64,000 nt of DNA from Roseococcus pinisoli (GTDB lineage: Bacteria > Pseudomonadota > Alphaproteobacteria > Acetobacterales > Acetobacteraceae). Both the position numbers and the translations under genes were made by a program. Position 1 is the first letter of the stretch. Each line of letters starts with the position of its first letter. The notes beneath the pieces are model-generated. The model did not search any database. It saw nothing but the letters and a program-made list of their open reading frames with translations, and was not told the DNA's origin. Location: positions 1,302,001-1,366,000 of the forward strand of contig NZ_JAHCDA010000001.1 of the NCBI RefSeq assembly GCF_018413645.1. Reading direction: 5' to 3'. Shown here in pieces: positions 1 through 64,000 of this stretch.

Positions 1-486
1 CACGTTGGCGCGGGCGCGGCGCTTGGCCACGACCTCCGGGTTGGCCGCCTCGCGGGCCGCTCTGCGGCGGTACTGCTCCGCGCGCTCCGCCTTGGATAGG
101 TCTGCCCAGTTCCTCTGCGCCCGGGCCTTGCGGGCAGCTCGTATGGCCGGCCCTTTTATCGGATCAGATGTGGCCCGCGCGTAGTGGGCGGTCGCGGCTC
201 GCCGATAGGCGATCAGCTCGCAGGCGGGGCTCCCACACCGGGCGCGGCGTTTGTTGAGAACCGGCGCCCCGCACTCGGGGCAAGCCACCGCCTCGCAGCG
301 CGCGCAGGCCCTGCGCAAGCCCGGGCGGGAGACCTCCGTGAGGCGCCGCTGGCGGATCGCCTCCTCGACGCCGCAGTCGCAGCGGACGCGCCATAGGCGG
401 CCCATGGCGCCGGGCGGGACGGGCTCCTCGGCCAGCACGACAAGTAAGCCAAATCTTGCGCCACGTAGATCAGACGGCGCGGGCAT
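1..486 (-). CDS. Phage-type zinc-binding protein, partial at left edge
   Basis: The reading frame starts at an ATG at 486 and runs off the left end without a stop, so at least 162 codons are present. The N-terminus (DLRGARFGLLVVL, then a RVRCDCG block) resembles small phage proteins whose core reads FGRLTVL...W.CRCDCG. Further Cys pairs (CARC, CPEC, then C and C about 15 residues on) suggest two zinc knuckles. The C-terminal part is very rich in Arg, Ala and Glu and should be helical and basic. Binding of DNA or RNA is inferred. The specific role is unknown and the true C-terminus lies outside the window. It runs in the same direction as the two small genes downstream of the 1057 palindrome. 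Confidence 0.6.
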   Translation of the reverse strand, partial: MPAPSDLRGARFGLLVVLAEEPVPPGAMGRLWRVRCDCGVEEAIRQRRLTEVSRPGLRRACARCEAVACPECGAPVLNKRRARCGSPACELIAYRRAATAHYARATSDPIKGPAIRAARKARAQRNWADLSKAERAEQYRRRAAREAANPEVVAKRRARANV

Positions 487-524
487 CGTGGGGATACATG
501 TCTGGGGCCTCTCTGGGGCGAGGC

Positions 525-800
525 TCAGTCGGCCTCGGCATCGGACGGATGCGTGGCTGCGCGGCTTGGCGCCCCGCCTGGCGAGGCCGCGATCCGCAGC
601 TTGTCCGTGAGGTCGTCCAGAAGGAGGGCGCGCTGCTGCGTTAGCCGCATCAGGTCGCCATAGGCGCCGTCGGGGACGGGCGAATCACCTGCAACCCAGC
701 GCCGCATGGTGCGATCGGTCACCCCAAGGTCGCGGGCCAGCGGCGATTGCCACTGGCCCCCGTAGAGCGCTTCGCCCGCCTCGCGGAGAAGCTGGGTCAT
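525..800 (-). CDS. Small helix-turn-helix protein, phage/accessory type
   Basis: A 91-residue protein. Residues around WQSPLARDLGVTDRTMRRWVAGD form a classic helix-turn-helix: a Leu-Ala-Arg-Asp-Leu-Gly helix, a turn, then a Thr-Asp-Arg-Thr-Met-Arg-Arg-Trp recognition helix. Similar short proteins occur in alphaproteobacterial prophages and islands. I chose the ATG at 800 because it overlaps the stop of the upstream gene as TGATG, which suggests coupling. A GTG at 815 would add five residues. The tail is predicted helical. The target is unknown; the nearest candidate operator is the palindrome at 1057-1074. Confidence 0.65.
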   Translation of the reverse strand: MTQLLREAGEALYGGQWQSPLARDLGVTDRTMRRWVAGDSPVPDGAYGDLMRLTQQRALLLDDLTDKLRIAASPGGAPSRAATHPSDAEAD

Positions 801-1009
801 CAGCGGTTGAGCCACCGGCCGTTCATGGACCGCGAGGCGACGACATAACCCTCGCGGTCGTGAATCACGATATCGTGATCGCTATAGCCGCCGGCGAAGC
901 GAATGGTCGCCGCCCGCTTGGCCGCCTGCAGCGTGCCGACAACCTGGATCTCCGGCGCGCTGGCGATGCTGCTGTGGCAAATGGTGGCGGTGTAGATGTT
1001 CTGAGCCAT
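800..1009 (-). CDS. Small uncharacterised protein (69 aa)
   Basis: A 69-residue protein. An AAGGAGG ribosome-binding site sits about 10 bases in front of the ATG, the best Shine-Dalgarno in this island. The sequence alternates strands and Gly turns (IRFAGGYSDHDIVIHDREGYVVASRSMNGRWL) and looks like a small beta-rich fold. I do not recognise the family. Its stop overlaps the start of the helix-turn-helix gene, so the two are probably co-transcribed. The palindrome at 1057-1074 lies about 48 bases upstream, where an operator would be expected. Confidence 0.55.
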   Translation of the reverse strand: MAQNIYTATICHSSIASAPEIQVVGTLQAAKRAATIRFAGGYSDHDIVIHDREGYVVASRSMNGRWLNR

Positions 1010-1056
1010 GGTTCCCGGGCCTCCTTGCCCTGTCCGGCGGGGCTATCCCCTTCCTA

Positions 1057-1074
1057 TGTCCTATATGTAGGACA
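1057..1074. promoter_or_regulatory. Palindromic operator candidate
   Basis: TGTCCTATATGTAGGACA has perfect 7-base arms (TGTCCTA/TAGGACA) around a TATG spacer and is AT-rich in a GC-rich setting. It lies 48 bases upstream of the 69-aa gene that starts the leftward operon. The partner is inferred to be a dimeric repressor, possibly the neighbouring helix-turn-helix protein. Confidence 0.55.
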
Positions 1075-1191
1075 CGATACGCCGGAGGGCAACAAGAAAT
1101 TCGCCCGCGGCCATGCCGTTTTGCGGCTAAGCCTGCGTCGGCGCTGGCTCCCGCGGCGGTGCCGTCGTCGGCCTTATCGCGAGATCTGTGA

Positions 1192-1380
1192 GATCTGCCG
1201 CGGGACGCCGACGGATGCAGCAAGTTGGCGCTCCGGCTCACGCTGTGGATGACGGCACCGGCGGCCGAGGCCCTGAAGCTCCAGCGCGCACTGCCCGACG
1301 GCGCGTTGCAGGTGGTCGGCCGAGGCGGTCGGCAGGACCCTCCGGGGCAACCCCCGACGGTGCAGGGGACGCTCCTCTAG
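1192..1380 (+). pseudogene. 3' remnant of an SOS-response-associated peptidase (SRAP/YedK)
   Basis: The frame that ends at the TAG at 1378-1380 reads WMTAPAAEALKLQRALPDG followed by ALQVVGRG. This matches the C-terminal block typical of alphaproteobacterial SRAP (DUF159/HMCES-like) proteins, which has the form W-M/L-TAP-EEAL-LQRPLPDGAL. An in-frame TGA at 1189-1191 and the lack of the catalytic Cys2, the core and the HPKAMPVIL-type block upstream show that only a fragment survives. Intact SRAP proteins form a DNA-protein crosslink with abasic sites. The family assignment is from memory of conserved blocks. Confidence 0.55.
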
Positions 1381-1411
1381 TCGAATTCTTGGGATTCGAC
1401 TCTCGCTCGAT

Positions 1412-1426
1412 GTTCCCTTTATGTTC
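1412..1426. promoter_or_regulatory. LexA-type SOS box (GTTC-N7-GTTC)
   Basis: GTTCCCTTTATGTTC is an exact GTTC-N7-GTTC direct repeat, the LexA site known from Alphaproteobacteria. The surrounding bases (TG before, TCA after) also resemble SOS promoters such as those of imuA. It ends 29 bases before the start at 1456, where a repressor would cover the promoter. Confidence 0.65.
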
Positions 1427-1455
1427 TCATCATCGAGAGCATGGAGGCGAGAGCA

Positions 1456-1968
1456 ATGAGCAGGATTTCGCGGCGGAGCAATCGCGCTGACGCCGGCCCG
1501 CCCCAGTTGAGCGGCGGTGTTGAACCGCAGGCGTTGGAGGCCTGGCTCGGCCGTACGGATGGTGGTTTTCGCCGCCGGATGATCGGCCATGACCTGGAGC
1601 ACATGGGTATCCGGCACGGCGATCTGCTGATCGAGGGCGAGCGCACGCCACTACGGTTGGGCGGCGCCGCCATGCGGCTGGTGACGGATTTCGAGGGTGG
1701 TTACGAAAGGCTCGCGGGCGCCGGAGAGGTCTACGTCGATGCCGACGGCACGGCCGCGATGCGGGTCGACGGCCAGGCTTGGTCTCTCGATGACGAGACC
1801 TACTCCTATGTCCTGCCCGTGGCTGGCTGGGTCCCCGTTCTGGACGGCTGGCCGGTTTTTGCCGACGTCCGGCTGCTGCCGCAGATCGGGGAGGAGGTCG
1901 TCCGGGCGCCGCGCGTCCCGGACCCGGCGCCGGTCTCGGCCATCCATCCCGACGAAATCCCGTTCTAA
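1456..1968 (+). CDS. Uncharacterised protein behind a LexA-type box
   Basis: A 170-residue protein of unknown family. The ATG at 1456 is preferred over one at 1441 because GGAGGCGAG precedes it at the right distance. The N-terminus is basic, followed by a mixed alpha/beta body with many short hydrophobic strands and Gly turns (RLVTDFEGGY, GEVYVDADG, YSYVLPVAGWVPVLDGWPVF). There is no signal peptide, membrane segment or recognisable catalytic motif. The GTTC-N7-GTTC site just upstream predicts induction by DNA damage. The degraded SRAP gene immediately upstream fits an SOS-associated or prophage setting. Function is not assignable. Confidence 0.6.
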   Translation: MSRISRRSNRADAGPPQLSGGVEPQALEAWLGRTDGGFRRRMIGHDLEHMGIRHGDLLIEGERTPLRLGGAAMRLVTDFEGGYERLAGAGEVYVDADGTAAMRVDGQAWSLDDETYSYVLPVAGWVPVLDGWPVFADVRLLPQIGEEVVRAPRVPDPAPVSAIHPDEIPF

Positions 1969-2004
1969 GCCGCCTTCCGCGACACAATCGAATCGGCACC
2001 TCAC

Positions 2005-2235
2005 ATGCGCGGCGAGATCAGGGATCCGCCGGCCGGCGCTCTCGCTCGTCCGGGCGCGGTCCCCGTCGGCTTCAATGGGGCGAGCATGGCGGCACTGCTG
2101 GCTGTCGCGCGATCGGCTCGCGCTGCCGGCATCGACCCGGCAGCCGAGGTGCGGGATCTGGCCTGGGGCCTGCACCCGGCGCTGCCCGCCGCGTTGATCG
2201 GCGATGCCGTTGAGCACGTCCTCGCCAGGATCTGA
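2005..2235 (+). CDS. Small uncharacterised protein
   Basis: A 76-residue reading frame. The second half (SMAALLAVARSARAAGIDPAA, then a helix with LHPALPAALIGDAVEHVLARI) looks like a small helical domain. No ribosome-binding site is evident at the ATG at 2005. An internal ATG at 2086, with GGGGCGAG in front, would give a 50-residue product and may be the real start. It lies between the SOS-box gene and a zinc-ribbon gene on the same strand. Confidence 0.45.
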   Translation: MRGEIRDPPAGALARPGAVPVGFNGASMAALLAVARSARAAGIDPAAEVRDLAWGLHPALPAALIGDAVEHVLARI

Positions 2236-2246
2236 CGAGGCGTCCG

Positions 2247-2480
2247 ATGGCCGCCAACATGCGCGGGCCCAAGCCCGCCGACCCGCTCTACTACCGCTGG
2301 GCGGACACGCTCGAAGTGCGCTGCCAGCGCTGCGGCAATAGCGCGCAGGCGACGGTCCAGGCCTGGGCGGTCTGGCATCGGCTCAACGAGCGGCTCCGCT
2401 TTACCGAAATGCAGGAGCGTATGGTCTGCCTGCGATGCGGGACCTACGCGCCGAGGATGGAAATCCACGAGCGGCGTTAG
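2247..2480 (+). CDS. Small zinc-ribbon protein
   Basis: A 77-residue protein with two CxxC knuckles (CQRC near residue 26 and CLRC near residue 61), the spacing of a zinc ribbon. The segment between them is helical with several Trp and Arg residues. Such tiny zinc-ribbon proteins are common in phages and islands and often bind nucleic acid, but no specific family is recognised. It starts 11 bases after the preceding small gene and is probably in the same transcript. Confidence 0.6.
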   Translation: MAANMRGPKPADPLYYRWADTLEVRCQRCGNSAQATVQAWAVWHRLNERLRFTEMQERMVCLRCGTYAPRMEIHERR

Positions 2481-2501
2481 GGCAGGGCGGGTCGCTGGCT
2501 G

Positions 2502-2750
2502 CTACGGCGAGGACGGCCCCGGCGGCGAGCAGAGGCGGGCATGGAAATGCGCTCGATCCCCCGTGACGACCTCCGCGAAGCCGTCGATGGCCTGCATCAC
2601 TCCATAGGCAGCCCGGTAGTGCGGCCCACCTATGGGCGCGTCCGCCCGGACCTTGATGCAGGCCTCCCGTGCGCGGCACAAATCCTCCATCGCGACGGCG
2701 AGGACTTGGGCGTGGAGGAGGCGCTTGCGGACGACCATGGAGGGCAGCAT
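2502..2750 (-). CDS. Small helical protein, uncharacterised
   Basis: An 82-residue frame with starts at 2750 or 2738. The upstream extension of the frame does not look like protein, so I use the internal start. The middle is an amphipathic helix (VLAVAMEDLCRAREACIKVR) followed by a GGPHYRAAYGVMQAIDGF segment. No family is recognised and no good Shine-Dalgarno is visible. It is convergent with the zinc-ribbon gene and ends the island before maeB. Confidence 0.45.
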   Translation of the reverse strand: MLPSMVVRKRLLHAQVLAVAMEDLCRAREACIKVRADAPIGGPHYRAAYGVMQAIDGFAEVVTGDRAHFHARLCSPPGPSSP

Positions 2751-2832
2751 AGCGGCGCGAACGGATGGGGAACAAGTCCTGTCAGAAGCGCGGAAAAGAC
2801 CGGAACGCCTATCGAATATTTGACACTGAAAC

Positions 2833-2940
2833 CCGCAGGGAACTGCGGTTCCTTGCTTTGCTCCACAAAGCTTGCATAGCCGAGCATTTCGCACCCGCGA
2901 AGGGGCCTTCTTGCGGGGCACCTTTCCAGAAGACAAGGTG
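2833..2940 (+). promoter_or_regulatory. Hairpin-rich leader upstream of maeB
   Basis: Four consecutive perfect inverted repeats occur here: CCGCAG-GGAA-CTGCGG (2833-2848, a GNRA-type loop), GCTTTG-CTCCA-CAAAGC (2855-2871), TTCGC-ACCC-GCGAA (2888-2901) and CACCTT-N10-AAGGTG (2919-2940). The first competes with GGAAC-TGCG-GTTCC (2839-2852). The block ends 28 bases before the maeB start. It could be a structured 5' untranslated region, a small RNA or an island boundary. I recognise no known RNA family. Confidence 0.45.
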
Positions 2941-2968
2941 AAGCTCAGGCAACTAGTTTTCAGGACGA

Positions 2969-5269
2969 ATGACAATGGACGATGTGCGCAAGGACGGGCT
3001 GACGGATACGCGAACGGCGCGCATCACCGGCGAAGAGGCCTTGGCCATGCATGCCGAGGGCCGCCCCGGCAAGCTCGAGATTCGCCTCACCAAGCCCCTG
3101 GTCACCGCGCGCGACCTCAGCCTGGCCTATTCGCCCGGCGTGGCCGAGCCCTGCCTGCATATCCACCGCAACCCCGCCCTCGCCTATGACTACACGAGCA
3201 AGGGGAATTTCGTGGCCGTCGTCTCCAATGGCACGGCGGTGCTGGGCCTGGGCAATCTCGGCGCGCTCGCCAGCAAGCCGGTGATGGAGGGCAAGGTCGC
3301 GCTGTTCAAGCGCTTCGCCGACGTGGACGGCATCGATCTCTGCCTCGATACCGAGGACGTGGACGCCTTCGTCAACAGCGTCCGCTACCTCGGCCCCAGC
3401 TTCGGCGGAATCAACCTCGAGGACATCAAGGCGCCCGAGTGCTTCATCATCGAAAGCCGCCTCCGCGAGCTGATGGACATCCCCGTCTTTCACGACGACC
3501 AGCACGGCACGGCGATCGTTGCGGCGGCGGGACTCATCAACGCGGCCCATCTGACGGGGCGTGACCTTAAGACCACTAAGCTCGTCATCAACGGGGCCGG
3601 CGCCGCGGCGATTGCCTGCGCGGAACTGCTCAAGGCCATGGGCATGACCCCGCAGAACGTCATCCTCTGCGACACCAAGGGCGTGGTCTATCGCGGCCGC
3701 ACCGAGGGCATGAACCAGTGGAAGTCGGCCCATGCCATCGACACCGACCGGCGGACGCTGTCTCAGGCGCTGGAAGGCGCGGACTGCTTCTTCGGCCTCT
3801 CCGCCAAGGGCGCGCTGACGGCCGAGATGATCCGCGCCATGGCGCCGGCGCCGATCATCTTCGCGATGGCCAATCCCGACCCCGAGATCACGCCCGACGA
3901 GGCGCGTGCCGCCCGGCCGGACTGCATCATCGCCACGGGCCGGTCGGACTATCCGAACCAGGTGAACAACGTCCTGGGGTTCCCCTTCATCTTCCGCGGC
4001 GCGCTGGACGTCCGGGCCTCGACCATCAACGACGCGATGAAGATCGCCGCCGCCCAGTCGCTGGCCGAGCTGGCGCGCGAGGCGGTGCCGGAGGAGGTGG
4101 CGCGCTCGGGCGCGGGCAAGCAGCTCGTCTTCGGGCCGGAATACATCATCCCGAATGCCTTCGACCCGCGCCTCATCAGCCGCGTGCCGGTGGCCGTGGC
4201 CGAGGCCGCGGTCCGCTCCGGCGTCGCCCGCAAGCCGATCATCGACACGCAGCGCTACAGCCGCGAGCTGGCCAGCCGCCTCGACGTCGCCGCCAATGCG
4301 CTGGAGGCGATCCACGAGCGCGTCCGCGAGAATCCGAAGCGCGTCGTCTTCGCCGAAGGCGAGGACGAGACGGTCATCCGCGCGGCGATCAACTTCCGCA
4401 ACGCCGGCTACGGCTACCCCGTCCTGGTCGGCCGGGAGGAACGGATCAACGCCACCGTCGCCGCGCTCGGCGTACGGCTGCCGGACGGCATCGAGATCCA
4501 CAACGCCCGGCTCTCGTCGCAGAACCGCCGCTATGCGGAATGGCTCTATGCCCGCAAGCAGCGCGACGGCTTCCTGTTCCGCGACTGCCAGCGGCTGGTG
4601 AACCAGGACCGCAACGTCTTCGCCGCCTGCATGCTGGCCATGGGCGACGCGGATGCGCTGATCACGGGCGAGACGCGCAGCTACTCCGCCACGCTCGAGG
4701 GCCTCAACATGGCACTCGACCATGAGGGGGTGCTCTTTGGCCTGAGCATGATGATCGCGCGGCGCTCCGGCACGGTGCTGGTGGCCGACACGGCGATCCA
4801 TGAGCGGCCGGATGCGGCGACCCTGGCCGAGATCGCCACCCGCAGCGCGGCCACCGCCCGCCGGCTGGGGCTGACACCGCGCGTGGCCTTCCTCTCCTTC
4901 TCGACCTTCGGCGACCCCAAGGGCAGCATCCCCGGCAGCATCCGCGAGGCGGTGAAGCTGCTGGACGGTGCCGGCGTGGACTTCGAATATGACGGCGAGA
5001 TGGGCGCGGACGTGGCGCTGGACGCCCATCTGCGGGCGAGCCTCTACCCCTTCTGCCGCCTGACCGGTCCCGCCAATGTGCTGGTGATGCCCGGCCTTCA
5101 TGCCGCGCATATCCTCACCAAGGCGGTGCCGCACCTGACCTCGGCGACGACGATCGGGCCGATCCTGATGGGCCTGCGCAAGTCGGCGCAGATCGTGCCC
5201 ACGGGCGCCGGGGTGAACCAGCTCCTCGATATGGCGGCGCTGGCGGCCTATCAGGCGATCGAGAAGTAG
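2969..5269 (+). CDS. maeB: NADP-dependent malic enzyme (MaeB, fused to phosphotransacetylase-like domain)
   Basis: Oxidatively decarboxylates malate to pyruvate with NAD(P)H formation in the cytoplasm, feeding pyruvate and NADPH from the TCA cycle. The 766 residues match the long MaeB type. The N-terminal malic domain contains SLAYSPGVAEPC and the metal-binding HDDQHGTA region. It is followed by a Rossmann domain (VINGAGAAAIACAELL, then AMANPDPEI). From about residue 430 comes a phosphotransacetylase-like domain (RVVFAEGEDETVIRAA, and a PTGAGVNQLLDMAALAA end) that is usually regulatory and not catalytic. ATGs at 2969 and 2975 are both possible starts. The upstream leader is rich in hairpins. 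The gene is convergent with grpE across a strong terminator. Confidence 0.95.
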   Translation: MTMDDVRKDGLTDTRTARITGEEALAMHAEGRPGKLEIRLTKPLVTARDLSLAYSPGVAEPCLHIHRNPALAYDYTSKGNFVAVVSNGTAVLGLGNLGALASKPVMEGKVALFKRFADVDGIDLCLDTEDVDAFVNSVRYLGPSFGGINLEDIKAPECFIIESRLRELMDIPVFHDDQHGTAIVAAAGLINAAHLTGRDLKTTKLVINGAGAAAIACAELLKAMGMTPQNVILCDTKGVVYRGRTEGMNQWKSAHAIDTDRRTLSQALEGADCFFGLSAKGALTAEMIRAMAPAPIIFAMANPDPEITPDEARAARPDCIIATGRSDYPNQVNNVLGFPFIFRGALDVRASTINDAMKIAAAQSLAELAREAVPEEVARSGAGKQLVFGPEYIIPNAFDPRLISRVPVAVAEAAVRSGVARKPIIDTQRYSRELASRLDVAANALEAIHERVRENPKRVVFAEGEDETVIRAAINFRNAGYGYPVLVGREERINATVAALGVRLPDGIEIHNARLSSQNRRYAEWLYARKQRDGFLFRDCQRLVNQDRNVFAACMLAMGDADALITGETRSYSATLEGLNMALDHEGVLFGLSMMIARRSGTVLVADTAIHERPDAATLAEIATRSAATARRLGLTPRVAFLSFSTFGDPKGSIPGSIREAVKLLDGAGVDFEYDGEMGADVALDAHLRASLYPFCRLTGPANVLVMPGLHAAHILTKAVPHLTSATTIGPILMGLRKSAQIVPTGAGVNQLLDMAALAAYQAIEK

Positions 5270-5329
5270 GGACCTTCCGGGAGGGGGCGCCGCCCTCTCC
5301 CACCGGCCTCGCAGGTCCGCGAATGCAAG

Positions 5330-5359
5330 AAGGGCGGGAACCCCACGGTTCCCGCCCTT
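5330..5359. terminator. Bidirectional terminator between maeB and grpE
   Basis: AAGGGCGGGAACC and GGTTCCCGCCCTT form a perfect 13-base-pair stem with a CCAC loop. The AA/TT ends serve both convergent genes. A second small hairpin (GGGGGC-GTT-GCCCC, 5367-5380) and an 18-base palindrome follow on the grpE side. Confidence 0.85.
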
Positions 5360-5383
5360 CATTTATGGGGGCGTTGCCCCTGG

Positions 5384-5401
5384 GAGGCCTTTAAAGGCCT
5401 C
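5384..5401. repeat. 18-base perfect palindrome overlapping the grpE stop codon
   Basis: GAGGCCTTTAAAGGCCTC is fully self-complementary. Its last bases coincide with the grpE stop (5400-5402). It may be part of a grpE terminator or a dispersed palindromic element of the host. Confidence 0.6.
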
Positions 5402-5951
5402 AGCCGGCGGGCTTGCCGGCGACCACGACCATGGCGGGCTTCAGCAGGCGGCCGTTCAGCGTCCAGGCGCTCGACCAGGCCTGCAGCACGGTACCGGGCT
5501 CGACGCCGGCCGGCGCCGGGGCCTCGCTCATCGCCTGGTGGAAGTCGGGGTCGAAGGGCTGGCCCTGCGCGTCCTTGCGGACCACGCCATTGGCCTCCAG
5601 CCGCTGGAGCATGAAGCGCTCCACGCCTTCGAAGCCTTCGCGCATCCGGCCGATGAGCTCCGGCTCGCCCTCGGTGGGCGCCGGAAGGGCGGCGAGGCCG
5701 CGGTGGAGGTTCTCGAAGATCTCCACGACGTCGCCGGCGAATTTCTGCGCGGCGTAGTTGCGGGCCTTCTCGACCTCGTCCTTGCCGCGGTTGCGGACGT
5801 TCTGGACCTCGGCCTCGGCGCGGAGCCAGCGGTCCTTCATCTCGGCGAGATCGGCTTCAAGGGTGGCGATGCGCTCCTCCGGCGTCGGCGCGGGCGCATC
5901 GGGGGCTTCCGGCGCGATATCGGCCGGATGAGGGGTCTGCGGATCGGTCAT
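5400..5951 (-). CDS. grpE: Nucleotide exchange factor GrpE
   Basis: GrpE is the nucleotide exchange factor that releases ADP from DnaK in the heat-shock chaperone cycle. The 183 residues have the expected layout. A Pro/Ala-rich acidic N-terminus is followed by a long dimerising coiled coil (EERIATLEADLAEMKDRWLR into AEVQNVRNR). A beta-wing domain follows, with the family signature FDPDFHQAMSE near residue 137 and a KPAMVVVA end. The ATG at 5951 gives the usual N-terminus; the frame continues upstream to 6002 inside hrcA. It follows hrcA on the same strand with a 31-base gap. dnaK is not in the window. Confidence 0.95.
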   Translation of the reverse strand: MTDPQTPHPADIAPEAPDAPAPTPEERIATLEADLAEMKDRWLRAEAEVQNVRNRGKDEVEKARNYAAQKFAGDVVEIFENLHRGLAALPAPTEGEPELIGRMREGFEGVERFMLQRLEANGVVRKDAQGQPFDPDFHQAMSEAPAPAGVEPGTVLQAWSSAWTLNGRLLKPAMVVVAGKPAG

Positions 5952-5982
5952 TGGTCTCAGGTAGTCGTGGGCGAAGGCGGGA

Positions 5983-7071
5983 TCAACCCAGCAGCCGGCC
6001 AATGACGCGGGCGGTATAGTCCACCACCGGAATCACCCGGCCGTAGTTGATCCGCGAGGGGCCGATGACACCGATGGCGCCGACGATGCTCTGCGGGCTG
6101 CCCGGCGGCCCGCTGCGGAAGGGCGCGACGACGACGGAAAGCCCGGCGGAGGAGAAAAGCCCGCTCTCGGCGCCGATGAAGATCTGCACGCCCTCGCCCC
6201 GCTGGGCGAGCTCCAGCAGCTGCAGCGTCGTCTCCTGCGCCTCCAGCCGCTCGAACAGCGCCTGGATCTCGGAGACGGCGGAGAGGTTCTCCATGTTCTG
6301 GAGCAGGCGGGCCTGGCCGCGCAGGATGAGCGAGCCGCTGCCGCCGCCGGCCCAGGTGGCCAGCCCGGCCTCGATCACCTGCTGGGTAAGGGCGTCGAGC
6401 GCTGTCCGGTTGGCCGCGATCTCCTCGGTGACATTGGCGCGCGTCTCGTCCAGCGTCCGGCCGGCGAGGCGGGCGTTGAGGTAGTTGCCGGCCTGGACGA
6501 GCGAGGAGGGCGGCAGCTCGGCCGGGACCTCGATCACCCGGTTCTCGACCCGCCCGTCGCCCTGGACCAGCACGACCAGCGCGCGGCCAGGGCCGAGGGG
6601 GACGAATTCGATGTGCCGCAAGGGCGCCTCGCCCTTGGGGGCGACGACGAGGCCGGCGGCGCCGGCCAGGCCGGAGAGCATCTGCCCCGCCTCGGCCAGG
6701 GTGTCCTGCAGGGAGCGGCCATGGGCGGCGCAGCGGGCGGAGATCTCGCTCCGCTCCTCCTCGCCGAGGTCGCCGAATTCGAGCAGCCCGTCCACGAAGA
6801 GGCGCAGCCCCTGCTGCGTCGGCAGGCGGCCGGCGCTGGTATGGGGGGCGTAGAGCAGCCCGGCTTCCTCGAGATCCGCCATCACGTTGCGGATCGAGGC
6901 CGGGGAGAGGTTCATCGGCAGGCGGCGCGACAGGGTGCGGCTGCCCACCGGCTCGCCGGTCGCGACATAGACCTCCACCAGTTCCCGCAGGACAGCGGTC
7001 GACCGGGCGTCGAGCATCGTCGAGGCAAGCCCGGGTACTGAGAACAATGGCGGCTTCAGGGGGGTATTCAT
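5983..7071 (-). CDS. hrcA: Heat-inducible transcription repressor HrcA
   Basis: HrcA represses groESL and related chaperone genes by binding CIRCE inverted repeats. The 362 residues show an N-terminal winged helix (LSRRLPMNLSPASIRNVMAD, then LEEAGLLYAPHTSAGRLPT) typical of the family. The GAF-like body and C-terminus follow, with GVIGPSRINYGRVIPVVDY. The ATG at 7071 is used. It has no clear Shine-Dalgarno, and an internal Met 19 residues in is an alternative. It is divergent from rph with about 190 bases between. No CIRCE element is seen in front of it, so it does not appear autoregulated by that site. Confidence 0.95.
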   Translation of the reverse strand: MNTPLKPPLFSVPGLASTMLDARSTAVLRELVEVYVATGEPVGSRTLSRRLPMNLSPASIRNVMADLEEAGLLYAPHTSAGRLPTQQGLRLFVDGLLEFGDLGEEERSEISARCAAHGRSLQDTLAEAGQMLSGLAGAAGLVVAPKGEAPLRHIEFVPLGPGRALVVLVQGDGRVENRVIEVPAELPPSSLVQAGNYLNARLAGRTLDETRANVTEEIAANRTALDALTQQVIEAGLATWAGGGSGSLILRGQARLLQNMENLSAVSEIQALFERLEAQETTLQLLELAQRGEGVQIFIGAESGLFSSAGLSVVVAPFRSGPPGSPQSIVGAIGVIGPSRINYGRVIPVVDYTARVIGRLLG

Positions 7072-7263
7072 CGCTTATGACAGCTTGGGTACGCCGAGGG
7101 GCCGGGTCAACCGCCGAATGACGCACCTCTGGTCAGCGGCGGCCACCTGCGGTTATTGCCTGTCCAGGCCCGACCGGGTCTAGCTCATTCGCCGAGAGGC
7201 TGGCCGCGCTGCCGGATCGCCGATCCGGGTCCCGCCAGGCTCCGAAACCCGAGGAATCCGTTC

Positions 7264-7980
7264 ATGCGCCCATCCGGCCGCGCCGCCGAGGCCCTTCGCC
7301 CCATCTCGATCGAGACGGGCATCGCCAAGCACGCCGAGGGCTCCTGCCTCATCCGCATGGGCAATACGGAAGTGCTGTGCGCCGCCAGCGTGGAGGGCCG
7401 CGTGCCGCCCTTCATGCGCAACCAGGGCCTGGGCTGGGTCACGGCCGAATACGGCATGCTGCCCCGCGCCACCCATACCCGCGGCGACCGCGAGGCGGCC
7501 CGCGGCAAGCAGTCCGGCCGGACGCAGGAGATCCAGCGCCTGATCGGCCGCAGCCTGCGCGCCGTGACCGACCGCAAGGCGATGGGCGAGATGACCATCA
7601 CGCTGGACTGCGACGTGATCAACGCCGATGCCGGCACGCGCTGCGCGGCCATCACCGGCGCCTGGGTGGCGCTGCGGCTGGCCTTCCAGCATTGCGTGAA
7701 CAACAACATCATGAAGGCGATCCCGCTCACGGACCACGTGGCTGCGATCTCCTGCGGCATCGTCAATGGCGATGCGATCCTCGACCTCGATTATGCCGAG
7801 GACAGCGCCGCCGGGGCCGATGCGAATTTCGTGCTGACCGGCGCGGGCAACCTCGTCGAGGTGCAGGCGACGGCCGAGGGCGCGCCCTTCAGCGAGGCGC
7901 AGTTCCTGGCGATGCTCGACCTGGCGCGCGACGGCGTGGCCGCGCTGGTGGCGAAGCAGAAGGAAGCGGTGGGCCTGTGA
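7264..7980 (+). CDS. rph: Ribonuclease PH
   Basis: A phosphorolytic 3'-5' exoribonuclease that trims tRNA 3' ends. The 238 residues match the family. The start [20 protein letters not shown], the block [33 protein letters not shown] (split here only for description) with its phosphate-binding Arg residues, and [21 protein letters not shown] are diagnostic. The ATG at 7264 is the conserved start; the open frame begins at 7156. The stop overlaps the GTG of rdgB as GTGA, so the two are translationally coupled, a common pairing in Alphaproteobacteria. Confidence 0.96.
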
Positions 7981-8579
7981 CGGCAAGGCACCTGCAGCCC
8001 GGGCAACTCGTCCTGGCGAGCCACAATGCCGGCAAGCTGCGCGAGTTCGGCGCGCTGCTGGCGCCCCATGGGCTGGAGCTGGTCTCGGCCGGCGCGCTCG
8101 GCCTGCCGGAGCCGGAGGAGACGGGCGACACCTTCATCGCCAATGCCACCATCAAGGCCCTGGCCGCGACGAGGGCGACGGGCCTGCCGGCCCTTTCCGA
8201 CGACAGCGGCATCGAGGTGGCGGCCCTGGGCGGCCGCCCAGGGGTGCGCACGGCGGATTGGGCGATCCAGGCGGATGGCTCGCGCGACTATGCCGCCGCT
8301 ATGGGGCGCGTCGCGGCGGAGGATGGCAGCGCGGATCGGCGCTGCGCCTTCGTGGCCGTGCTGGTCCTGGCCTGGCCGGACGGCCATATCGAATCCTTCG
8401 AGGGTCGGGTGGAGGGGAGCTGGGTCGCGCCGCCGCGCGGCGGGAACGGCTTCGGCTACGACCCGATGTTCGTGCCCGAGGGCGAAAGCCTGACCTTCGG
8501 CGAGATGCTGCCCGAGCAGAAGGCCCGGCACAGCCACCGCGCCCGCGCCTTCGTGGCCCTGCGGTCGGCCTGCCTCTGA
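7977..8579 (+). CDS. rdgB: dITP/XTP pyrophosphatase (RdgB/HAM1 family)
   Basis: Hydrolyses non-canonical purine triphosphates (dITP, ITP, XTP) to monophosphates and so keeps them out of DNA and RNA. About 200 residues. The family motifs are present: [11 protein letters not shown] near the start, [14 protein letters not shown], the [17 protein letters not shown] block with the metal-binding Asp residues, and [14 protein letters not shown]. Translation starts at GTG 7977, overlapping the rph stop. The C-terminus carries the expected SHRARA segment. Confidence 0.95.
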
Positions 8580-8652
8580 AAGCCTGCCCGTCCAGGGGGT
8601 GAAGTTTCCGTGAGCTTGCAGCGAGGGCGCGCGGGGCCGCGTTCCTCGATTG

Positions 8653-9861
8653 ATGAAACACAAGCCGCCTCCTGACCCCGAAAGCCGGGTCAAACTCCTT
8701 CTCGCGCGGCGCAACAGGAAGATGGCGACCTCCGCCCACGCCTATGTGCGGGGCAGCACGGTGCGCTTCTACGAATGGCTGGAGACCGCCAGCCGGGCCA
8801 GCGTGCCGGAAGGGCCCGAGATCTGGATCTGCGGCGACTGCCATGCCGGCAATCTCGGCCCCGTTGCCAGCGCCGATGGCGCCGTCGCCATCCAGATCCG
8901 CGACCTCGACCAGACGGTGATCGGCAACCCGGCGCATGACATCATCCGCCTCGGCCTGTCGTTGGCCACGGCGGTCCGTGGCTCGGACCTGCCGGGCGTC
9001 ACCACCGCTCGCATGCTGGAATGCATGATGAACGGCTACGAATCGGCCTTCGAGCCGGAGCTCGTCGGCAATGGCGCGGTGGCCGGCATGCCGGCGGTCA
9101 TCGGCCGCGTGATGCGCGCGGCGAGCCACCGTTCCTGGAGGCAGCTCGCGGAGGAGCGCATCGAGGGCGTGAAGCCGGAAATCCCGCTCGGGCGCCGTTT
9201 CCTTCCGCTCGCTGCCGAGGAGCGCGCGGCGGTGGCCGAGCTCTTCGCCGAGCCCACCCTCCAGAAGCTGGCGACGGTGCTGCGGTCGCGCGAGGACGGC
9301 GCGCCGGTGCGTGTGCTGGACGCCGCCTTCTGGCGGAAGGGCTGCAGCTCGCTGGGGCTGCTGCGGATGGCGGTGCTGGTCGGCGTCGGGAGGGGCAAGG
9401 CGGAGCGCCATTGCCTCATGGACGTGAAGGAGGCGGTGGCCGCCGCGGCGCCGCGCAGTCCCGGCGCCGCCATGCCGCGCGACAATGCGGAGCGCGTGGT
9501 GACCGGCGCCCGCAGCCTCTCGCCCTTCCTGGGCGAGCGCATGCTGCCGGCCCGGCTGCTTGGCCGCTCGGTCTTCGTCCGCGAGCTGCTGCCGCAGGAC
9601 CTGAAGCTGGAGATCGAGCGCCTCACGCAGGCGGAGGCGACGGAGGTCGCGCAGTTCCTGGCTGAGGTGGTGGGGCGCGGCCATGCGCGGCAGATGGACG
9701 CGGCGAACCGGAAGCAATGGCTTGCGGAGCTCCGGCGCAACCGGTCCCGATCGCTCGACGCGCCCTCCTGGCTGTGGCGAAGCGTGGTGGACCTCGTGGC
9801 GACGCATGAGGCGGCCTATCTCGAACATTGCCGCCGATACGCGATGGCCGAGGCCGCTTAG
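8653..9861 (+). CDS. DUF2252 family protein
   Basis: A cytoplasmic protein of about 402 residues belonging to DUF2252. The block WICGDCHAGNLGP followed by RDLDQTVIGNPAHDIIRLGLSL is the conserved core. It resembles the catalytic loop (HGDxxxxN) and metal-binding Asp of aminoglycoside-phosphotransferase-type kinases. Kinase activity is an inference, not an established function. ATG at 8653 is used, with an in-frame TTG just before it. It is monocistronic, with rdgB upstream and the molybdenum hydroxylase operon downstream. Confidence 0.8.
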   Translation: MKHKPPPDPESRVKLLLARRNRKMATSAHAYVRGSTVRFYEWLETASRASVPEGPEIWICGDCHAGNLGPVASADGAVAIQIRDLDQTVIGNPAHDIIRLGLSLATAVRGSDLPGVTTARMLECMMNGYESAFEPELVGNGAVAGMPAVIGRVMRAASHRSWRQLAEERIEGVKPEIPLGRRFLPLAAEERAAVAELFAEPTLQKLATVLRSREDGAPVRVLDAAFWRKGCSSLGLLRMAVLVGVGRGKAERHCLMDVKEAVAAAAPRSPGAAMPRDNAERVVTGARSLSPFLGERMLPARLLGRSVFVRELLPQDLKLEIERLTQAEATEVAQFLAEVVGRGHARQMDAANRKQWLAELRRNRSRSLDAPSWLWRSVVDLVATHEAAYLEHCRRYAMAEAA

Positions 9862-10069
9862 CCGGTCAAAGCCGGGAAGCCGGCATCGAGGCGCGTCGCG
9901 AGGACTTGGGGTGGTCTTGGTAGCCGGCCTCCGGGATTCGGGTTCGGTGAGCGTTATACATGACCGATTATAGCGATGGATCGTGATGATTAGGGGGCTG
10001 TTCTCCCTCTTCTTGCGAGCGTAGCGTTTCATGGCCTGTGCGGCCCCGACACCAGCGGCCGGGGGCCGC

Positions 10070-10087
10070 ATCCCGATCCATCGGGAT
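10070..10087. promoter_or_regulatory. Perfect inverted repeat upstream of the molybdenum hydroxylase operon
   Basis: ATCCCGAT-CC-ATCGGGAT is a perfect 8-base inverted repeat 34 bases before the start at 10121. A second longer-range repeat (GCGGCCCC 10040-10047 with GGGGCCGC 10062-10069) abuts it. The short spacing suggests a dimeric repressor or activator site. The protein that binds it is unknown. Confidence 0.5.
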
Positions 10088-10120
10088 CCGCCGGGACCGG
10101 AAACGAACGCGGAAACAAGA

Positions 10121-10990
10121 ATGACAGAGATCCGATACATCGCCCCCAGCTCGCTCGAAGAGGCCATCGGCGCCTATGCCGCCGCCGCTGGCGCCGCGCG
10201 CATCCTGGCCGGCGGGACCGACCTGCTGGTGCAGATGCGCGCCGGCGTGGTGAGCCCCGGCACCATCATCGACATCAAGAAGATCGCCGAGGCGACCGGC
10301 ATCGAGGAGACGCCCGAAGGCGGCTTCCGCCTCGGCGCCGCCGTCTCCGGCGCGGCGCTGGCCGAGCATCCGCGCTTCGGCCAGGCCTGGCCCGGCGTGC
10401 TGGAGGCGGTGAACCTCATCGGCTCCACCCAGGTGCAGGGGCGCGCGTCGCCCGGCGGCAACCTCTGCAACGGCTCGCCGGCTGGCGACAGCGTGCCCGC
10501 CATGGTCGCGGCCGGCGCGGTCGTCACCCTCCAGGGGCCGAACGGCCGCCGCACGATGCCGGTGGAGGCCTTCCCGGCCGGTCCCGGCCGCACGAACCTG
10601 GCGCCCGGCGAGATTCTGGTCAGCTTCACCCTGCCACCACGCCCGAAGGGCTCGTCGGACGCCTATCTGCGCATGATCCCGCGCACCGAGATGGACATCG
10701 CCGTCGTCGGCGTCGGCGTGAACCTGACGCTTGAGAATGGCACCGTCACCGCCGCCCGGGTTGGCCTGGGCGCCGTGGCGCCGACCGTGCTGCTGGTCGA
10801 GGCGGCGGCGAAGGCGCTGATCGGCTCGAAGCTCGAGGAGGCCGCGCTCGAGGCCGCGGCCGAGGCCTGCCGCGCGGCCTGCAAGCCCATCGACGATAAG
10901 CGCGGGACCATCGTCTACCGCACCAAGGTGGCGGGGGTGCTGCTGAAGCGCACTGTCGCCATCGCCGCCGAACGCGCCGGGAGGAACTGA
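10121..10990 (+). CDS. Molybdenum hydroxylase FAD-binding (medium) subunit, CoxM/CutM type
   Basis: The flavin subunit of a three-subunit xanthine oxidase/CO dehydrogenase-family enzyme, passing electrons from the 2Fe-2S subunit to an acceptor. The 289 residues contain the two FAD-contacting motifs, AGGTDLLVQM near residue 31 and ASPGGNLCNGSPAGD near residue 110. The C-terminal CO-dehydrogenase flavoprotein domain follows. The ATG at 10121 gives the standard N-terminus. The next gene begins 3 bases after the stop, so this is the first gene of an operon. The substrate cannot be read from this subunit. Confidence 0.9.
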   Translation: MTEIRYIAPSSLEEAIGAYAAAAGAARILAGGTDLLVQMRAGVVSPGTIIDIKKIAEATGIEETPEGGFRLGAAVSGAALAEHPRFGQAWPGVLEAVNLIGSTQVQGRASPGGNLCNGSPAGDSVPAMVAAGAVVTLQGPNGRRTMPVEAFPAGPGRTNLAPGEILVSFTLPPRPKGSSDAYLRMIPRTEMDIAVVGVGVNLTLENGTVTAARVGLGAVAPTVLLVEAAAKALIGSKLEEAALEAAAEACRAACKPIDDKRGTIVYRTKVAGVLLKRTVAIAAERAGRN

Positions 10991-10993
10991 TCC

Positions 10994-11473
10994 ATGGCCA
11001 AGATGCATGTCGCCACCACCATCAATGGCGAGCCCGAGGAATTCCTCTGCGAGCCGCATGACAGCATGCTCGACCTGCTGCGTGGGGCGCTGGGCCTGAC
11101 GGGCGCCAAGGAAGGCTGCGGCACCGGCGATTGCGGCGCCTGCTCCATCATGCTGGACGGCCGGCTCGTCTGCTCCTGCCTGATGCTGGCCCCGGAGGCC
11201 GAGGGCAGGAAGATCGACACCATCGAGGGCATGGCGCAGGGCGAGACGCTGCACCCGCTCCAGCAGAAGTTCCTCGAGATGGCGGCGCTCCAGTGCGGCA
11301 TCTGCACGCCTGGCGTGCTCATGGCTTCGCGCGCGCTGCTGGAGCGCAACCCGGACCCGACGGAGACGGAGGTGCGCTTCTGGCTCGCCGGCAACCTCTG
11401 CCGCTGCACCGGCTACGACAAGATCGTCCGCGCCGTTCTCGAAACCGCTGCCGAAATGCGGGGGGCTGCCTGA
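10994..11473 (+). CDS. Molybdenum hydroxylase 2Fe-2S (small) subunit, CoxS/CutS type
   Basis: The 159-residue iron-sulfur subunit. It has a plant-ferredoxin-like cluster site with Cys42, Cys47, Cys50 and Cys62 (CGTGDCGAC), and a C-terminal helical 2Fe-2S site with Cys101, Cys104, Cys136 and Cys138 (CGIC and CRC). Electrons flow from the molybdenum centre through both clusters to FAD. The gene order M-S-L, with a TGATG overlap into the large subunit, shows tight coupling. Confidence 0.93.
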   Translation: MAKMHVATTINGEPEEFLCEPHDSMLDLLRGALGLTGAKEGCGTGDCGACSIMLDGRLVCSCLMLAPEAEGRKIDTIEGMAQGETLHPLQQKFLEMAALQCGICTPGVLMASRALLERNPDPTETEVRFWLAGNLCRCTGYDKIVRAVLETAAEMRGAA

Positions 11474-13707
11474 TGAACGTCATCAACAACAAGTGGATCG
11501 GCAGCCGCACGATCCGCCCCGACGGCGCGGACAAGGTCACGGGCCGTGCCTCCTATTCGGCCGATACCAGCATGCCCGGGATGATCTGGGGCAAGGTGCT
11601 GCGCAGCCCGCATGCGCATGCGCGGATCGTGTCCATCGATACCTCCAGGGCCGAGGCGCATCCCGGCGTGAAGGCGGTGGTGACCGCTAAGGACATCGTG
11701 GAATTCCCGCTCGACAAGTCCGTGATGCTCGGCATCCAGGACATGCGCTGGATGAGCCGCAACGTCCTGGCGCGCGAGAAGGTGCTATTCCACGGGCATC
11801 CTGTCGCGGCCGTCGCCGCCATGTCCGAGCGCATCGCGGCCGAGGCCTGCAAGCTCATCGAGGTCGTCTATGAGGTGCTGCCGCACGTCATCGAGATCGA
11901 GGAGGCGATCAAGCCGGACGCGCCGATCCTGCACGATTTTCTCTCCTTCGAGGGCAAGCCCTCCAACATCGCGGGCAAGCTCGAGCACAAGCTGGGCGAC
12001 GTGGAGGCCGGCTTCGCCAAGGCCGATGTCGTCATCGAGCGTCACTTCAAGACGCGCCCGGTGCACCAGGGCTATATCGAGCCGCATTCCGCCCTGGTCA
12101 GCGTCGTCGACGGCAAGGCGGTGATCTGGAGTTCCAGCCAGGGGCAGTTCATGGTCCGCGCCATGACCTCGCTGCTGACGGGCATCCCGCAGAGCGACAT
12201 CCGCGCCATTCCCGCCGAGATCGGCGGCGGCTTCGGCGGCAAGACCATCATCTACCTGGAGCCGGTCGCGACCATCCTGGCGAAGAAGACCGGCCGTCCC
12301 GTGAAGATGGTCATGACGCGCGACGAGGTGATGCGCGCGACCGGCCCGACCTCCGGCTCCATGAGCACGGTGAAGATCGGCGCGACGAAGGACGGGAAGA
12401 TCGTAGCCGCGCAGGGCACCTTCTACCTTCAGGCCGGCGCGCTGCCCGGTTCGCCCATCCGCGGCGCGGCCGGCTGCGCCTTCGCGCCCTATGACATCCC
12501 GAACGTGCATTCGACGGGCTTCGATGTCGTATCCAACCGCTCCAAGGTCGCGGCCTATCGCGCGCCGGGCGCGCCGATCGGCGCCTATGCGGCCGAATGC
12601 GTGCTGGACGAGGTGGCCGAGGCGCTGGGCATGGACCCGCTGGAGCTGCGCCTGAAGAACGCGGCCCGGCAGGGCACCAAGGCGGCGCATGGCCCGGTCT
12701 TCCCGGTCATCGGCTTCGTTGACACGATCGAGGCCGCGATCGCCCATCCGCACTACAAGACCCCGCTCGGCAAGCTGCAGGGCCGCGGCGTGGCCAGCGG
12801 CTTCTGGTTCAATGCCGGCGGTGAGAGCAGCGCGCAGGTGAACATCACCGAGGACGGCAACGTCGCGGTGACCACGGGCCATCCGGATATCGGCGGCTCG
12901 CGCGCCTCCATCGCCAATATCACGGCGGAGCTGCTGGGCATCGACTACAAGCGCGTCTCCGTGCTGATCGGCGACACGGCGACCATCGGCTATTCCAACC
13001 TGACCGGCGGCAGCCGCGTGCTCTTCGCCTCGGCGATGGTGGTGACGCAGTCGACCGAGAAGGTGATCAAGACGCTGTGCGAGCGTGCGGCGAAGATCTG
13101 GAAGATCGATCCCGAGGCCGTCGTCTGGGAGGATGGCGAGGCCAAGCCGGCCGGCGAGAATGCGGGCAAGTTCCCGGCGCTCAGCCTCGTGGACATCGCG
13201 GCCAAGGCGAGCGAGACGGGCGGGCCGATCGGCGCCGGCGTGCAGCAGAACACCCAGGGCGCCGAGGGCGGCTTCGCGACGCATGTCTGCGACGTCGAGG
13301 TGGATCCGGAGCTCGGGATCGTGCGGGTGCTGCGCTACACCTCCTTCCAGGATGTGGGGCGCGCGGTGCATCCGAGCTACGTCGAGGGCCAGATGCAGGG
13401 CGGCGCGGCCCAGGGCATCGGCTGGGCGCTCAGCGAGGAATACCTCTACGACAAGAACGGCAAGGTCGATAACGCCAGCTTCCTCGACTACCGGATGCCG
13501 GTCTGCTCGGACCTGCCGATGCTCGACGCCGTGATGATCGAGGTGCCGAATCCCAAGCACCCGCAGGGCGTGCGCGGCGTGGGCGAGGTGCCGCTGGTGC
13601 CGCCGCTGGCGGCCGTGGCCAATGCGGTGGCGAATGCGCTGGGCAAGCGGTTCTACAGCCTGCCCATGTCGCCCCCGCGCGTGCTGGAAGTGCTCGACGG
13701 GGCCTGA
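11473..13707 (+). CDS. Molybdenum hydroxylase molybdopterin (large) subunit
   Basis: The 744-residue catalytic subunit. It carries the aldehyde oxidase/xanthine dehydrogenase a/b hammerhead domain at the N-terminus and molybdopterin-binding domains thereafter (GGGFGGKT, QNTQGAEGG, GQMQGGAAQGIGWAL). The active-site loop reads AYRAPGAP (residues 361-368). True CO dehydrogenase has AYxCSFR with a catalytic Cys, so CO oxidation is unlikely; an aldehyde, purine or aromatic substrate is more plausible. Glu705 in GVGEVP is the expected catalytic base. ATG 11473 overlaps the previous stop. No maturation gene (coxD/E/F/G) follows. Confidence 0.9.
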   Translation: MNVINNKWIGSRTIRPDGADKVTGRASYSADTSMPGMIWGKVLRSPHAHARIVSIDTSRAEAHPGVKAVVTAKDIVEFPLDKSVMLGIQDMRWMSRNVLAREKVLFHGHPVAAVAAMSERIAAEACKLIEVVYEVLPHVIEIEEAIKPDAPILHDFLSFEGKPSNIAGKLEHKLGDVEAGFAKADVVIERHFKTRPVHQGYIEPHSALVSVVDGKAVIWSSSQGQFMVRAMTSLLTGIPQSDIRAIPAEIGGGFGGKTIIYLEPVATILAKKTGRPVKMVMTRDEVMRATGPTSGSMSTVKIGATKDGKIVAAQGTFYLQAGALPGSPIRGAAGCAFAPYDIPNVHSTGFDVVSNRSKVAAYRAPGAPIGAYAAECVLDEVAEALGMDPLELRLKNAARQGTKAAHGPVFPVIGFVDTIEAAIAHPHYKTPLGKLQGRGVASGFWFNAGGESSAQVNITEDGNVAVTTGHPDIGGSRASIANITAELLGIDYKRVSVLIGDTATIGYSNLTGGSRVLFASAMVVTQSTEKVIKTLCERAAKIWKIDPEAVVWEDGEAKPAGENAGKFPALSLVDIAAKASETGGPIGAGVQQNTQGAEGGFATHVCDVEVDPELGIVRVLRYTSFQDVGRAVHPSYVEGQMQGGAAQGIGWALSEEYLYDKNGKVDNASFLDYRMPVCSDLPMLDAVMIEVPNPKHPQGVRGVGEVPLVPPLAAVANAVANALGKRFYSLPMSPPRVLEVLDGA

Positions 13708-13747
13708 TTCCCGGGTTCCAGGGGCCTCCCGGCCTTTGGGTGGGGTG

Positions 13748-13768
13748 GCGGGGGACAAGGTCCCCCGC
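13748..13768 (+). terminator. Hairpin after the molybdenum hydroxylase operon
   Basis: GCGGGGGAC-AAG-GTCCCCCGC is a perfect 9-base-pair stem between the operon and the next gene. The T-tract is short (TT), so termination may be partial. Confidence 0.55.
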
Positions 13769-13804
13769 TTGGGCCACGGGCCGAAGCCTGCTACTGCGCC
13801 GAAT

Positions 13805-14827
13805 ATGCGCGCCCTTCAGCTTCTGGCCGACCGTGACCTCCGCCTCATGGACATCGATCCGCCGCCGCCGCCCGGCCCCGGCGAGGTCCAGATCGCCATG
13901 CGGGCGGTGGCCCTCAACCACATTGACGTCTGGGGCTGGCGCGGCATGGCCTTCGCCAAGCGGACGCTGCCGATCAGCGTCGGCGCCGAGGGCGTGGGCG
14001 ATGTCGCGGCCATCGGCCCCGGCGTCACCGGCTTCACCCAGGGCCAGATGGTGGTGCCCTATGGCGGGCTGACCTGCGGCCAGTGCAAGGCCTGTCGAGC
14101 CGGCCGCGACAATCTCTGCGAGAACGTCGCCGGCGTCCGCGGCTTCCATGTCGACGGCTTCGCGCGCGGCCTCATCAACGTTCCGGCGCGCCAGGTCGTG
14201 GCGTCGCCGCCGGGCGTCGCCGTCGAGGACGCGGCCTGCGCCGGCATCACCTTCTCCACCGTGCAGCACATGCTGTTCGACAATGCCCGGCTGGAGCCGG
14301 GCGAGACGGTCCTGGTCCATGCCGCGGGCTCGGGCATCGGGACGATCGCGGTGCGCATGGCCAAGGCCATCGGCTGCACGGTGATCGGCACGGTCGGCAG
14401 CGAGGCGAAGGCGGAGAAGGCCCGGGCGCTCGGCGTTGACCATGTGGTCAACTACACGACGGACCGCTTCGAGAGCATCTGCCGCCGCGTCACGGGCAAG
14501 CGGGGCGTGGACGTGGTCTTCGAGCATGTCGGCGCCGCCACCTGGGCCGGCTCGCTGCTTTCGATGAGCATGGGCGGGCGGCTGGTCACCTGCGGCAGCA
14601 CCAGCGGCGTCTCGGCCGAGACCAACCTGATGATGATCTTCCAGCGCCAGCTGAAGATCCAGGGCAGCTTCGGCTCCACCATCCGCAATATCGGCGAGGG
14701 GCTCGAGAAGATGGCCCAGGGCATCCGGCCCGTGATCGACACGGTGCTGAGCGCCGACCGCTTCGCGGAAGGCCTGGCGAGGCTCGAGGCACGCGACGTC
14801 TTCGGGAAGATCGTCATCAAGCTGTGA
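13805..14827 (+). CDS. Zinc-type alcohol dehydrogenase / quinone oxidoreductase family
   Basis: A medium-chain dehydrogenase/reductase of 340 residues. An N-terminal GroES-like domain carries the structural zinc loop GLTCGQCKACRAGRDNLCEN. It is followed by a Rossmann domain with VHAAGSGIGTIAVRMAKAIG. It begins at the ATG at 13805. The stop overlaps the GTG of the lipid A acyltransferase gene. In rhizobia an ADH gene (adh2XL) directly precedes lpxXL in the acpXL operon for very-long-chain fatty acid addition to lipid A, and this pair resembles that arrangement. The substrate is not known. Confidence 0.85.
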   Translation: MRALQLLADRDLRLMDIDPPPPPGPGEVQIAMRAVALNHIDVWGWRGMAFAKRTLPISVGAEGVGDVAAIGPGVTGFTQGQMVVPYGGLTCGQCKACRAGRDNLCENVAGVRGFHVDGFARGLINVPARQVVASPPGVAVEDAACAGITFSTVQHMLFDNARLEPGETVLVHAAGSGIGTIAVRMAKAIGCTVIGTVGSEAKAEKARALGVDHVVNYTTDRFESICRRVTGKRGVDVVFEHVGAATWAGSLLSMSMGGRLVTCGSTSGVSAETNLMMIFQRQLKIQGSFGSTIRNIGEGLEKMAQGIRPVIDTVLSADRFAEGLARLEARDVFGKIVIKL

Positions 14828-15708
14828 AGCGGCTGCAGAAACTCGGGGAATGGGCGGTGGCGGTGCTGGCGCGCGGTGCCTTCGGGCTGCTGCGCGTGCT
14901 GGGGCCGGACCGCGCCTCGAACCTCGGTGCCTGGATCACGCCGAAGCTGGGCGTGCTCACGCGCAACCATCGCCACACGATGGAGAACCTGCGCCTCGCC
15001 TTCCCCGAGAAGACCGAGGCGGAGCGGCAGGCCATCGCGCGGGAAGCCTGGGCCAATCTCGGCCGCACGGTCTGCGAATACCCGCATCTCGAGGCGCTGC
15101 TCGACATCGAGGGCGGCCGCGTGGAGGCCGACGAGGCCACCTGGGCAAGGTTCGAGGCGCTGAAGGTCTCCGGCAAACCTGCCCTGGTCTTCGCCGCGCA
15201 TCTCGGCAACTGGGAGCTGCCGGCGGTGGCGGCCTTCAAGCTCGGCCAGCCGGCGGCGATCCTCTACCGCACGCCGAACAACCCCTACATCGCGGCGGAT
15301 ATCATCGCGATGCGGGAGCCGATCATGGGCAAGCTGATCGCGGCGGGGATGACGGCGCCCATCCGCATGGCGGAGGCGCTGGACCAGGGGCTGACGCTCG
15401 GCATGCTGGTCGATCAGCGCTTCGGCCGCGGCCCCAGGGTGCCCTTCTTCGGCCATCCGGTGGCGGCCAATCCCTTCCTCGCGCGGCTGGCGAAGCGCTT
15501 CGATGCGCCGGTCCATGGGCTGCGCGCCATCCGCCTGCCGGGCAACCGCTTCCGGCTGGAATTCACCGAGGCGCTGGAGCTCCCCCGCGACGCCCGCGGG
15601 CAGGTCGACGTGGAGGCCGGCACCGCGCTGGTGAACGGCATCATCGAGGGCTGGGTGCGGGAGCATCCGGGCCAATGGCTGTGGATGCATCGCCGCTGGC
15701 GGGTATGA
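14824..15708 (+). CDS. Lipid A biosynthesis acyltransferase (LpxL/HtrB family)
   Basis: A 294-residue inner-membrane acyltransferase that adds a secondary acyl chain to Kdo2-lipid A precursors. The H-X4-E catalytic motif is AAHLGNWE near residue 122. The family block MLVDQRFGRGPRVPFFG follows near residue 200, and the C-terminus ends WLWMHRRW. An N-terminal hydrophobic segment (AVAVLARGAFGLLRVLG) anchors it. The start is GTG 14824, overlapping the ADH stop (GTGA). Whether it uses ordinary or very long acyl chains is open; the ADH partner hints at the LpxXL type. Confidence 0.9.
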   Translation: MKRLQKLGEWAVAVLARGAFGLLRVLGPDRASNLGAWITPKLGVLTRNHRHTMENLRLAFPEKTEAERQAIAREAWANLGRTVCEYPHLEALLDIEGGRVEADEATWARFEALKVSGKPALVFAAHLGNWELPAVAAFKLGQPAAILYRTPNNPYIAADIIAMREPIMGKLIAAGMTAPIRMAEALDQGLTLGMLVDQRFGRGPRVPFFGHPVAANPFLARLAKRFDAPVHGLRAIRLPGNRFRLEFTEALELPRDARGQVDVEAGTALVNGIIEGWVREHPGQWLWMHRRWRV

Positions 15709-15751
15709 GCGCGGGCTCCGGTCCGCGCTGACCGGGCTCTCGCGAGGCGAG

Positions 15752-15767
15752 GGGGCCTCCTGGCCCC
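15752..15767. terminator. Weak hairpin between convergent genes
   Basis: GGGGCC-TCCT-GGCCCC lies between the acyltransferase and exoD stops. It is a short GC stem without a clear T-tract. Confidence 0.4.
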
Positions 15768-15769
15768 GT

Positions 15770-16405
15770 TCAGAAGATCCAGCCGAGCGCCCGGACGCCC
15801 ATCCAGACGAGCGCGCCCAGCACGCAGGTGGCGAAGATGCAGCCCAGCGTCGTCAGCACGACGCCGATGCCGACCACGCGGCTATCCGCCTCCACGACGC
15901 CCAGCGCCATGACGATGGTGCCGAAGGCGGGCGGGCCATTGGTGCCGGGACCGGGAAGGATGAGCATCAGGGCGCTGTAGACGGTGAGCCAGCCCACCAG
16001 ACGATCGCCGATCGGGCCGACGAAGAAGCCGTCGCGCGGCTTCACGAAGCGCTCGATGGGCTTGAGCCAGCGGGACGAGGCGCCGGCGAGGCGCAGCAGG
16101 TCCTCGCGCTTGATGGACTGGCGGGCGATGAAGCGCGGCAGCTTCGGCTCGCGGCGGCCCATGCCCATCTGGGCGCCCAGGATCAGCATGGGAATGCCGA
16201 AGACGGAGGCCATGCCGGGCAGGAGAGAAGGCAGGCAGAGCAGCAGGATCAGCAGGCCGAAGGCGCGGTCGCCGAAGGCCTCCGCCATCTCGCCGAGCGT
16301 GATGCGGGCACCGGGAAACTGAGCCGCCACATCGGTGACGATGCGGGAGATGGGCGCGAGATGTTCGTCGTGCGGTTCCGTCGGAGTATGGGCAGCGCCG
16401 TCCAA
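15770..16405 (-). CDS. exoD: ExoD-family exopolysaccharide synthesis protein
   Basis: An integral membrane protein of 211 residues in the ExoD family, named for a Sinorhizobium locus affecting exopolysaccharide and alkaline tolerance. The biochemical role is not established. The N-terminus reads ITLGEMAEAFGDRAFGLLILLL. A run of hydrophobic segments follows (about residues 45-85, 130-165 and 175-211), with the LPSLLPGMASVFGIPMLILG stretch typical of the family. The start is a TTG at 16405 with AAGGA about nine bases upstream. Confidence 0.85.
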   Translation of the reverse strand: MDGAAHTPTEPHDEHLAPISRIVTDVAAQFPGARITLGEMAEAFGDRAFGLLILLLCLPSLLPGMASVFGIPMLILGAQMGMGRREPKLPRFIARQSIKREDLLRLAGASSRWLKPIERFVKPRDGFFVGPIGDRLVGWLTVYSALMLILPGPGTNGPPAFGTIVMALGVVEADSRVVGIGVVLTTLGCIFATCVLGALVWMGVRALGWIF

Positions 16406-16558
16406 ACGAGTTTTCCTTGTTACAACCGCCCCGAAGCGAGGACGATCCGCGCGGAAGCTAGCGTGCCGCGCGGATGAATCCAGAGAAATGTTTTGACGGC
16501 CTGGCTTGACCCATGCCGCCGTCCTCCTTCAGGCACCGGGGTGCTACCCCCGGTTGTG

Positions 16559-17365
16559 TCAGGCGCCCGTGAAGGCCGGCTTGCGCTTCTCCATGAAGGC
16601 GCGGCGGCCTTCCTTGTAGTCGGCGCTGTCGAAGCAGGCGTCCTGGTCCGCGGCGATGGCGGCCATGTCGCGATCCCCGGCATCGGCCAGCACCGCGCGC
16701 ACCGTCCGCTTATTCGCGCGCAGCGACAGGGGCGCGTTCACCGCGATGGTGGAGGTAATCTTCGCGACCTCGGCGTCCAGAGTCTCGGCCGGGTAGAGCT
16801 TGTTGATGAGGCCCAGGCGCTCGGCCTCCTCGGCGGAGACGCGGCCGCCGGTCATCAGGATGAAATGCGCCTGCGCGGGGCCGACCAGCGCTACCAGGTT
16901 GCTCACCATGTCGAAGCCGTAGGCGATGCCGAGCTTGGCGGCCGGGATGCCGAACTCGCTGCCCGTGCCCGCGATCCGCATGTCGCAGGACATGGCGATG
17001 CCGAGACCGCCGCCCATGCAGAAGCCCTGGATCTTCGCGATCACGGGCTTCGGGAACTCGGCGAGCTTGAGGCGGCCGTGGCTGGTCTTCTCGTTATACT
17101 GCTTCTGCGCGTCCGCGTCGGAGCGGCTCTTCTCGAACTGGCTGATATCCGCGCCCGAGACGAAGGCCTTGCCGCCGGCGCCTTCCAGCACCACGCAGCG
17201 GATGGCGGCATCGGCCTCGAAGAGGTCCAGCGCCTCGGCCATGCCGTCCCACATCGCGATGCTCATCGCGTTGCGCTTCTCGGGCTGGTTGAACACGATG
17301 GTCCCCACGCCGTCGGCCTTGCGGGCGAGGATCTTGCCCTCGGCGAAAACCATGTCGCTCATCAT
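16559..17365 (-). CDS. Enoyl-CoA hydratase/isomerase family protein
   Basis: A crotonase-fold protein of 268 residues. The oxyanion-hole segments are visible: AFVSGADISQF near residue 67 and IQGFCMGGGLGIAMSCDMRIA near residue 112. Glu138 in SEFGIPAAKLG is at the usual position of a catalytic acid. The overlap TGATG with the upstream CoA-transferase gene indicates one transcript, and the pair probably activates and hydrates an acyl or dicarboxylic acid. ATGs at 17365 or 17362 are both possible starts. Exact specificity cannot be read from sequence. Confidence 0.88.
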   Translation of the reverse strand: MMSDMVFAEGKILARKADGVGTIVFNQPEKRNAMSIAMWDGMAEALDLFEADAAIRCVVLEGAGGKAFVSGADISQFEKSRSDADAQKQYNEKTSHGRLKLAEFPKPVIAKIQGFCMGGGLGIAMSCDMRIAGTGSEFGIPAAKLGIAYGFDMVSNLVALVGPAQAHFILMTGGRVSAEEAERLGLINKLYPAETLDAEVAKITSTIAVNAPLSLRANKRTVRAVLADAGDRDMAAIAADQDACFDSADYKEGRRAFMEKRKPAFTGA

Positions 17366-18576
17366 CAAACTCCCAGTGCCTTGGCCGCGCGCAGCGAGGC
17401 GATTTCTTCTTGGCTCATTCCGGCCTCGGTCAGGATCTCGTCGGCATGTTCGCCCAGGGCAGGCACGCCGCGCCGGATCCCGGGCTTATGGCCTTCGATG
17501 TTGATCGGCGAGCGCACCACGCCCGCGGTCCCGAGCTTCGCATGCGGTATCTGCCAGACCATGTCCAGATGCCGCACCTGCGGGTCCTCGAAGACCTCCT
17601 GGACGTTGTTGATCGGGCCGCAGGGAATGCCCGCCGCTTCCAGCCTGGCGATCCAATATTCGGAAGGATGCTGGCGCGTCAGCTCGCCGATGGCGGCGTT
17701 GACGGCCGCGCGGTCCTTCGTGCGGCCTTCCACGGTCTTCCATTCGGGCTTTTCCAGCCAGTCCTCCCGGCCCGCGACGCGGCAGAAGACCTCCCACAGC
17801 TTGGGCGAGGAGGCGGCGATGTTGATGGGCTTGTCCGCGCTCGGGAAGACGCCCATCGGCGTGTTCACCGGATGGTCGTTGCCGGCCTGACCCGCGACCT
17901 CGCCCTTCTGCAGCCAGCGCGTGGCCTGGAAGTCGAGCATGAAGACCTCGGTCTCCAGCAGGCTGGTATGGACGTAGCGGCCGCGGCCCGTCTTCTCGCG
18001 CTCGTAGAGCGCCATCATGACCGCGAAGGCCAGCAGGTTGCCGGCCGTCAGGTCGTTGATGGGGATGCCGACGCGCATCGGCCCGCGCCCCGGCTCGCCC
18101 GTGATGGACATCAGCCCGCCCATGCCCTGCGCGATCTGGTCCACGCCGCCGCGCTTCGAATAGGGGCCGGTCTGCCCGAAGCCCGAGATGCTGGCGTAGA
18201 TCAGCCGCGGGTTGAGGACGGAGAGCGTCTCGTAGTCGATCTTGAGGCGGTGCTTCACCTCCATGCGCATGTTCTCGACCACGATATCGGCCGTGGAGGC
18301 GAGACGCAGGAAGGCGGCGTGACCCTCGGGCTTCTTGAGGTCCAGCGCGATGCAGCGCTTGTTGCGATGGAGGTTCGTGAAGTCGAACCCATCCCGCTCG
18401 CCGCCCATGCCGTCATTGCTGACCGGCGGCTCCACGCGGATGATCTCGGCGCCCCAGTCGGCGAGATGGCGCACGCAGGTGGGGCCCGCGCGGGCGAGCG
18501 TCAGGTCGAGCACGCGCAGGCCATTGAGCGGCAGGGTGGTCGCGGCCTGGGCGGCGGCGGCGCTGTCATCCGGCAT
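17365..18576 (-). CDS. Family III CoA-transferase (CaiB/BaiF)
   Basis: Transfers CoA between acyl-CoA and carboxylic acids. The 403 residues carry the family III layout: LRVLDLTLARAGPTCVRHLADWGAEIIRVEPP at the start (described in parts), HRNKRCIALDLKKPEG, and SGFGQTGPYSKRGGVDQIAQG. The region where family members usually have the nucleophilic Asp reads SLLETEVFMLD here, with Glu at the apparent position; this is by eye and uncertain. It is the first gene of a two-gene unit with the enoyl-CoA hydratase. Confidence 0.88.
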   Translation of the reverse strand: MPDDSAAAAQAATTLPLNGLRVLDLTLARAGPTCVRHLADWGAEIIRVEPPVSNDGMGGERDGFDFTNLHRNKRCIALDLKKPEGHAAFLRLASTADIVVENMRMEVKHRLKIDYETLSVLNPRLIYASISGFGQTGPYSKRGGVDQIAQGMGGLMSITGEPGRGPMRVGIPINDLTAGNLLAFAVMMALYEREKTGRGRYVHTSLLETEVFMLDFQATRWLQKGEVAGQAGNDHPVNTPMGVFPSADKPINIAASSPKLWEVFCRVAGREDWLEKPEWKTVEGRTKDRAAVNAAIGELTRQHPSEYWIARLEAAGIPCGPINNVQEVFEDPQVRHLDMVWQIPHAKLGTAGVVRSPINIEGHKPGIRRGVPALGEHADEILTEAGMSQEEIASLRAAKALGV

Positions 18577-18730
18577 ATTTGTTTTCCTCTCCGGACAAAA
18601 AGTTACGACGCAAGCCCGGACCTGAACAGCCGGCCCCGGTCCAGCTCCCTAACGCCTGGGGGCAGGTGATTTACCTATCGTTAACCAAGGTCGCCGATCC
18701 TGGGACGGTCGCCCGAGAGGAATTCCGTCG

Positions 18731-19009
18731 ATGGACCCGATCCGTCCCGCCGGCGCCGCCCTTGCGCCCCGTACCCAGATCCTGCCGCACCCGCCGCCCG
18801 CGGAAGTGCCGCCTCGTGCTGCCGCCGCGCCGCCCATGCCCAATCCGACGCTTCGCCTGGATGCGAGCCTAGGCATGGTGGTGATGGAGTTCCGCAACGG
18901 GTCGGAGCAGGTGGCGCGCAGCTTGCCCAGCGAGGTGGAGCTGAAGGCCTATCGCCTCGCCCAGCGCATCGGGCTCGAGGCCGAGGCGGCCAAGCCCATC
19001 AGACGCTGA
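18731..19009 (+). CDS. FlaG-like small protein, probable
   Basis: A 92-residue protein. A Pro/Ala-rich N-terminal half is followed by LRLDASLGMVVMEFRNGSEQ and a SLPSEVELKAYR helix. This pattern resembles the C-terminal FlaG core (strand-turn-strand, then a R-x-x-P-S/P-E-x-x-L helix). FlaG proteins influence filament length in some bacteria. The match is by eye and weak. The gene lies at the edge of the flagellar cluster and is convergent with the DUF1217 gene, overlapping it by 11 bases at the stops. Confidence 0.5.
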   Translation: MDPIRPAGAALAPRTQILPHPPPAEVPPRAAAAPPMPNPTLRLDASLGMVVMEFRNGSEQVARSLPSEVELKAYRLAQRIGLEAEAAKPIRR

Positions 19010-19763
19010 GGCGCAGGCGCCAGCCGAGCAGGGCCAGCGGGCCGCCGCTGTTGGCGGCCGAATCCTGCATCGCGCGGTTCATCAGGTAGCGCTCGGCCAG
19101 CCGCTGGACTTCCTTCGGATTGTCCAGCTTGTCGAGCTTGAGGCGTGTCTGCAGCGCACGGGCCTGGGTCTCCACCGGCTGTACCGCCATGGCCTCGGGC
19201 AGGCCCAGCGCGCCGGTGATGACCCGCCGGAGGAGCGGATCCCCCAGCACGGTATAGACGTTTCCCCCCACCGCCGAGGCCCGCTCCTGGAAGATGACGG
19301 CGTCACCCAGGCCGGCCTGCCGGGTCTCCAGCTCGTCCTTCCAGCGTGCGCGCAGCAGCCCCTCGGCCAGCGTCGACTGGACCTTCGGGTCGCGCAGCGC
19401 GGCGATGCCCTTTGTTCCGAGCTGCAGCGCTTCCGCCGCCGCCTTCCAGCGCTTGTCGGCGAGGCGGTTGACGAGGCTGCGGCTCTCCGACGGATCGGAG
19501 AGCAGGGCCTGGATGGCGAGGCCCGGCTGGCTCGCCCCTTCCGGCAGGCCGAGCGCGGTCGTGACCACCTGGAGCACGCGCGGATCCCTCAGCGCCGTCC
19601 GGATATCGGGCGCCTTCTCGACCGCCTTGCGGAACTGCTCCATGGCGCGCTTCTGCATCGGCTCGCTGGCAAAGCGCGCCAGGGCCTTCGCTTCCTCCCC
19701 GGGCTGGAGCGCGCGCCGGAGGGCCGAGAGGGCTCCGCCCGCGTCATGCATGGGGATGGCCAT
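18999..19763 (-). CDS. DUF1217 flagellar-associated protein
   Basis: A helical protein of 254 residues with the repeated pattern seen in DUF1217 proteins: FRKAVEKAPDIRTALRDPRV, LQVVTTALGLPEG and VYTVLGDPLLRRVITGALGLP. This family occurs in flagellar gene clusters of Alphaproteobacteria; its function is not defined. It starts inside the 3' end of flbT (20-base overlap), so the two are coupled. No signal peptide or membrane segment is seen. Confidence 0.75.
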   Translation of the reverse strand: MAIPMHDAGGALSALRRALQPGEEAKALARFASEPMQKRAMEQFRKAVEKAPDIRTALRDPRVLQVVTTALGLPEGASQPGLAIQALLSDPSESRSLVNRLADKRWKAAAEALQLGTKGIAALRDPKVQSTLAEGLLRARWKDELETRQAGLGDAVIFQERASAVGGNVYTVLGDPLLRRVITGALGLPEAMAVQPVETQARALQTRLKLDKLDNPKEVQRLAERYLMNRAMQDSAANSGGPLALLGWRLRLSV

Positions 19764-20199
19764 GAGCCGGTGGTTCGAAGGGGTCGCGCCGCGTGGAGGG
19801 CAGCGGGGGCAGGCCCAGCACCTCCTCCTCGTGGCGCATCACGCGGCGCGCGATCTTGAGGGCGAGGTAGCAGTCATCCGCCTCGGCCGCTTCCAGCGAA
19901 TGGGCCAGCATCTCCCGCACGCTGGGCGAGGTCGTGGCCTCGATGAATTCGGCGATGAGCCGGCGTGCGGCGGCAAGGCCGGGCTCGCGCTCTTCCTCGC
20001 CGCCGATATAGGCGGTCTGCAAAGCGAAATAGATGCGGCGCGCCGGCGTGTTCGCGCCGTCCGGCGCCATGATCTGCTTGCCGAACAGGAAGCGGGCCTT
20101 GGCCGCCAGCTCGATCCGCGCCCGGTTGCGGAAGCGGATCGGCGCGCCATTCACCACCATCAGATCGCCCTGGCGCAGTTCCAATACGAGCGTGGACAT
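19744..20199 (-). CDS. flbT: Flagellum biosynthesis repressor FlbT
   Basis: FlbT is the post-transcriptional regulator of flagellin synthesis in Alphaproteobacteria, acting on the flagellin mRNA leader in Caulobacter. The 151 residues start LVLELRQGDLMVVNGAPIRF and continue with the basic RNRARIELAAKARFLFGKQIM segment, followed by a helical C-terminus. The ATG at 20199 has AAGGGG upstream; the frame extends further to 20316 without support. Its usual partner flaF and any flagellin gene are not in the window. It sits after flgL and is coupled to a DUF1217 gene. Confidence 0.9.
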   Translation of the reverse strand: MSTLVLELRQGDLMVVNGAPIRFRNRARIELAAKARFLFGKQIMAPDGANTPARRIYFALQTAYIGGEEEREPGLAAARRLIAEFIEATTSPSVREMLAHSLEAAEADDCYLALKIARRVMRHEEEVLGLPPLPSTRRDPFEPPAHGHPHA

Positions 20200-20379
20200 C
20201 TTGTTCCCCTTGCAGGCCGTGCAGGAAGCCGTGCCGGGGCCGCCTGGGCGCCCACCGTGCCTTGATCGGCGAAATCCTTGCCTTCGACGACGCGAATATT
20301 CCCGCCGCCCCGTCATAGTGGCGCGGAAGGGTTAACGAGGTTTGAAGACGGCCCATCGCTAACCGATCCATCGCCGGCC

Positions 20380-21456
20380 TCACCGCAGGAAGTTCACGAG
20401 CCTGAGCTCGCTCAGCGTTCCGATGGCGCGATAGCTGGCCTCCAGCGTCGTCTTGGTCGCCTGCAACAGCGACAGCGTCTCGGCCATGTCGACATACTGG
20501 ATATCGGCGAGCTGGCTTTCCATCACCGCGGAGAGCTGCCCATGGCGCGCCCTGGCCGTTTGCATCCGTGCCTCGACATGGCCGAGCGCGCCGGCCTCCT
20601 CGCCCAGCGCCGTCTCGGCCGAGCGGAACCCGTCTCGGATCGTCCCGACCAGCCGGTCGAATTCCAGGGGCGACGCCGTCATCTGGGCCGGCGTCAGCGC
20701 GGCCAGGCTCATCAGGCCCCGCATCAGGTCGCGCGCCCAGCTGCCAGTGGTTTCGCCCGCGCTGGTCGCGGCGGCATTGGCATTGGCCTTGATGCCATAG
20801 CCGATGACCTCGCCATCGGCGGAGGGCACGCCACGGCGTGCTTCCCGGTCAGCTGCGGCCAGCGCCTCGTCGGCCGTGAGGAAGGCCGAGAAGGGGGTGA
20901 TGCCGGCCGTCGTGCTTTGCGCGACACCCTTCGTCGCGGCGGAAACCGTCGCCGCATCGGCCGTGCCGAGATTGCCGATGGCCGTGGCGACGTCCTGCGC
21001 CATCTGGCCCGTGGCCAGCCCTTCGGGATCCGGGACGGGCGCCCGCGCGAGGTCGGTGCCGCCGAAGAGGTACTCGCCGGCATGCTGCGTGTTGAGCAGA
21101 TGCGCGACCTCCGTGAGCGCCGCGCGGGCCTGGGCCTGCACGGTGGCCAGGGAATGCGGATCCAGGCTGGTGATGCGCGTCGTCACCGTGGAGTGGAATT
21201 CCCGCGCGATCGCAGTCAGGCGGCCCAGCGCCTCCTGCATCACGCCGGTGCGGCCCAGCGCCTGGTCCATGGAGCTGCTATAGGCCTCGCGCCGTGCGAC
21301 CTCGCCGCGCAGCGAGATGAGGCGCGGCACCTCCGGCCCCAGGTCACCGAGCTGAGGGGAGCGCAGCCCGTCCGCCGATTGCCGCGTGAGGGTCGCGAGG
21401 CGCGCGCGCAGCACGGCGGTGTCGCGCGCCACGTTGCCCAGGATGTCCAGGCTCAT
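20380..21456 (-). CDS. flgL: Flagellar hook-filament junction protein FlgL
   Basis: The second junction protein between hook and filament, related to flagellin. The 358 residues have helical flagellin-like ends: an N-terminal DILGNVARDTAVLRARLATL segment and a C-terminal YVDMAETLSLLQATKTTLEASYRAIGTLSELRLVNFLR-type helix (shown in parts). The NTQHAGEYLFGGT motif near residue 125 is characteristic of FlgL. It follows flgK by 72 bases with a GGGAGA ribosome-binding site. Confidence 0.92.
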   Translation of the reverse strand: MSLDILGNVARDTAVLRARLATLTRQSADGLRSPQLGDLGPEVPRLISLRGEVARREAYSSSMDQALGRTGVMQEALGRLTAIAREFHSTVTTRITSLDPHSLATVQAQARAALTEVAHLLNTQHAGEYLFGGTDLARAPVPDPEGLATGQMAQDVATAIGNLGTADAATVSAATKGVAQSTTAGITPFSAFLTADEALAAADREARRGVPSADGEVIGYGIKANANAAATSAGETTGSWARDLMRGLMSLAALTPAQMTASPLEFDRLVGTIRDGFRSAETALGEEAGALGHVEARMQTARARHGQLSAVMESQLADIQYVDMAETLSLLQATKTTLEASYRAIGTLSELRLVNFLR

Positions 21457-21528
21457 GCCATTTCTCCCTGCGAAAGCGCAAAGGCCGCCCTGCCGTCAGT
21501 GGCGTTCGTGCGGGGCGATCCCACGGAC

Positions 21529-23064
21529 TCAGCGCCCCACACTCAGCAGCGCATCCCACATCTGCTGCGCGGTGCTCAGCACGCGCGCATTGGCCGCATA
21601 GGCATTTTGCAGCCGGATGAGATTCGCCATCTCGGCATCCGGATCCACGCCGGATTCCTGCTGGAAGCGCGCATCGAGCCCGGCCCATAGCCCTTCGGCA
21701 CGGACCCTGGCCGCGCTCGCGGCCGCGCGGTCGGCGGTCTGGGCGCCGGTGAGCGCGGCGGCATAGGCCTCGATCGACCGTGGCGGGAGGAAGGGCGAGC
21801 GCAGGCTGCCGTCGGGGCCGAGCCCGGTCGCGGGGATGGGCGGCCAGCCGGTGCCCGCGCGCACCGTCTCGCCCAGGCTGTGGTCGATGAGGCGGTCGAG
21901 CAGGATCGCGAAGCCGGCCGGGCCGCCCGCCGGATTGGTCGTGAAGGCGGTGGGACCGCCCAGCGTGTCCGCGACGTCGTGCGTGCCATCGCGCAGGAGC
22001 GCGGGATTGGCGAGGACGGTCGCATTCACGCGGATCTGGTTGGCGAAACCGATCTGCCCGCCGGCAGGGTCCGCATAGCCGAGCGTCACATCCGGAACCT
22101 GGGCGGAGGCGCCGGTGAAGAGGCGAAGCCCCTGCGCATCGAAGCGGCTCGCCATCTGCGCCGCCGCGACGTCCATCTCCGCCTGGTAGCGCGGCAGGGT
22201 CGTGTCGCGCAGGTTGATGTATTCGCCGAGCCTGCCGCCCGTGAGCTGCCGCGTGATGTCGACGCCGCCCAGCGTGATCGCGGGGATGGAGCCGCCGGGC
22301 CCGTAGAAGGCGTTCGGGCCGACCGAGGCGTTCTCGGTCGAGAAGATGTCGGCCTTCGCGTCCAGCGTCAGAGCGAGGCCGCCCTTGGTCACCAGCACCA
22401 GCCCGCCATCCGCCTGGCGCAGCGCCTGGACGGGAAGGCTTTCCGACAGGCTGGAAAGCAGCAGGTCCCGCTGGTCCTCGAGGTCGCCGGTGGGCAGGCC
22501 GCGCACCGTGTCGCCCTTGATGAGCGTCGTGAGCTCGGCGATGCCGCGCAGACTCGCATTGATACGCTGCACCTCCTCGACGATGCCGTCCTGCGCTTGC
22601 TGGCGCGCCGTGCCGATGGCCGTGGCGACCTCGCTGAAGCGGGTGGCGACGGTCGCCGCCGCCAGCACCGCGTCGCGCTGCAGGCCGGTATCGCCCGGCG
22701 CGCCGCGCAGGCCGATGAGGCGGCCGCGAAGTGCGGCGATGGTGTCGCCCAGGCTGTCGCCCGCATCGGTCGCGCCATGGACGGCCTCGATGCCCGAGAG
22801 CAGGCGTTCGCGCACTGCGGCCGCGGCGGCCTCGCCGCGCCGCAGGTCACGCTCCGCGACGAGGGCGGCATCCACCAGCCGCTGCGCCTGGCCGAGCTTG
22901 ACGCCGAGGGGCAGCCCCTCGGTGCTTAGGGAAATGGTGCTCGCGGCCTTGCGCGTATAGCCGGGCGTCTCGGCATTGGTGATGTTCTGCGCGACCTGCG
23001 CCAGGGCCCGCTGCGTGGCGAGCAGACCGCTGCGGGCGATTCCGAAGGCGAGGTCGAGGCTCAT
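21529..23064 (-). CDS. flgK: Flagellar hook-associated protein FlgK
   Basis: Hook-associated protein 1, the first junction protein on the hook. The 511 residues carry the rod/hook N-terminal signature (FGIARSGLLATQRALAQVAQNITNAETPGYTRK, described in parts). The C-terminus ends SGVDPDAEMANLIRLQNAYAANARVLST, the standard FlgK pattern. The middle domain has NLRDTTLPRYQAEMDVAA. It is transcribed from the flgE side with a 54-base gap. Confidence 0.94.
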   Translation of the reverse strand: MSLDLAFGIARSGLLATQRALAQVAQNITNAETPGYTRKAASTISLSTEGLPLGVKLGQAQRLVDAALVAERDLRRGEAAAAAVRERLLSGIEAVHGATDAGDSLGDTIAALRGRLIGLRGAPGDTGLQRDAVLAAATVATRFSEVATAIGTARQQAQDGIVEEVQRINASLRGIAELTTLIKGDTVRGLPTGDLEDQRDLLLSSLSESLPVQALRQADGGLVLVTKGGLALTLDAKADIFSTENASVGPNAFYGPGGSIPAITLGGVDITRQLTGGRLGEYINLRDTTLPRYQAEMDVAAAQMASRFDAQGLRLFTGASAQVPDVTLGYADPAGGQIGFANQIRVNATVLANPALLRDGTHDVADTLGGPTAFTTNPAGGPAGFAILLDRLIDHSLGETVRAGTGWPPIPATGLGPDGSLRSPFLPPRSIEAYAAALTGAQTADRAAASAARVRAEGLWAGLDARFQQESGVDPDAEMANLIRLQNAYAANARVLSTAQQMWDALLSVGR

Positions 23065-23118
23065 GGCCAGGCCATCCTGCAGCGCCGTTGGTTAACGAAT
23101 GATTGCCGCCGATCGGCC

Positions 23119-24420
23119 CTACCGTTTCATGTTGATCGTGTCCTGCAGCATCTCGTCGGCGGTGGTGACGACGCGCGTATTCGCCGTATAGGCGCGCTGC
23201 GCAACGATGAGCTTCGTGAACTCCGACCCGATGTCGACGTTCGACCCCTCCTGCGCGCCGACCACGAGCTTGCCCACGCCGTTGGTGGCCGCATCCGTCA
23301 CCCGCGCCTCGCCGCTCTCGATGGTGCGCATGAAGGCCTGGCCGTCGAGGCGCTGAAGCTTGTCGGGGTCGCTGAAGGCAACCAGCGGCACGCGCGCGAT
23401 GACGCGGGATTCGCCGTTATCGTAGTTCACGGCGATGTCCCCGTTCTCGCGGATCGCCAGGCCCGAATAGGCGCCGGGCGGCACGCCGTTCTGGTGCAGC
23501 GTACGAAGCGAGAAATCCGACCCCGCCTGCTGCGTGATGCCCTGCGAGACGCCGAAGCGCCCCAGGTCGAGGTTGATCGATTGGTTGCCCAGGCCGAAAT
23601 CCATGTCGAAGGCGAGCTGCACGGGCGTGTTGATGGCGCCGGCGGTGCCGTCGAAGCTGGCGATCGTGCCGTTGGGCCCGAAGGTGATCGGGATATCCAG
23701 CGGCCCCGTCGCGGGCGGCGGGGTGATGCTCATCTGCCAGCTGTTGGCGGGGCCGGGCACGGGCGGCGGCCCCGCGCTGCCCGGCGTCTGCGCGAAGGTC
23801 AGCGTCAGGGCGTGGCGCTTGCCGAGTTGGTCGTAGACCTCGACCTGCGTGCTGAAGCTTCGCGCGTCGCCCGGCGTGGCCGGCGGATCGATGGCGGGAA
23901 GATTGGCGGAGATTTCGATGTTCGAGGTCGCGATCGGATTGAAGACCTGCTGGCTCACGCGCACGGGCGTCAGCATGGTGCGGTCGACCGTGCCGTTCTG
24001 GTCCACCGGCCAGCCCTGCAGGTAGTAGTCGGCGCCGTTCACCAGATAGCCGTCCCGGTTCATCCGGAAATCGCCGGCCCGGGTGTAGAACTGCCGCTCG
24101 TCGAAGGAGGGCAGCCCGTTGGAGCTGCCGCGCGCCAGGGCCACCGAGAAGAAGCCCTGTCCGCCGATGGCGAGCGAGAGCGGATTCTCGCTCTGCTCGA
24201 TCGTGCCCTGGATGGAGTTGGTGTAGTCCGGGCGGGCGAGGACGGCGCCGGGCGCATGCAGCGTCTGGCTTGACTGCGTGACGAGGCTGACGAAGTTGGT
24301 GTCGATGCGCTTGAAGCCGGTGCTCTGGCTGTTCGCGAGGTTGTCGGAGATGTGGCCGAGAGCGCGAGCCTGGGCATTGAGGCCCGAGATGGCCGTCGTC
24401 ATGGCGCCGAACACGGACAT
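23119..24420 (-). CDS. flgE: Flagellar hook protein FlgE
   Basis: The structural subunit of the hook. The 433 residues begin MSVFGAMTTAISGLNAQARA, with the SDNLANSQSTGFKRIDTNF rod-protein signature. The C-terminus ends SNVDIGSEFTKLIVAQRAYTANTRVV followed by DEMLQDTINM, as in hook and distal-rod proteins. The ATG at 24420 has AAGGGG upstream. A sigma-54-type promoter lies at 24474-24488 on this strand, about 42 bases downstream of whose predicted start the gene begins. The gene is divergent from fliK. Confidence 0.93.
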   Translation of the reverse strand: MSVFGAMTTAISGLNAQARALGHISDNLANSQSTGFKRIDTNFVSLVTQSSQTLHAPGAVLARPDYTNSIQGTIEQSENPLSLAIGGQGFFSVALARGSSNGLPSFDERQFYTRAGDFRMNRDGYLVNGADYYLQGWPVDQNGTVDRTMLTPVRVSQQVFNPIATSNIEISANLPAIDPPATPGDARSFSTQVEVYDQLGKRHALTLTFAQTPGSAGPPPVPGPANSWQMSITPPPATGPLDIPITFGPNGTIASFDGTAGAINTPVQLAFDMDFGLGNQSINLDLGRFGVSQGITQQAGSDFSLRTLHQNGVPPGAYSGLAIRENGDIAVNYDNGESRVIARVPLVAFSDPDKLQRLDGQAFMRTIESGEARVTDAATNGVGKLVVGAQEGSNVDIGSEFTKLIVAQRAYTANTRVVTTADEMLQDTINMKR

Positions 24421-24473
24421 GGAAAGCCCCTTCACGAGGATGCGACCCGGGGTGTTCCGGGCCCATCGCTGAC

Positions 24474-24488
24474 GCATGCGCCGTGCCA
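24474..24488 (-). promoter_or_regulatory. Sigma-54-type promoter for flgE
   Basis: On the minus strand TGGCACGGCGCATGC matches TGGCAC-N5-TTGC with the invariant GG and GC ten bases apart; only the first T of the -12 block differs. The predicted start is near 24462, about 42 bases before flgE. Confidence 0.65.
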
Positions 24489-24582
24489 GGGCAGGGGCCG
24501 CCGTGAGCGGCAAGGATTGCCGCCTTCCGGGCCGGATGTGCCGGTCGATGGGTGTGTCCTGCCGGCATCGCGGCCGCTGCGC

Positions 24583-24597
24583 TGGCCCGGCTCTTGC
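24583..24597 (+). promoter_or_regulatory. Sigma-54-type promoter for fliK-flgD
   Basis: TGGCCCGGCTCTTGC matches the Caulobacter-type consensus TGGCCC-N5-TTGC with exact GG-N10-GC spacing. The predicted start is near 24609, about 54 bases before fliK. Confidence 0.7.
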
Positions 24598-24662
24598 GAG
24601 AGCATCGCGCCGGGCATCGGGCCCAGCGGCGGCGGTTGCCGTGACCTCGCAGGGACGACGCC

Positions 24663-25925
24663 ATGGAGGCAGCCTTCAGCATCGGAGCGACGACGCCATC
24701 TCCTGCCGCCTTGGCGGCGGTGCCGGAAGGCGGCGTTGGCTTCGAGGAGGCCCTGGCGCGGAGCCTGTTTCTGTCGGAGGAGGTTGCTCCGTTGGCCCCG
24801 GATGCGATGCCTTCGGAACCAATCATTCCGGCGGCCGGCGGCTCACCGATCCTGAGCCGGAAAACGCCTTCTACGTCCGGCGGGGAGACGTTTCCGCCGG
24901 ACGTCGAGGAAGCGGCACTCGCTCCGGCGCCTGTGGAAGAGGAGGCCGGCGCCATGCCGGAATGGCCTCATTCGCCGTTCGTGCAGGAGGAGCCTGATTC
25001 CGTCCGAATGATCCTCCCGGAGCTTGAGCCCGAGAGGAAGGAACAAGCATGCTCGCCGGATTCTTCTTCGGATGTGTCGGTCTCACCGCTTCTCCCCCCG
25101 GTCTTGCTGTCCGCCGCTCCGGTCATGACCGCGTCCCGAGCCGGAACGGATGAAAGGATGGACGCGCCGGTTTCTGGGCGCAGGGCGGCAAACCCGGAAG
25201 TGGCGCTACGGAATGCCGTGACCGCGCCTCAGTCTGACGGCAGTGTCCCGGCTTCCGTGGAGCCGACCGTTGCATCGGTGGCCCATGACTCGCCCGTCGA
25301 CGGCGCTGCCACCACCGAAGCTGCAGATGCCCCGGACGCTCCGCGACCCCTGCAGCCCCAGCTGCTATCCCGTGCTTCGTCGGAGCGGGCCGCGTCATCT
25401 CCAAAGGCATCGGAGCACCAAGATGGCATGCCGGAACTGATGGCGGCTCCGCCTCTCCGTTCGGGACAGGTCCTGGCGCCCCCGCCCTCTTCGCTCACGG
25501 GCCTTGCCGCACCACCGCCCATCCGCCAGGTGGCCTCGATCGCCGTGGCGCTCGCTTTCAAAAGCGGGAGTTCGAACGGCTTCGACCTCTCGCTGGAGCC
25601 TGCCGAGCTCGGCCGCGTGATGGTCCGCGTGGAGCGCGACGGCGACCGCCACAGCATCCAGGTGATCGCCGAACGGCCCGAAACGCTGGCCTTGCTCCAG
25701 CGGGACCGGAGCGAGCTCGATCGCGGCCTCGCCGAGGTCGGGCTGCGCATGGAGCCGGGCGGGATCAGCTTCTCGCTCGACGCCGAGGGTGCCGAAGGGC
25801 AGGGCGGCGATGGGGCCTCGCGGCAGGGCGGTGCTTCCCGTGGAGGCAGGACCGCTGTGCCGACCTTCGAAGGCCAACCCGCGCCGCCGCACGCAGCGCG
25901 CGGCCTGCTCGACCTGCATATCTGA
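24663..25925 (+). CDS. fliK: Flagellar hook-length control protein FliK
   Basis: The molecular ruler that stops hook growth and switches export specificity. The 420 residues show the usual split. A long low-complexity, Pro/Ser/Ala/Glu-rich and poorly conserved N-terminal two-thirds precedes a compact C-terminal domain around residue 300 with the FliK core SLEPAELGRVMVRVERDG and LLQRDRSELDRGLAEVG. It lies directly in front of flgD and diverges from flgE, the hook subunit it controls. The sigma-54 promoter at 24583 should drive it. Confidence 0.88.
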   Translation: MEAAFSIGATTPSPAALAAVPEGGVGFEEALARSLFLSEEVAPLAPDAMPSEPIIPAAGGSPILSRKTPSTSGGETFPPDVEEAALAPAPVEEEAGAMPEWPHSPFVQEEPDSVRMILPELEPERKEQACSPDSSSDVSVSPLLPPVLLSAAPVMTASRAGTDERMDAPVSGRRAANPEVALRNAVTAPQSDGSVPASVEPTVASVAHDSPVDGAATTEAADAPDAPRPLQPQLLSRASSERAASSPKASEHQDGMPELMAAPPLRSGQVLAPPPSSLTGLAAPPPIRQVASIAVALAFKSGSSNGFDLSLEPAELGRVMVRVERDGDRHSIQVIAERPETLALLQRDRSELDRGLAEVGLRMEPGGISFSLDAEGAEGQGGDGASRQGGASRGGRTAVPTFEGQPAPPHAARGLLDLHI

Positions 25926-25943
25926 CGGAATGGGAGACACGCC

Positions 25944-26615
25944 ATGAGCGGCGCGATCAACGGCACGACTGGAGCCGGCGGCGGGGCCGCGGCGCGGGGC
26001 GCCACGAGCGGCACGGGCCTCGGCGCCGACTTCAACACCTTCCTCACGCTGCTGACGACGCAGCTTCGCCATCAGGATCCGACCAATGCCATGGATCCCA
26101 ACGAGATGACGCGGCAGCTGGTGCAGTTCGCGGGCGTGGAACAGCAGATCACGACCAACAATCGCCTCCAGACGCTGATCTCCGTGCAGCAGGGCTCACA
26201 GCTTGTGGCCGCGGCGCCGCTGATGGGCCGGATGGTCGAGGTGGAGAGCGACCATCTCTCGCTGCAGGGCGGGCAGGCGGTGCTGCGGCTGCCGCCCGCC
26301 GGCGAAGCCCGTCGCGTGGGGATCGGCGTGCTCGACGCGCAGGGCAACCTGATCCGCACGGCGCAGGTCGACCTCGGCGCAGTGCCGACGGAATGGAGCT
26401 GGGATGGAGCCGACGCCTCCGGCGCGCGGCGGCCGGACGGCGCCTATACCTATGTCCTCGCGGGCGCGACGCTGGAGGGAAGCCGGGTGGCGGTGACGGG
26501 CACGGTGCTCGGGCGGGCCACGGGGGTGGAGCGGCGCGACGGCGAGGTCAGGCTGAACCTCGGCGCGCTGACCGTCAGCTTCGACAAGCTGCGCGGCCTG
26601 GCGGGCGGCAGCTGA
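25944..26615 (+). CDS. flgD: Flagellar hook assembly scaffold FlgD
   Basis: The hook cap that directs FlgE polymerisation. The 223 residues show the N-terminal FlgD signature (FNTFLTLLTTQLRHQDPTNAMD, then FAGVEQQITTN). A C-terminal Ig/tudor-like domain follows, with a Gly-rich beta pattern and WSWDGADASGARRPDGAYTY. GGGAG precedes the ATG. It is 18 bases downstream of fliK and probably in the same transcript. Confidence 0.93.
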   Translation: MSGAINGTTGAGGGAAARGATSGTGLGADFNTFLTLLTTQLRHQDPTNAMDPNEMTRQLVQFAGVEQQITTNNRLQTLISVQQGSQLVAAAPLMGRMVEVESDHLSLQGGQAVLRLPPAGEARRVGIGVLDAQGNLIRTAQVDLGAVPTEWSWDGADASGARRPDGAYTYVLAGATLEGSRVAVTGTVLGRATGVERRDGEVRLNLGALTVSFDKLRGLAGGS

Positions 26616-26676
26616 TCCGCTGAATCCCCGCGCGCGTTAACCCATCGGAAAGAGGTCGGAAGGCAAGTTCTGCCGA

Positions 26677-26691
26677 GGGCACAGGAAGTGC
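26677..26691 (+). promoter_or_regulatory. Sigma-54-like promoter for the fliF operon
   Basis: GGGCACAGGAAGTGC has the GG-N10-GC geometry and a good -24 block (GGCAC). The -12 block GTGC is imperfect. It lies 44 bases before fliF and would start transcription near 26703. Confidence 0.5.
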
Positions 26692-26734
26692 CTTGGGAGA
26701 GCCGCATGTTCGCTTCCGAAGCCGCTGAACCGGG

Positions 26735-28366
26735 ATGACCGTGCAGAACCTGATCGGCCAGCTTCGTGGTCTCGGGCGCGTGCAGCTGGCCGCGCTGGCG
26801 GGCGTCGGCCTCGGCGTGCTGGGGCTGCTCGCCTGGCTGGTCCTGCGGGCCGGAACGCCGCCGCTGGGCCTCCTTTATGGCGAGCTGGAGACGCGGGATG
26901 CGGGTGCCGTCATCGCGGCGCTGGAGCGGCAGAGAGTGACCTACCGCCTCGCCGCCAACGGAACCCAGGTGCTGGTGCCGGCGGAGGATGTGCCGCGGCT
27001 GCGGCTCGCTTTGGCACGGGAGGGCCTGCCGGCCGGCGGCTCCATCGGCAACGAGATCTTCGACCGCGGCGAAAGCCTCACCACCACGCCCTTCCAGCAG
27101 GAGATGAACCGCCTCCGCGCGCTGGAAGGAGAACTCGCGCGAAGCATCCGCGGTCTGCAGGGCGTACGGGGCGCGCGCGTGCATCTGGTGCTGCCGCGCC
27201 GCGAGGCCTTCTCGCGCGAGCGGGCCGAGGCGCAGGCCAGCGTGCTGCTGACCATGCAGGGCGCGCAGCGGCTGGATCGCGAGGGCGTGCAGGCCGTGCT
27301 GCACCTCGTCGTCACGGCCGTGCCCTCGCTGCGCGCGCAGAACGTCTCGATCGTGGACAGCCGCGGCGAGCTGCTCGCGCGCGGCGGACAGGCGTTTACC
27401 GGCCCCGCCGGCGCGCAGACGCAGGACGAGCGGCGACGCGGCCAGGAAGCGCGGCTGGCGCGCGGCGTGGAGGAGATGCTGGAGCGCGTCCTCGGCCCGG
27501 GCCGCGTCCGCGTCGAGGTCGCGATGGAGATGGATCACGAGCGCGTCGAGACGCGGGAGGAGCGCTTCGATCCCGACAACCAGGTGCCTCGCAGCACGCA
27601 GAGCACGAGCGAGACCAACCGCACGCAGGAAAACGCCACGGTCAGCGTCGCGAACAACCTGCCCGGGGCGGAGCCGCCCGGCGGCGGTACCGGAAACGGC
27701 AATACCGAGAACCGCCAGGAGGAGACGATCAACTACGAGATCGGCCGCTCCACGCGCAGCGTGCTCCGCGAGCATCCGGTGGTGCGACGCCTGACGGTGG
27801 CCGTGCTGGTGGACGGCGTTGTCGAGCCACAGGCCGACGGGACAGCGACCCATCGCGAACGCACGCCCGAGGAGCTCACGCGGATCGCAGGCCTCGTTCG
27901 CAACGCGGTCGGTTTCGACGAGCAGCGCGGCGACCGGGTGGAGGTCGTCTCGATGCGCTTCGCCGAGGCCGAGCCGGTGATGCGCCTGACGGGGCCGCTG
28001 GGTCTCGATATCGCGCCGGCCATCCTGGCGCGGCTGCTGGAAACCGCGCTGATCGGCGTCCTGGTCCTGCTGACGCTGCTGCTGGTGGTGCGACCCTTCG
28101 CGCGCCGGCTGGCGATCTCCCTCAATCCCTTGCCGGCCCTGGCCGGTGCGGCGGGGGGCATGGGCGGCATCGGCGGGGCCTCCGAGATCGCGCCGGCCTT
28201 GCCGCCGCCCAGCCCTGACCCCGATTCCGAGGAAGAGCGGATGATCCACCTCGCCCATGTGCAGGGGCAAATGCGGGCGTCGCTGATCACGCGGATCACC
28301 GAGGAGAATCCGGATCAGGCCCTGCTCGTTGTCCGCCGCTGGCTGACGCCGGAGGAGGAGGCATGA
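26735..28366 (+). CDS. fliF: Flagellar MS-ring protein FliF
   Basis: Forms the MS ring in the inner membrane on which the export apparatus and switch assemble. The 543 residues have a transmembrane helix near residues 20-43. The YscJ-like ring domains include [20 protein letters not shown] and [24 protein letters not shown] second membrane helix lies near residues 430-455 ([19 protein letters not shown]). The cytoplasmic C-terminal tail that binds FliG follows. There is little Shine-Dalgarno at the ATG. A 10-codon leader ORF at 26706 ends in an ATGA overlap with this start. Confidence 0.94.
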
Positions 28367-29367
28367 GCATGACGCGGACGCTGCGCGGGCCCCAGAAGGC
28401 GGCGGTGCTCATGCTGGCGCTAGGCGAGGATCATGCCTCTCGCCTTTTCGCGCGCATGCACGAGGATGAGATCCGCGATCTCTCCTCCGCCATGTCGCAG
28501 CTGGGCACGATTCCCGCGCAGACGGTCGAGGAGATTTGCGACGAGTTCGCGCGCCATCTGGGCAAGGCCGGCCATCTCATCGGCTCCTTCGAAAGCACCG
28601 AGCGCCTTCTGCTGAAGACGCTTCCGCGCGAGCGCGTCGCGCAGATCATGGACGAGATCCGCGGGCCTGCCGGCCGCACCATGTGGGACAAGCTCGGCAA
28701 CGTGAACGAGACGGTCCTCGCGAACTACCTGAAAAATGAATACCCGCAGACCGTGGCCGTCGTGCTGAGCAAGGTGAAGCCCGACCATGCCGCGCGCGTT
28801 CTCTCCATCCTGCCGGACGGCTTCGCCATGGAGGTCGTCATGCGGATGCTGCGCATGGAGAATGTGCAGAAGGAAGCGCTCGACGGTGTGGAGCGCACGC
28901 TCAAGATGGAGTTCATGTCCAACCTCGCGCGCTCCACGCGCCGCGATGCACATGAGATGATGGCCGAGATCTTCAACGGCCTCGACCGTCAGGCGGAAAG
29001 CCGGATCATGGCCGCCCTGGAGGAACGCAATCTCGAAGCCGCGGAACGCATCCGCGCCCTCATGTTCACCTTCGACGATCTGCGGCGCGTCGACGGCCAG
29101 GGGCTCCAGGTGCTGCTGCGCGCGGTCGAGAAGGATCGCCTCACGCTCGCGCTGAAGGGCACGACGGAGGAGATGCGCGAGCTCTTTTTCGGCAACATGA
29201 CGGAGCGCGCGGCCAAGCTGCTGCGCGATGACATCGCCGCACTCGGCCCGGTTCGCCTCAAGGATGTGGATGAGGCACAGGCGGCGATTGTCGCCACGGC
29301 GAAGGACCTCTCCTCGCAGGGTCAGCTTCAGCTCTCGGAGGGCAGGGATGACGAGCTTGTCGATTAA
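28363..29367 (+). CDS. fliG: Flagellar motor switch protein FliG
   Basis: The rotor protein that contacts the stator and carries torque and switching. The 334 residues have the N-terminal FliF-binding domain ([22 protein letters not shown]). The middle EHPQ-like armadillo region here reads [24 protein letters not shown]. The C-terminal torque helix has [23 protein letters not shown] with charged residues in place. It overlaps the fliF stop (ATGA); an ATG six bases on is an alternative start. Confidence 0.95.
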
Positions 29368-29385
29368 GGTGGGGGAGGCCGTGGC

Positions 29386-29709
29386 ATGAGCGGAAATGCG
29401 GAGTTCGAGCCGATGCCTCCCGGCGCGGCGGGCCCCTCGCCGGAACGGCCCGTCCTCCAGCGCGATCTGGAGGCGATCTACGACATCCCGGTCCAGGTCA
29501 GCGCGGTGCTGGGCCGCGCGACGATGCAGGTCAGCCAGCTCCTCAAGCTCGGCCGGGGCGCCGTGGTCGAGCTCGACCGCAAGCTCGGTGAGGCGGTGGA
29601 CATCTACGTCAACAATCGCCTCGTCGCGCGCGGCGAGGTGGTGATGGTGGAGGATAATCGCCTCGGCATCACCATGACCGAGATCGTGAAGGCGGATCGC
29701 GGGATATGA
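29386..29709 (+). CDS. fliN: Flagellar motor switch protein FliN
   Basis: The C-ring subunit of the switch complex. The 107 residues carry the SpoA/FliN domain: IYDIPVQVSAVLGRATMQVSQLLKLGRGAVVELD and VDIYVNNRLVARGEVVMVEDNRLGITMTEI, both shown in parts. It follows fliG by 18 bases. The usual intervening fliH (flbE) is absent. The stop overlaps the flbD start as ATGA. Confidence 0.95.
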   Translation: MSGNAEFEPMPPGAAGPSPERPVLQRDLEAIYDIPVQVSAVLGRATMQVSQLLKLGRGAVVELDRKLGEAVDIYVNNRLVARGEVVMVEDNRLGITMTEIVKADRGI

Positions 29710-31082
29710 CGCGGCTGCTGATCATCGGCTCGCTGTCGGGCGAGCTGGGGCAGGCGGCGCGGATCGCGAATGCGCGCGGCGCCTGCCTCGCGCAGGCGGA
29801 TGGGGTGGCGTCGGGCCTCGCGCATCTCCGCCTCGAGGGCGCGGATCTCGTCCTGGCCGATCTGCGGCATGATCTCCCATGGCTGCTGGAGCGCCTGGCC
29901 GAGGAGCGCATCGCGACGCCGGTCGTGGCCTGCGGGCTGGACGCCGATCCGGAGGCCGTGCTGAGCGCGATCCGCGCCGGCGCGCGTGAGTTCCTGCCCC
30001 TGCCGCCGGAAGCCGAGCTGATCGCCGCCATGCTCGAGGCGGTGACGGCGCGGGAAGGGCTGCCCGTCTGGCGTGACCCGGCCATGCGGGCGCTGCTGGA
30101 GCGCGCGGGGCAGCTCGCCCGCGCGGAGGCGTCCGTGCTCATCACGGGCGAAAGCGGCACGGGCAAGGAGGTGCTGGCGCGGCATATCCACGCCTCCTCT
30201 CGCCGGTCGCGCGGGCCCTTCGTCGCGCTCAATTGCGCGGCGCTGCCCGAGACGCTGCTGGAGAGCGAGCTCTTCGGCCATGAGAGGGGTGCCTTCAGCG
30301 GCGCTGTTGCCGCGCGCAAGGGAAAGTTCGAGCAGGCCGAGCGCGGAACACTACTGCTGGACGAGATCGGCGAGATGGATCCCCGCCTGCAGGCCAAGCT
30401 CCTGCGGACCCTCCAGGAGCGCGAGGTGGACCGGCTGGGCGGCACTCACCCCGTGAAGATCGACGTGCGGATCCTGGCCGCGACGCATCGTGACCTGCCG
30501 GCCGAGGTTCGCGCCGGACGCTTTCGCGAGGACCTCTACTTCCGGCTCAACGTCGTGCAGCTGCAGATCCCGCCCTTGCGCGAACGCGGCGAGGACATCC
30601 TGCCGCTCGCCGCGCATTTCGTCGCCCGTTACTCGACCGCCAATGGGCTGCCGGAGCGAGCGATCTCGGGCGCCGCGATCGCCCGGCTCATGGCCCATCC
30701 CTGGCCGGGCAATGTGCGCGAGCTCGAGAACGCGATGCACCGCGCGGTGCTTCTCGCCACGGGTCGAGAGATCGGTGCGGAAGCGATCGAGCTCGAGGCT
30801 GTGCCGGAGGAAGCGCCCGCTGCCCATCAGGCCACGGCACTCGCCGCGGCGAAGCCCGTCGGTTCCGCCATCGCCACCTTGGTCGGCCGTCGGATGGAGG
30901 AGGTGGAGCGCGACCTCATTCTCGAGACGCTGGGCCGCTGCCTCGGCAACCGCACGCGCGCGGCGGAGATCCTGGGCATTTCCATCCGCACCATGCGCAA
31001 CAAGCTCGCGGAGTATCGCGGGCAGGGACTGCCCGTTCCGCCGGCCCCGGGGCAGGCGCCGGATGCCTGGAAGGTTGCATGA
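29706..31082 (+). CDS. flbD: Sigma-54-dependent flagellar regulator FlbD
   Basis: Activates sigma-54 class flagellar promoters and can repress earlier ones. The 458 residues have a degenerate receiver domain (residues 1-115): Asp52 is present in VLADLRHD, but the N-terminal acidic pair is missing. The AAA+ domain shows Walker A GESGTGKE (148-155) and Walker B GTLLLDEIGEM. The sigma-54 loop reads GAFSGA (195-200) in place of GAFTGA. A Fis-type helix-turn-helix follows (NRTRAAEILGISIRTMRNKL). Its targets here are likely the sigma-54 sites near 24488, 24583 and 26677. Confidence 0.92.
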   Translation: MTRLLIIGSLSGELGQAARIANARGACLAQADGVASGLAHLRLEGADLVLADLRHDLPWLLERLAEERIATPVVACGLDADPEAVLSAIRAGAREFLPLPPEAELIAAMLEAVTAREGLPVWRDPAMRALLERAGQLARAEASVLITGESGTGKEVLARHIHASSRRSRGPFVALNCAALPETLLESELFGHERGAFSGAVAARKGKFEQAERGTLLLDEIGEMDPRLQAKLLRTLQEREVDRLGGTHPVKIDVRILAATHRDLPAEVRAGRFREDLYFRLNVVQLQIPPLRERGEDILPLAAHFVARYSTANGLPERAISGAAIARLMAHPWPGNVRELENAMHRAVLLATGREIGAEAIELEAVPEEAPAAHQATALAAAKPVGSAIATLVGRRMEEVERDLILETLGRCLGNRTRAAEILGISIRTMRNKLAEYRGQGLPVPPAPGQAPDAWKVA

Positions 31083-33139
31083 GGGATTTCGCGCTGCCGG
31101 CCTGGCTCAGCGGCCTGCGCCTCTCCTCCGAGGTGGCGCTGGTGGTGGGCATCGCGCTGGTGCTCGTGATCCTCGTCGTGCCGCTGCCGGGCGCCCTGCT
31201 GGACGCGGCTTCCGCGCTCAACATCACCGCCTCCGTGCTGATGCTGATGGTGACGCTGCTGCTGGCACGCCCGCTGGACTTCCAGTCCTTCCCGCAGCTG
31301 CTGCTCATCACCACGCTGTTCCGCCTCGGCCTCAACGTCGGCACCACGCGCGCGATCCTGGCCAGAGGGCATGAGGGGCCGGAGGCGGCGGGCGCGGTCA
31401 TCGCCACCTTCGGCCGCTACCTGATGGGCGGCGACATCCTGGTCGGCATGATCGTCTTCGCCATCCTGCTGATGGTGAACCACGTCGTCGTCTCCAAGGG
31501 CGCGAGCCGCGTGGCGGAGGTCGCGGCGCGCTTCCATCTGGACGCCATGCCCGGCAAGCAGATGGCCATCGACGCCGACCTGAACGCCGGCACCATCGAC
31601 GAGAACCAGGCGCGGGAACGCCGACGCGAGCTGCAGGAGGAGAGCGGCTTCCACGGTGCCATGGACGGCGCGGCGAAGTTTGTGAAAGGCGATGCGATCG
31701 CGGGCCTCGTCTCCACCTTCATCAACCTGCTGGGCGGGCTGGCGATCGGCGTCGGGCGGCACGGCATGGGCTTCATGGACGCCGTCGAGACCTATTCGAT
31801 CCTGACAGTGGGCGATGGGCTGGTTGGGCAGATTCCGGCGCTGCTCGTCTCCGTCGCCGCGGCGATCATCGTCACCAAGGCCGCGCGTGAGGAGCAGTCG
31901 GACCGGCTCATGGCGCGGGAACTCGCGGGGTGGAAGCCGCTGGCCATCGCCTCCGGCAGCGCGTTGTTCCTGGGCCTGACGCCGGGCATGCCGCTGCTGC
32001 CCTTCCTGGTGACCTCGGGCGCCACCGGCGCGGCCGCCTGGTTCCGCCGCCGGGCCGAGCTGACGCAGCCCCCGGAGCCCGAGGCGCCCCCCGCCGTGCC
32101 GACCGAGGCCGCGGTCTCCGAGGCGCTGCGCATGGATGTGCTCAGGCTGGAGCTCGGCTACGGGCTGCTCTCCCTGGCCTCCGGCGAAGCGCCCCGGCTG
32201 ACCGAGCAGATCCGCGGCCTGCGGCGGAACATCGCGCAGGAGATGGGCTTCGTCCTGCCCTCCGTGCGCATCCAGGACAATCTGGACCTGCCGCCCGATA
32301 CCTACGTCCTGCGCGTGAAGGAGATCGAGGCCGCGCGCGGCACGCTGCGCCCGCCGCTGCATCTCGCGATCAATCCGGAAGGTGGCACACCTGACATGCC
32401 GGGCGAGAAGACCAGCGAGCCCGCCTTCGGCCTTCCCGCGCTCTGGATCGAGGAGAAGCTGCGCGAGGAGGCGCTGATGCGCGGCTGCACCGTGGTGGAC
32501 TGCACCGGCGTGTTGGCGACGCACCTGACCGAGGTCGTGCGCGAGAATATGAGCGAACTGCTCTCCTACGCCGAGACCCAGAAGCTGCTCGACGAACTGC
32601 CGAGGGAGCAGCAGAAGCTGGTCTCCGACCTCATCCCGACGCAGGTGAGCGTCGGCGTACTGCAGCGGCTGCTGCAGGCTCTGCTGGCCGAGCGCGTCTC
32701 GATCCGCGACCTCTCGACCATCCTGGAAGGGGTGCAGGAGGCCGCATCCGCCAATCTCCGCGTGGTGCCGCAGATGCTGGCCATCGTCCGCATGCGGCTG
32801 GCGCGCCAGCTCTCCGAGGCGGCGCGGGGTCCGAAGGGCTATGTGCCGCTCGTCACCCTCTCGCCGGAATGGGAGGTGGCCTTCACCGAAAGCCTCAGCG
32901 GCCCGGCGGAGGATCGGCAGCTCGTGCTGGATCCGGGCCGCCTTCAGGCCTTCATGCAGCGCTTGCGCGACGTGCTGGACGCCCAGGCCGCGCAGGGCGA
33001 GCACGCGATCCTGCTCTGCTCGGGCGCGCTGCGGCCCCATCTGCGGGCGATCGTCGAGCGCTTCCGGCCGAGCACGGTGGTGCTGTCCCAGTCGGAGATC
33101 CACTGGCGTGCGCGCATCCGCACCCTGGCCAGTGTCTGA
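31079..33139 (+). CDS. flhA: Flagellar export protein FlhA
   Basis: The inner-membrane core of the flagellar type III export gate. The 686 residues have about eight N-terminal membrane segments up to roughly residue 310, including the FHIPEP-family signature around GLNVGTTRAIL, GASRVAEVAARFHLDAMPGKQMAIDADLNAG (shown in parts) and VGDGLVGQIPALLVSVAAAI. The large cytoplasmic domain follows from about residue 345. It overlaps the flbD stop (ATGA), so it is in the same operon. Confidence 0.95.
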   Translation: MRDFALPAWLSGLRLSSEVALVVGIALVLVILVVPLPGALLDAASALNITASVLMLMVTLLLARPLDFQSFPQLLLITTLFRLGLNVGTTRAILARGHEGPEAAGAVIATFGRYLMGGDILVGMIVFAILLMVNHVVVSKGASRVAEVAARFHLDAMPGKQMAIDADLNAGTIDENQARERRRELQEESGFHGAMDGAAKFVKGDAIAGLVSTFINLLGGLAIGVGRHGMGFMDAVETYSILTVGDGLVGQIPALLVSVAAAIIVTKAAREEQSDRLMARELAGWKPLAIASGSALFLGLTPGMPLLPFLVTSGATGAAAWFRRRAELTQPPEPEAPPAVPTEAAVSEALRMDVLRLELGYGLLSLASGEAPRLTEQIRGLRRNIAQEMGFVLPSVRIQDNLDLPPDTYVLRVKEIEAARGTLRPPLHLAINPEGGTPDMPGEKTSEPAFGLPALWIEEKLREEALMRGCTVVDCTGVLATHLTEVVRENMSELLSYAETQKLLDELPREQQKLVSDLIPTQVSVGVLQRLLQALLAERVSIRDLSTILEGVQEAASANLRVVPQMLAIVRMRLARQLSEAARGPKGYVPLVTLSPEWEVAFTESLSGPAEDRQLVLDPGRLQAFMQRLRDVLDAQAAQGEHAILLCSGALRPHLRAIVERFRPSTVVLSQSEIHWRARIRTLASV

Positions 33140-33142
33140 CCC

Positions 33143-34018
33143 ATGCGGCTGCGCGTCTTCCGGGCCCGTAGCGCAACCCTCGCTTTCGCTGCCGCGCGGG
33201 AGGCGATGGGCGAGGAGGCCGTCGTCCTCGGGGCGAGGCGGGTCGGTGGTGGCGTCGAGGTCACCGTCGCGCGGGAGACGGCCGAGCCGGAGCTCATCCC
33301 GCCGATCGAGGCCCATGGCTTCGGCCTCGCGCGGCACAACCTGCCGCTGGGCTTGCACTTCGCTGGCGGGGATCTGGTCACGGCCCTGGCGGCGCGGCTG
33401 GGCTTCGCGTCGCTGCCGGAGGAAAGCCCCATCCTCCTTGTGGGTCCGCCCGGTGCCGGCAAGACGCTCAGCTGCGCCAAACTGGCCGCACGCGCGAGCA
33501 TGGCCGGGCGGCGGCCCCTCGTCGTGACGGCCGATGATGCGCGGGCGGGGGCGGTGGAGCAGCTCGCGGCCTTCACGCGGCTGCTGGGCCTGACGCTCGC
33601 CGTCGCGGCCGAGCCGGAGGTGCTGGCCCGGGCGATGCAGCCACGGAAACCGGGCCAGCCCGTCTTCATCGACGGCTTCGGCTGCGATCCCTTCGATGCC
33701 GCGCAGGCCAGGCGCCTGCACCGCCTCACCCAGGCGGCGGAGGCCGTGCCGGTGCTGGTGCTTCCCGCCGGCCTCGATGCCGAGGAATCGGCCGAGCTCG
33801 CACGCGCCTTCCATCTGCTGGGCGCGCGCCATCTGCTGCCCACCCGGCTGGACGTGACGAGGCGGCTGGGCGGCGTCCTGGCCGCCGCGGCCGCCGGGCT
33901 CGCGCTGACCGAGGCCGGGGTTGGTCCGCAGGTCGCGGCAGGGCTTCATCCGCTGACCCCCCGCTGGCTGGCCGACCGGCTCCTCGCCGGGCCGGGACGG
34001 GAGATTGCGCCATGCTGA
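33143..34018 (+). CDS. flhF: Flagellar SRP-type GTPase FlhF, short form
   Basis: FlhF positions the first flagellar structures at the pole. This copy has 291 residues, shorter than most. It has a brief B domain (MRLRVFRARSATLAF with GEEAVVLGARR), a P-loop GPPGAGKT (101-108), a G2 region DDARAGAVEQL, and a G4-like TRLD (234-237) followed by GG. The G3 box that should read DTAGR is DGFGC (177-181), so GTP hydrolysis may be impaired. It ends inside the flhG start by 7 bases. Confidence 0.82.
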   Translation: MRLRVFRARSATLAFAAAREAMGEEAVVLGARRVGGGVEVTVARETAEPELIPPIEAHGFGLARHNLPLGLHFAGGDLVTALAARLGFASLPEESPILLVGPPGAGKTLSCAKLAARASMAGRRPLVVTADDARAGAVEQLAAFTRLLGLTLAVAAEPEVLARAMQPRKPGQPVFIDGFGCDPFDAAQARRLHRLTQAAEAVPVLVLPAGLDAEESAELARAFHLLGARHLLPTRLDVTRRLGGVLAAAAAGLALTEAGVGPQVAAGLHPLTPRWLADRLLAGPGREIAPC

Positions 34019-34764
34019 TCGCCATCGCCTCCGGCAAGGGCGGGGTCGGAAAGACCTGCCTCGCCACCAACCTCGCCCAGGCCCTGGCCGAGGCCGGGCT
34101 GGATGTCCTGCTCGTGGACGGCGATCTCGGCCTCGCCAATGTGGATGTGCAGCTGGGGCTGCAGCCCGATCGTGACCTCGGCGACGTGCTGGCGGGGCGT
34201 TGCGCGGCGGCGGAGGCGGTCATCCGTCACCCGGCGGGCTTCCACGTCCTGCCGGGGCGCTCAGGCTCCGAGGCGCTGGCCGCGATGGATGGAAGCGCGC
34301 TGGCCGCGCTGCTGCGGGCGGAACGCCGGACGGTCCTGCTCGATCTCGGCGCCGGGCTCGGCGCGGCGCAGCGGCATCTGGCGGCCTGCGCGGACCTGCT
34401 GATCGTCGTCGCGAATGAGGAGCCGACCAGCCTGACCGACGCCTATGCGGTGCTGAAGCTCCATCGGCGGGATGCGCCGGAGGCCCAGGCGGGGCTGGTG
34501 GTGAACATGGTCGCGCAGCATGCGCGGGCGCTGACGGTGCATGCGGCGCTGGATGCCGCCTGCCGTGGGTTCCTGGGGGCGGGCGTGCCGCTGCTGGGGA
34601 GCATCCGTCGCGATGCCGGGATGCCGGCGGCGATCAGGTCGCGGACCACGCTGCTGACCCGGCACCCAGCGGGGCCGGCGGCGCAGGATCTGCGCGTCCT
34701 CGCGCGGGAATTGAGGGAGGGCGCCTGGCTCACGCCGGCGCCGCAGCGCGAGGCGAGCGCCTGA
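34012..34764 (+). CDS. flhG: MinD-like ATPase FlhG/FleN
   Basis: The partner ATPase of FlhF that limits flagellar number. The 250 residues begin with the deviant Walker A IAIASGKGGVGKTCLATNLA. DGDLGLANVDVQLGL, the Walker B-like VLLDLGAGLG and VVNMVAQHARAL follow, as in the MinD/ParA family. The C-terminus lacks an obvious amphipathic membrane-targeting helix. It is the last gene of the rightward flagellar operon and is convergent with the NIPSNAP gene. Confidence 0.9.
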   Translation: MLIAIASGKGGVGKTCLATNLAQALAEAGLDVLLVDGDLGLANVDVQLGLQPDRDLGDVLAGRCAAAEAVIRHPAGFHVLPGRSGSEALAAMDGSALAALLRAERRTVLLDLGAGLGAAQRHLAACADLLIVVANEEPTSLTDAYAVLKLHRRDAPEAQAGLVVNMVAQHARALTVHAALDAACRGFLGAGVPLLGSIRRDAGMPAAIRSRTTLLTRHPAGPAAQDLRVLARELREGAWLTPAPQREASA

Positions 34765-34778
34765 CGGCGGGGCGGTTC

Positions 34779-34806
34779 ACCGCGGCGACGATGCCGCCGC
34801 CGCGGT
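34779..34806. terminator. Terminator at the end of the flagellar operon
   Basis: ACCGCGGCG and CGCCGCGGT form a perfect 9-base-pair stem with a 10-base loop, followed by CGTTCTT. It lies between the convergent flhG and NIPSNAP genes. Confidence 0.55.
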
Positions 34807-34815
34807 CGTTCTTGC

Positions 34816-35139
34816 TCAGTCCTGCCACTTCACCGTGGTGAAGGCGGCCGGGATCAGCAGCTTGCTCTCCTGCGTCGCGATGAAGCCACGCACCTTGCCG
34901 AGATAGTCCAGCCAGCTCTGGTCGGCGAAGAGCTTCGCGCGGCGCTCCGCGCGCTCGGCCAGGCTCTCATAGGCCCACAGGTGGATGACCTGGTTCAGCG
35001 GACCGAACTCGGTCGTGTAGTAGCCCACGAGACGGCCCAGGATCGGCTTCTGGATCGCGAGGCCTTCGGCCGCATAGGCCTTCACGTAGTTGCCGATCTG
35101 GCCCGTATGCATGGTGTAGATGCGTTCTTCGACGATCAT
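34816..35139 (-). CDS. NIPSNAP family protein
   Basis: A 107-residue ferredoxin-like-fold protein of the NIPSNAP family. The pattern IVEERIYTMHTGQIGNYVKAY at the N-terminus and GPLNQVIHLWAYESLAERAERR in the middle is typical. Molecular function is not established. The ATG at 35139 has AGGAAGG at good spacing. It is a single gene between the flagellar and trehalose clusters. Confidence 0.85.
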   Translation of the reverse strand: MIVEERIYTMHTGQIGNYVKAYAAEGLAIQKPILGRLVGYYTTEFGPLNQVIHLWAYESLAERAERRAKLFADQSWLDYLGKVRGFIATQESKLLIPAAFTTVKWQD

Positions 35140-35208
35140 GGCGTAGCCTTCCTCCAAAGCGCGGACGCTAGCTTGCCCTCGGGGATCGCGGAAGCCGGGC
35201 GGCCCCTC

Positions 35209-36549
35209 TTACCCCGTCGTCGAGAATTCCGCCCGGTTCAGCTCCGCCAGGAAGCTCCGCGACCAGCCGCTGGGCCCGGCGGCCGCCAGGCGATCGTAGT
35301 CGAGGCGCCAGCGCTCGCGCCGCTCGGCCAGCGGCATGTTGATCGCGATGTCCAGCGCCTCGGCGATCTCGTCCGGGTCGTTGGGATTCACCTTCACCGC
35401 GCCCTCCATCTCGCGCGCCGCTCCCGCGAAATGCGAGAGGATCAGCACGCCCGGATCCTCGGGCGGCTGCGCGGCGACGAATTCCTTCGCCACCAGGTTC
35501 ATGCCGTCGCGCAGCGGGGTGACCAGCGCGATATCCGCCACGCGCAGATAGCCGCCCAGCGTGCGCCGCGGGATGGGCCGGGTGGTCCAGCGGAGCGGCA
35601 CCCAGTCCACCTCCGCATATTCGCCGTTGATACGGCCCACCAGCTCGTCCATCTCGCGGCGCAGCAGGCGATACTGCGTCACCTCGCCGCGCGAGATCGG
35701 CGCGGCCTGCAGGAAGGTCACCTTGCCGCGGTGCTGCGGGTAGCGCTTCAGCAGGTCGGCATAGCCGAGGACGCGCTGCGGCAGGCCCTTGCTGTAGTCC
35801 ATCCGGTCCACGCCGAAGATCAGCTTCCGGCCGCCGAGGCTTTCCGCGAAGCGCTGCGTGTCCTTGCGCAGGGCGGCGGTCGCGGCGGCGCGCGCGAAGG
35901 CCTCCGCGTTGATGCCCACCGGAAAGACGCCGACGGGCGTGTTCACGCCCTCCTGCCGGAGAGCGTCGGAGAGATGCTCCGCATCGTCGGCCGTCTGCGT
36001 GCCGATCAGGTCGATGGCCCCGAGGTCGCGGAGCAGCGCGGCCGCCCGCGGCAGGGCGGCGAAGACCGCCGGCGGCGGGAAGGGGACATGGAGGTAGAAG
36101 CCGATCCGCTGCCGGGCGCCCAGCTCGCGCAGATAGGCGGCCAGCGGGAAGAGGTGGAAGTCGTGGATCCAGATCGTGTCGTCTTCCCGCAGCAGCGGCA
36201 GCAGCTGCTCGGCGAAGCGGCGGTTCACCGCGCGCCAGCCCTCCTCCTCGGCACGGCGGAACTGCGCGAGGCCGAAGCGGTAATGCAGCAGCGGCCAAAG
36301 CAGGTTGTTGCAGAAGCCCGTGTAGTAGAGCCGGTGCTCCTGCGAGGTGAGATCGATCAGGGCCTGCGTGCGGTTGCCCACGGTCGAGATGCGCGGCTCC
36401 CGCCGCTCGGAGGTTTCGCCCGACCAGCCGAACCACAGCATCTCGCGCCGCTTGACGGCCTCCTGCAGTGCGACCGTGAGGCCGCCGGCCATGGGGCCGG
36501 ATTCCCTGAGGGGTGATACCCGGTTGGAGACAATTACCAGGCGCGCCAA
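35209..36549 (-). CDS. otsA: Trehalose-6-phosphate synthase OtsA
   Basis: Makes trehalose-6-phosphate from UDP-glucose and glucose-6-phosphate (GT20). The 446 residues show IVSNRVSP at the start, WIHDFHLFPLAAYLRE, the GFYLHVPFPPPAVF block and GVDRMDYSKGLPQRVLGY. The phosphate- and nucleotide-binding DGMNLVAKEF segment follows. The start at 36549 overlaps the upstream GH15 stop by 16 bases. It is the last gene of an otsB-GH15-otsA operon. Confidence 0.95.
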   Translation of the reverse strand: MARLVIVSNRVSPLRESGPMAGGLTVALQEAVKRREMLWFGWSGETSERREPRISTVGNRTQALIDLTSQEHRLYYTGFCNNLLWPLLHYRFGLAQFRRAEEEGWRAVNRRFAEQLLPLLREDDTIWIHDFHLFPLAAYLRELGARQRIGFYLHVPFPPPAVFAALPRAAALLRDLGAIDLIGTQTADDAEHLSDALRQEGVNTPVGVFPVGINAEAFARAAATAALRKDTQRFAESLGGRKLIFGVDRMDYSKGLPQRVLGYADLLKRYPQHRGKVTFLQAAPISRGEVTQYRLLRREMDELVGRINGEYAEVDWVPLRWTTRPIPRRTLGGYLRVADIALVTPLRDGMNLVAKEFVAAQPPEDPGVLILSHFAGAAREMEGAVKVNPNDPDEIAEALDIAINMPLAERRERWRLDYDRLAAAGPSGWSRSFLAELNRAEFSTTG

Positions 36550-38327
36550 AACCCGTCCTCCCAGCTTCGTGAAAGTCGCATTGCGGAAAGGATGAGGCCG
36601 ACCTGCGAATAGGTCTGCGGGAAATTGCCCCAGAGCTGGCCGGTCTTCGGTTCCACATCCTCGGCGAGAAGGCCCACGTGGTTGCGCAGGCTCAGGATCT
36701 TCTCGAACAGCTTCCGTGCGTCCTCCTTGCGGCCGATGGAATGCAGCGCATCCACAAGCCAGAAGGAGCAGACGAGGAAAGCCGTGTCCGGCACGCCGAA
36801 ATCATCCGGCAGGCCGTAGCGCAGCAGCAGGCCGTCGCGCATGAGCTCGCGCTCGATGGCCTCGACCGTTGCGACGAAGCGCGGGTCGGAGGGCGGCAGC
36901 AGCCCGATCTCGGGCAGGAGCAGCAGCGCCGCGTCCAGCCCCTCGCCGCCGAAGACCTCCTGCAGCGCGCCGGAGGAGGCGTTCCACGCGCCGTCCAGGA
37001 TCGCGTCCTTCAGGCGGTCGGCGCGGCGCTTCCAGTCCGCGGCCTCCTCCTTCAGGCCGAGATGCGCGGCGATGCGCCCCAGTCGGTCCACCGCGCCCCA
37101 GCACATGGCGGCCGAGAAGGTGTGGATGCGGGCCCGGCCGCGATACTCCCAGATGCCGGCATCCGGGGTCAGCGCCGCCTGTTCCGCCCGGTCGCCGATC
37201 GGCACAAGACGGCGGTACAGGGCCTCGTCGCCGGGGCTCGGCAGGCGGCGGTCGAAGAACATCATGGCCGAGGCGAGCACGACCGAGCCCCAGACGTCGT
37301 TCTGCACCTGGATGGCGGCGGCATTGCCCACGCGCACCGGGCCGTCGCCGCGGAAGCCCTTGAGCGAGGTGGCGATCCATTCGTCGATCGGCCCGTTCGG
37401 CACCAGCGGATAGACGGGCTTGAGCATCGGCTCCTGCTCCAGCACGGCGCCGATGATGTAGTTGATGTAGCCCTCCATGGTGCGCGTCGCGCCCAGGCGG
37501 TTCAGCGCCATCACGGTGAAGTGCGAATCGCGCAGCCAGCAGAAGCGGTAGTCCCAGTTGCGCGCGGTGCCCGGCGCCTCGGGAATGGAGGTGGTCAGCG
37601 CCGCGACGATGCCGCCCGTGTCGTCATGCGCGCAGAGCTTCAGCGTGATGGCGGCGCGGATCACCGCATCCTGCCACTCGAAGGGCACGGAGAGGCCGCG
37701 CACCCAGTCCTCCCAGTAGGAGGCGGTCTCGTCCTCGAACTCGCGGGCGATGCGGGCGGTGGCGCCGTCCACCGTGTCGTCCTGGCCGAGGAGCATGGAG
37801 ATCGGCCGGTCCAGCGCGAATTCCGTCTCGCCCATCACGAAGCCGAGTGGCGCGTCGGTGGTGACGCGCAGGGTGCCCGCCTCGCCAACATAGCGGATGT
37901 GGTTGGAACCGGACCGGCCGGACGGAGCCTCCTCGCCCCAGCCGAAGCGTGGGCGCACGCGCAGGCGGATGCGCGGCCGCCCCGTGACGGGCTCGATGCG
38001 CCGCACCAGCATGGGCGGGCGGAACATGCGCCCGAAGCGGCGGAAGCGCGGCATGTGGTCGGTGATGCGAAGCGTGTTGCCGCGATCGTCGGAGAGCTCG
38101 GTCTCCAGGATCGCGGTGTTGCGGCGGTAGCGCTGCTTGCTGCTGGCGAAGCGGGTTACCGAGACCTCGCAGAAGCCGCCCTCCGGCTCGGTACCGTCCA
38201 GGAGCCCGCAGAAGATCGGGTCGCCGTCCAGGCGCGGCCAGCACATCCAGCTCACGCGGCCCTCGTCGTTCACGAGGGCGGCGACGGTGCCGTTGCCGAT
38301 GGCGGCGAGATCAAGGGGCTGTGCCAT
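36534..38327 (-). CDS. Glycoside hydrolase family 15 protein (glucoamylase/trehalase type)
   Basis: A cytoplasmic GH15 enzyme of 597 residues with no signal peptide. An N-terminal beta-sandwich domain (residues 1-230) precedes an (alpha/alpha)6 barrel. The barrel contains TARNWDYRFCWLRDSHFTVMALNRLG (in parts) and later AMCWGAVDRLGRIA and LVCSFWLVDAL. GH15 members hydrolyse alpha-glucosidic bonds; several bacterial ones act as trehalases. Its place between otsB and otsA, overlapping both, suggests trehalose turnover. Substrate is inferred from context. Confidence 0.88.
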   Translation of the reverse strand: MAQPLDLAAIGNGTVAALVNDEGRVSWMCWPRLDGDPIFCGLLDGTEPEGGFCEVSVTRFASSKQRYRRNTAILETELSDDRGNTLRITDHMPRFRRFGRMFRPPMLVRRIEPVTGRPRIRLRVRPRFGWGEEAPSGRSGSNHIRYVGEAGTLRVTTDAPLGFVMGETEFALDRPISMLLGQDDTVDGATARIAREFEDETASYWEDWVRGLSVPFEWQDAVIRAAITLKLCAHDDTGGIVAALTTSIPEAPGTARNWDYRFCWLRDSHFTVMALNRLGATRTMEGYINYIIGAVLEQEPMLKPVYPLVPNGPIDEWIATSLKGFRGDGPVRVGNAAAIQVQNDVWGSVVLASAMMFFDRRLPSPGDEALYRRLVPIGDRAEQAALTPDAGIWEYRGRARIHTFSAAMCWGAVDRLGRIAAHLGLKEEAADWKRRADRLKDAILDGAWNASSGALQEVFGGEGLDAALLLLPEIGLLPPSDPRFVATVEAIERELMRDGLLLRYGLPDDFGVPDTAFLVCSFWLVDALHSIGRKEDARKLFEKILSLRNHVGLLAEDVEPKTGQLWGNFPQTYSQVGLILSAMRLSRSWEDGFWRAW

Positions 38328-39066
38328 GGAGTCCTTCCAGAAGGGATGCAAGCCAGGCGCGAACCGCCTCCGGCGCGGGGAAATCGTCGGGAACACGGTA
38401 GCCTGCGCCGCCCAGCTCCTCGGCGGCGGCAATCCCATCCTCGTCGGTCACGTCGTCGCCGATGAAGACCGGGACGCGGCCGGCGAAACGCGGCTCCTGC
38501 ATGATGTTGCGCACGGCCACCCCCTTGTGGACGCCGCGCGGGCGCACCTCCCAGGCCATGGAGGCGCGGAGGATCTCGAAGTCGTTGCGGGTGCTGATCA
38601 GCCCGGCCAGGAGATCGAAGGCCGCCTCCCCGAGATCGGGGGCGAGGCGATAGTGCAGGACGAAGCCGGCGGGCTTCTCCTCGAAGACGAGGCCGTCATG
38701 CTGGGTGGCGAAGCCGAGCGCCGTGCGGCGCCATTCCTCGGGCGCGACGGGCAGGGTGAGGCGGCGGGCCTCGCCGCCCGGCTCGGCGCGCATCACGGCG
38801 CCGTGCTCGGCGACGACGGGCAGGCGGAGCGGGGCGAAAAGATCCTCGACATCCGCCAGCGCGCGGCCGGTGACCAACGCCAGGGCGCCGTCCATCGCGC
38901 CCAGCAGGCCTTCGAGATCGATACGCAACGATCCGGGCACGATGACCTCATCCGGCCGTGGGGCCAGATTGATCAGGGTGCCATCGACATCCAGGAGGAG
39001 GGCGCCACGAGTGATGAGTTCCCGCGGGCTTGGCAGGGCGCGCGGGATGTTTGACCTGGTTACCAT
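38311..39066 (-). CDS. otsB: Trehalose-6-phosphate phosphatase OtsB
   Basis: Dephosphorylates trehalose-6-phosphate; a HAD-superfamily enzyme of 251 residues. LLLDVDGTL supplies the nucleophilic Asp and the Asp two residues later. LVTGRALADVEDLF gives motif II, and FIGDDVTDEDGIAAAEELGG gives motif IV with the acidic residues. It is the first gene of the trehalose operon, with the GH15 gene starting inside its 3' end by 17 bases. Confidence 0.93.
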   Translation of the reverse strand: MVTRSNIPRALPSPRELITRGALLLDVDGTLINLAPRPDEVIVPGSLRIDLEGLLGAMDGALALVTGRALADVEDLFAPLRLPVVAEHGAVMRAEPGGEARRLTLPVAPEEWRRTALGFATQHDGLVFEEKPAGFVLHYRLAPDLGEAAFDLLAGLISTRNDFEILRASMAWEVRPRGVHKGVAVRNIMQEPRFAGRVPVFIGDDVTDEDGIAAAEELGGAGYRVPDDFPAPEAVRAWLASLLEGLHGTAP

Positions 39067-39126
39067 GGCGGCACCTTAACCCAGGAGGGAAGCCTGGGTT
39101 GCGCCGCCTTGAATGAATTCAATGGA

Positions 39127-39933
39127 TTATTTGGTGACGAACGCCTTTTCCAGCGCGTAGCTGCCGGGGGCGTGGTTGGTGCCCTCGACGAAGCCGCGCG
39201 CCTCGAGCAGCGTCTTCACGTCGGCGTTCATGGCTTCGCTGCCGCAGATCATCACGCGGTCGAAGGCGGGATCGAGCGTCTCCACGCCGGCCTGGCGCTC
39301 GGCCTCGCCCGATTCGAGGCGGGTGGTGATCCGGCCCTGGACGGGGAAGGGCTCGCGCGTCACGGCGGGGGCATAGATCAGCTTCTCGCGGACCATCTCG
39401 CCGAGCAGCTCGTGGTCGCGCAGCTCGCCGGTGATGTAGTCGCGGTAGGCCAGCTCCTTCACCTCGCGCACGGTGTGGGCGACGATCACGCGGTCGTAAC
39501 GGTCATAGACCTCGGGGTCGCGGATCAGCGACATGAAGGGGGCGAGGCCGGTGCCGGTCGCCAGCATCCAGAGGTTGCGGCCGGGCAGGATGTTGTCGGT
39601 GATGAGCGTGCCCACGGGCTTGCGGCCGATCAGCACGCGCTCGCCCACCTGGATGTGCTGGAGGCGCGAGGTCAGCGGGCCGTCCTGCACCTTGATGGAG
39701 AGGAACTCCAGGTGGTCCTCCCAGGCGGGGCTCACCATGGAATAGGCGCGGACCAGCGGCTTGCCGGCAACGACCAGGCCGATCATGGCGAACTGGCCCG
39801 AGGTGAAGCGCAAGGCCGGGTCGCGCCGACATTTGAAGCTGAACAGGCTCTCGGTCCAATGATGAACCCAGGTGACTTCTTCCGCGAAGAAGCCCGGCGG
39901 GGCGGTGACAATGGGGTCGACGGCGATGTCCAT
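39127..39933 (-). CDS. fpr: Ferredoxin--NADP reductase
   Basis: A flavoprotein that exchanges electrons between NADP(H) and ferredoxin or flavodoxin. The 268 residues fit the bacterial FPR subclass. RFTSGQFAMIGL and RAYSMVSPAWEDHLEF form the FAD-binding region (RxYS). LWMLATGTGLAPFMSLIRDPEVY is the NADP-binding segment, and MICGSEAMNADVKTLLE follows. The C-terminus ends YALEKAFVTK, close to the VEKAFV(E/D) end of the family. The ATG at 39933 gives the standard N-terminus. Confidence 0.93.
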   Translation of the reverse strand: MDIAVDPIVTAPPGFFAEEVTWVHHWTESLFSFKCRRDPALRFTSGQFAMIGLVVAGKPLVRAYSMVSPAWEDHLEFLSIKVQDGPLTSRLQHIQVGERVLIGRKPVGTLITDNILPGRNLWMLATGTGLAPFMSLIRDPEVYDRYDRVIVAHTVREVKELAYRDYITGELRDHELLGEMVREKLIYAPAVTREPFPVQGRITTRLESGEAERQAGVETLDPAFDRVMICGSEAMNADVKTLLEARGFVEGTNHAPGSYALEKAFVTK

Positions 39934-39986
39934 CGGAGGGTTTTGGGGTGGGTGACGCGAAGGCGCAAGACGGAGATGATGCCCGC

Positions 39987-40706
39987 ATGAGAGATAACCC
40001 TCCGCCGCATACCCCACCCTCCGAACCCGGAACCGAGCCCCCGGTGGGCCCACGGGTCGACCCCACGCCGCGCCCCCTGCCGGCGCGCATCCCCCATAAG
40101 GGGCGGAGCGTGGATCTGGAGCCGCTCCACCTCCGCCATGTGGCGGACCTCTGGACCGCCGCGCAGACCCAGAAGGCCGAGGAAAGCTGGGCCTATATGG
40201 GCTACGGCCCCTTCACCGACGAGGCGGCGATGCGCAGCTTCGTGGCGGGCTTCGCCACGGCGCATGATCCCATGGTCTGGGCCGTGCGCCCGCATCGGAC
40301 GGGCACGGTGGATGGCTGGCTCTCCCTGATGGAGATCCATCCGGCCCATGCGCATATCGAGATCGGCAATATCTGGTTCAGCCCGCGCATGCAGCGCACC
40401 CGGGCCGCGACCGAGGCCATGCACCTGCTCATGCGCCACGCCATGGACGACCTCGGCTACCGGCGCCTGACCTGGAAGTGCAACGCGCTGAACGAGCCCT
40501 CCCGCCGGGCGGCCGGCCGGCTGGGCTTCGTCTTCGAGGGCACGCTGCGCGCCCATCTGGTCATCAAGGGCCGGCGACGCGACACGGACTGGTTCTCGAT
40601 CCTGGAGGACGAGTGGCCGAGCCGGCGCGCGGCCATCGAGGCCTGGCTGGACGACGCCAACTGGGACCCGCAGGGCCGGCCGAAGGCTTCTCTTACGCAA
40701 TCGTAA
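39987..40706 (+). CDS. GNAT family N-acetyltransferase (RimJ-like)
   Basis: A 239-residue acetyltransferase of the type that modifies protein N-termini or small molecules. After a Pro-rich leader of about 35 residues comes the GNAT fold: RSVDLEPLHLRHVADLW, then IEIGNIWFSPRMQRTRAATEAMHLLMRHAM (in parts) with the acetyl-CoA-binding region, and RLTWKCNALNEPSRRAAGRLGFVFEG. The last segment is diagnostic of the RimJ/RimL branch. It is divergent from fpr. Confidence 0.85.
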   Translation: MRDNPPPHTPPSEPGTEPPVGPRVDPTPRPLPARIPHKGRSVDLEPLHLRHVADLWTAAQTQKAEESWAYMGYGPFTDEAAMRSFVAGFATAHDPMVWAVRPHRTGTVDGWLSLMEIHPAHAHIEIGNIWFSPRMQRTRAATEAMHLLMRHAMDDLGYRRLTWKCNALNEPSRRAAGRLGFVFEGTLRAHLVIKGRRRDTDWFSILEDEWPSRRAAIEAWLDDANWDPQGRPKASLTQS

Positions 40707-40776
40707 TTTAATCTGGATTTGTCGGCGACTCGGCTCCTAAGATGGCGGGCGCATGACGCGCTGGAAAGGATGAGCC

Positions 40777-40935
40777 GTGAGCTACGTGGAATACGGCGAT
40801 CTGTTCGCCTGGGCCCTGATCTTCGGTGGAGCGGTCTTCGCGCTGTCCCACCGATGGATGCCGGTGGGCGCCGCCATCGGCACGGGCGTCTTCGCTGCCC
40901 TGATGGCCAAGTCGCTCCTGCTCGAGCTGGTTTGA
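40777..40935 (+). CDS. Small two-helix membrane protein (52 aa)
   Basis: A short frame starting at GTG 40777 with AAAGGA about 8 bases upstream. The product has two hydrophobic stretches, LFAWALIFGGAVFAL and AAIGTGVFAALMAKSLLLEL, joined by SHRWMPV. This reads as a helical hairpin membrane protein. No family is recognised. It lies alone between an acetyltransferase gene and the phytase-like gene and is followed by an inverted repeat. Confidence 0.5.
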   Translation: MSYVEYGDLFAWALIFGGAVFALSHRWMPVGAAIGTGVFAALMAKSLLLELV

Positions 40936-40952
40936 CAGGACCGACACACGAA

Positions 40953-40975
40953 CGTCGCGGGTTCGTCACGCGACG
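40953..40975. repeat. Inverted repeat downstream of the small membrane protein
   Basis: CGTCGCG-N9-CGCGACG is a perfect 7-base inverted repeat. It could be a Rho-independent-like stem without a T-tract, or an operator for the phytase-like gene that starts 36 bases later. Confidence 0.4.
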
Positions 40976-41011
40976 CTGGTAGGCGGCGCCCTCCACTAGA
41001 GGGTCTCCGCC

Positions 41012-42382
41012 ATGCGTCATCTGCTTCTCGCCACCCTGGCCGCCGTGAGCTTCGTGCTCCCGGCCGCTGCCGAACAGCGCTTCGAGGCGCGCCTCGCGGG
41101 GCACGCCATCCTGCCTGCCGCCACCTTCACCGCCCCGCCGCAGGGCGCGCCCCCGGGCTTCGCCGTCTCCGGCCGCTTCGCCGGCCCCACCACCAACCGC
41201 GTGGCCCAGCCCGGCAGCGTGATGGGCAACACCGGCGCCGCCTATGGCAGCCGCGACACCGGCATTTCCCTGCCCTTCCAGGGCCAGCCCGTGCAGGGTT
41301 TTTCCGGCATCAAGCCGGTCGGCGACGGCAGCTACTGGGTGCTGACCGATAACGGCTTCGGCGCCCGCGCCAACAGCCCCGACGCGCTGCTGATGTTCCA
41401 CCGCGTCCGCCCCGACTTCGCGACCGGCCAGGTGGCGGTGGAGCGCACCGTCTTCCTGAGCGATCCCAACAGCGTCGTGCCCTTCCGCATCACGACCGAA
41501 GGCAGCCGCGAGCGCTTCCTGACCGGTGCCGACTTCGACCCCGAGAGCATCCAGCCGCTGCCGGACGGCACCTTCTACATCGGCGAGGAATTCGGCCCCT
41601 ACCTCATGCGCGTCGACGCCGAGGGCCGCGTGACCCATGTGGTCGAGACCCGGCTGGACAACGACGCGATCCGCTCGCCCGACCACCCGGCGCATGTGGT
41701 TCCCGCCACCCCCACCGGCACCACCGCCTTCCGCGCCCGCCGCTCCGGCGGCTACGAGGGCATGGCGCTGACGCCGGACGGCCAGACGCTCTGGGGCCTG
41801 CTGGAGCAGCCGCTCTTCGCGGCCGGCACGGACCGCTCCGAGGGCAATTTCCTGCGCCTGATCGAGTTCAACGTCGCCCGCAACGAGTGGACCGGCCGCA
41901 ACCTGCGCTTCCAGCTCTCGGAAGGCGCCACCGCGATCGGCGACTTCAACTTCATCGACGCCAACCGCGCCCTGATCATCGAGCGCGACAACGGCCAGGG
42001 CGACCCGGGCCTCGAATGCCGCGAGGGCCAGCGCCCGCCGGCCTGCTTCGTGCAGCCCGCCGGCGTGAAGCGCGTCACGCTGGTGGACTTCAGCCAGGTC
42101 GACGCCAACGGCTTCGTGCGCCGGATCGGCTATATCGACCTCATGGCCATCCAGGACCCGGACAACCGCGCCCGCCTGCGCGGCGACCTGCCGGCCAATG
42201 CCCCGGCCGGCCGCTTCACCTTCCCATTCTTCACCATCGAGAACGTGGCCATGGTGGATGCCGACCACATCATCGTGGGCAACGACAACAACCTGCCCTT
42301 CAGCGCCGGCCGCCACCTGACGCGCGCCGACGACAACGAGCTCATCCTGCTGCGCGTGCCCGAGCTCCTGCGCGCGCGCTGA
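41012..42382 (+). CDS. Esterase-like activity of phytase family protein (secreted)
   Basis: A 456-residue exported protein. A signal peptide (MRHLLLATLAAVSFVLPAAA) is followed by a six-bladed-propeller-like domain of the phytase-like esterase family (PF13449). Motifs include GFSGIKPVGDGSYWVLTDNGFGAR and FDPESIQPLPDGTFYIGEEFGPYLMRVD, shown in parts. IENVAMVDADHIIVGNDNNLPFS near the end is also typical. Family members are linked to phosphate-ester hydrolysis, but the substrate is unproven. A strong terminator follows. Confidence 0.85.
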   Translation: MRHLLLATLAAVSFVLPAAAEQRFEARLAGHAILPAATFTAPPQGAPPGFAVSGRFAGPTTNRVAQPGSVMGNTGAAYGSRDTGISLPFQGQPVQGFSGIKPVGDGSYWVLTDNGFGARANSPDALLMFHRVRPDFATGQVAVERTVFLSDPNSVVPFRITTEGSRERFLTGADFDPESIQPLPDGTFYIGEEFGPYLMRVDAEGRVTHVVETRLDNDAIRSPDHPAHVVPATPTGTTAFRARRSGGYEGMALTPDGQTLWGLLEQPLFAAGTDRSEGNFLRLIEFNVARNEWTGRNLRFQLSEGATAIGDFNFIDANRALIIERDNGQGDPGLECREGQRPPACFVQPAGVKRVTLVDFSQVDANGFVRRIGYIDLMAIQDPDNRARLRGDLPANAPAGRFTFPFFTIENVAMVDADHIIVGNDNNLPFSAGRHLTRADDNELILLRVPELLRAR

Positions 42383-42443
42383 GGCGATGCCGGGGGCGGC
42401 CTCCGGGCCCCGCCCCCGATATCGGCCGGACTGACGGTTTTCG

Positions 42444-42467
42444 AGGCGCCTCCTTCGGGAGGCGCCT
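42444..42467 (+). terminator. Rho-independent terminator after the phytase-like gene
   Basis: AGGCGCCTCC-TTCG-GGAGGCGCCT followed by TTTTT is a textbook UUCG-loop terminator. A GC hairpin (CGGGGGCGG with CCGCCCCCG, 42391-42418) stands just before it. Confidence 0.9.
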
Positions 42468-42581
42468 TTTTTACATGCAGGGCCGGCGGGCGCTTCCGCC
42501 GGGGCGGGCGCCGAAGTCGCTTGCGCGGGCGGGCCAGGGCCCTAGCATGTCCGGCGGGGACCAGTCCGAGAGCAATGCCCG

Positions 42582-43775
42582 ATGTCCAGGGTCGATGATG
42601 TGAAGGCCTTCATGCCCGGCGAGAGGGCGACCCTCGCGCCGCTCGGCCATGGCGTGCTCGACGGGCTGAGCTTCGCCGTGAAGGACCTCTTCGACGTCGC
42701 CGGCACCCCCACCACCTATGGCAATCCCGACTGGGCGCGCACGCACCCGACCGCCGCCGCGACGGCGCCGGTGGTGCTGGACCTCCTCGAGGCGGGCGCC
42801 GCCCTGGCCGGCAAGACCAAGACCGTCGAGCTCGCCTATGGGCTGACCGGCGAGAACACTTGGTACGAGACCCCCCTCAACCCCAGGGCGCCGGATCGCT
42901 TCCCCGGTGGCTCCTCCTGCGGCTCGGCGGCGGCGGTGGCGGGGGGCCTCGTCGACTTCGCGCTGGGCTCCGACACGGGCGGCAGCGTGCGGATTCCCGC
43001 CAGCTATTGCGGTCTCTACGGCCTGCGGCCGAGCTGGGGCGCGATCAGCCTCGCCGGCGCCTGCGGCCTGGCGCCGAGCTTCGACACCTGCGGCTGGTTC
43101 GCCCGTTCCGCGGCGGTGATGGAGCGCGTCGGCGCCGCGCTGCTGCCGGCGGAGGAAGGGGGCCGGGGGCTGAGCGGCATCCTGCTGAAGGCCGAGGAGC
43201 CCTGGATCAATGCCGAGCCCGCGACGGCCCGGGCGCTGGGGGCCGCCATGTCGGCCCTGGAGAAGATCGGCGGCGCCCCGCTTCGGGTCGATGTCGCGCC
43301 GGAGGGCCTGCCGGCGCTCTACGAGCATTTCCGCTGCATCCAGGCGCAGGAGGCCTGGGCCACGCTGGGCAGCTGGGTTGTCGCCACGAAGCCCCGCTTC
43401 GGGCCCGGCGTAGCCGAGCGCTTTTCCGCTGCGCGGGAGATGGACCCGGCCAAGGCCGCGGCCGGCCGCGCCTTTCGCCGCGCCTTCAGGGCGCGCCTCC
43501 ATGCCGTGCTGGCGGGCGGGGCGGTGATGGTCTACCCGACCAGCCCCTGCGCCGCGCCGCTTCTGACGGCAAGCCCCGGGAACCAGAATACCGTGCGTGA
43601 GGCGACCATGGGCGTGACCGCCATCGCGGGCCTGGCCGGACTTTGCGAGGTCACCCTTCCCGTCGGCCAGGTGGAGGGCGCGCCGGTCGGCCTTTCGCTG
43701 GTGGCCGCGCCGGGCCGCGACCATTCTTTGCTGCGCCTGGCCGGCGCCATTGCCGAGGAGCTTGGACTGGAGTGA
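42582..43775 (+). CDS. Amidase signature family protein
   Basis: A 397-residue amidase. The Ser-cisSer-Lys triad is visible: Lys34 in FAVKDLFDVAG, the cis-Ser in PGGSSCGSAAAVAGG (about residue 112) and Ser135 in LGSDTGGSVRIPA. The substrate is not determined; plain amidases of this size hydrolyse small amides. The stop overlaps the GTG of the next gene (GTGA), so it is coupled to an acetyltransferase. Confidence 0.9.
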   Translation: MSRVDDVKAFMPGERATLAPLGHGVLDGLSFAVKDLFDVAGTPTTYGNPDWARTHPTAAATAPVVLDLLEAGAALAGKTKTVELAYGLTGENTWYETPLNPRAPDRFPGGSSCGSAAAVAGGLVDFALGSDTGGSVRIPASYCGLYGLRPSWGAISLAGACGLAPSFDTCGWFARSAAVMERVGAALLPAEEGGRGLSGILLKAEEPWINAEPATARALGAAMSALEKIGGAPLRVDVAPEGLPALYEHFRCIQAQEAWATLGSWVVATKPRFGPGVAERFSAAREMDPAKAAAGRAFRRAFRARLHAVLAGGAVMVYPTSPCAAPLLTASPGNQNTVREATMGVTAIAGLAGLCEVTLPVGQVEGAPVGLSLVAAPGRDHSLLRLAGAIAEELGLE

Positions 43776-44287
43776 ATATTCGAGAGGCCGAGGCCCGGGA
43801 CTTGCCGGCCATCACCGCCATCTACGCCCATCATGTCCTGCACGGGACGGGCACCTTCGAGGAGGATCCGCCCGACGAGGCCGAGGTCGGCGCCCGCGTC
43901 CGCAAGGTGCAGGAGGCCGGCTGCGCCTGGATCGTGGCGGAGAACGAGGGCGAGATCGTCGGCTACGGCTATTTCGCCCGGCTCCGCGACCGCAGCGCCT
44001 ATCGCTTCACCGCCGAGGACAGCATCTATGTCCGCGACGACGTGCGCGGCATGGGCGTCGGCAAGGCGCTGGTCCAGACGCTTCTGGAGCGCGCCGCGGA
44101 GCGGGGATTCCGCCAGATGGTCGCGGTGATCGGCGACAGCGAGAATGTCGGCTCCATCGGGCTGCACGCCTCGCTGGGCTTTCGGAACGTTGGCGTGATG
44201 AAGGCCGTCGGCATGAAATTCGGCCAGTGGCTGGATGTCGTGACCATGCAGCGCAGCCTGGCCGAAGGCGACCGGACCCTCCCCTAA
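43772..44287 (+). CDS. GNAT acetyltransferase, phosphinothricin-acetyltransferase-like
   Basis: A 171-residue acetyltransferase. The N-terminus IREAEARDLPAITAIYAHHVL with TGTFEEDPP, and the acetyl-CoA site VRDDVRGMGVGKALVQTLLE, match the PAT/YwnH group. That group acetylates phosphinothricin or methionine sulfone. The end SENVGSIGLHASLGFRNVGVMKAVG also fits. Start is GTG 43772, overlapping the amidase stop. The physiological substrate is not known. Confidence 0.85.
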   Translation: MNIREAEARDLPAITAIYAHHVLHGTGTFEEDPPDEAEVGARVRKVQEAGCAWIVAENEGEIVGYGYFARLRDRSAYRFTAEDSIYVRDDVRGMGVGKALVQTLLERAAERGFRQMVAVIGDSENVGSIGLHASLGFRNVGVMKAVGMKFGQWLDVVTMQRSLAEGDRTLP

Positions 44288-44417
44288 ATCACGGGTTTCA
44301 AAGGGATTGTGGCAGGCGCGGGGCCGGTGCTCCGCGGCAGGCGCCCCAGTTCTGCGGTTGACACTTCGGCCGGCGAAGGCGAAGGGCTGGACCCGAGAAA
44401 TCCTTCATGGAACCGAC

Positions 44418-45371
44418 ATGTCGCTTGCATTTGTGTTCCCCGGCCAGGGCAGCCAGGCGCCGGGAATGGGGCGTGACCTCGCCGACGCCTTCCCGATCGT
44501 CCGCGAAACCTTCCAGGAGGTCGACGACGCCCTCAGCCAGAAGCTCTCGAAGCTCATGTTCGAGGGCCCGGCCGAGGAGCTGACGCTGACGGCCAATGCC
44601 CAGCCGGCGCTGATGGCGGTTTCCGTGGCCGTGTGCCGCGCGCTGGCGAAGGAGGGCAACTTCGACCTCTCCCGGCAGGTGTCGCTCGTGGCCGGTCATT
44701 CGCTCGGCGAATACAGCGCGCTGACGGCGGCCGGCACCTTCGACCTGCCGACGGCGGCTCGGCTGCTGCGGCTGCGCGGCGAATCCATGCAGAAGGCGGT
44801 GCCGCCGGGGCAGGGCGCCATGGCGGCGCTGCTCGGCGCCGAGGCCGACCTGGCGGCGGCGATCTGCGCCGAGGCCGAGGCGGGCGATGCCGGTAAGGAC
44901 GTCATCCAGGTCGCGAACGACAATGGCGGCGGCCAGGTGGTGATCTCCGGCGCCAAGGCCGCCGTGGAGCGTGCCGTCGAGCTGGCCAAGGCCAAGGGCG
45001 TGAAGCGCGCCATGCTGCTGCCGGTCTCCGCGCCCTTCCATTGCGCGATGATGGCGCCGGCGGCCGATGTCATGGCCGAGGCGCTGGAGAAGGCGGCGAT
45101 GGCCCATCCGGCCGTGCCGGTGGTGGCGAACGTCACCGCGGCGCCGGTCAGCGACCCCGCCCAGATCCGGCAGCTGCTGGTGCAGCAGGTGACGGGCACG
45201 GTGCGATGGCGCGAATGCATCGCGGCCATGGTCGCGGCGGGCAGCACCCGCTTCGTCGAGGTCGGCTCGGGCAAGGTGCTCACCGGGCTGATGAAGCGCA
45301 ATGCGCCGGAGGCGACGGCTCTTGCCCTCAACACCCCGGCCGACGTCGAAGCCTTCCTGAAGAGCCTGTGA
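44418..45371 (+). CDS. fabD: Malonyl-CoA:ACP transacylase FabD
   Basis: Loads malonyl groups onto acyl carrier protein for fatty acid synthesis. The 317 residues contain FVFPGQGSQAPGMG at the start, the catalytic Ser95 in AGHSLGEYSAL, an Arg in LRLRGESMQ and the catalytic His in PVSAPFHCAMM. The ATG at 44418 gives the standard N-terminus. It is followed by a GNAT gene (GTGA overlap) and then fabG. Confidence 0.95.
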   Translation: MSLAFVFPGQGSQAPGMGRDLADAFPIVRETFQEVDDALSQKLSKLMFEGPAEELTLTANAQPALMAVSVAVCRALAKEGNFDLSRQVSLVAGHSLGEYSALTAAGTFDLPTAARLLRLRGESMQKAVPPGQGAMAALLGAEADLAAAICAEAEAGDAGKDVIQVANDNGGGQVVISGAKAAVERAVELAKAKGVKRAMLLPVSAPFHCAMMAPAADVMAEALEKAAMAHPAVPVVANVTAAPVSDPAQIRQLLVQQVTGTVRWRECIAAMVAAGSTRFVEVGSGKVLTGLMKRNAPEATALALNTPADVEAFLKSL

Positions 45372-45796
45372 AGACCAGCGTCCTCATCACGGAGGCGCCG
45401 GCCCAGGAGGATGTGGACGTCATCCTCCAGGGCCTGATCGGCTTCAACGAGCAGGCGATCGGCATGCCGGGCGCCGCCAGGAAGCACTTCGCCGCCCTGG
45501 TGCGGGACGAGGCGCGCAACACGCTCGGCGGCGCCATCGGCAGCTCCTATTACGGCTGGCTGGTGATCGACCTTCTCTGGCTGCCGGAGACGCTCCGGGG
45601 CACCGGTCTTGGCACGCAGGTCATGCGCCTGTCCGAGGCCGAGGCACGGGCGCGCGGCTGCGCCGGCATCCGGCTCGACACCTATTCCTTCCAGGCCCGC
45701 GGCTTCTACGAGAAGCTCGGCTTTTCACTGTTCGGCACCTTGCCGGACCACCCGCCCGGGCATACGCGCTACTGGCTCGCCAAGCGCCTAGACTGA
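45368..45796 (+). CDS. GNAT family N-acetyltransferase between fabD and fabG
   Basis: A 142-residue acetyltransferase with the short GNAT layout. WLVIDLLWLPETLRGTGLGTQVMRLSEAEARARG (in parts) carries the acetyl-CoA-binding R-G-x-G-L-G motif. SFQARGFYEKLGFSLFGTL is the typical C-terminal block. GTG 45368 overlaps the fabD stop, and fabG begins 13 bases after its stop. Its insertion into the fab cluster is unusual, and no role in lipid synthesis is established. Confidence 0.85.
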   Translation: MKTSVLITEAPAQEDVDVILQGLIGFNEQAIGMPGAARKHFAALVRDEARNTLGGAIGSSYYGWLVIDLLWLPETLRGTGLGTQVMRLSEAEARARGCAGIRLDTYSFQARGFYEKLGFSLFGTLPDHPPGHTRYWLAKRLD

Positions 45797-45809
45797 GGAT
45801 CAAGACATC

Positions 45810-46547
45810 ATGTTCAAGCTCGACGGCAAGATCGCCCTGGTCACCGGCGCCTCCTCCGGCATCGGCATCGGCATCGCGGAGGCGCTGCATGCGCAGGGCG
45901 CCACGGTCGTGCTCACCGGCCGGCGCGAGGCGGAGCTGAAGGCCGTCGCCGAGAAGCTCGGCGAGCGGGCGGCGGTGATCCCGGCGGACCTGAACGACCC
46001 GGCCGCGCCGGCCGCGCTGGTCGAGAAGATCGAGGCCGACCACGGTAGGCTCGACATCCTGGTGAACAATGCCGGCTTCACGCGGGACATGCTGGCCCTG
46101 CGCATGGCCGACGAGGACTGGAACGCGGTGCTGGAGGTCGACCTGAACGCGCCCTTCCGCCTCGCCCGCGCCGCGCTGCGCGGCATGATGAAGCGCCGCA
46201 CGGGGCGCATCGTCTCCATCGCCTCCATCGTCGGCGTCACCGGCAATGCGGGCCAGGCGAACTACGCCGCGGCCAAGGCCGGCCTGATCGGCATGAGCAA
46301 GGCGCTGGCCCAGGAGGTCGCGCCGCGCGGCGTGACGATCAACGTCGTGGCGCCGGGCTTCATCGCCACGCCGATGACGGACAAGCTCAACGAACAGCAG
46401 AAGACGGGGCTGATGTCGCGCATCCCGCTGGGCCGCATGGGCTCGGCGCAGGATGTGGCCTCGGCCGTGGCCTACCTTGCCTCCGACGAGGCGGCCTGGG
46501 TCACGGGCGCGACCATCCATGTGAACGGCGGCATGCTGATGGCCTGA
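45810..46547 (+). CDS. fabG: 3-oxoacyl-[ACP] reductase FabG
   Basis: Reduces 3-oxoacyl-ACP with NADPH. The 245-residue short-chain dehydrogenase has the cofactor motif TGASSGIGIGIA, NNAG in ILVNNAGFTRD, the catalytic Ser in IVSIASIVGVTGN, and YAAAKAG giving Tyr and Lys. The C-terminus INGGMLMA-like (HVNGGMLMA) is typical of FabG. The gene that normally follows, acpP, is not here; a peptide-binding protein gene comes next. Confidence 0.93.
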   Translation: MFKLDGKIALVTGASSGIGIGIAEALHAQGATVVLTGRREAELKAVAEKLGERAAVIPADLNDPAAPAALVEKIEADHGRLDILVNNAGFTRDMLALRMADEDWNAVLEVDLNAPFRLARAALRGMMKRRTGRIVSIASIVGVTGNAGQANYAAAKAGLIGMSKALAQEVAPRGVTINVVAPGFIATPMTDKLNEQQKTGLMSRIPLGRMGSAQDVASAVAYLASDEAAWVTGATIHVNGGMLMA

Positions 46548-46595
46548 GGGCCGGAGCCGCCCGTCACATCTTTTTTTCTAGGAGGGAGTTACTGA

Positions 46596-48155
46596 ATGCG
46601 CAGCCTGTTGCTGGCGACCATCTGTCTTGTTCTGCCCATTGCGGCGCAGGCACAGAACAATCTGACCATCGCGGCGCAGTCGGCGCCAACGGCGATGGAC
46701 CCGCACTTCCATCGCTCGAACAGCAACAACGCGATCCTGCGCCAGGTATTCGACCCCATGATGGACTTCGACAATGCGGGCGCCATCGTGCCCCGCCTTG
46801 CCGAATCCTGGCGCCCGATCGATGATCTGACCTGGGAATTCCGCCTGCGCGAGGGCGTGCGCTTCCATGACGGCACGCCGCTGCATGCCGAGGACATCGC
46901 CTTCTCCTTCGCGCGCCTGCCGCGCGTGCCGAACAGCCCGGGCTCCTTCGTCTCGACCGTCCGCACCGTGACCGGCGTGACCATCGTCGACGACCGCATG
47001 CTGCGCGTGACGACGAGCGAGCCCACGCCCTTTCTGGACGCCGAGCTGACGGCGATCATGATCCTGTCGCGCCGGCTGCACGCCGATTCCACCACGGCCG
47101 ACTTCAATTCCGGCCGCGCGATGATCGGCACCGGCCCCTATCGCCACGTCTCCTACGAGCAGGGCACCCGGCTCGAGGTCGAGCGCAACCCGACCTTTTG
47201 GGGCGGCGCCGTTCCCTGGGACCGCGTGCAGATCCGCTTCGTGACCAGCCCGGCCTCCCGCGTGGCCGCCCTGCTGACGGGCGACGTGGACCTCATCGAC
47301 GGCGTGCCGACGCAGGACATCGCCCGCCTGCGCTCCGATCCGCGCATCGAGATCTTCGGCACCGAGAGCAACGGCACCGCCTATCTCTTCCCGGACGCGG
47401 TCCGCGAGCAGGCGCCGTCCATCACCGATCGCCAGGGCCGACCGCTGGACCGCAACCCGCTGCGTGACGTGCGCGTCCGCCACGCGCTGTCGCTGTCCAT
47501 CAACCGCCAGGGCATCGTCGACCGCCTGCTGGCGGGGCAGGGCCGCCCGGCCGAGCAGTTCGCCCCGCCGATCGCGGTGGGCCGCATCCCCGACCGCCCG
47601 GCGCCGGCCTTCGACATCGTGCGGGCGCGCGCGCTGCTGGCCGAGGCCGGCTATCCGCAGGGCTTCCGCATGACCATCCAGGGGCCGAACGGCTGGTTCC
47701 CGGGTGACGGCGAGGTGCTGCAGGCCATCGCGCAGGGCTTCACGCGCATCGGCGTCGAGACCCGCGTCGAAGTGCTGCCGACTGCGACCTTCTTCACCCG
47801 CGCGACCAATCGCGACTTCGCGATGTTCATGACCACCTATGCCTCCAACCTGGCGGCGATCACGCTCCAGCAGGTGGTGGCGACCCGCAATCCGGAGACG
47901 CGGATGGGGGCGTTCAACCGGCAGCACTACACGAACCCGGATCTCGACCGGACGCTGCTCGCGGCGATGCAGATCATGGACAAGCCCCGGCGCGACGCCG
48001 AGACGGCCGCGGCGATGCGCATCGCCATGGACGACTTCGCGGTGATCCCGATCTTCTACCCCCGCGTGACCTGGGCAGGCCTGCGCGCGCGCGTGCGCTA
48101 CGACGCCTCGCCCTCCTGGTACACCAACGCCAACAACGCGCTGCCCGCGAACTGA
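46596..48155 (+). CDS. ABC transporter substrate-binding protein, family 5
   Basis: A periplasmic peptide/nickel-type binding protein of 519 residues. The signal peptide MRSLLLATICLVLPIAAQAQ ends at a typical AxA site with no lipobox. The family 5 signature is present: APTAMDPHFHRSNSNNAIL near the N-terminus, AESWRPIDDLTWEFRLREGVRFHDGTPLHAED (in parts) and NPTFWGGAVPWDRVQIR. AGGAGGG precedes the ATG. No permease or ATPase genes follow; an M20 deacylase gene starts 18 bases downstream. Confidence 0.92.
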   Translation: MRSLLLATICLVLPIAAQAQNNLTIAAQSAPTAMDPHFHRSNSNNAILRQVFDPMMDFDNAGAIVPRLAESWRPIDDLTWEFRLREGVRFHDGTPLHAEDIAFSFARLPRVPNSPGSFVSTVRTVTGVTIVDDRMLRVTTSEPTPFLDAELTAIMILSRRLHADSTTADFNSGRAMIGTGPYRHVSYEQGTRLEVERNPTFWGGAVPWDRVQIRFVTSPASRVAALLTGDVDLIDGVPTQDIARLRSDPRIEIFGTESNGTAYLFPDAVREQAPSITDRQGRPLDRNPLRDVRVRHALSLSINRQGIVDRLLAGQGRPAEQFAPPIAVGRIPDRPAPAFDIVRARALLAEAGYPQGFRMTIQGPNGWFPGDGEVLQAIAQGFTRIGVETRVEVLPTATFFTRATNRDFAMFMTTYASNLAAITLQQVVATRNPETRMGAFNRQHYTNPDLDRTLLAAMQIMDKPRRDAETAAAMRIAMDDFAVIPIFYPRVTWAGLRARVRYDASPSWYTNANNALPAN

Positions 48156-48173
48156 TCGAAGGAAACGCATCCC

Positions 48174-49457
48174 ATGACTGACAAAGCCTTGCTCGACCGC
48201 CTGACCACCGCCGTCGACGCGGTCTTCGACAAGCAGGTTGCCTTCCTGCAGGACCTCGTGCGCTTCCCCTCGCTGCGCGGCCAGGAAGCTCCGCTGCAGG
48301 ACTGGATGGCGCGCGAGTTCGCCCGCCGCGGCTATGCGGTGGACCGCTACACCCTCGGCGACGTGGGCCTGCCGGCGCATGAGAAGGCGGCGCCGATGGT
48401 CGAGGTCGATCCCGCCGGTTCCGTGCAGGTGGTGGCCGCCCATCGCCCGCAGAACCCGACGGGCCGCAGCCTGATCATCCAGGGCCATATCGACGTCGTG
48501 CCCGAGGGCCCGGCCGACATGTGGACCTACCCGCCCTATTCGGCGACGATCCGCGACGGCTGGCTCTACGGCCGCGGCGCCAACGACATGAAGGCTGGCG
48601 TGTCCTGCATGGTCTTCGCGATGGACGCGCTGCGCGAGGCCGGTCTCCAGCCGGCGGCCGACGTCTACCTGCAGACCGTGACCGAGGAAGAGAGCACCGG
48701 CAACGGCGCGCTCTCGACCCTGCTGCGCGGCTATCGCGCCGAGGCGGCGCTGATCCCGGAGCCGACGGGTCACACGATCACCCGGACCCACACGGGCACG
48801 ATCTGGTTCCGCCTGCGCGTGCGGGGCGTGCCCGTGCACGTCGCCGTCGCGCAGTCCGGCACCAATGCGATCATGTCGGCCTATGCGCTGATCAACGCGC
48901 TGGCGGAGCACACCAAGCAGCTCAACGAGGCCGCCAAGACGGACGAGTGGTACTCGGTCGTTCCGAACCCGATCAAGTTCAACCCGGGCATCATCCGCGG
49001 CGGCGACTGGGCGAGCAGCACGCCGGCCTGGTGCGAGGTGGATTGCCGCATCGGCCTGCTGCCCTCGATGGACGTGAAGACGGCCATGGAAGGCGTGGAG
49101 CGCGCGGTGAAGGCGGCGGCGACGGGCGACAACTTCCTGGCGAACAACCCGCCCGAGATCGTCTGGCACGGCTTCCAGGCCGACGGCTATGTGCTGGAGC
49201 CGGGCAGCGAGGCGGAGGCGGTGCTCTCCGCCGCGCATGTCGAGGTCCACGGTTCGGCCATGGACGAGCGCCGCACGACCGCGGTGAACGACACGCGCTA
49301 CTACGGCCGCTACTACGACATTCCCGCGCTCTGCTACGGCCCGAAGGGCGAGGGTAACCACGGCTTCGACGAGCGCACCTCGATCGAGGACCTGCGCCGC
49401 TGCACGCTGACCATGGCGAAGTTCATTGCCGACTGGTGCGGCGTCACCGAGCGCTGA
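48174..49457 (+). CDS. M20 family metallo-hydrolase (ArgE/DapE-type deacylase)
   Basis: A 427-residue zinc peptidase/deacylase. The M20 ligands are visible: His in IIQGHIDVVPEGP, Asp in GRGANDMKAGVSCMVFAMDAL, the Glu-Glu pair in TVTEEESTGNGALS, and a later Glu and His. The dimerisation domain follows from about residue 200. The substrate is likely an N-acyl amino acid or dipeptide. It is co-oriented with the family 5 binding protein, so it may process the imported substrate. Confidence 0.88.
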   Translation: MTDKALLDRLTTAVDAVFDKQVAFLQDLVRFPSLRGQEAPLQDWMAREFARRGYAVDRYTLGDVGLPAHEKAAPMVEVDPAGSVQVVAAHRPQNPTGRSLIIQGHIDVVPEGPADMWTYPPYSATIRDGWLYGRGANDMKAGVSCMVFAMDALREAGLQPAADVYLQTVTEEESTGNGALSTLLRGYRAEAALIPEPTGHTITRTHTGTIWFRLRVRGVPVHVAVAQSGTNAIMSAYALINALAEHTKQLNEAAKTDEWYSVVPNPIKFNPGIIRGGDWASSTPAWCEVDCRIGLLPSMDVKTAMEGVERAVKAAATGDNFLANNPPEIVWHGFQADGYVLEPGSEAEAVLSAAHVEVHGSAMDERRTTAVNDTRYYGRYYDIPALCYGPKGEGNHGFDERTSIEDLRRCTLTMAKFIADWCGVTER

Positions 49458-49511
49458 GGCTCACCCGGCCGGGCTTCGGCCCGGCCGGGACATCCGCCGC
49501 AAGGCCACGAA

Positions 49512-49545
49512 AAAGGCGCGCCTCCCGTCCGGGAGGCGCGCCTTT
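49512..49545. terminator. Bidirectional terminator between the M20 gene and ahcY
   Basis: AAAGGCGCGCCTCCCG pairs with CGGGAGGCGCGCCTTT over about 15 base pairs. An A-run lies before it and CTTTT after, so it serves both convergent genes. Confidence 0.9.
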
Positions 49546-49622
49546 CTTTTGGGCGATCGCGATGTGGGGCAGACCCCGGCCATGCGCGAGCGCATGGCCG
49601 GGTGCCCATCAAAGCGAAGAGC

Positions 49623-51020
49623 TCAGTAGCGGTAGGCCTCGGCCTTGAACGGGCCGGAAGTCGTCACGCCGATGTAGGAGGCCTGGTCCTCGCGCAGCTT
49701 AGTGAGCTTGGCGCCGACCTTCTCGAGGTGCAGGAAGGCCACCTTCTCGTCGAGGTGCTTGGGCAGCACGTAGACCTTCTTGTCGTAGGCCGTCGGGTTC
49801 ACCCACAGCTCGATCTGCGCCAGCGTCTGGTTGGTGAAGGACGCGGACATCACGAAGCTCGGATGGCCCATGGCATTGCCCAGGTTCACCAGCCGGCCCT
49901 CGGAGAGCAGGATGATGCGGTTGCCGTTGGGGAACTCGATCTCGTCCACCTGCGGCTTGATGTTGGTCCACTTGAAGTTGCGCAGGCCGGCGACCTGGAT
50001 CTCGCTGTCGAAGTGGCCGATGTTGCACACGATCGCGCGGTTCTTCATCGCGCGCATGTGGTCCACGGTGATCACGTCGATGTTGCCGGTCGCCGTCACG
50101 AAGATGTCGGCGTTTCCGGCCGCATCGTCCATGGTCACGACCTCATAGCCTTCCATCGCGGCCTGGAGCGCGCAGATCGGATCGACCTCCGTCACCATCA
50201 CGCGGCAGCCGGCATTGCGCAGCGAGGCAGCGGAGCCCTTGCCCACGTCGCCATAGCCGCAGACCAGCGCGACCTTGCCGGCCATCATCACGTCGGTGCC
50301 GCGGCGGATGGCGTCCACCAGCGACTCGCGGCAGCCGTAGAGGTTGTCGAACTTCGACTTGGTGACGCTGTCGTTCACGTTGATGGCCGGGAAGAGCAGC
50401 TTCCCGTCCTTCGCCATCGAATACAGGCGGTGCACGCCCGTCGTCGTCTCCTCGGAGACGCCCTTGATGGCGGCGGCCAGCTTCGCGAACCAGCCGGGCT
50501 TCTCGCCGAGCAGCTTCTTGATCAGCGCGAAGAAGACGGTCTCTTCCTCGTTGCTCGCCTTGTCGAGGAAGGCGGTGTCGCCCTTCTCGGCGCGCAGGCC
50601 GTAATGGACCAGCAGCGTCATGTCGCCGCCGTCGTCGAGCAGCAGGTTCGGCTCGCCGCCGTCATGCCATTCGAGGGTCTTCTGGACGTAGTCCCAGTAC
50701 TCGACCAGCGTCTCGCCCTTCTTGGCGAAGACGGGGATGCCGGCGGCGGCGATGGCGGCCGCAGCGTGGTCCTGGGTCGAGAAGATGTTGCAGGAGGACC
50801 AGCGGACGTCGGCGCCGAGCGCCTTCAGCGTCTCGATGAGCACTGCGGTCTGGATGGTCATGTGCAGGCAACCGGCGATGCGGGCGCCCTTCAGGGGCTG
50901 CTTCGCGCCGTATTCGGCGCGGGTCGCCATGAGGCCGGGCATCTCGTCCTCGGCCATCTCGATCTCCTTGCGCCCCCAGGTGGCGAGGGAGAGATCGGTG
51001 ACGATGTAGTCATGGGCCAT
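49623..51020 (-). CDS. ahcY: S-adenosylhomocysteine hydrolase
   Basis: Splits S-adenosylhomocysteine into adenosine and homocysteine in the methionine cycle, using bound NAD+. The 465 residues contain [32 protein letters not shown], the NAD-binding [16 protein letters not shown] and the C-terminal KAEAYRY. The ATG at 51020 gives the conserved [13 protein letters not shown] start. An AT-rich inverted repeat lies 64-93 bases upstream. The gene is divergent from the Hpt gene side and near metZ, so the locus groups homocysteine formation steps. Confidence 0.96.
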
Positions 51021-51083
51021 GCGCGCGTGTCCTTGTGCGGTCTGGAGCGGGGGTGCCCGTAGCATGCCCAAACGAGCCTGCCT

Positions 51084-51113
51084 AGAGACATAAAGATAAG
51101 TTTATATGCCTCT
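51084..51113. promoter_or_regulatory. AT-rich inverted repeat upstream of ahcY
   Basis: The core ATAAA-GATAAG-TTTAT (51090-51105) is a perfect 5-base inverted repeat. The flanks AGAGACAT and ATGCCTCT extend the symmetry with one base shift. It is strikingly AT-rich for this genome and sits where an ahcY promoter and operator would be. ArsR-type regulators of the methionine cycle such as SahR bind AT-rich palindromes before ahcY in Proteobacteria, so SahR or a relative is the likely partner (inference). Confidence 0.55.
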
Positions 51114-51221
51114 ACGAGGGTGAGTCCGACGCAGGTTGGGGGAGCGGCCAGGCGCGAAAAGGCGCTGCGCCCCGGAGCCGGGACGGCGCATCCCTTCAGG
51201 AATGGGGCGGTGGTGGTCGGC

Positions 51222-51551
51222 TTACTTGAGGAGGGCGCGAAGGGCTTCCAGCGCGCCGCCGGCTTCCGCGACCAGGCGGGGAAGGACCGAGGCGGCCGGT
51301 TCCGGCTGCCGGTGGTCCATGGCGATGCGCGCCTCGCGCTCCAGCCCCACCGCGCCGACGGCGGCGGCGGCACCGGCCAGGCTATGGGCCGCGCGCTCGT
51401 AGCCGGACTGGTCGCCCGCGTGGTGGGCCACCTGGAGGTCGGCCACCAGGCGTGAGAGATCGGCATCGAACGTGGCGATGATGCTCCGGAACACGTCCGG
51501 CGGCAGGTCTTCGGCCAGTTGGCCGGCGACAGAGGGATCGAGGGCGCTCAT
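51222..51551 (-). CDS. Stand-alone Hpt domain phosphotransfer protein
   Basis: A 109-residue helical bundle. The phosphorylatable His is in RAAHSLAGAAAAVGAVGLEREAR, which follows the Hpt signature AHSLKGxAxxxGA. Hpt proteins relay phosphoryl groups between hybrid kinases and response regulators. No kinase lies next to it here. The ATG at 51551 excludes 13 upstream residues of the open frame. Confidence 0.85.
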   Translation of the reverse strand: MSALDPSVAGQLAEDLPPDVFRSIIATFDADLSRLVADLQVAHHAGDQSGYERAAHSLAGAAAAVGAVGLEREARIAMDHRQPEPAASVLPRLVAEAGGALEALRALLK

Positions 51552-51677
51552 CGAGCTGCATGACTTGCATTCCGTTGCCTGCGGCGTCAACAGCGGTAAT
51601 CCTCAAGAGCGTCTTTGTTACCTGGAGCGTCACGGGGCGAAGGTTGACGCCGGGCATGGGACGGGATTACGCATTGT

Positions 51678-51780
51678 TCTCCTCGCGATTTGTCCGGCCA
51701 GCTTGCGGCGAGGTCCCAGACGGGCCGCTTCCCCGATCGGTGTCGACCGGGGGCGCGGAAAACAAACGCGCTAAACGGCC
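51678..51780 (+). promoter_or_regulatory. SAM-II riboswitch upstream of metZ
   Basis: P1 is CCTCGC (51681-51686) with GCGAGG (51708-51713). Its loop reads GATTTGTCCGGCCAGCTTGC, matching the conserved SAM-II loop GAUUUG-CCGG-C-GCUUGC. The 3' part AAACAAACGCGCTAAA (51760-51775) supplies the conserved GCUAAA that forms the pseudoknot. An extra GC hairpin is inserted between them (51714-51757). SAM-II motifs control methionine genes in Alphaproteobacteria, and metZ fits. High SAM should reduce MetZ synthesis. Confidence 0.88.
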
Positions 51781-51785
51781 CGGAA

Positions 51786-51824
51786 CCGGACCCGCGGGTC
51801 TGGTATCCCACCCGTGTCAGGGTG
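51786..51824 (+). promoter_or_regulatory. Candidate expression platform of the metZ leader
   Basis: CCGGACCC-GC-GGGTCTGG (51786-51803) forms a hairpin. CACCC (51809-51813) can pair either with GGGTG at 51820-51824 or with GGGTG at 51844-51848, which contains the metZ ribosome-binding site. This gives a possible switch between open and closed translation; the pairing is inferred. Confidence 0.4.
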
Positions 51825-51854
51825 CCGGACGCCTGTGTTCGAAGGGTGTCATCG

Positions 51855-53063
51855 ATGTCGAAGAAGTTCCGTCCGGCCACGCAGCTTGTTCGAGGGGGCG
51901 TCAACCGCTCGAACCACGGCGAGACCTCCGAGGCTCTCTACCTGACTTCCGGCTTCGTCTACGACAGCGCCGAGCAGGCCGAGGCAACATTCAAGAACGA
52001 AATCGAGCACTACCAGTATTCCCGCTTCGCCAATCCGACCACGACCATCCTGGAGGAGAAGCTGGCGCTGCTGGAGGGCGCGGAACTCTGTCGGCTCATG
52101 GCCACCGGCATGGCCGCGGTCCATGCCGCCCTCCTCTCCACGCTGAAGACCGGTGACCGCCTGGTCGCCTCCCGCGCGCTCTTTGGCTCGTGCCACTGGA
52201 TCATCAGCACGCTGCTGCCGCGCTACGGCATCGTCGGCGAATTCGTGGACGGCGCGGACCTCGGCCAGTGGAAGGCGGCGCTGAGCAAGCCCGCCGCGAT
52301 GGTGCTGCTGGAAACCCCCTCCAACCCGATGCTTGAGCTGGTGGACCTGCCGGCCGTGGCGAAGCTGGCGCATGCCGCCGGCGCGCTGGTCGTGGTCGAC
52401 AACGTCTTCGCGACGCCGCTGCTCCAGCGCCCGCTGGAGCTGGGCGCCGACATCGTCGTCTATTCCACCACCAAGCACATGGACGGCCAGGGCCGCACGC
52501 TAGGCGGCGCCGTGCTGGGCTCGAAGAAGTGGGTGGAGGAGACGCTGATGCCCTTCATCCGCAACACCGGCCCCGCCATGTCGCCCTTCAACGCCTGGGT
52601 GGTCCTGAAGGGGCTGGAGACGCTGAAGCTGCGCGTCGATCAGATGTGCCGCAACGCGGCCGCCATCGCCGACTTCCTCTCCGAGCGCGCCGAGATCGCC
52701 CGGGTGCTCTACCCCTACCGGCCCGACCACCCGCAGCATGCGCTGGCGGTGAAGCAGATGTCGGCCGGCGGCACGCTGGTCACCTTCGACGTGAAGGGCG
52801 GCAAGGAAGAGGCCTTCCGCTTCATGAACGCGCTGAACCTCGTCGACATCTCCAACAACCTCGGCGATTCCAAGTCGCTGGCGACGCATCCGGCGACGAC
52901 GACACATATGCGCCTGGCCGAGGAGGAGCGCGCGCGCCTGGGCATCACCGCCGGCACGGTGCGCCTCTCGGTCGGCCTCGAGGACGTGGCCGACCTGATC
53001 GAGGACCTGGCGGAGGCGCTGGACGCGATCAGCGGCGCGCCTGCCGTGCGCGCGGCGGAGTAG
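51855..53063 (+). CDS. metZ: O-succinylhomoserine sulfhydrylase MetZ
   Basis: A PLP enzyme making homocysteine from O-succinylhomoserine and sulfide. The 402 residues carry the Cys/Met metabolism signature: YLTSGFVYDSAEQAEATF, YQYSRFANPTTTILEEKLALLEGAE (in parts) and the PLP-Lys in VVYSTTKHMDGQGRTLGGAV. The start at 51855 lies 7 bases after GAAGGGTG. A SAM-II riboswitch precedes it. The LysE exporter gene starts 5 bases after its stop. Confidence 0.93.
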   Translation: MSKKFRPATQLVRGGVNRSNHGETSEALYLTSGFVYDSAEQAEATFKNEIEHYQYSRFANPTTTILEEKLALLEGAELCRLMATGMAAVHAALLSTLKTGDRLVASRALFGSCHWIISTLLPRYGIVGEFVDGADLGQWKAALSKPAAMVLLETPSNPMLELVDLPAVAKLAHAAGALVVVDNVFATPLLQRPLELGADIVVYSTTKHMDGQGRTLGGAVLGSKKWVEETLMPFIRNTGPAMSPFNAWVVLKGLETLKLRVDQMCRNAAAIADFLSERAEIARVLYPYRPDHPQHALAVKQMSAGGTLVTFDVKGGKEEAFRFMNALNLVDISNNLGDSKSLATHPATTTHMRLAEEERARLGITAGTVRLSVGLEDVADLIEDLAEALDAISGAPAVRAAE

Positions 53064-53068
53064 CCGGC

Positions 53069-53680
53069 ATGGCCCTGGAAACCTGGCTGGCCTTTCTCCT
53101 CGCCTCGACGATCCTGCTCGCCATTCCGGGGCCGACCATCCTGCTCGTCATCGGCCAGTCGCTCGGCGCCGGGAGCGGCCGCGCGCTGCCGCTGGTGGCG
53201 GGCGTGGCGCTGGGCGACCTGACGGCGATGACGATGTCCCTGGCCGGCCTGGGCGCGCTGCTGGCGACGTCCAGCCTCGCCTTCATGGTGCTGAAATGGT
53301 GCGGCGCCGCCTATCTGATCTGGCTGGGCGTGAAGCTCTGGCGCGCGCCGGTCTCGGGTGCGACGGCCGCGCCCGTCTCCGCGGGCCGCGCCTTCCGAGA
53401 AGCCTATGTGGTGACGGCGCTGAACCCGAAGAGCATCGCCTTCTTCGTGGCCTTCGTGCCGCAGTTCCTCGACGGCGGCCGTCCCTTCCTGCCGCAGGCC
53501 GTGATGCTCGTGGCCAGCTTCGTCGGGCTCTCGGCCTGCAACTCGGTGCTCTACGCCGTGCTCGCGGGGCGGATGTCCGGGCTGGTGAAGCGGCCGGGCG
53601 TGCGGCGCGGCTTCAACCGGGTGGGCGGCTCCATGCTCGTCGGCGCCGGCCTCGCCACCGCGGCGATGCGCCGCGCGTGA
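53069..53680 (+). CDS. LysE/RhtB family amino acid exporter
   Basis: An inner-membrane exporter of 203 residues with about five to six hydrophobic segments. The start (MALETWLAFLLASTILLAIP, then GPTILLVIGQSLGAGSGRAL) is the RhtB/LysE signature. GAAYLIWLGVKLWR and ALNPKSIAFFVAFVPQFL also fit. Its position behind metZ suggests export of a methionine-pathway amino acid such as homoserine, homocysteine or methionine; this is inferred. The stop overlaps the apaG GTG. Confidence 0.85.
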   Translation: MALETWLAFLLASTILLAIPGPTILLVIGQSLGAGSGRALPLVAGVALGDLTAMTMSLAGLGALLATSSLAFMVLKWCGAAYLIWLGVKLWRAPVSGATAAPVSAGRAFREAYVVTALNPKSIAFFVAFVPQFLDGGRPFLPQAVMLVASFVGLSACNSVLYAVLAGRMSGLVKRPGVRRGFNRVGGSMLVGAGLATAAMRRA

Positions 53681-54078
53681 AACCCTATGTCGCCATCACG
53701 CGGGGCGTTCGCGTCACCGTCCGGACCTTCTACCTGGAGGACCAGTCGGAGCCCGAGGAGAACCGCTATGTCTGGGCCTACAAGGTCGAGATCGTGAACG
53801 AAAGCGAGGCGACGGTGCAATTGCTGAAGCGGACCTGGCTCATCACCGACGGGCAGGGCCGCACGCTGCGCGTCCATGGCGACGGGGTGGTGGGCGAGCA
53901 GCCCCTTCTGGAGCCCGGCGAAAGCTTCGACTACACTTCCGGGACGCCGTTGCCGACGCCCTCCGGCTTCATGCGCGGCACCTACCACATGGCCGTGCCC
54001 GACACGGGCGAAGAGTTCGACGCCGAGGTCCCCGCCTTTTCCCTCGACAGCCCGCATCAGTCCGGCGGCCTCCACTAA
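53677..54078 (+). CDS. apaG: Co2+/Mg2+ efflux-associated protein ApaG
   Basis: A 133-residue fibronectin-III-like beta protein. It shows VTVRTFYLEDQSEPEENRYVWAYKVEI (in parts), LLKRTWLITDGQGRTLRVHGDGVVGEQP and the GTPLPTPSGFMRGTYHM block, all diagnostic of ApaG. In Salmonella it is linked to cobalt resistance and magnesium efflux; the exact activity is unsettled. Start GTG 53677 overlaps the LysE stop. Confidence 0.93.
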   Translation: MKPYVAITRGVRVTVRTFYLEDQSEPEENRYVWAYKVEIVNESEATVQLLKRTWLITDGQGRTLRVHGDGVVGEQPLLEPGESFDYTSGTPLPTPSGFMRGTYHMAVPDTGEEFDAEVPAFSLDSPHQSGGLH

Positions 54079-54140
54079 ATCTTGCGGCACGCCCGGGCCG
54101 GCCCATCTGCCCTGCTTAGAGACATGAAAGTCCGAACGCC

Positions 54141-54779
54141 ATGAATCACCAGGCGCCGCCCGATCGGAAGGCGGATGAACCCAAGACGCTGACCAAGCCG
54201 ACCCGGGAGGAAGCCGAAGCCGCCGTCCGCACGCTGCTGCTCTGGGCTGGCGACGATCCGGACCGCGAGGGCCTGCTCGACACGCCCGCCCGCGTCGTCC
54301 GCTCCTACGAGGAATTCTTCGCCGGCTACGACACCGATCCCGTCGAGCTGCTCGCCCGCTCCTTCGAGGAGACGGACGGCTATGACGAGATGGTCGTGCT
54401 GCGCGACATCCGGCTCGAGAGCTATTGCGAGCACCACATGGTCCCCATCGTCGGCAAGGCGCATGTCGCCTATCTGCCGGACGGCAAGGTGGTGGGCATC
54501 TCCAAGATCGCCCGCGTGATCGACGCCTATGCGAAACGCCTCCAGATCCAGGAGAAGCTGACGGCGCAGATCGCCAATACCATCGAGAGCGTGCTGCACC
54601 CCAAGGGCGTGGCCGTCGTGATCGAGGCCGGGCACCAATGCATGACCACCCGCGGCGTCCACAAGACCGGCGTCTCGATGGTCACCTCGCGCATGCTGGG
54701 CGCGTTCCGCCACAATGATGCGACGCGCCGCGAGTTCCTCTCCATGATCACCAGCCCGCGCGGTAGCGGCGAGGGCTGA
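54141..54779 (+). CDS. folE: GTP cyclohydrolase I
   Basis: Converts GTP to dihydroneopterin triphosphate, the first step of tetrahydrofolate synthesis. The 212 residues show [17 protein letters not shown], the zinc ligand Cys in [38 protein letters not shown] and the second ligand in [13 protein letters not shown]. The N-terminal extension is Pro/Lys-rich and short. It is a separate unit from the metZ operon, 62 bases on. Confidence 0.95.
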
Positions 54780-54787
54780 TTTTCCGG

Positions 54788-55156
54788 ATGGCGCAGGGCT
54801 CGTGGCGGCGTTCGGCGGTGCTGTCGTCGCTGGCGGGTGCGGCGCTGTCCGTCCTGGGCACGGGCCTTGCCCTCGGCATTCCGGGCGCCTTCGTCCTGAT
54901 CTTCGCGGCCCCGCTCATTTCCGTGATCTACGGCGTGGGCGAGGCCAACCTGTTTCCGAGCGACAGCGCCTGGCCCTTCATGCTGTTCCTGACCCTGCTG
55001 ATGGGGCCGCTGGTCCCCGCGCTCTGGCTGGGGACGCGCCGGATGGGGCTTTCGGGCTGGCGGCGCGCATTCTGGATGACGGGCGGCATGATGCTCGGCA
55101 GCACGTTGCTGGCGGTCGGGCTCTACGCGATCAGCGTGGGACCGTCGCTGCGCTGA
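54788..55156 (+). CDS. Small membrane protein, uncharacterised
   Basis: A 122-residue protein with three predicted membrane helices at about residues 10-42, 64-85 and 93-118. The first has a Gly-rich face (LGTGLALGIPGAFVLIFAAPL). It begins 8 bases after folE and is probably co-transcribed, but no link to folate is evident. No family is recognised. It is convergent with the histidine kinase gene. Confidence 0.6.
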   Translation: MAQGSWRRSAVLSSLAGAALSVLGTGLALGIPGAFVLIFAAPLISVIYGVGEANLFPSDSAWPFMLFLTLLMGPLVPALWLGTRRMGLSGWRRAFWMTGGMMLGSTLLAVGLYAISVGPSLR

Positions 55157-55178
55157 CCGGGACGGCCCCCGCTTCCCG

Positions 55179-56540
55179 CTAGTCGGGCCCCTGATAGCCT
55201 TCCGTCGCCAGCCGGCCCGGCAGCTCCAGCCGGGCCGCAAGGCCGCCGAGCCGCCCGCTGCGATCGAGCGACAGCGTCCCGTCGTAGAGCGAGGCGAGGT
55301 CGCCCACGATCGCGAGGCCCAGCCCCGAACCCGACTTGGCTTCGTCGAGCCGCACCCCGCGCAGCAGGGCGGCGCCGTCCTCGCCATCGGCAAGGCCCGG
55401 CCCGTCGTCCTCGACCAGGATCACGACGTGCTGGGGATCCCGCATGGAGACCCGCACCGCGACCCGGCCGTTGCCGTATTTGGAAGCGTTCTCCATCAGG
55501 TTGCCGAGCATCTCGGTGAGATCCTGGCTGTCCGCGCGCACCCGGGCTTCGGATTCGCCGCTGACGCGGATCTCGACGCCGCGCGCGGCGGTGAGGCGGC
55601 GCAGTGCCGTTCCCAGCGCCTCGGCAATGGCCAGCGGCGCGCTTTCCGCCCCGGCCGAGCCGGCCAGCGCGCCGGCCCGGGCACGGCGCAGATGGTGCTG
55701 CACCAGGCGCTCCAGCGTGGTGGACTGGCTGCGCGCCACGGCCACGTCGCCGGTCTCCAGCGCGTTGCGCAGCACGGCGATCGGCGTCTTCAGCGCATGG
55801 GCGAGGTTGCCCACATGGTTGCGCGCGCGCTCGACCGTCGCGCGGTTCTGCTCGATCAGCGCCTCGATCTCCCTCACCAGCGGGGCGATCTCGCGCGGCG
55901 CGGCCACGTCGATATGCAGGCGGCGGCCCTGGCGGACCTCGGCCAATTCCTGCTGCGTGCGGCGCAGCGGCCGCAGCCCCCAGACCACCAGCAGCGCCAC
56001 GACGACGACGAGGCCGGTTCCCAGTAGCGCGAAGGCCAGGATCACGTTGCCGCGCAGCTCGGCGATCTCGTCATCGGTGCTCTGGCGCGCGAAGGCCACC
56101 TGCACCGCGATGGGCACGCGGCCGAAGCGGCTGTCGATCTGCACGTCGCGTTCCAGGACGCGCAGCTCCTCGCCTCGCGGGCCCTGCATGTTGCGCGCCC
56201 GCACGCCCTCCGCCGCCGTGGGCAGGGGCGGGCCCAGCCGCGAATCCCAGAGCGAGCGCGAGGTCGCCTGCACGCCGCCGGGGCCGGTGAGCTGCCAGTA
56301 ATGGCCGGAGAGCGGCCGCTCGAATTCGGGATCGGCGAGGGGCCGCGTCAGGATCGGGCCGGAGGAGGGCTCGAAGCTGGTGGAGGCCACCACGGCATCC
56401 AGGAGGCTGGCCAGCCGGGCATCCGCGGTGGACTGGATCTGCTGCTCGTCCGTCCGCACGACGAACCAGGCGATCATTCCGAGGCCGAGGGAAACCCAGA
56501 GCGTGGTGAGGATCACCAGCCGTCGGGTGACCGAGTTCAT
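55179..56540 (-). CDS. Sensor histidine kinase
   Basis: A membrane histidine kinase of 453 residues. It has N-terminal membrane helices near residues 7-28 and 165-190 flanking a periplasmic domain, then a HAMP-like linker. The H-box His is in NLAHALKTPIAVLRNALE. The ATP lid has LGNLMENASKYG (N box) and VEDDGPGLADGEDG (G box), then GSGLGLAIVGDLASLYDG. The layout matches the QseC/PmrB group. Its start overlaps the response regulator stop by 4 bases. Confidence 0.9.
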   Translation of the reverse strand: MNSVTRRLVILTTLWVSLGLGMIAWFVVRTDEQQIQSTADARLASLLDAVVASTSFEPSSGPILTRPLADPEFERPLSGHYWQLTGPGGVQATSRSLWDSRLGPPLPTAAEGVRARNMQGPRGEELRVLERDVQIDSRFGRVPIAVQVAFARQSTDDEIAELRGNVILAFALLGTGLVVVVALLVVWGLRPLRRTQQELAEVRQGRRLHIDVAAPREIAPLVREIEALIEQNRATVERARNHVGNLAHALKTPIAVLRNALETGDVAVARSQSTTLERLVQHHLRRARAGALAGSAGAESAPLAIAEALGTALRRLTAARGVEIRVSGESEARVRADSQDLTEMLGNLMENASKYGNGRVAVRVSMRDPQHVVILVEDDGPGLADGEDGAALLRGVRLDEAKSGSGLGLAIVGDLASLYDGTLSLDRSGRLGGLAARLELPGRLATEGYQGPD

Positions 56541-57196
56541 CCGGGCAGCAGCCGGTAGCCCTGGCCCCGCACGGTCTCGATCAGCCCGTCGCCGAGCTTG
56601 CGCCGCAGCCGCGCCACGATGACCTCGAGCGTGTTCGAATCGCGGTCGAAATCCTGCGCGTAGAGATGCTCGGTCAGCTCGGTCTTGGAGACCGGGCGGC
56701 CGGCATGCAGGGCAAGGTAGGAGAAGAGGCCGTATTCCAGCGCCGTCAGCCGGATGGCCTGGCCCGCGCGCGAGACGGAGCGCGTCGCGGTGTCGAGCCG
56801 CACCTCGCCGAAGACGAGCTCGGGCTTGGCGACGCCGTTGGCGCGGCGGATCAGCGCGTTGAGGCGGGCGACCAGCTCGCCCATGGCGAAGGGCTTGGCG
56901 AGGTAGTCGTCGGCGCCGGCATTCAGCCCCTCGACCTTCTCGCTCCAGGAATCGCGGGCGGTGAGGATGAGCACCGGCATGGCGCGCTCGGCCGCGCGCC
57001 AGCGGCGCAGCACGGTGAGGCCATCGACCCGGGGGAGGCCGAGGTCGAGCACCACGGCGTCATAGGGTTCGGTCTCGCCCAGATACAGGGCTTCCTCGCC
57101 ATCCATGGCGCCGTCGACGGCGAAGCCCGCCTCGGTCAGGCCGGTACGGAGCTGCTGATGGAGCTCGGGGGTATCCTCGACGATAAGCAGACGCAT
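56537..57196 (-). CDS. OmpR-family response regulator
   Basis: A 219-residue response regulator. The receiver has the acidic pair in LLIVEDTPELHQQL, the phosphoryl Asp in VVLDLGLPRVDGL and Lys in YLAKPFAMGEL. A winged-helix OmpR output domain follows (RDSNTLEVIVARLRRKLGDG, then TVRGQGYRLLPG). It resembles QseB/PmrA regulators, which bind two direct half-sites 11 bases apart. Exactly such repeats lie at 57641-57820 upstream of the PepSY gene. The ATG at 57196 is used. Confidence 0.9.
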   Translation of the reverse strand: MRLLIVEDTPELHQQLRTGLTEAGFAVDGAMDGEEALYLGETEPYDAVVLDLGLPRVDGLTVLRRWRAAERAMPVLILTARDSWSEKVEGLNAGADDYLAKPFAMGELVARLNALIRRANGVAKPELVFGEVRLDTATRSVSRAGQAIRLTALEYGLFSYLALHAGRPVSKTELTEHLYAQDFDRDSNTLEVIVARLRRKLGDGLIETVRGQGYRLLPG

Positions 57197-57259
57197 GGGG
57201 GGATCATGCACGCAATGCCCCCGCTTGGTCCATCGGCCGCGTGCGGGGCAGGGCGCCTA

Positions 57260-57616
57260 TCAGCGGGAGCTGGACGACCTGGAGGAGGGGGCGCTGCCCG
57301 AGGTGCGTTCCTGCACCGGCCCGCGCGAGCGGAGCAGGCCGCCCGTCGTCGCATCCAGCTCGACCGTGAAGATCCGGCCGTTGGGCGGCAGGATCTTGAT
57401 CTCGTACTGCCACTGGCCGTCCTCGAGCTCGAGCTCGGCCTCGATCACGCGGCCGTGATAGCGGCGCTCGACCTCGGAGAGGAGCTCGGAGAGGGGGCGG
57501 ATCTGACCGGCCTCGAGTGCCGCGCGGGCCCGCTCATGGTCGCGCCGGTCCTGCGCCACGGCCGGGGCGGTGAGCAGGAGAAGAACAGCCAGCGAAGAGA
57601 GGAGGCGACGGCTCAT
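57260..57616 (-). CDS. PepSY domain-containing exported protein
   Basis: A 118-residue protein. The signal peptide MSRRLLSSLAVLLLLTAPAV ends before AQD. A PepSY domain follows: LSELLSEVERRYHGRVIEAELELEDGQWQYEIKI (in parts) and FTVELDATTGGLLRSRG. PepSY proteins are often encoded with two-component systems and may modulate sensor activity or protease function. The Ser-rich tail is unusual. It is the first gene of the leftward PepSY-regulator-kinase unit. Confidence 0.82.
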   Translation of the reverse strand: MSRRLLSSLAVLLLLTAPAVAQDRRDHERARAALEAGQIRPLSELLSEVERRYHGRVIEAELELEDGQWQYEIKILPPNGRIFTVELDATTGGLLRSRGPVQERTSGSAPSSRSSSSR

Positions 57617-57640
57617 GCAGGCTTTGATTGGTCCCGGGGG

Positions 57641-57658
57641 GCTGAACAAGGGCTGAAT
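57641..57658 (+). promoter_or_regulatory. Response-regulator direct repeat, copy 1
   Basis: GCTGAAC-AAGG-GCTGAAT has two half-sites 11 bases apart. It lies 25-42 bases upstream of the PepSY start. Confidence 0.6.
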
Positions 57659-57779
57659 CCGGCGCCCGGACCGCCTTCTCGGAGCGAGCGCCTCCAGAGG
57701 GATAGCGGCTCAGGAGGCGACGTCAACTTTCGATGGGGCAGAAGCATGGATTTCCGGTGGCGCCAATTCTGCCTAGGGG

Positions 57780-57797
57780 GCTGAACCAATGCTGAAT
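57780..57797 (+). promoter_or_regulatory. Response-regulator direct repeat, copy 2
   Basis: GCTGAAC-CAAT-GCTGAAT has half-sites identical to copy 1 and the same 11-base period. Confidence 0.6.
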
Positions 57798-57802
57798 CAT
57801 AG

Positions 57803-57820
57803 GCTCAGGCCTTGTTCAGG
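57803..57820 (-). promoter_or_regulatory. Response-regulator direct repeat, copy 3 (opposite strand)
   Basis: On the minus strand CCTGAAC-AAGG-CCTGAGC repeats the pattern with 14 of 18 bases shared with copy 1, including the AAGG spacer. Confidence 0.55.
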
Positions 57821-57919
57821 AAGCACCCCTTAAAACAGGCATCAGGATGAAGCTTCGGATGCGGTTCGAGGCTCGGGTCACCGGGTCGGCGCACCGTCCG
57901 AGACAAGGAGCATGGGGAC

Positions 57920-58168
57920 ATGTTGTTCAATCTTCAGCAGATCGCACCGTCCCTGCTCAGCCTGTTCATGGTGGGGCTGGCCTTCGTGCCGCTCTTTTTC
58001 GTCTGGCAGGACCGTAGCCGCCGGCTGAGCGACAGCCGCCGGGTCTCGAAGCTCCAGCACGAGGCGCGTGTGGCCGAGCGGCTGCGCATGCGCAGCCTGG
58101 AGACCAAGGCGCCGGGCCTGGCCGGCATCGGGGCGGTGTCGCCCCGGCAGAAGAACGTGATCGGCTGA
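57920..58168 (+). CDS. Small single-span membrane protein
   Basis: An 82-residue protein with one N-terminal membrane helix (LLSLFMVGLAFVPLFFVW) and a strongly basic, helical cytoplasmic tail rich in Arg and Glu. No family is recognised. It is divergent from the PepSY-two-component unit and shares the repeat-bearing promoter region, so it is probably a target of that regulator. It is followed by a strong terminator. Confidence 0.6.
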   Translation: MLFNLQQIAPSLLSLFMVGLAFVPLFFVWQDRSRRLSDSRRVSKLQHEARVAERLRMRSLETKAPGLAGIGAVSPRQKNVIG

Positions 58169-58201
58169 GGGGCAAGTGGCTCCTTCGGGAGCCCCCAAAC
58201 A

Positions 58202-58233
58202 AAAACGCCGGCTGCGGGAGCAGCCGGCGTTTT
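58202..58233. terminator. Terminator between the small membrane gene and the RutE-like gene
   Basis: AAAACGCCGGCTGC-GGGA-GCAGCCGGCGTTTT is a perfect 14-base-pair stem with A and T ends, so it works both ways. A UUCG hairpin (GGCTCC-TTCG-GGAGCC, 58178-58193) precedes it. Confidence 0.9.
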
Positions 58234-58238
58234 GCGTT

Positions 58239-58829
58239 TCAGACGATCTTCGCGACCTCGTCGAACTCGAAGCGCGGGTTCCGCGGGAAGATGCCCGCCG
58301 GGTCGCCATGCCCGAGGTTGATCAGGAAGTTCGTCTTGAAGCCGCTATCGGCGAAGAACAGGTCGTCGACCTTGGAATTGTCGAAGCCGCTCATCGGGCC
58401 GGCATCCAGGCCCAGCGCGCGGGCGGCGAGGATCAGGTAGGCGCCCTGCAGCGTGCCGTTGCGGAAGGCCGTGGCATCGGCCAGCGACCAGTTGCCCGCG
58501 AACCAGCTCTTGGCGTCGGCCTGCGGGAAGAGCTTCGGCAGGTGGTCGTAGAACTTCGGGTCATGCCCGACGATGACGGTGACGGGCGCCGTCATCGTCT
58601 TCTCGGTGTTGCCGGCCGAAAGGGCCTGCTTCAGCTTGGCCTTCGCCTCGGGCGAGCGCACGAAGACGAAGCGCGCGGGCGAGGCATTGGCGCTGGTCGG
58701 GCCCCACTTCAGCAGGTCGTAGAGCTCGTGCAGCTCCTCGTCGGTGACGGGGGCGTCCGTCCACTTGTTCTGCGTCCGGGCATTGCGGAACAGCGTGTCG
58801 AGGGCGGCGGCGTCGAGCTTGTCGGACAT
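58239..58829 (-). CDS. Nitroreductase-family malonic semialdehyde reductase (RutE-like)
   Basis: An FMN-dependent reductase of 196 residues, the same length as Rut[25 protein letters not shown] is the FMN-binding block, followed by [40 protein letters not shown] (in parts). RutE/HadB-type enzymes reduce malonic semialdehyde or related substrates. No other pyrimidine-degradation (rut) genes are nearby, so the substrate is open. Confidence 0.85.
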
Positions 58830-58941
58830 CGGGAGGCTCCGGGGAGGTGTTGATTACCCGGACTATGGCGGCGCCGGAGCAACCCCGCCATACCGCGTCG
58901 CACCATGAGTATCATTCATGGTGCGAATGATGGTGGGGGGC

Positions 58942-59502
58942 TCAGCCCTCCACCTGCTCCACCGCCACGACCTCGGGGATGTAGTGGCGCAGCATGTTCT
59001 CCACGCCGTGCTTCAGCGTCGCGCGCGAGGAGGGGCAGCCGCTGCAGGCGCCCTGCATCTTCAGCTTCACCATGCCGTCGCGGAAGCCGCGGAAGACGAT
59101 GTCGCCGCCGTCGCCGGCCACGGCCGGGCGGACGCGCTGATCCAGCAGTTCCTTGATCTGCTCGACGATCTCGGCGTCGGCCGGGTCGAAATCCTCGACC
59201 TCGTCGGCGCCGGCGCCTTCCATGACAGGCTGGCCGGAGAGGAAGTGCTCCATCACCGCGCCGAGGACCTGTGGACGCAGGGCCTGCCAGTCGGTCTCAT
59301 CGGTCTTGGTGACGGTGATGAAATCGGCGCCCAGGAAGACGCGCGCCACGCCGTCGAGCGTGAGGAGGCGGTCGGCCATGGGGGCGTGGGAGGCATCGTC
59401 GCCCGCCACGAAGTCGGCCGTGCCGGCCTCGCCCATGACGTTCCGGCCAGGCAGGAACTTCAGGGTGGCGGGATTGGGAGTGCTCTCGGTTTCGATGAAC
59501 AT
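58942..59502 (-). CDS. NifU family iron-sulfur scaffold protein
   Basis: A 186-residue protein. The N-terminal Nfu domain reads FIETESTPNPATLKFLPGR. The C-terminal NifU domain has RPAVAGDGGDIVFRGF and the CxxC cluster site GACSGCPSSRATLKHGVENML (shown in parts). It carries and delivers iron-sulfur clusters. The ATG at 59502 is preferred; the open frame begins at 59520. It is monocistronic. Confidence 0.92.
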   Translation of the reverse strand: MFIETESTPNPATLKFLPGRNVMGEAGTADFVAGDDASHAPMADRLLTLDGVARVFLGADFITVTKTDETDWQALRPQVLGAVMEHFLSGQPVMEGAGADEVEDFDPADAEIVEQIKELLDQRVRPAVAGDGGDIVFRGFRDGMVKLKMQGACSGCPSSRATLKHGVENMLRHYIPEVVAVEQVEG

Positions 59503-59609
59503 GATCACGGTACCCTTCAATCGGGGCTGATGTGGTCCGGTTTACCGGCCGGCGCAAGGTGGCACGGGGATTGCTGCCCGGCAGGGGCCATCCCTTGCAG
59601 GAGGACCGC

Positions 59610-60116
59610 GTGCTCGCCGACCCGATTCGCCTCGCCTTCCGGCCGCCTGGACGGCTGGAAACGCCGCCACCGCCCGATGGCGGACCGGCGCTGGGCCCCG
59701 AGGAGGCCATCCCCATCCCCGGCGAGATTACCTTCGACGAGGTGCTGCAGGGGCTGAACCCGCTGCATCATCTGCCGGGGGTGGGCATCGCCTACCGGGC
59801 GGTGACTGGCGAGGACATCCACCCGGCGATGCGCGTGCTGGGTGCCGCCGTGCTGGGCGGGCCGCTTGGCATGGCGCTGGCGGGCGTGGCCTCGGCCATC
59901 GAGATGACCATGCCGGGCGCACGGCTGCGGGCGGCGCTCAACGGCGAGCCCGATCCCCTTCCGCCCGCCCGCGCCACAGCCTCGACGGAGGTGGCCGAGG
60001 CCTATCGCCGCTGGGCCGAGCTCGCCTCGCCGGCCCGGACGGCGGCGGCGCTGGCCGAGGCGGTGCGCCCACCGGTGCTGAACGCCGGCGGTAGCGCTCA
60101 GCCGCCGACGGGCTGA
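59610..60116 (+). CDS. Uncharacterised protein
   Basis: A 168-residue protein. The GTG at 59610 is chosen because AGGAGG sits at 59599-59604; the frame is open further up to 59532. The N-terminal part is Pro-rich (FRPPGRLETPPPPDG). The middle has LQGLNPLHHLPGVGIAYRAVTG and a Gly/Ala-rich hydrophobic stretch (VLGAAVLGGPLGMALAGVASAI) that could be a membrane or membrane-associated hairpin. I do not recognise the family. It overlaps the yggS stop by 19 bases in convergent orientation. Confidence 0.6.
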   Translation: MLADPIRLAFRPPGRLETPPPPDGGPALGPEEAIPIPGEITFDEVLQGLNPLHHLPGVGIAYRAVTGEDIHPAMRVLGAAVLGGPLGMALAGVASAIEMTMPGARLRAALNGEPDPLPPARATASTEVAEAYRRWAELASPARTAAALAEAVRPPVLNAGGSAQPPTG

Positions 60117-60781
60117 GGCCGGGCGCCGAAGATCGCCGAGCCGACGCGGACCAGCGTCGCGCCTTCCTCGATGGCGGTCTCGAAGTCGCCGCTCATCCCC
60201 ATGGAGATCCGGGAAAGCCCGTGGTCCCGCGCCATCGCCGCCAGGGCCGCGAAATGGGGGCGCGGATCCCCTTCCGCGGGCGGGATGCACATGAGGCCGA
60301 TGACGGGCAGGTCCCATTCCTCGCGGCAGGCGCGGAGGAAGGCGTCGGCTTCCTGGCGCGGCACGCCGGACTTCTGCGGCTCGTCGCCGATATTGACCTG
60401 GACCATCAGCTCCGGCCGCCGATTCTCCTTCACCATGGCCTCGGCGATCGCCTGGGCCAGCTTGGGCCGGTCGAGGCTTTCGATGACGTCGGCCAGGCGG
60501 ACCGCGTCGCGCGCCTTGTTGGTCTGCAGTCCGCCGATGATGTGCAGACGCATGGCCGGATGGCCCTCGCGGAGGCCGGGGAACTTTGTCGCGGCCTCCT
60601 GCACGCGATTCTCGCCGAAGACCGTCTGCCCGGCCGCCAGCGCGGCGGCGACCGCCTCCGCCGGATGGGTCTTGGAGACGGCCACGAGGGTGACCTCCGC
60701 CGGATCGCGGCCGGCCCTGCGGGCGGCGCTCTCGATTCGGGCGTGGATTCGGGCGAGGTTCCGGGAGATGTCGTCGAGCAT
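60098..60781 (-). CDS. yggS: PLP homeostasis protein YggS/PLPBP
   Basis: A fold-III PLP-binding protein of 227 residues that helps maintain vitamin B6 and amino acid balance. Lys37 in LVAVSKTHPAEAV binds PLP. FGENRVQEAATKFP, HIIGGLQTNKARDAV and RISMGMSGDFETAIEEGATLVRVGSAIFG (in parts) are diagnostic. Here IIGGLQTNK replaces the common FIGxLQxNK. The start codon overlaps that of the next gene on the opposite strand. Confidence 0.93.
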   Translation of the reverse strand: MLDDISRNLARIHARIESAARRAGRDPAEVTLVAVSKTHPAEAVAAALAAGQTVFGENRVQEAATKFPGLREGHPAMRLHIIGGLQTNKARDAVRLADVIESLDRPKLAQAIAEAMVKENRRPELMVQVNIGDEPQKSGVPRQEADAFLRACREEWDLPVIGLMCIPPAEGDPRPHFAALAAMARDHGLSRISMGMSGDFETAIEEGATLVRVGSAIFGARPQPVGG

Positions 60782-61397
60782 GTTGCATAGAATACGGAGA
60801 GGGGCGCGCGGCGCCAGGGTGCCCGGCCTGTGGCTCCTGAGCGATCCCGTGCGGCTGCCGGACCCGTCGTCCCGGCTGTCCGGCCTGCCGCGGGGCTCGG
60901 CCGTGCTGCTGCGGGGTGCCGCGCCCGAGGTCGCGCGGCGGGTGGCGCGCCTCTGCCGGGAGAAGGGGCTCGTCCTGCTGGTCGGGGGCGACGGGCGGGC
61001 GGCGCTGCGGCTGGGGGCGGGGCTGCATGTCCCGGACCGCGCGGAATGCCGTCACCTGCTGCCTTTCCTGTTGAACAGAAAAGGAAAAATCCTCTCGGGC
61101 GCCGTACATGGGCGCGTCGGGGTGGCGCGGGTCAGGCGGCTCAGGGCGGAGGCGGCCCTCGTCTCCCCCGCCTTTCCGACGGCGAGCCATCCCGGCGCGC
61201 CCGCGCTCGGTCCCTTCCGGTGGGGCGCCCTGGCGCGAGCGGCCGCTCGGCCGGCGGTGGCGCTGGGGGGAATGACCGCTCTCAGCGCGCGGCGGCTGCC
61301 CCGGACACGGCTGGCCGGATGGGCCGCGATCGGGGCGTGGCAGGGGCATGTGTCGCTTCGGCCACAGTGTCTCAGAGAAGTCGCGCTCCGGCGATGA
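60780..61397 (+). CDS. Thiamine-phosphate-synthase-like (ThiE/TenI) protein
   Basis: A 205-residue protein of the TenI/ThiE fold. VPGLWLLSDPVRLPDP at the start matches the (LYL)ITD(P) N-terminus, and FRWGALARAAARPAVALGGMTALSARRL matches the vALGGI phosphate-binding end (in parts). The central region lacks the G-Q-x-D-x-P motif of true ThiE, so it may have another role, as TenI does. ATG 60780 is used; GTG 60819 is an alternative. There is no intergenic space to yggS. Confidence 0.7.
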   Translation: MLHRIRRGARGARVPGLWLLSDPVRLPDPSSRLSGLPRGSAVLLRGAAPEVARRVARLCREKGLVLLVGGDGRAALRLGAGLHVPDRAECRHLLPFLLNRKGKILSGAVHGRVGVARVRRLRAEAALVSPAFPTASHPGAPALGPFRWGALARAAARPAVALGGMTALSARRLPRTRLAGWAAIGAWQGHVSLRPQCLREVALRR

Positions 61398-61583
61398 TGT
61401 CGGTTGCCCGCCCGTAACACGCCAACGCATAGTCCGCCCCGGACCCAAGTGATCGTTGATCTTGGCGCGTAACGGTAAAGCCCGGAACGCCGAGAGACGG
61501 GGGTTACGGCCTCACCCAGGGATGGGGGGGGAGGGTCAGGGGAACAAAGCCGGTCTCGGCCGGCGCGTGAGGAGAGTTTGAAC

Positions 61584-63017
61584 ATGCGCAAGATTTTGCT
61601 GGGCACGACGGCAGTCGTCTCGGCGGTCGTGGGCGCTGCCGTCATGGCACCCCAGGCCTCCGCTCAGGAAGCGCCGACCGTTCGTATCGGTGGCTTCTTC
61701 CGGGCCTATTATGGTTACACGCAGCAGACCGGCCGTACCTCGGTGACCTCGACGGGTCTTCCGCAGAACGTCGGCGGCGGCACCGAGAACATCCCGGGCG
61801 TTGCTCCCAGCACGACCTCGACCAACAACATCGCCCGCCTCAGCAAGTCCGACATCTCGACCGACGCCGGCATCGACGTCATCGTGTCCGGCAAGCTGGC
61901 CAATGGCCTGACCTACGGTGCGACGATCTCTCTGAACAGCGGTGGCCTCGAAGGCCGTCAGATCGTTCAGGGCCGCGCCAGCGCCGGCAAGACCACGGTC
62001 GCCGTCGACGAGATGTACGCCTACATCGCGCATCCCCGCTTCGGTCAGGTCCGCTTCGGTGACGAAGACGGCGTCATGGGCGGCCTGATGAACTCGGGTT
62101 GGGTGCAGGGCTTCGGTACGGGCGGCGTGCACGGCTCGTGGGAGAGCTTCGTGACCCGTCAGGGCGGTGGCCGCACGATGACCGCTCCGGGCGGCATCGG
62201 TGACGCCTCCAAGATCATCTACATGTCCCCGCAGTTCTTCGGCTTCGACTTCGGTGCGAGCTTTGCCCCGAACGCGAACAGCGGCCGTGACACGGGCTGC
62301 CCGAACAACGCCAGCTCCGGCTACTGCGACAGCGCCTACGCCTTCTCCGGCGCGCGGAACTTCGGCATCTACGCCGCTGGTCCGGAAATGGCCGTGAAGC
62401 GTAACGAGATCCAGGCCGCCCTCCGCTGGCGTGGCAACCTGGCCGGCGTCGGCCTGGCCGCGACGGTTGGTTACATCGGCTCCGGCTCGGCTCGCGATAT
62501 CTCGACCGGTGGCGCGCAGACCCGCGTGTTCAACGGCCTGAACATCTGGCAGGCCGGCGTGCAGGCCAGCGCCTACGGCTTCACCGTCGGTGCGGCCTAC
62601 ACCTACGGCGACTACAACTTCTTCTGGGGCAACACCCAGCGCGGTGATCGTCCGGGCGAGCAGCTGGTCGTCGGCGGCCAGTACACGGCCGGCCCCTTCA
62701 CGGTTGGTACGAACTTCGTGACCGGCCTCTTCGAGGGTGGCAGCCGCACGAACTGGGTTGACAGCACGACCGGTCCGCTGACGCAGGCTTCCTGCCGTCC
62801 GGCGACGCCGGGTGTGTCCAACAACTGCGCCGGTATGCGCCGTTGGGGCGTGTCCGTGGGTGGCAACTATCGCCTCGCCCCCGGCATGGACCTGATCGCT
62901 GAGTGGGTTCACTACTCGGTGCGTGAGCAGGGCCGTGACCTCGACCCGAACCGCCCTGGCATCCAGAGCCGTTCGTTCAGCGACGTCTTCCTGGTCGGTA
63001 CGCGTATCGCCTTCTAA
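61584..63017 (+). CDS. Outer-membrane porin
   Basis: A 477-residue beta-barrel porin. The signal peptide (MRKILLGTTAVVSAVVGAAV to ASAQ) precedes a barrel of alternating strands starting VRIGGFFRAYYGYTQQTGR. The strands end with the terminal Phe in VFLVGTRIAF, as needed for outer-membrane assembly. Codons use more GGT, CGT and ATC-rich choices than its neighbours, a mark of very high expression. GGAGAG precedes the ATG. A strong terminator follows. It forms a general diffusion channel; specificity is not evident. Confidence 0.9.
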   Translation: MRKILLGTTAVVSAVVGAAVMAPQASAQEAPTVRIGGFFRAYYGYTQQTGRTSVTSTGLPQNVGGGTENIPGVAPSTTSTNNIARLSKSDISTDAGIDVIVSGKLANGLTYGATISLNSGGLEGRQIVQGRASAGKTTVAVDEMYAYIAHPRFGQVRFGDEDGVMGGLMNSGWVQGFGTGGVHGSWESFVTRQGGGRTMTAPGGIGDASKIIYMSPQFFGFDFGASFAPNANSGRDTGCPNNASSGYCDSAYAFSGARNFGIYAAGPEMAVKRNEIQAALRWRGNLAGVGLAATVGYIGSGSARDISTGGAQTRVFNGLNIWQAGVQASAYGFTVGAAYTYGDYNFFWGNTQRGDRPGEQLVVGGQYTAGPFTVGTNFVTGLFEGGSRTNWVDSTTGPLTQASCRPATPGVSNNCAGMRRWGVSVGGNYRLAPGMDLIAEWVHYSVREQGRDLDPNRPGIQSRSFSDVFLVGTRIAF

Positions 63018-63042
63018 GGCAGTCACCTTCTCGTGACGGATC

Positions 63043-63068
63043 GGGGCGGCAGGGCAACCTGTCGCCCC
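63043..63068 (+). terminator. Rho-independent terminator after the porin
   Basis: GGGGCGGCAGG-GCAA-CCTGTCGCCCC with TTTTCTTTT after it. One G-T pair lies in an otherwise perfect stem. Confidence 0.9.
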
Positions 63069-63104
63069 TTTTCTTTTGCAAGGCCGTCGCCTAGAAGCGC
63101 AGCC

Positions 63105-63662
63105 ATGACACACGTATCCCGTCCGATTCTCGTGCTCGGCGTCGGCCTTCTCGCCCTTGCGGCCTGTTCGGGCGGCCGGCAGGTTCGGAACGACGAATAC
63201 GGCACCGACAGCGCCCGCGAGCTCACCCTTCGCCAGACGGGGTCGAACTCCTCCACCTCCGGCATCGTCGTCTTCGGCGTCGATCGTTCGCGCGAGGCGC
63301 AGGGCGGCGGTGGCACCGGCGCCAATGCGGGCGGCGGCGGGATGACGGTGAACGCCTTCCTCTGGCGCGCCACCCTGGACACGCTTTCCTTCATGCCGCT
63401 GGCCAGCGCCGATCCCTTCGGCGGGGTCATCATCACCGACTGGTACTCGCCGCCGCAGGCCGAGGGCGAGCGCTTCAAGGCGACGGCCTATGTCATCGGC
63501 CGCCAGCTCCGCTCCGACGGCGTGCGCGTGCAGATCTTCCGGCAGGTGAACCGTGGCGGCGCCTGGACTGATGCCCCGGCCTCCTCGGCGACGAATTCCG
63601 AGATGGAGGACCGCGTCCTCGCTCGCGCCCGCGAGCTGCGGAGCCAGTCGGCCGGCCGCTAA
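63105..63662 (+). CDS. DUF3576 lipoprotein
   Basis: A 185-residue lipoprotein of the DUF3576 family. The lipobox is LAAC in LVLGVGLLALAACSGG, so Cys21 is lipidated. The family block is AFLWRATLDTLSFMPLASADPFGGVIITDWYS (in parts) and ERFKATAYVIGRQLRSDGVRVQIFRQV. DUF3576 genes commonly precede leuS in Alphaproteobacteria, as here. Its role is not known; envelope assembly is a reasonable inference because lptE usually follows leuS. Confidence 0.88.
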   Translation: MTHVSRPILVLGVGLLALAACSGGRQVRNDEYGTDSARELTLRQTGSNSSTSGIVVFGVDRSREAQGGGGTGANAGGGGMTVNAFLWRATLDTLSFMPLASADPFGGVIITDWYSPPQAEGERFKATAYVIGRQLRSDGVRVQIFRQVNRGGAWTDAPASSATNSEMEDRVLARARELRSQSAGR

Positions 63663-63844
63663 GGCCGCCACTTCTGCTTTCCTGATCCCCCGCCGGTTGA
63701 GCGGGCTGTGACCGGCTGGCGCTCCGCCACGGTCGTCCCGCGGGAGAGCCGCGTGCGCTGAAGGGCCGCCCTCGTGTCCAGCATGCCAGCATCTGCGCGA
63801 TGCCGGCTTGAGGTGGCGGCGGGGCGGCCCTATTCAGGGGCGTC

Positions 63845-64000
63845 ATGCCCGATACGCCCCATCCCGTCGCCGCGATCGCGGCCGCCGATCGTTATGATTT
63901 CGCCGCCGCCGAGCCGCGCTGGCAAAGCGCGTGGGAGGAAGCCGCCTGCTTCTCCGTGCCCGACGTGCCGCCGGCCGGCGCGAAGAAGTACTATGTGCTC
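63845..64000 (+). CDS. leuS: Leucyl-tRNA synthetase, N-terminal fragment (cut by window edge)
   Basis: The first 52 codons of leuS. RYDFAAAEPRWQSAWEEAACF and KKYYVL match the LeuRS N-terminus, in which YVL is followed by the MFPYPSG nucleotide-binding motif outside the window. It charges tRNA-Leu. The position directly after the DUF3576 gene is the normal alphaproteobacterial order. Confidence 0.9.
   Translation, partial: MPDTPHPVAAIAAADRYDFAAAEPRWQSAWEEAACFSVPDVPPAGAKKYYVL

Follow-up and report, generated by a model that had tools for sequence, protein, structure and literature searches.

The stretch of Roseococcus pinisoli DNA analysed here (64,000 nucleotides; hereafter the window) carries on its minus strand an operon in the order PepSY protein, response regulator (RR) and histidine kinase (HK). 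The first gene (57260-57616) encodes a PepSY protein of 118 aa, which scores 37.8 bits to PF03413 against a cut-off of 24 and whose N-terminus looks, by eye, like a signal peptide. It is followed by an OmpR-family RR of 219 aa (56537-57196; PF00072 and PF00486), for which a start at the ATG at 57196 or at a GTG five codons upstream (57211) would fit, and whose nearest solved structures are those of BasR/PmrA. The sensor HK of 453 aa (55179-56540; PF02518) is encoded by a gene that overlaps the RR gene by 4 bp, and a periplasmic loop is probable because hydropathy places hydrophobic segments near residues 7-27 and 166-193. Gene order and spacing fit a single operon of a small secreted-protein gene, the RR and the HK. 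The original prediction had recognized a two-component operon beside a divergent promoter, as found here, but had overlooked the PepSY gene that adjoins the repeats on the operon side; because that gene encodes a PepSY protein, it suggests the likely regulatory logic of the locus.

A 303-bp intergenic region separates the PepSY gene from a divergent gene (57920-58168, plus strand) for an 82-aa protein, M82, which has one hydrophobic segment (residues about 11-29) followed by a basic tail and matched no Pfam or NCBIfam family. The next gene, on the minus strand, encodes a reductase (NCBIfam malonic semialdehyde reductase, 315 bits against a cut-off of 152). The M82 and reductase genes are convergent, and the gap between them holds a GC-rich inverted repeat (58201-58233), recognized by eye, with an A-run on one side and a T-run on the other; it resembles a bidirectional terminator.

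Boxes in the divergent intergenic region

The intergenic region contains three copies of a repeat whose half-sites have a period of 11 bp, as predicted, with the third copy inverted and degenerate. The PepSY-proximal box, S1 (57641-57658), reads ATTCAGC-CCTT-GTTCAGC on the minus strand towards the PepSY gene, with an exact TTCAG-N6-TTCAG, and GCTGAAC-AAGG-GCTGAAT on the plus strand. The distal PepSY-facing box, S2 (57780-57797), reads GCTGAAC-CAAT-GCTGAAT on the plus strand, so that the predicted pair of copies with identical half-sites (GCTGAAC-N4-GCTGAAT) is exact; read towards the operon on the minus strand, both boxes contain an exact TTCA-N7-TTCA. The third box, S3 (57803-57820), faces the M82 gene on the plus strand as GCTCAG-GCCTT-GTTCAGG (CCTGAAC-AAGG-CCTGAGC on the minus strand) and has one degenerate half-site, with three mismatches to GCTGAAY-N4-GCTGAAY and one to CTGAA-N6-CTGAA. 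S2 and S3 are the two halves of a 39-bp everted operator of four half-sites (57781-57819), in which the starts of the TGAR/TTCA cores of the two boxes lie 22 bp apart. The AAGG spacer that S1 and S3 have in common had been put forward as a meaningful feature of the inverted copy; this part did not stand, because spacer letters vary freely among relatives, and the match in AAGG is attributed to chance.

The window holds two exact matches to CTGAA-N6-CTGAA where 0.03 would be expected, and none of 100 shuffles reached two. For the full pattern GCTGAAY-N4-GCTGAAY with up to three mismatches, the window holds 13 matches against 14.5 expected, and the degenerate S3 is therefore unremarkable alone; it gains support because its fixed distance from S2 recurs in relatives. 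No RNA element was found at Rfam gathering scores in 57000-58900.

Conservation of the paired box and other sites in the genome

The PepSY protein was matched in 22 of 60 genomes, including the genome of the window, and in 16 of 21 within the genus. Seventeen loci were testable: 16 from 15 genus genomes, one of which (G001) has two tandem copies, and one from another genus of the same family (G031). One locus at a contig end (L022), with 37 bp of upstream sequence, was left out of the genus counts, and the 17 do not include L027-L031, which are distant PepSY loci, or L033-L039, which are paralogue loci. An exact CTGAA-N6-CTGAA box faces the PepSY gene in all 17 loci, and the 39-bp operator, written as CTGA[AG]-N6-CTGA-N8-TTCAG-N6-TTCAG, is present in 15. 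Conservation upstream of orthologues, on which the original prediction had made its own survival depend, was thus found. Allowing up to three mismatches, the 39-bp pair was matched in 21 of the 60 genomes, and its reversed control in none of the 60. With tblastn, M82 matched in 14 of the 17 loci (E <= 0.01 to any of three M82-type queries). The two loci that are without the second box (L020 and L023) also gave no M82 match in the stretch examined, and G031 keeps the second box, gave no M82 match and has a divergent gene that is PepSY-like (home-made profile, E = 1.2e-8). Among the more distant loci, L033 carries a pair with one mismatch per box, L028, L029 and L031 each carry a single box with one mismatch, and for six PepSY paralogues of genus genomes that are more distant (L034-L039), the 450 bp upstream contain no box even when one mismatch is allowed. 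In several relatives (L015, L018, L019, L021 and L024), a short CAACC/GGTTG-like inverted repeat was seen by eye just past the putative M82 start; it is not evident in the window.

The additional box S1 can be placed by comparison with two of these relatives. G001 has two tandem M82-operator-PepSY units, and G008 has two operators, the second with an M82-side box that is 1 bp short. The spacer between S1 and S2 (57659-57779) aligns with the region around the second operator of G001, the second M82-side box having decayed, and from the alignments with G008 and G001 this spacer is a probable remnant of a tandem duplication. On this single set of alignments, the additional box S1 is probably what duplication and deletion left behind and not part of a special three-site design.

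The position of the boxes relative to possible promoter elements bears on the sign of regulation. On the PepSY side, a weak -10-like CAATCA (57625-57630, minus strand) lies 12-17 nt behind S1, with the PepSY ATG 8 nt further. The element is a poor one, CAA-like letters are partly kept at the same distance in relatives, and, because the ATG follows so closely, the transcript may have almost no leader ahead of the PepSY coding sequence. S1 sits 25-42 bp before this ATG, a place in which a protein on the DNA could obstruct RNA polymerase, as it would if the boxes repressed both the PepSY operon and M82 in an autorepressive arrangement. Such repression appears unlikely, however, in view of the M82 side, where a -10-like TAAAAC (57831-57836, plus strand) lies 12-17 nt behind S3, and where 13 of the 15 copies of the operator have a -10-like TA fixed at positions 12-13 after the M82-side box, with the A at position 13 in all 15. 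Activators that bind in the place of the -35 element have this geometry, and the spacing is as expected if the box replaces that element.

A genome-wide search for the repeat, which had been suggested as a check, returned nine exact matches to CTGAA-N6-CTGAA against one for the reversed pattern, and seven of the nine fall in three intergenic regions. Exact boxes stand ahead of azlC (C1:206.9k) and ahead of an RND gene at C1:520.2k (Pfam ACR_tran; of the heavy-metal type by eye). Two everted pairs with 1-2 mismatches are also present, one between two divergent PepSY genes (C5:818266) and one between a PepSY-like gene and a possible 44-aa single-TM protein (C1:272568); the PepSY-like gene at the latter site scores 20.5 bits, below the Pfam cut-off of 24. 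The proposal of a self-contained module is not supported: with two further PepSY units that carry a paired box, and with exact boxes at the azlC and RND regions, the system is probably not self-contained. Single boxes have to be read with care, as several inspected sites lie inside genes among the 67 exact matches in 13 genus genomes (10 for the reversed pattern), and three genus genomes in which no PepSY gene was found still have 2, 2 and 5 of these matches; a single box is not specific on its own.

Several further sites were observed in the neighborhoods of these boxes. Between azlC and a gene pair of NAD-epimerase-like and MipA-family types (L040:4854-4931; G000:C1:206854-206930), there is an array of four consecutive half-sites at 11-bp phase, ATGAAT/CTGAAT/CTGAAC/CTGAAT, plus another pair. 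Boxes also occur ahead of an RND efflux gene of the heavy-metal type, as judged by eye, in L041 (4700-4754), L237 and L257, and in G010 and G020 azlC adjoins this RND gene with a box at the junction. In L121 (G039), two genes whose products look secreted diverge from an everted-type pair with two mismatches; by eye, one of them may be curlin-like, and this gene pair is a possible further class of targets. A lipoprotein-like gene in G006, G009 and G015 was ruled out as a target since the match includes its start codon (ATG-CTG-AAC).

The TTCA-N7-TTCA motif across the class and in known systems

Relatives of the RR at E <= 1e-62 were found in 47 of 192 class genomes, including that of the window, and the best 30 RR loci were studied as a class sample. 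A second sample came from a scan of named genomes and comprises at least 80 loci; Sinorhizobium meliloti is absent from the loci listed. With one truncated locus (L195) dropped from the class counts, 109 usable loci are among those listed, and in 81 of these the 1.2 kb upstream of the RR contain, on its strand, a PepSY-like ORF (E < 0.01 with a home-made profile). In 61 of these 81 listed loci, the window included, TTCA-N7-TTCA occurs in the 350 bp before the PepSY domain, and the exact motif is absent from the scanned 350 bp in the other 20; the count is strict, as the box of L130 falls outside the scanned 350 bp. Among the loci listed, the motif was present in 22 of 29 of the class sample. 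Of the named loci, it was present in 31 of the 38 treated as alphaproteobacterial, in 6 of the 11 treated as gammaproteobacterial and in 2 of the remaining 3. Examples include loci of the Hyphomicrobiales with a PepSY-like ORF and the motif, such as Bosea (L155), and a Vibrio variabilis relative (L198) with both. Other spacers from 1 to 15 gave 0-3 of the 81 listed loci, the opposite strand with spacer 7 gave 7, first-order resampling gave a mean of 0.4 and a largest value of 3, and a coding control taken from the RR gene (its first 350 bp) gave none of the 81. Where the listed loci have no upstream PepSY ORF, the motif occurs within 700 bp of the RR in 4 of 28. In 11 of the 81 listed loci (the window plus 10 more), the first box is accompanied by a divergent one at a distance of exactly 22 bp; in two, the distance is 23 bp.

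These counts weigh on whether the repeats have a regulatory function at all. In one genome of another family (G042; L104-L117), 14 matches to the everted operator were found with up to three mismatches (0 in the control), many of them not near a called gene, and they may represent either an extensive regulon or a repeat scattered through the genome. Chance, or a REP/MITE-like element without regulatory function, is nevertheless a very improbable explanation of the boxes in the window: the concentration of own-genome matches in three intergenic regions speaks against it, as do, among the loci listed, the exact N7 spacing before PepSY genes with its strand bias and empty coding control, and the finding that the 61 motif-bearing upstream stretches all differ in sequence.

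A second question is which regulator the boxes serve. They could belong to another OmpR-family regulator, the adjacent RR being merely nearby: an initial search of the genome gave 62 candidate places for relatives of the RR, and the 10-kb stretches around the azlC and RND boxes contain no relative of the RR or HK of the window by tblastn. We consider this quite unlikely given that the box is tied to the PepSY-RR operon in so many of the listed loci, across many families and in one orientation; because of this linkage, a private operator of the linked RR is the simplest reason for the pattern. In an RR tree, used for orientation only because of its many long branches and with one row shorter than 190 aa dropped, the protein of the window groups with Roseomonadaceae (Roseicella, Siccirubricoccus and Dankookia), and the combination of PepSY gene and motif is widely spread. 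The RR of a MAG labelled Bordetella sp. (L187) falls inside a Caulobacteraceae clade in this tree, and that genome is probably mislabelled or a mixed bin.

The prediction of a PmrA/QseB-like regulator stands in so far as an OmpR-family regulator of that broad branch is adjacent and the spacing fits, as PmrA and QseB bind half-sites in tandem, spaced by roughly one turn of the helix. Identity with either was ruled out, as the RR scores 217 bits against an NCBIfam cut-off of 330 for PmrA (BasR) and 204 against 345 for QseB, and the motif is that proposed for FeuP. The PmrA/QseB box is presumably of the type CTTAAG/TTAA, compared with TTCAG in the window. Likewise, the BqsR motif, which we take to be TTAAG-N6-TTAAG, has the spacing of the window box and a different sequence.

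The likeness to FeuN-FeuP-FeuQ rests on motif and gene arrangement: this system is also alphaproteobacterial, its gene for a small periplasmic protein is predicted to be cotranscribed with the RR and HK genes, and the motif, identical in sequence and spacing, is also found upstream of the small-protein gene. We assume that feuN is the first gene of its operon and that FeuP is of the OmpR type. According to the available text on S. meliloti, TTCA-N7-TTCA is the proposed FeuP site; 12 genes have it upstream, of which five depend on FeuP, and feuN is one of the further genes bearing it (PMC3616915). This was the only paper with the motif in the open-licence literature searched. A cyclic-glucan exporter as target is a feature of S. 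meliloti, whereas the divergent membrane-protein gene and the everted operator are features of the window that the text available for FeuNPQ does not mention.

PepSY proteins beside two-component systems are also found in DbfQ-DbfR-DbfS of Vibrio cholerae and in PA2658/PA2659-BqsRS of Pseudomonas aeruginosa, although these systems are gammaproteobacterial and have other outputs. In the available text on the former, binding of DbfQ shifts DbfS towards phosphatase activity, and neighborhoods that combine PepSY proteins with two-component systems (PepSY-TCS) are widespread, at more than 60-fold over chance (PMC12714742). The definition used there, as far as that text gives it, is a small PepSY gene within four genes of an HK or RR, and in the window the PepSY gene adjoins the RR and exceeds the PF03413 cut-off. 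In the same text, damping of the kinase in the periplasm is shown for DbfQ; for the window it is proposed by likeness. Both models also argue against repression, as the text consulted for each describes FeuP as an activator of motif-bearing genes in S. meliloti (PMC3616915) and reports what its authors regard as signs of positive autoregulation for dbfQRS (PMC12714742). UzcRS of Caulobacter resembles the present system as an alphaproteobacterial two-component system that activates many secreted or membrane proteins. Its motif was rejected as the nearest one, as it is given in the available text as CATTAC-N6-TTAA (PMC8963506) and differs from TTCA-N7-TTCA. The locus of the window joins the PepSY-TCS arrangement to the candidate FeuP motif.

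Proposed regulation and wider meaning

Judged from the sequence evidence, the repeats are likely the operator boxes of the RR encoded at 56537-57196, which would activate its own PepSY-RR-HK operon and M82 while the PepSY protein dampens the HK. The phosphorylated RR is predicted to form a head-to-tail dimer on the two tandem half-sites of TTCA-N7-TTCA, where it would occupy the place of a -35 element, and in that position it may activate its own operon, in positive autoregulation, together with the divergent single-TM protein. The 39-bp everted operator, the common unit of the lineage, would serve both promoters, and tandem duplication followed by decay may have left this strain with its extra PepSY-side box near the PepSY start. 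Through binding to the periplasmic loop of the HK, the secreted PepSY protein probably pushes the kinase towards phosphatase activity, which would provide a delayed negative feedback of the kind reported for FeuN and DbfQ. The proposal that the divergent membrane protein is a likely output of the system gains from the finding that its gene faces its own conserved box, S3, and M82 may act as an output or as a second modulator.

A self-adjusting PepSY-TCS switch is already known, and the locus of the window represents a new case. Tentatively, and with more doubt than confidence, FeuNPQ, DbfQRS and the window locus could be regarded as branches of one Proteobacteria-wide PepSY-gated switch that was ancestrally autoregulated through a conserved TTCA-N7-TTCA operator. 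A divergent second PepSY-like gene, as seen in G031 and three other inspected genomes, would then have been replaced in the Roseomonadaceae lineage of the window, under the same operator, by the new single-TM protein M82 as a second, membrane-side modulator of the HK. The candidate FeuP motif, which lies upstream of 12 genes in S. meliloti, is extended here to the PepSY operons of numerous Alphaproteobacteria and of some Gammaproteobacteria. A candidate operator and a list of targets are also ready for testing in PepSY-associated two-component systems, a widespread class for which FeuNPQ and DbfQRS are the experimental models.
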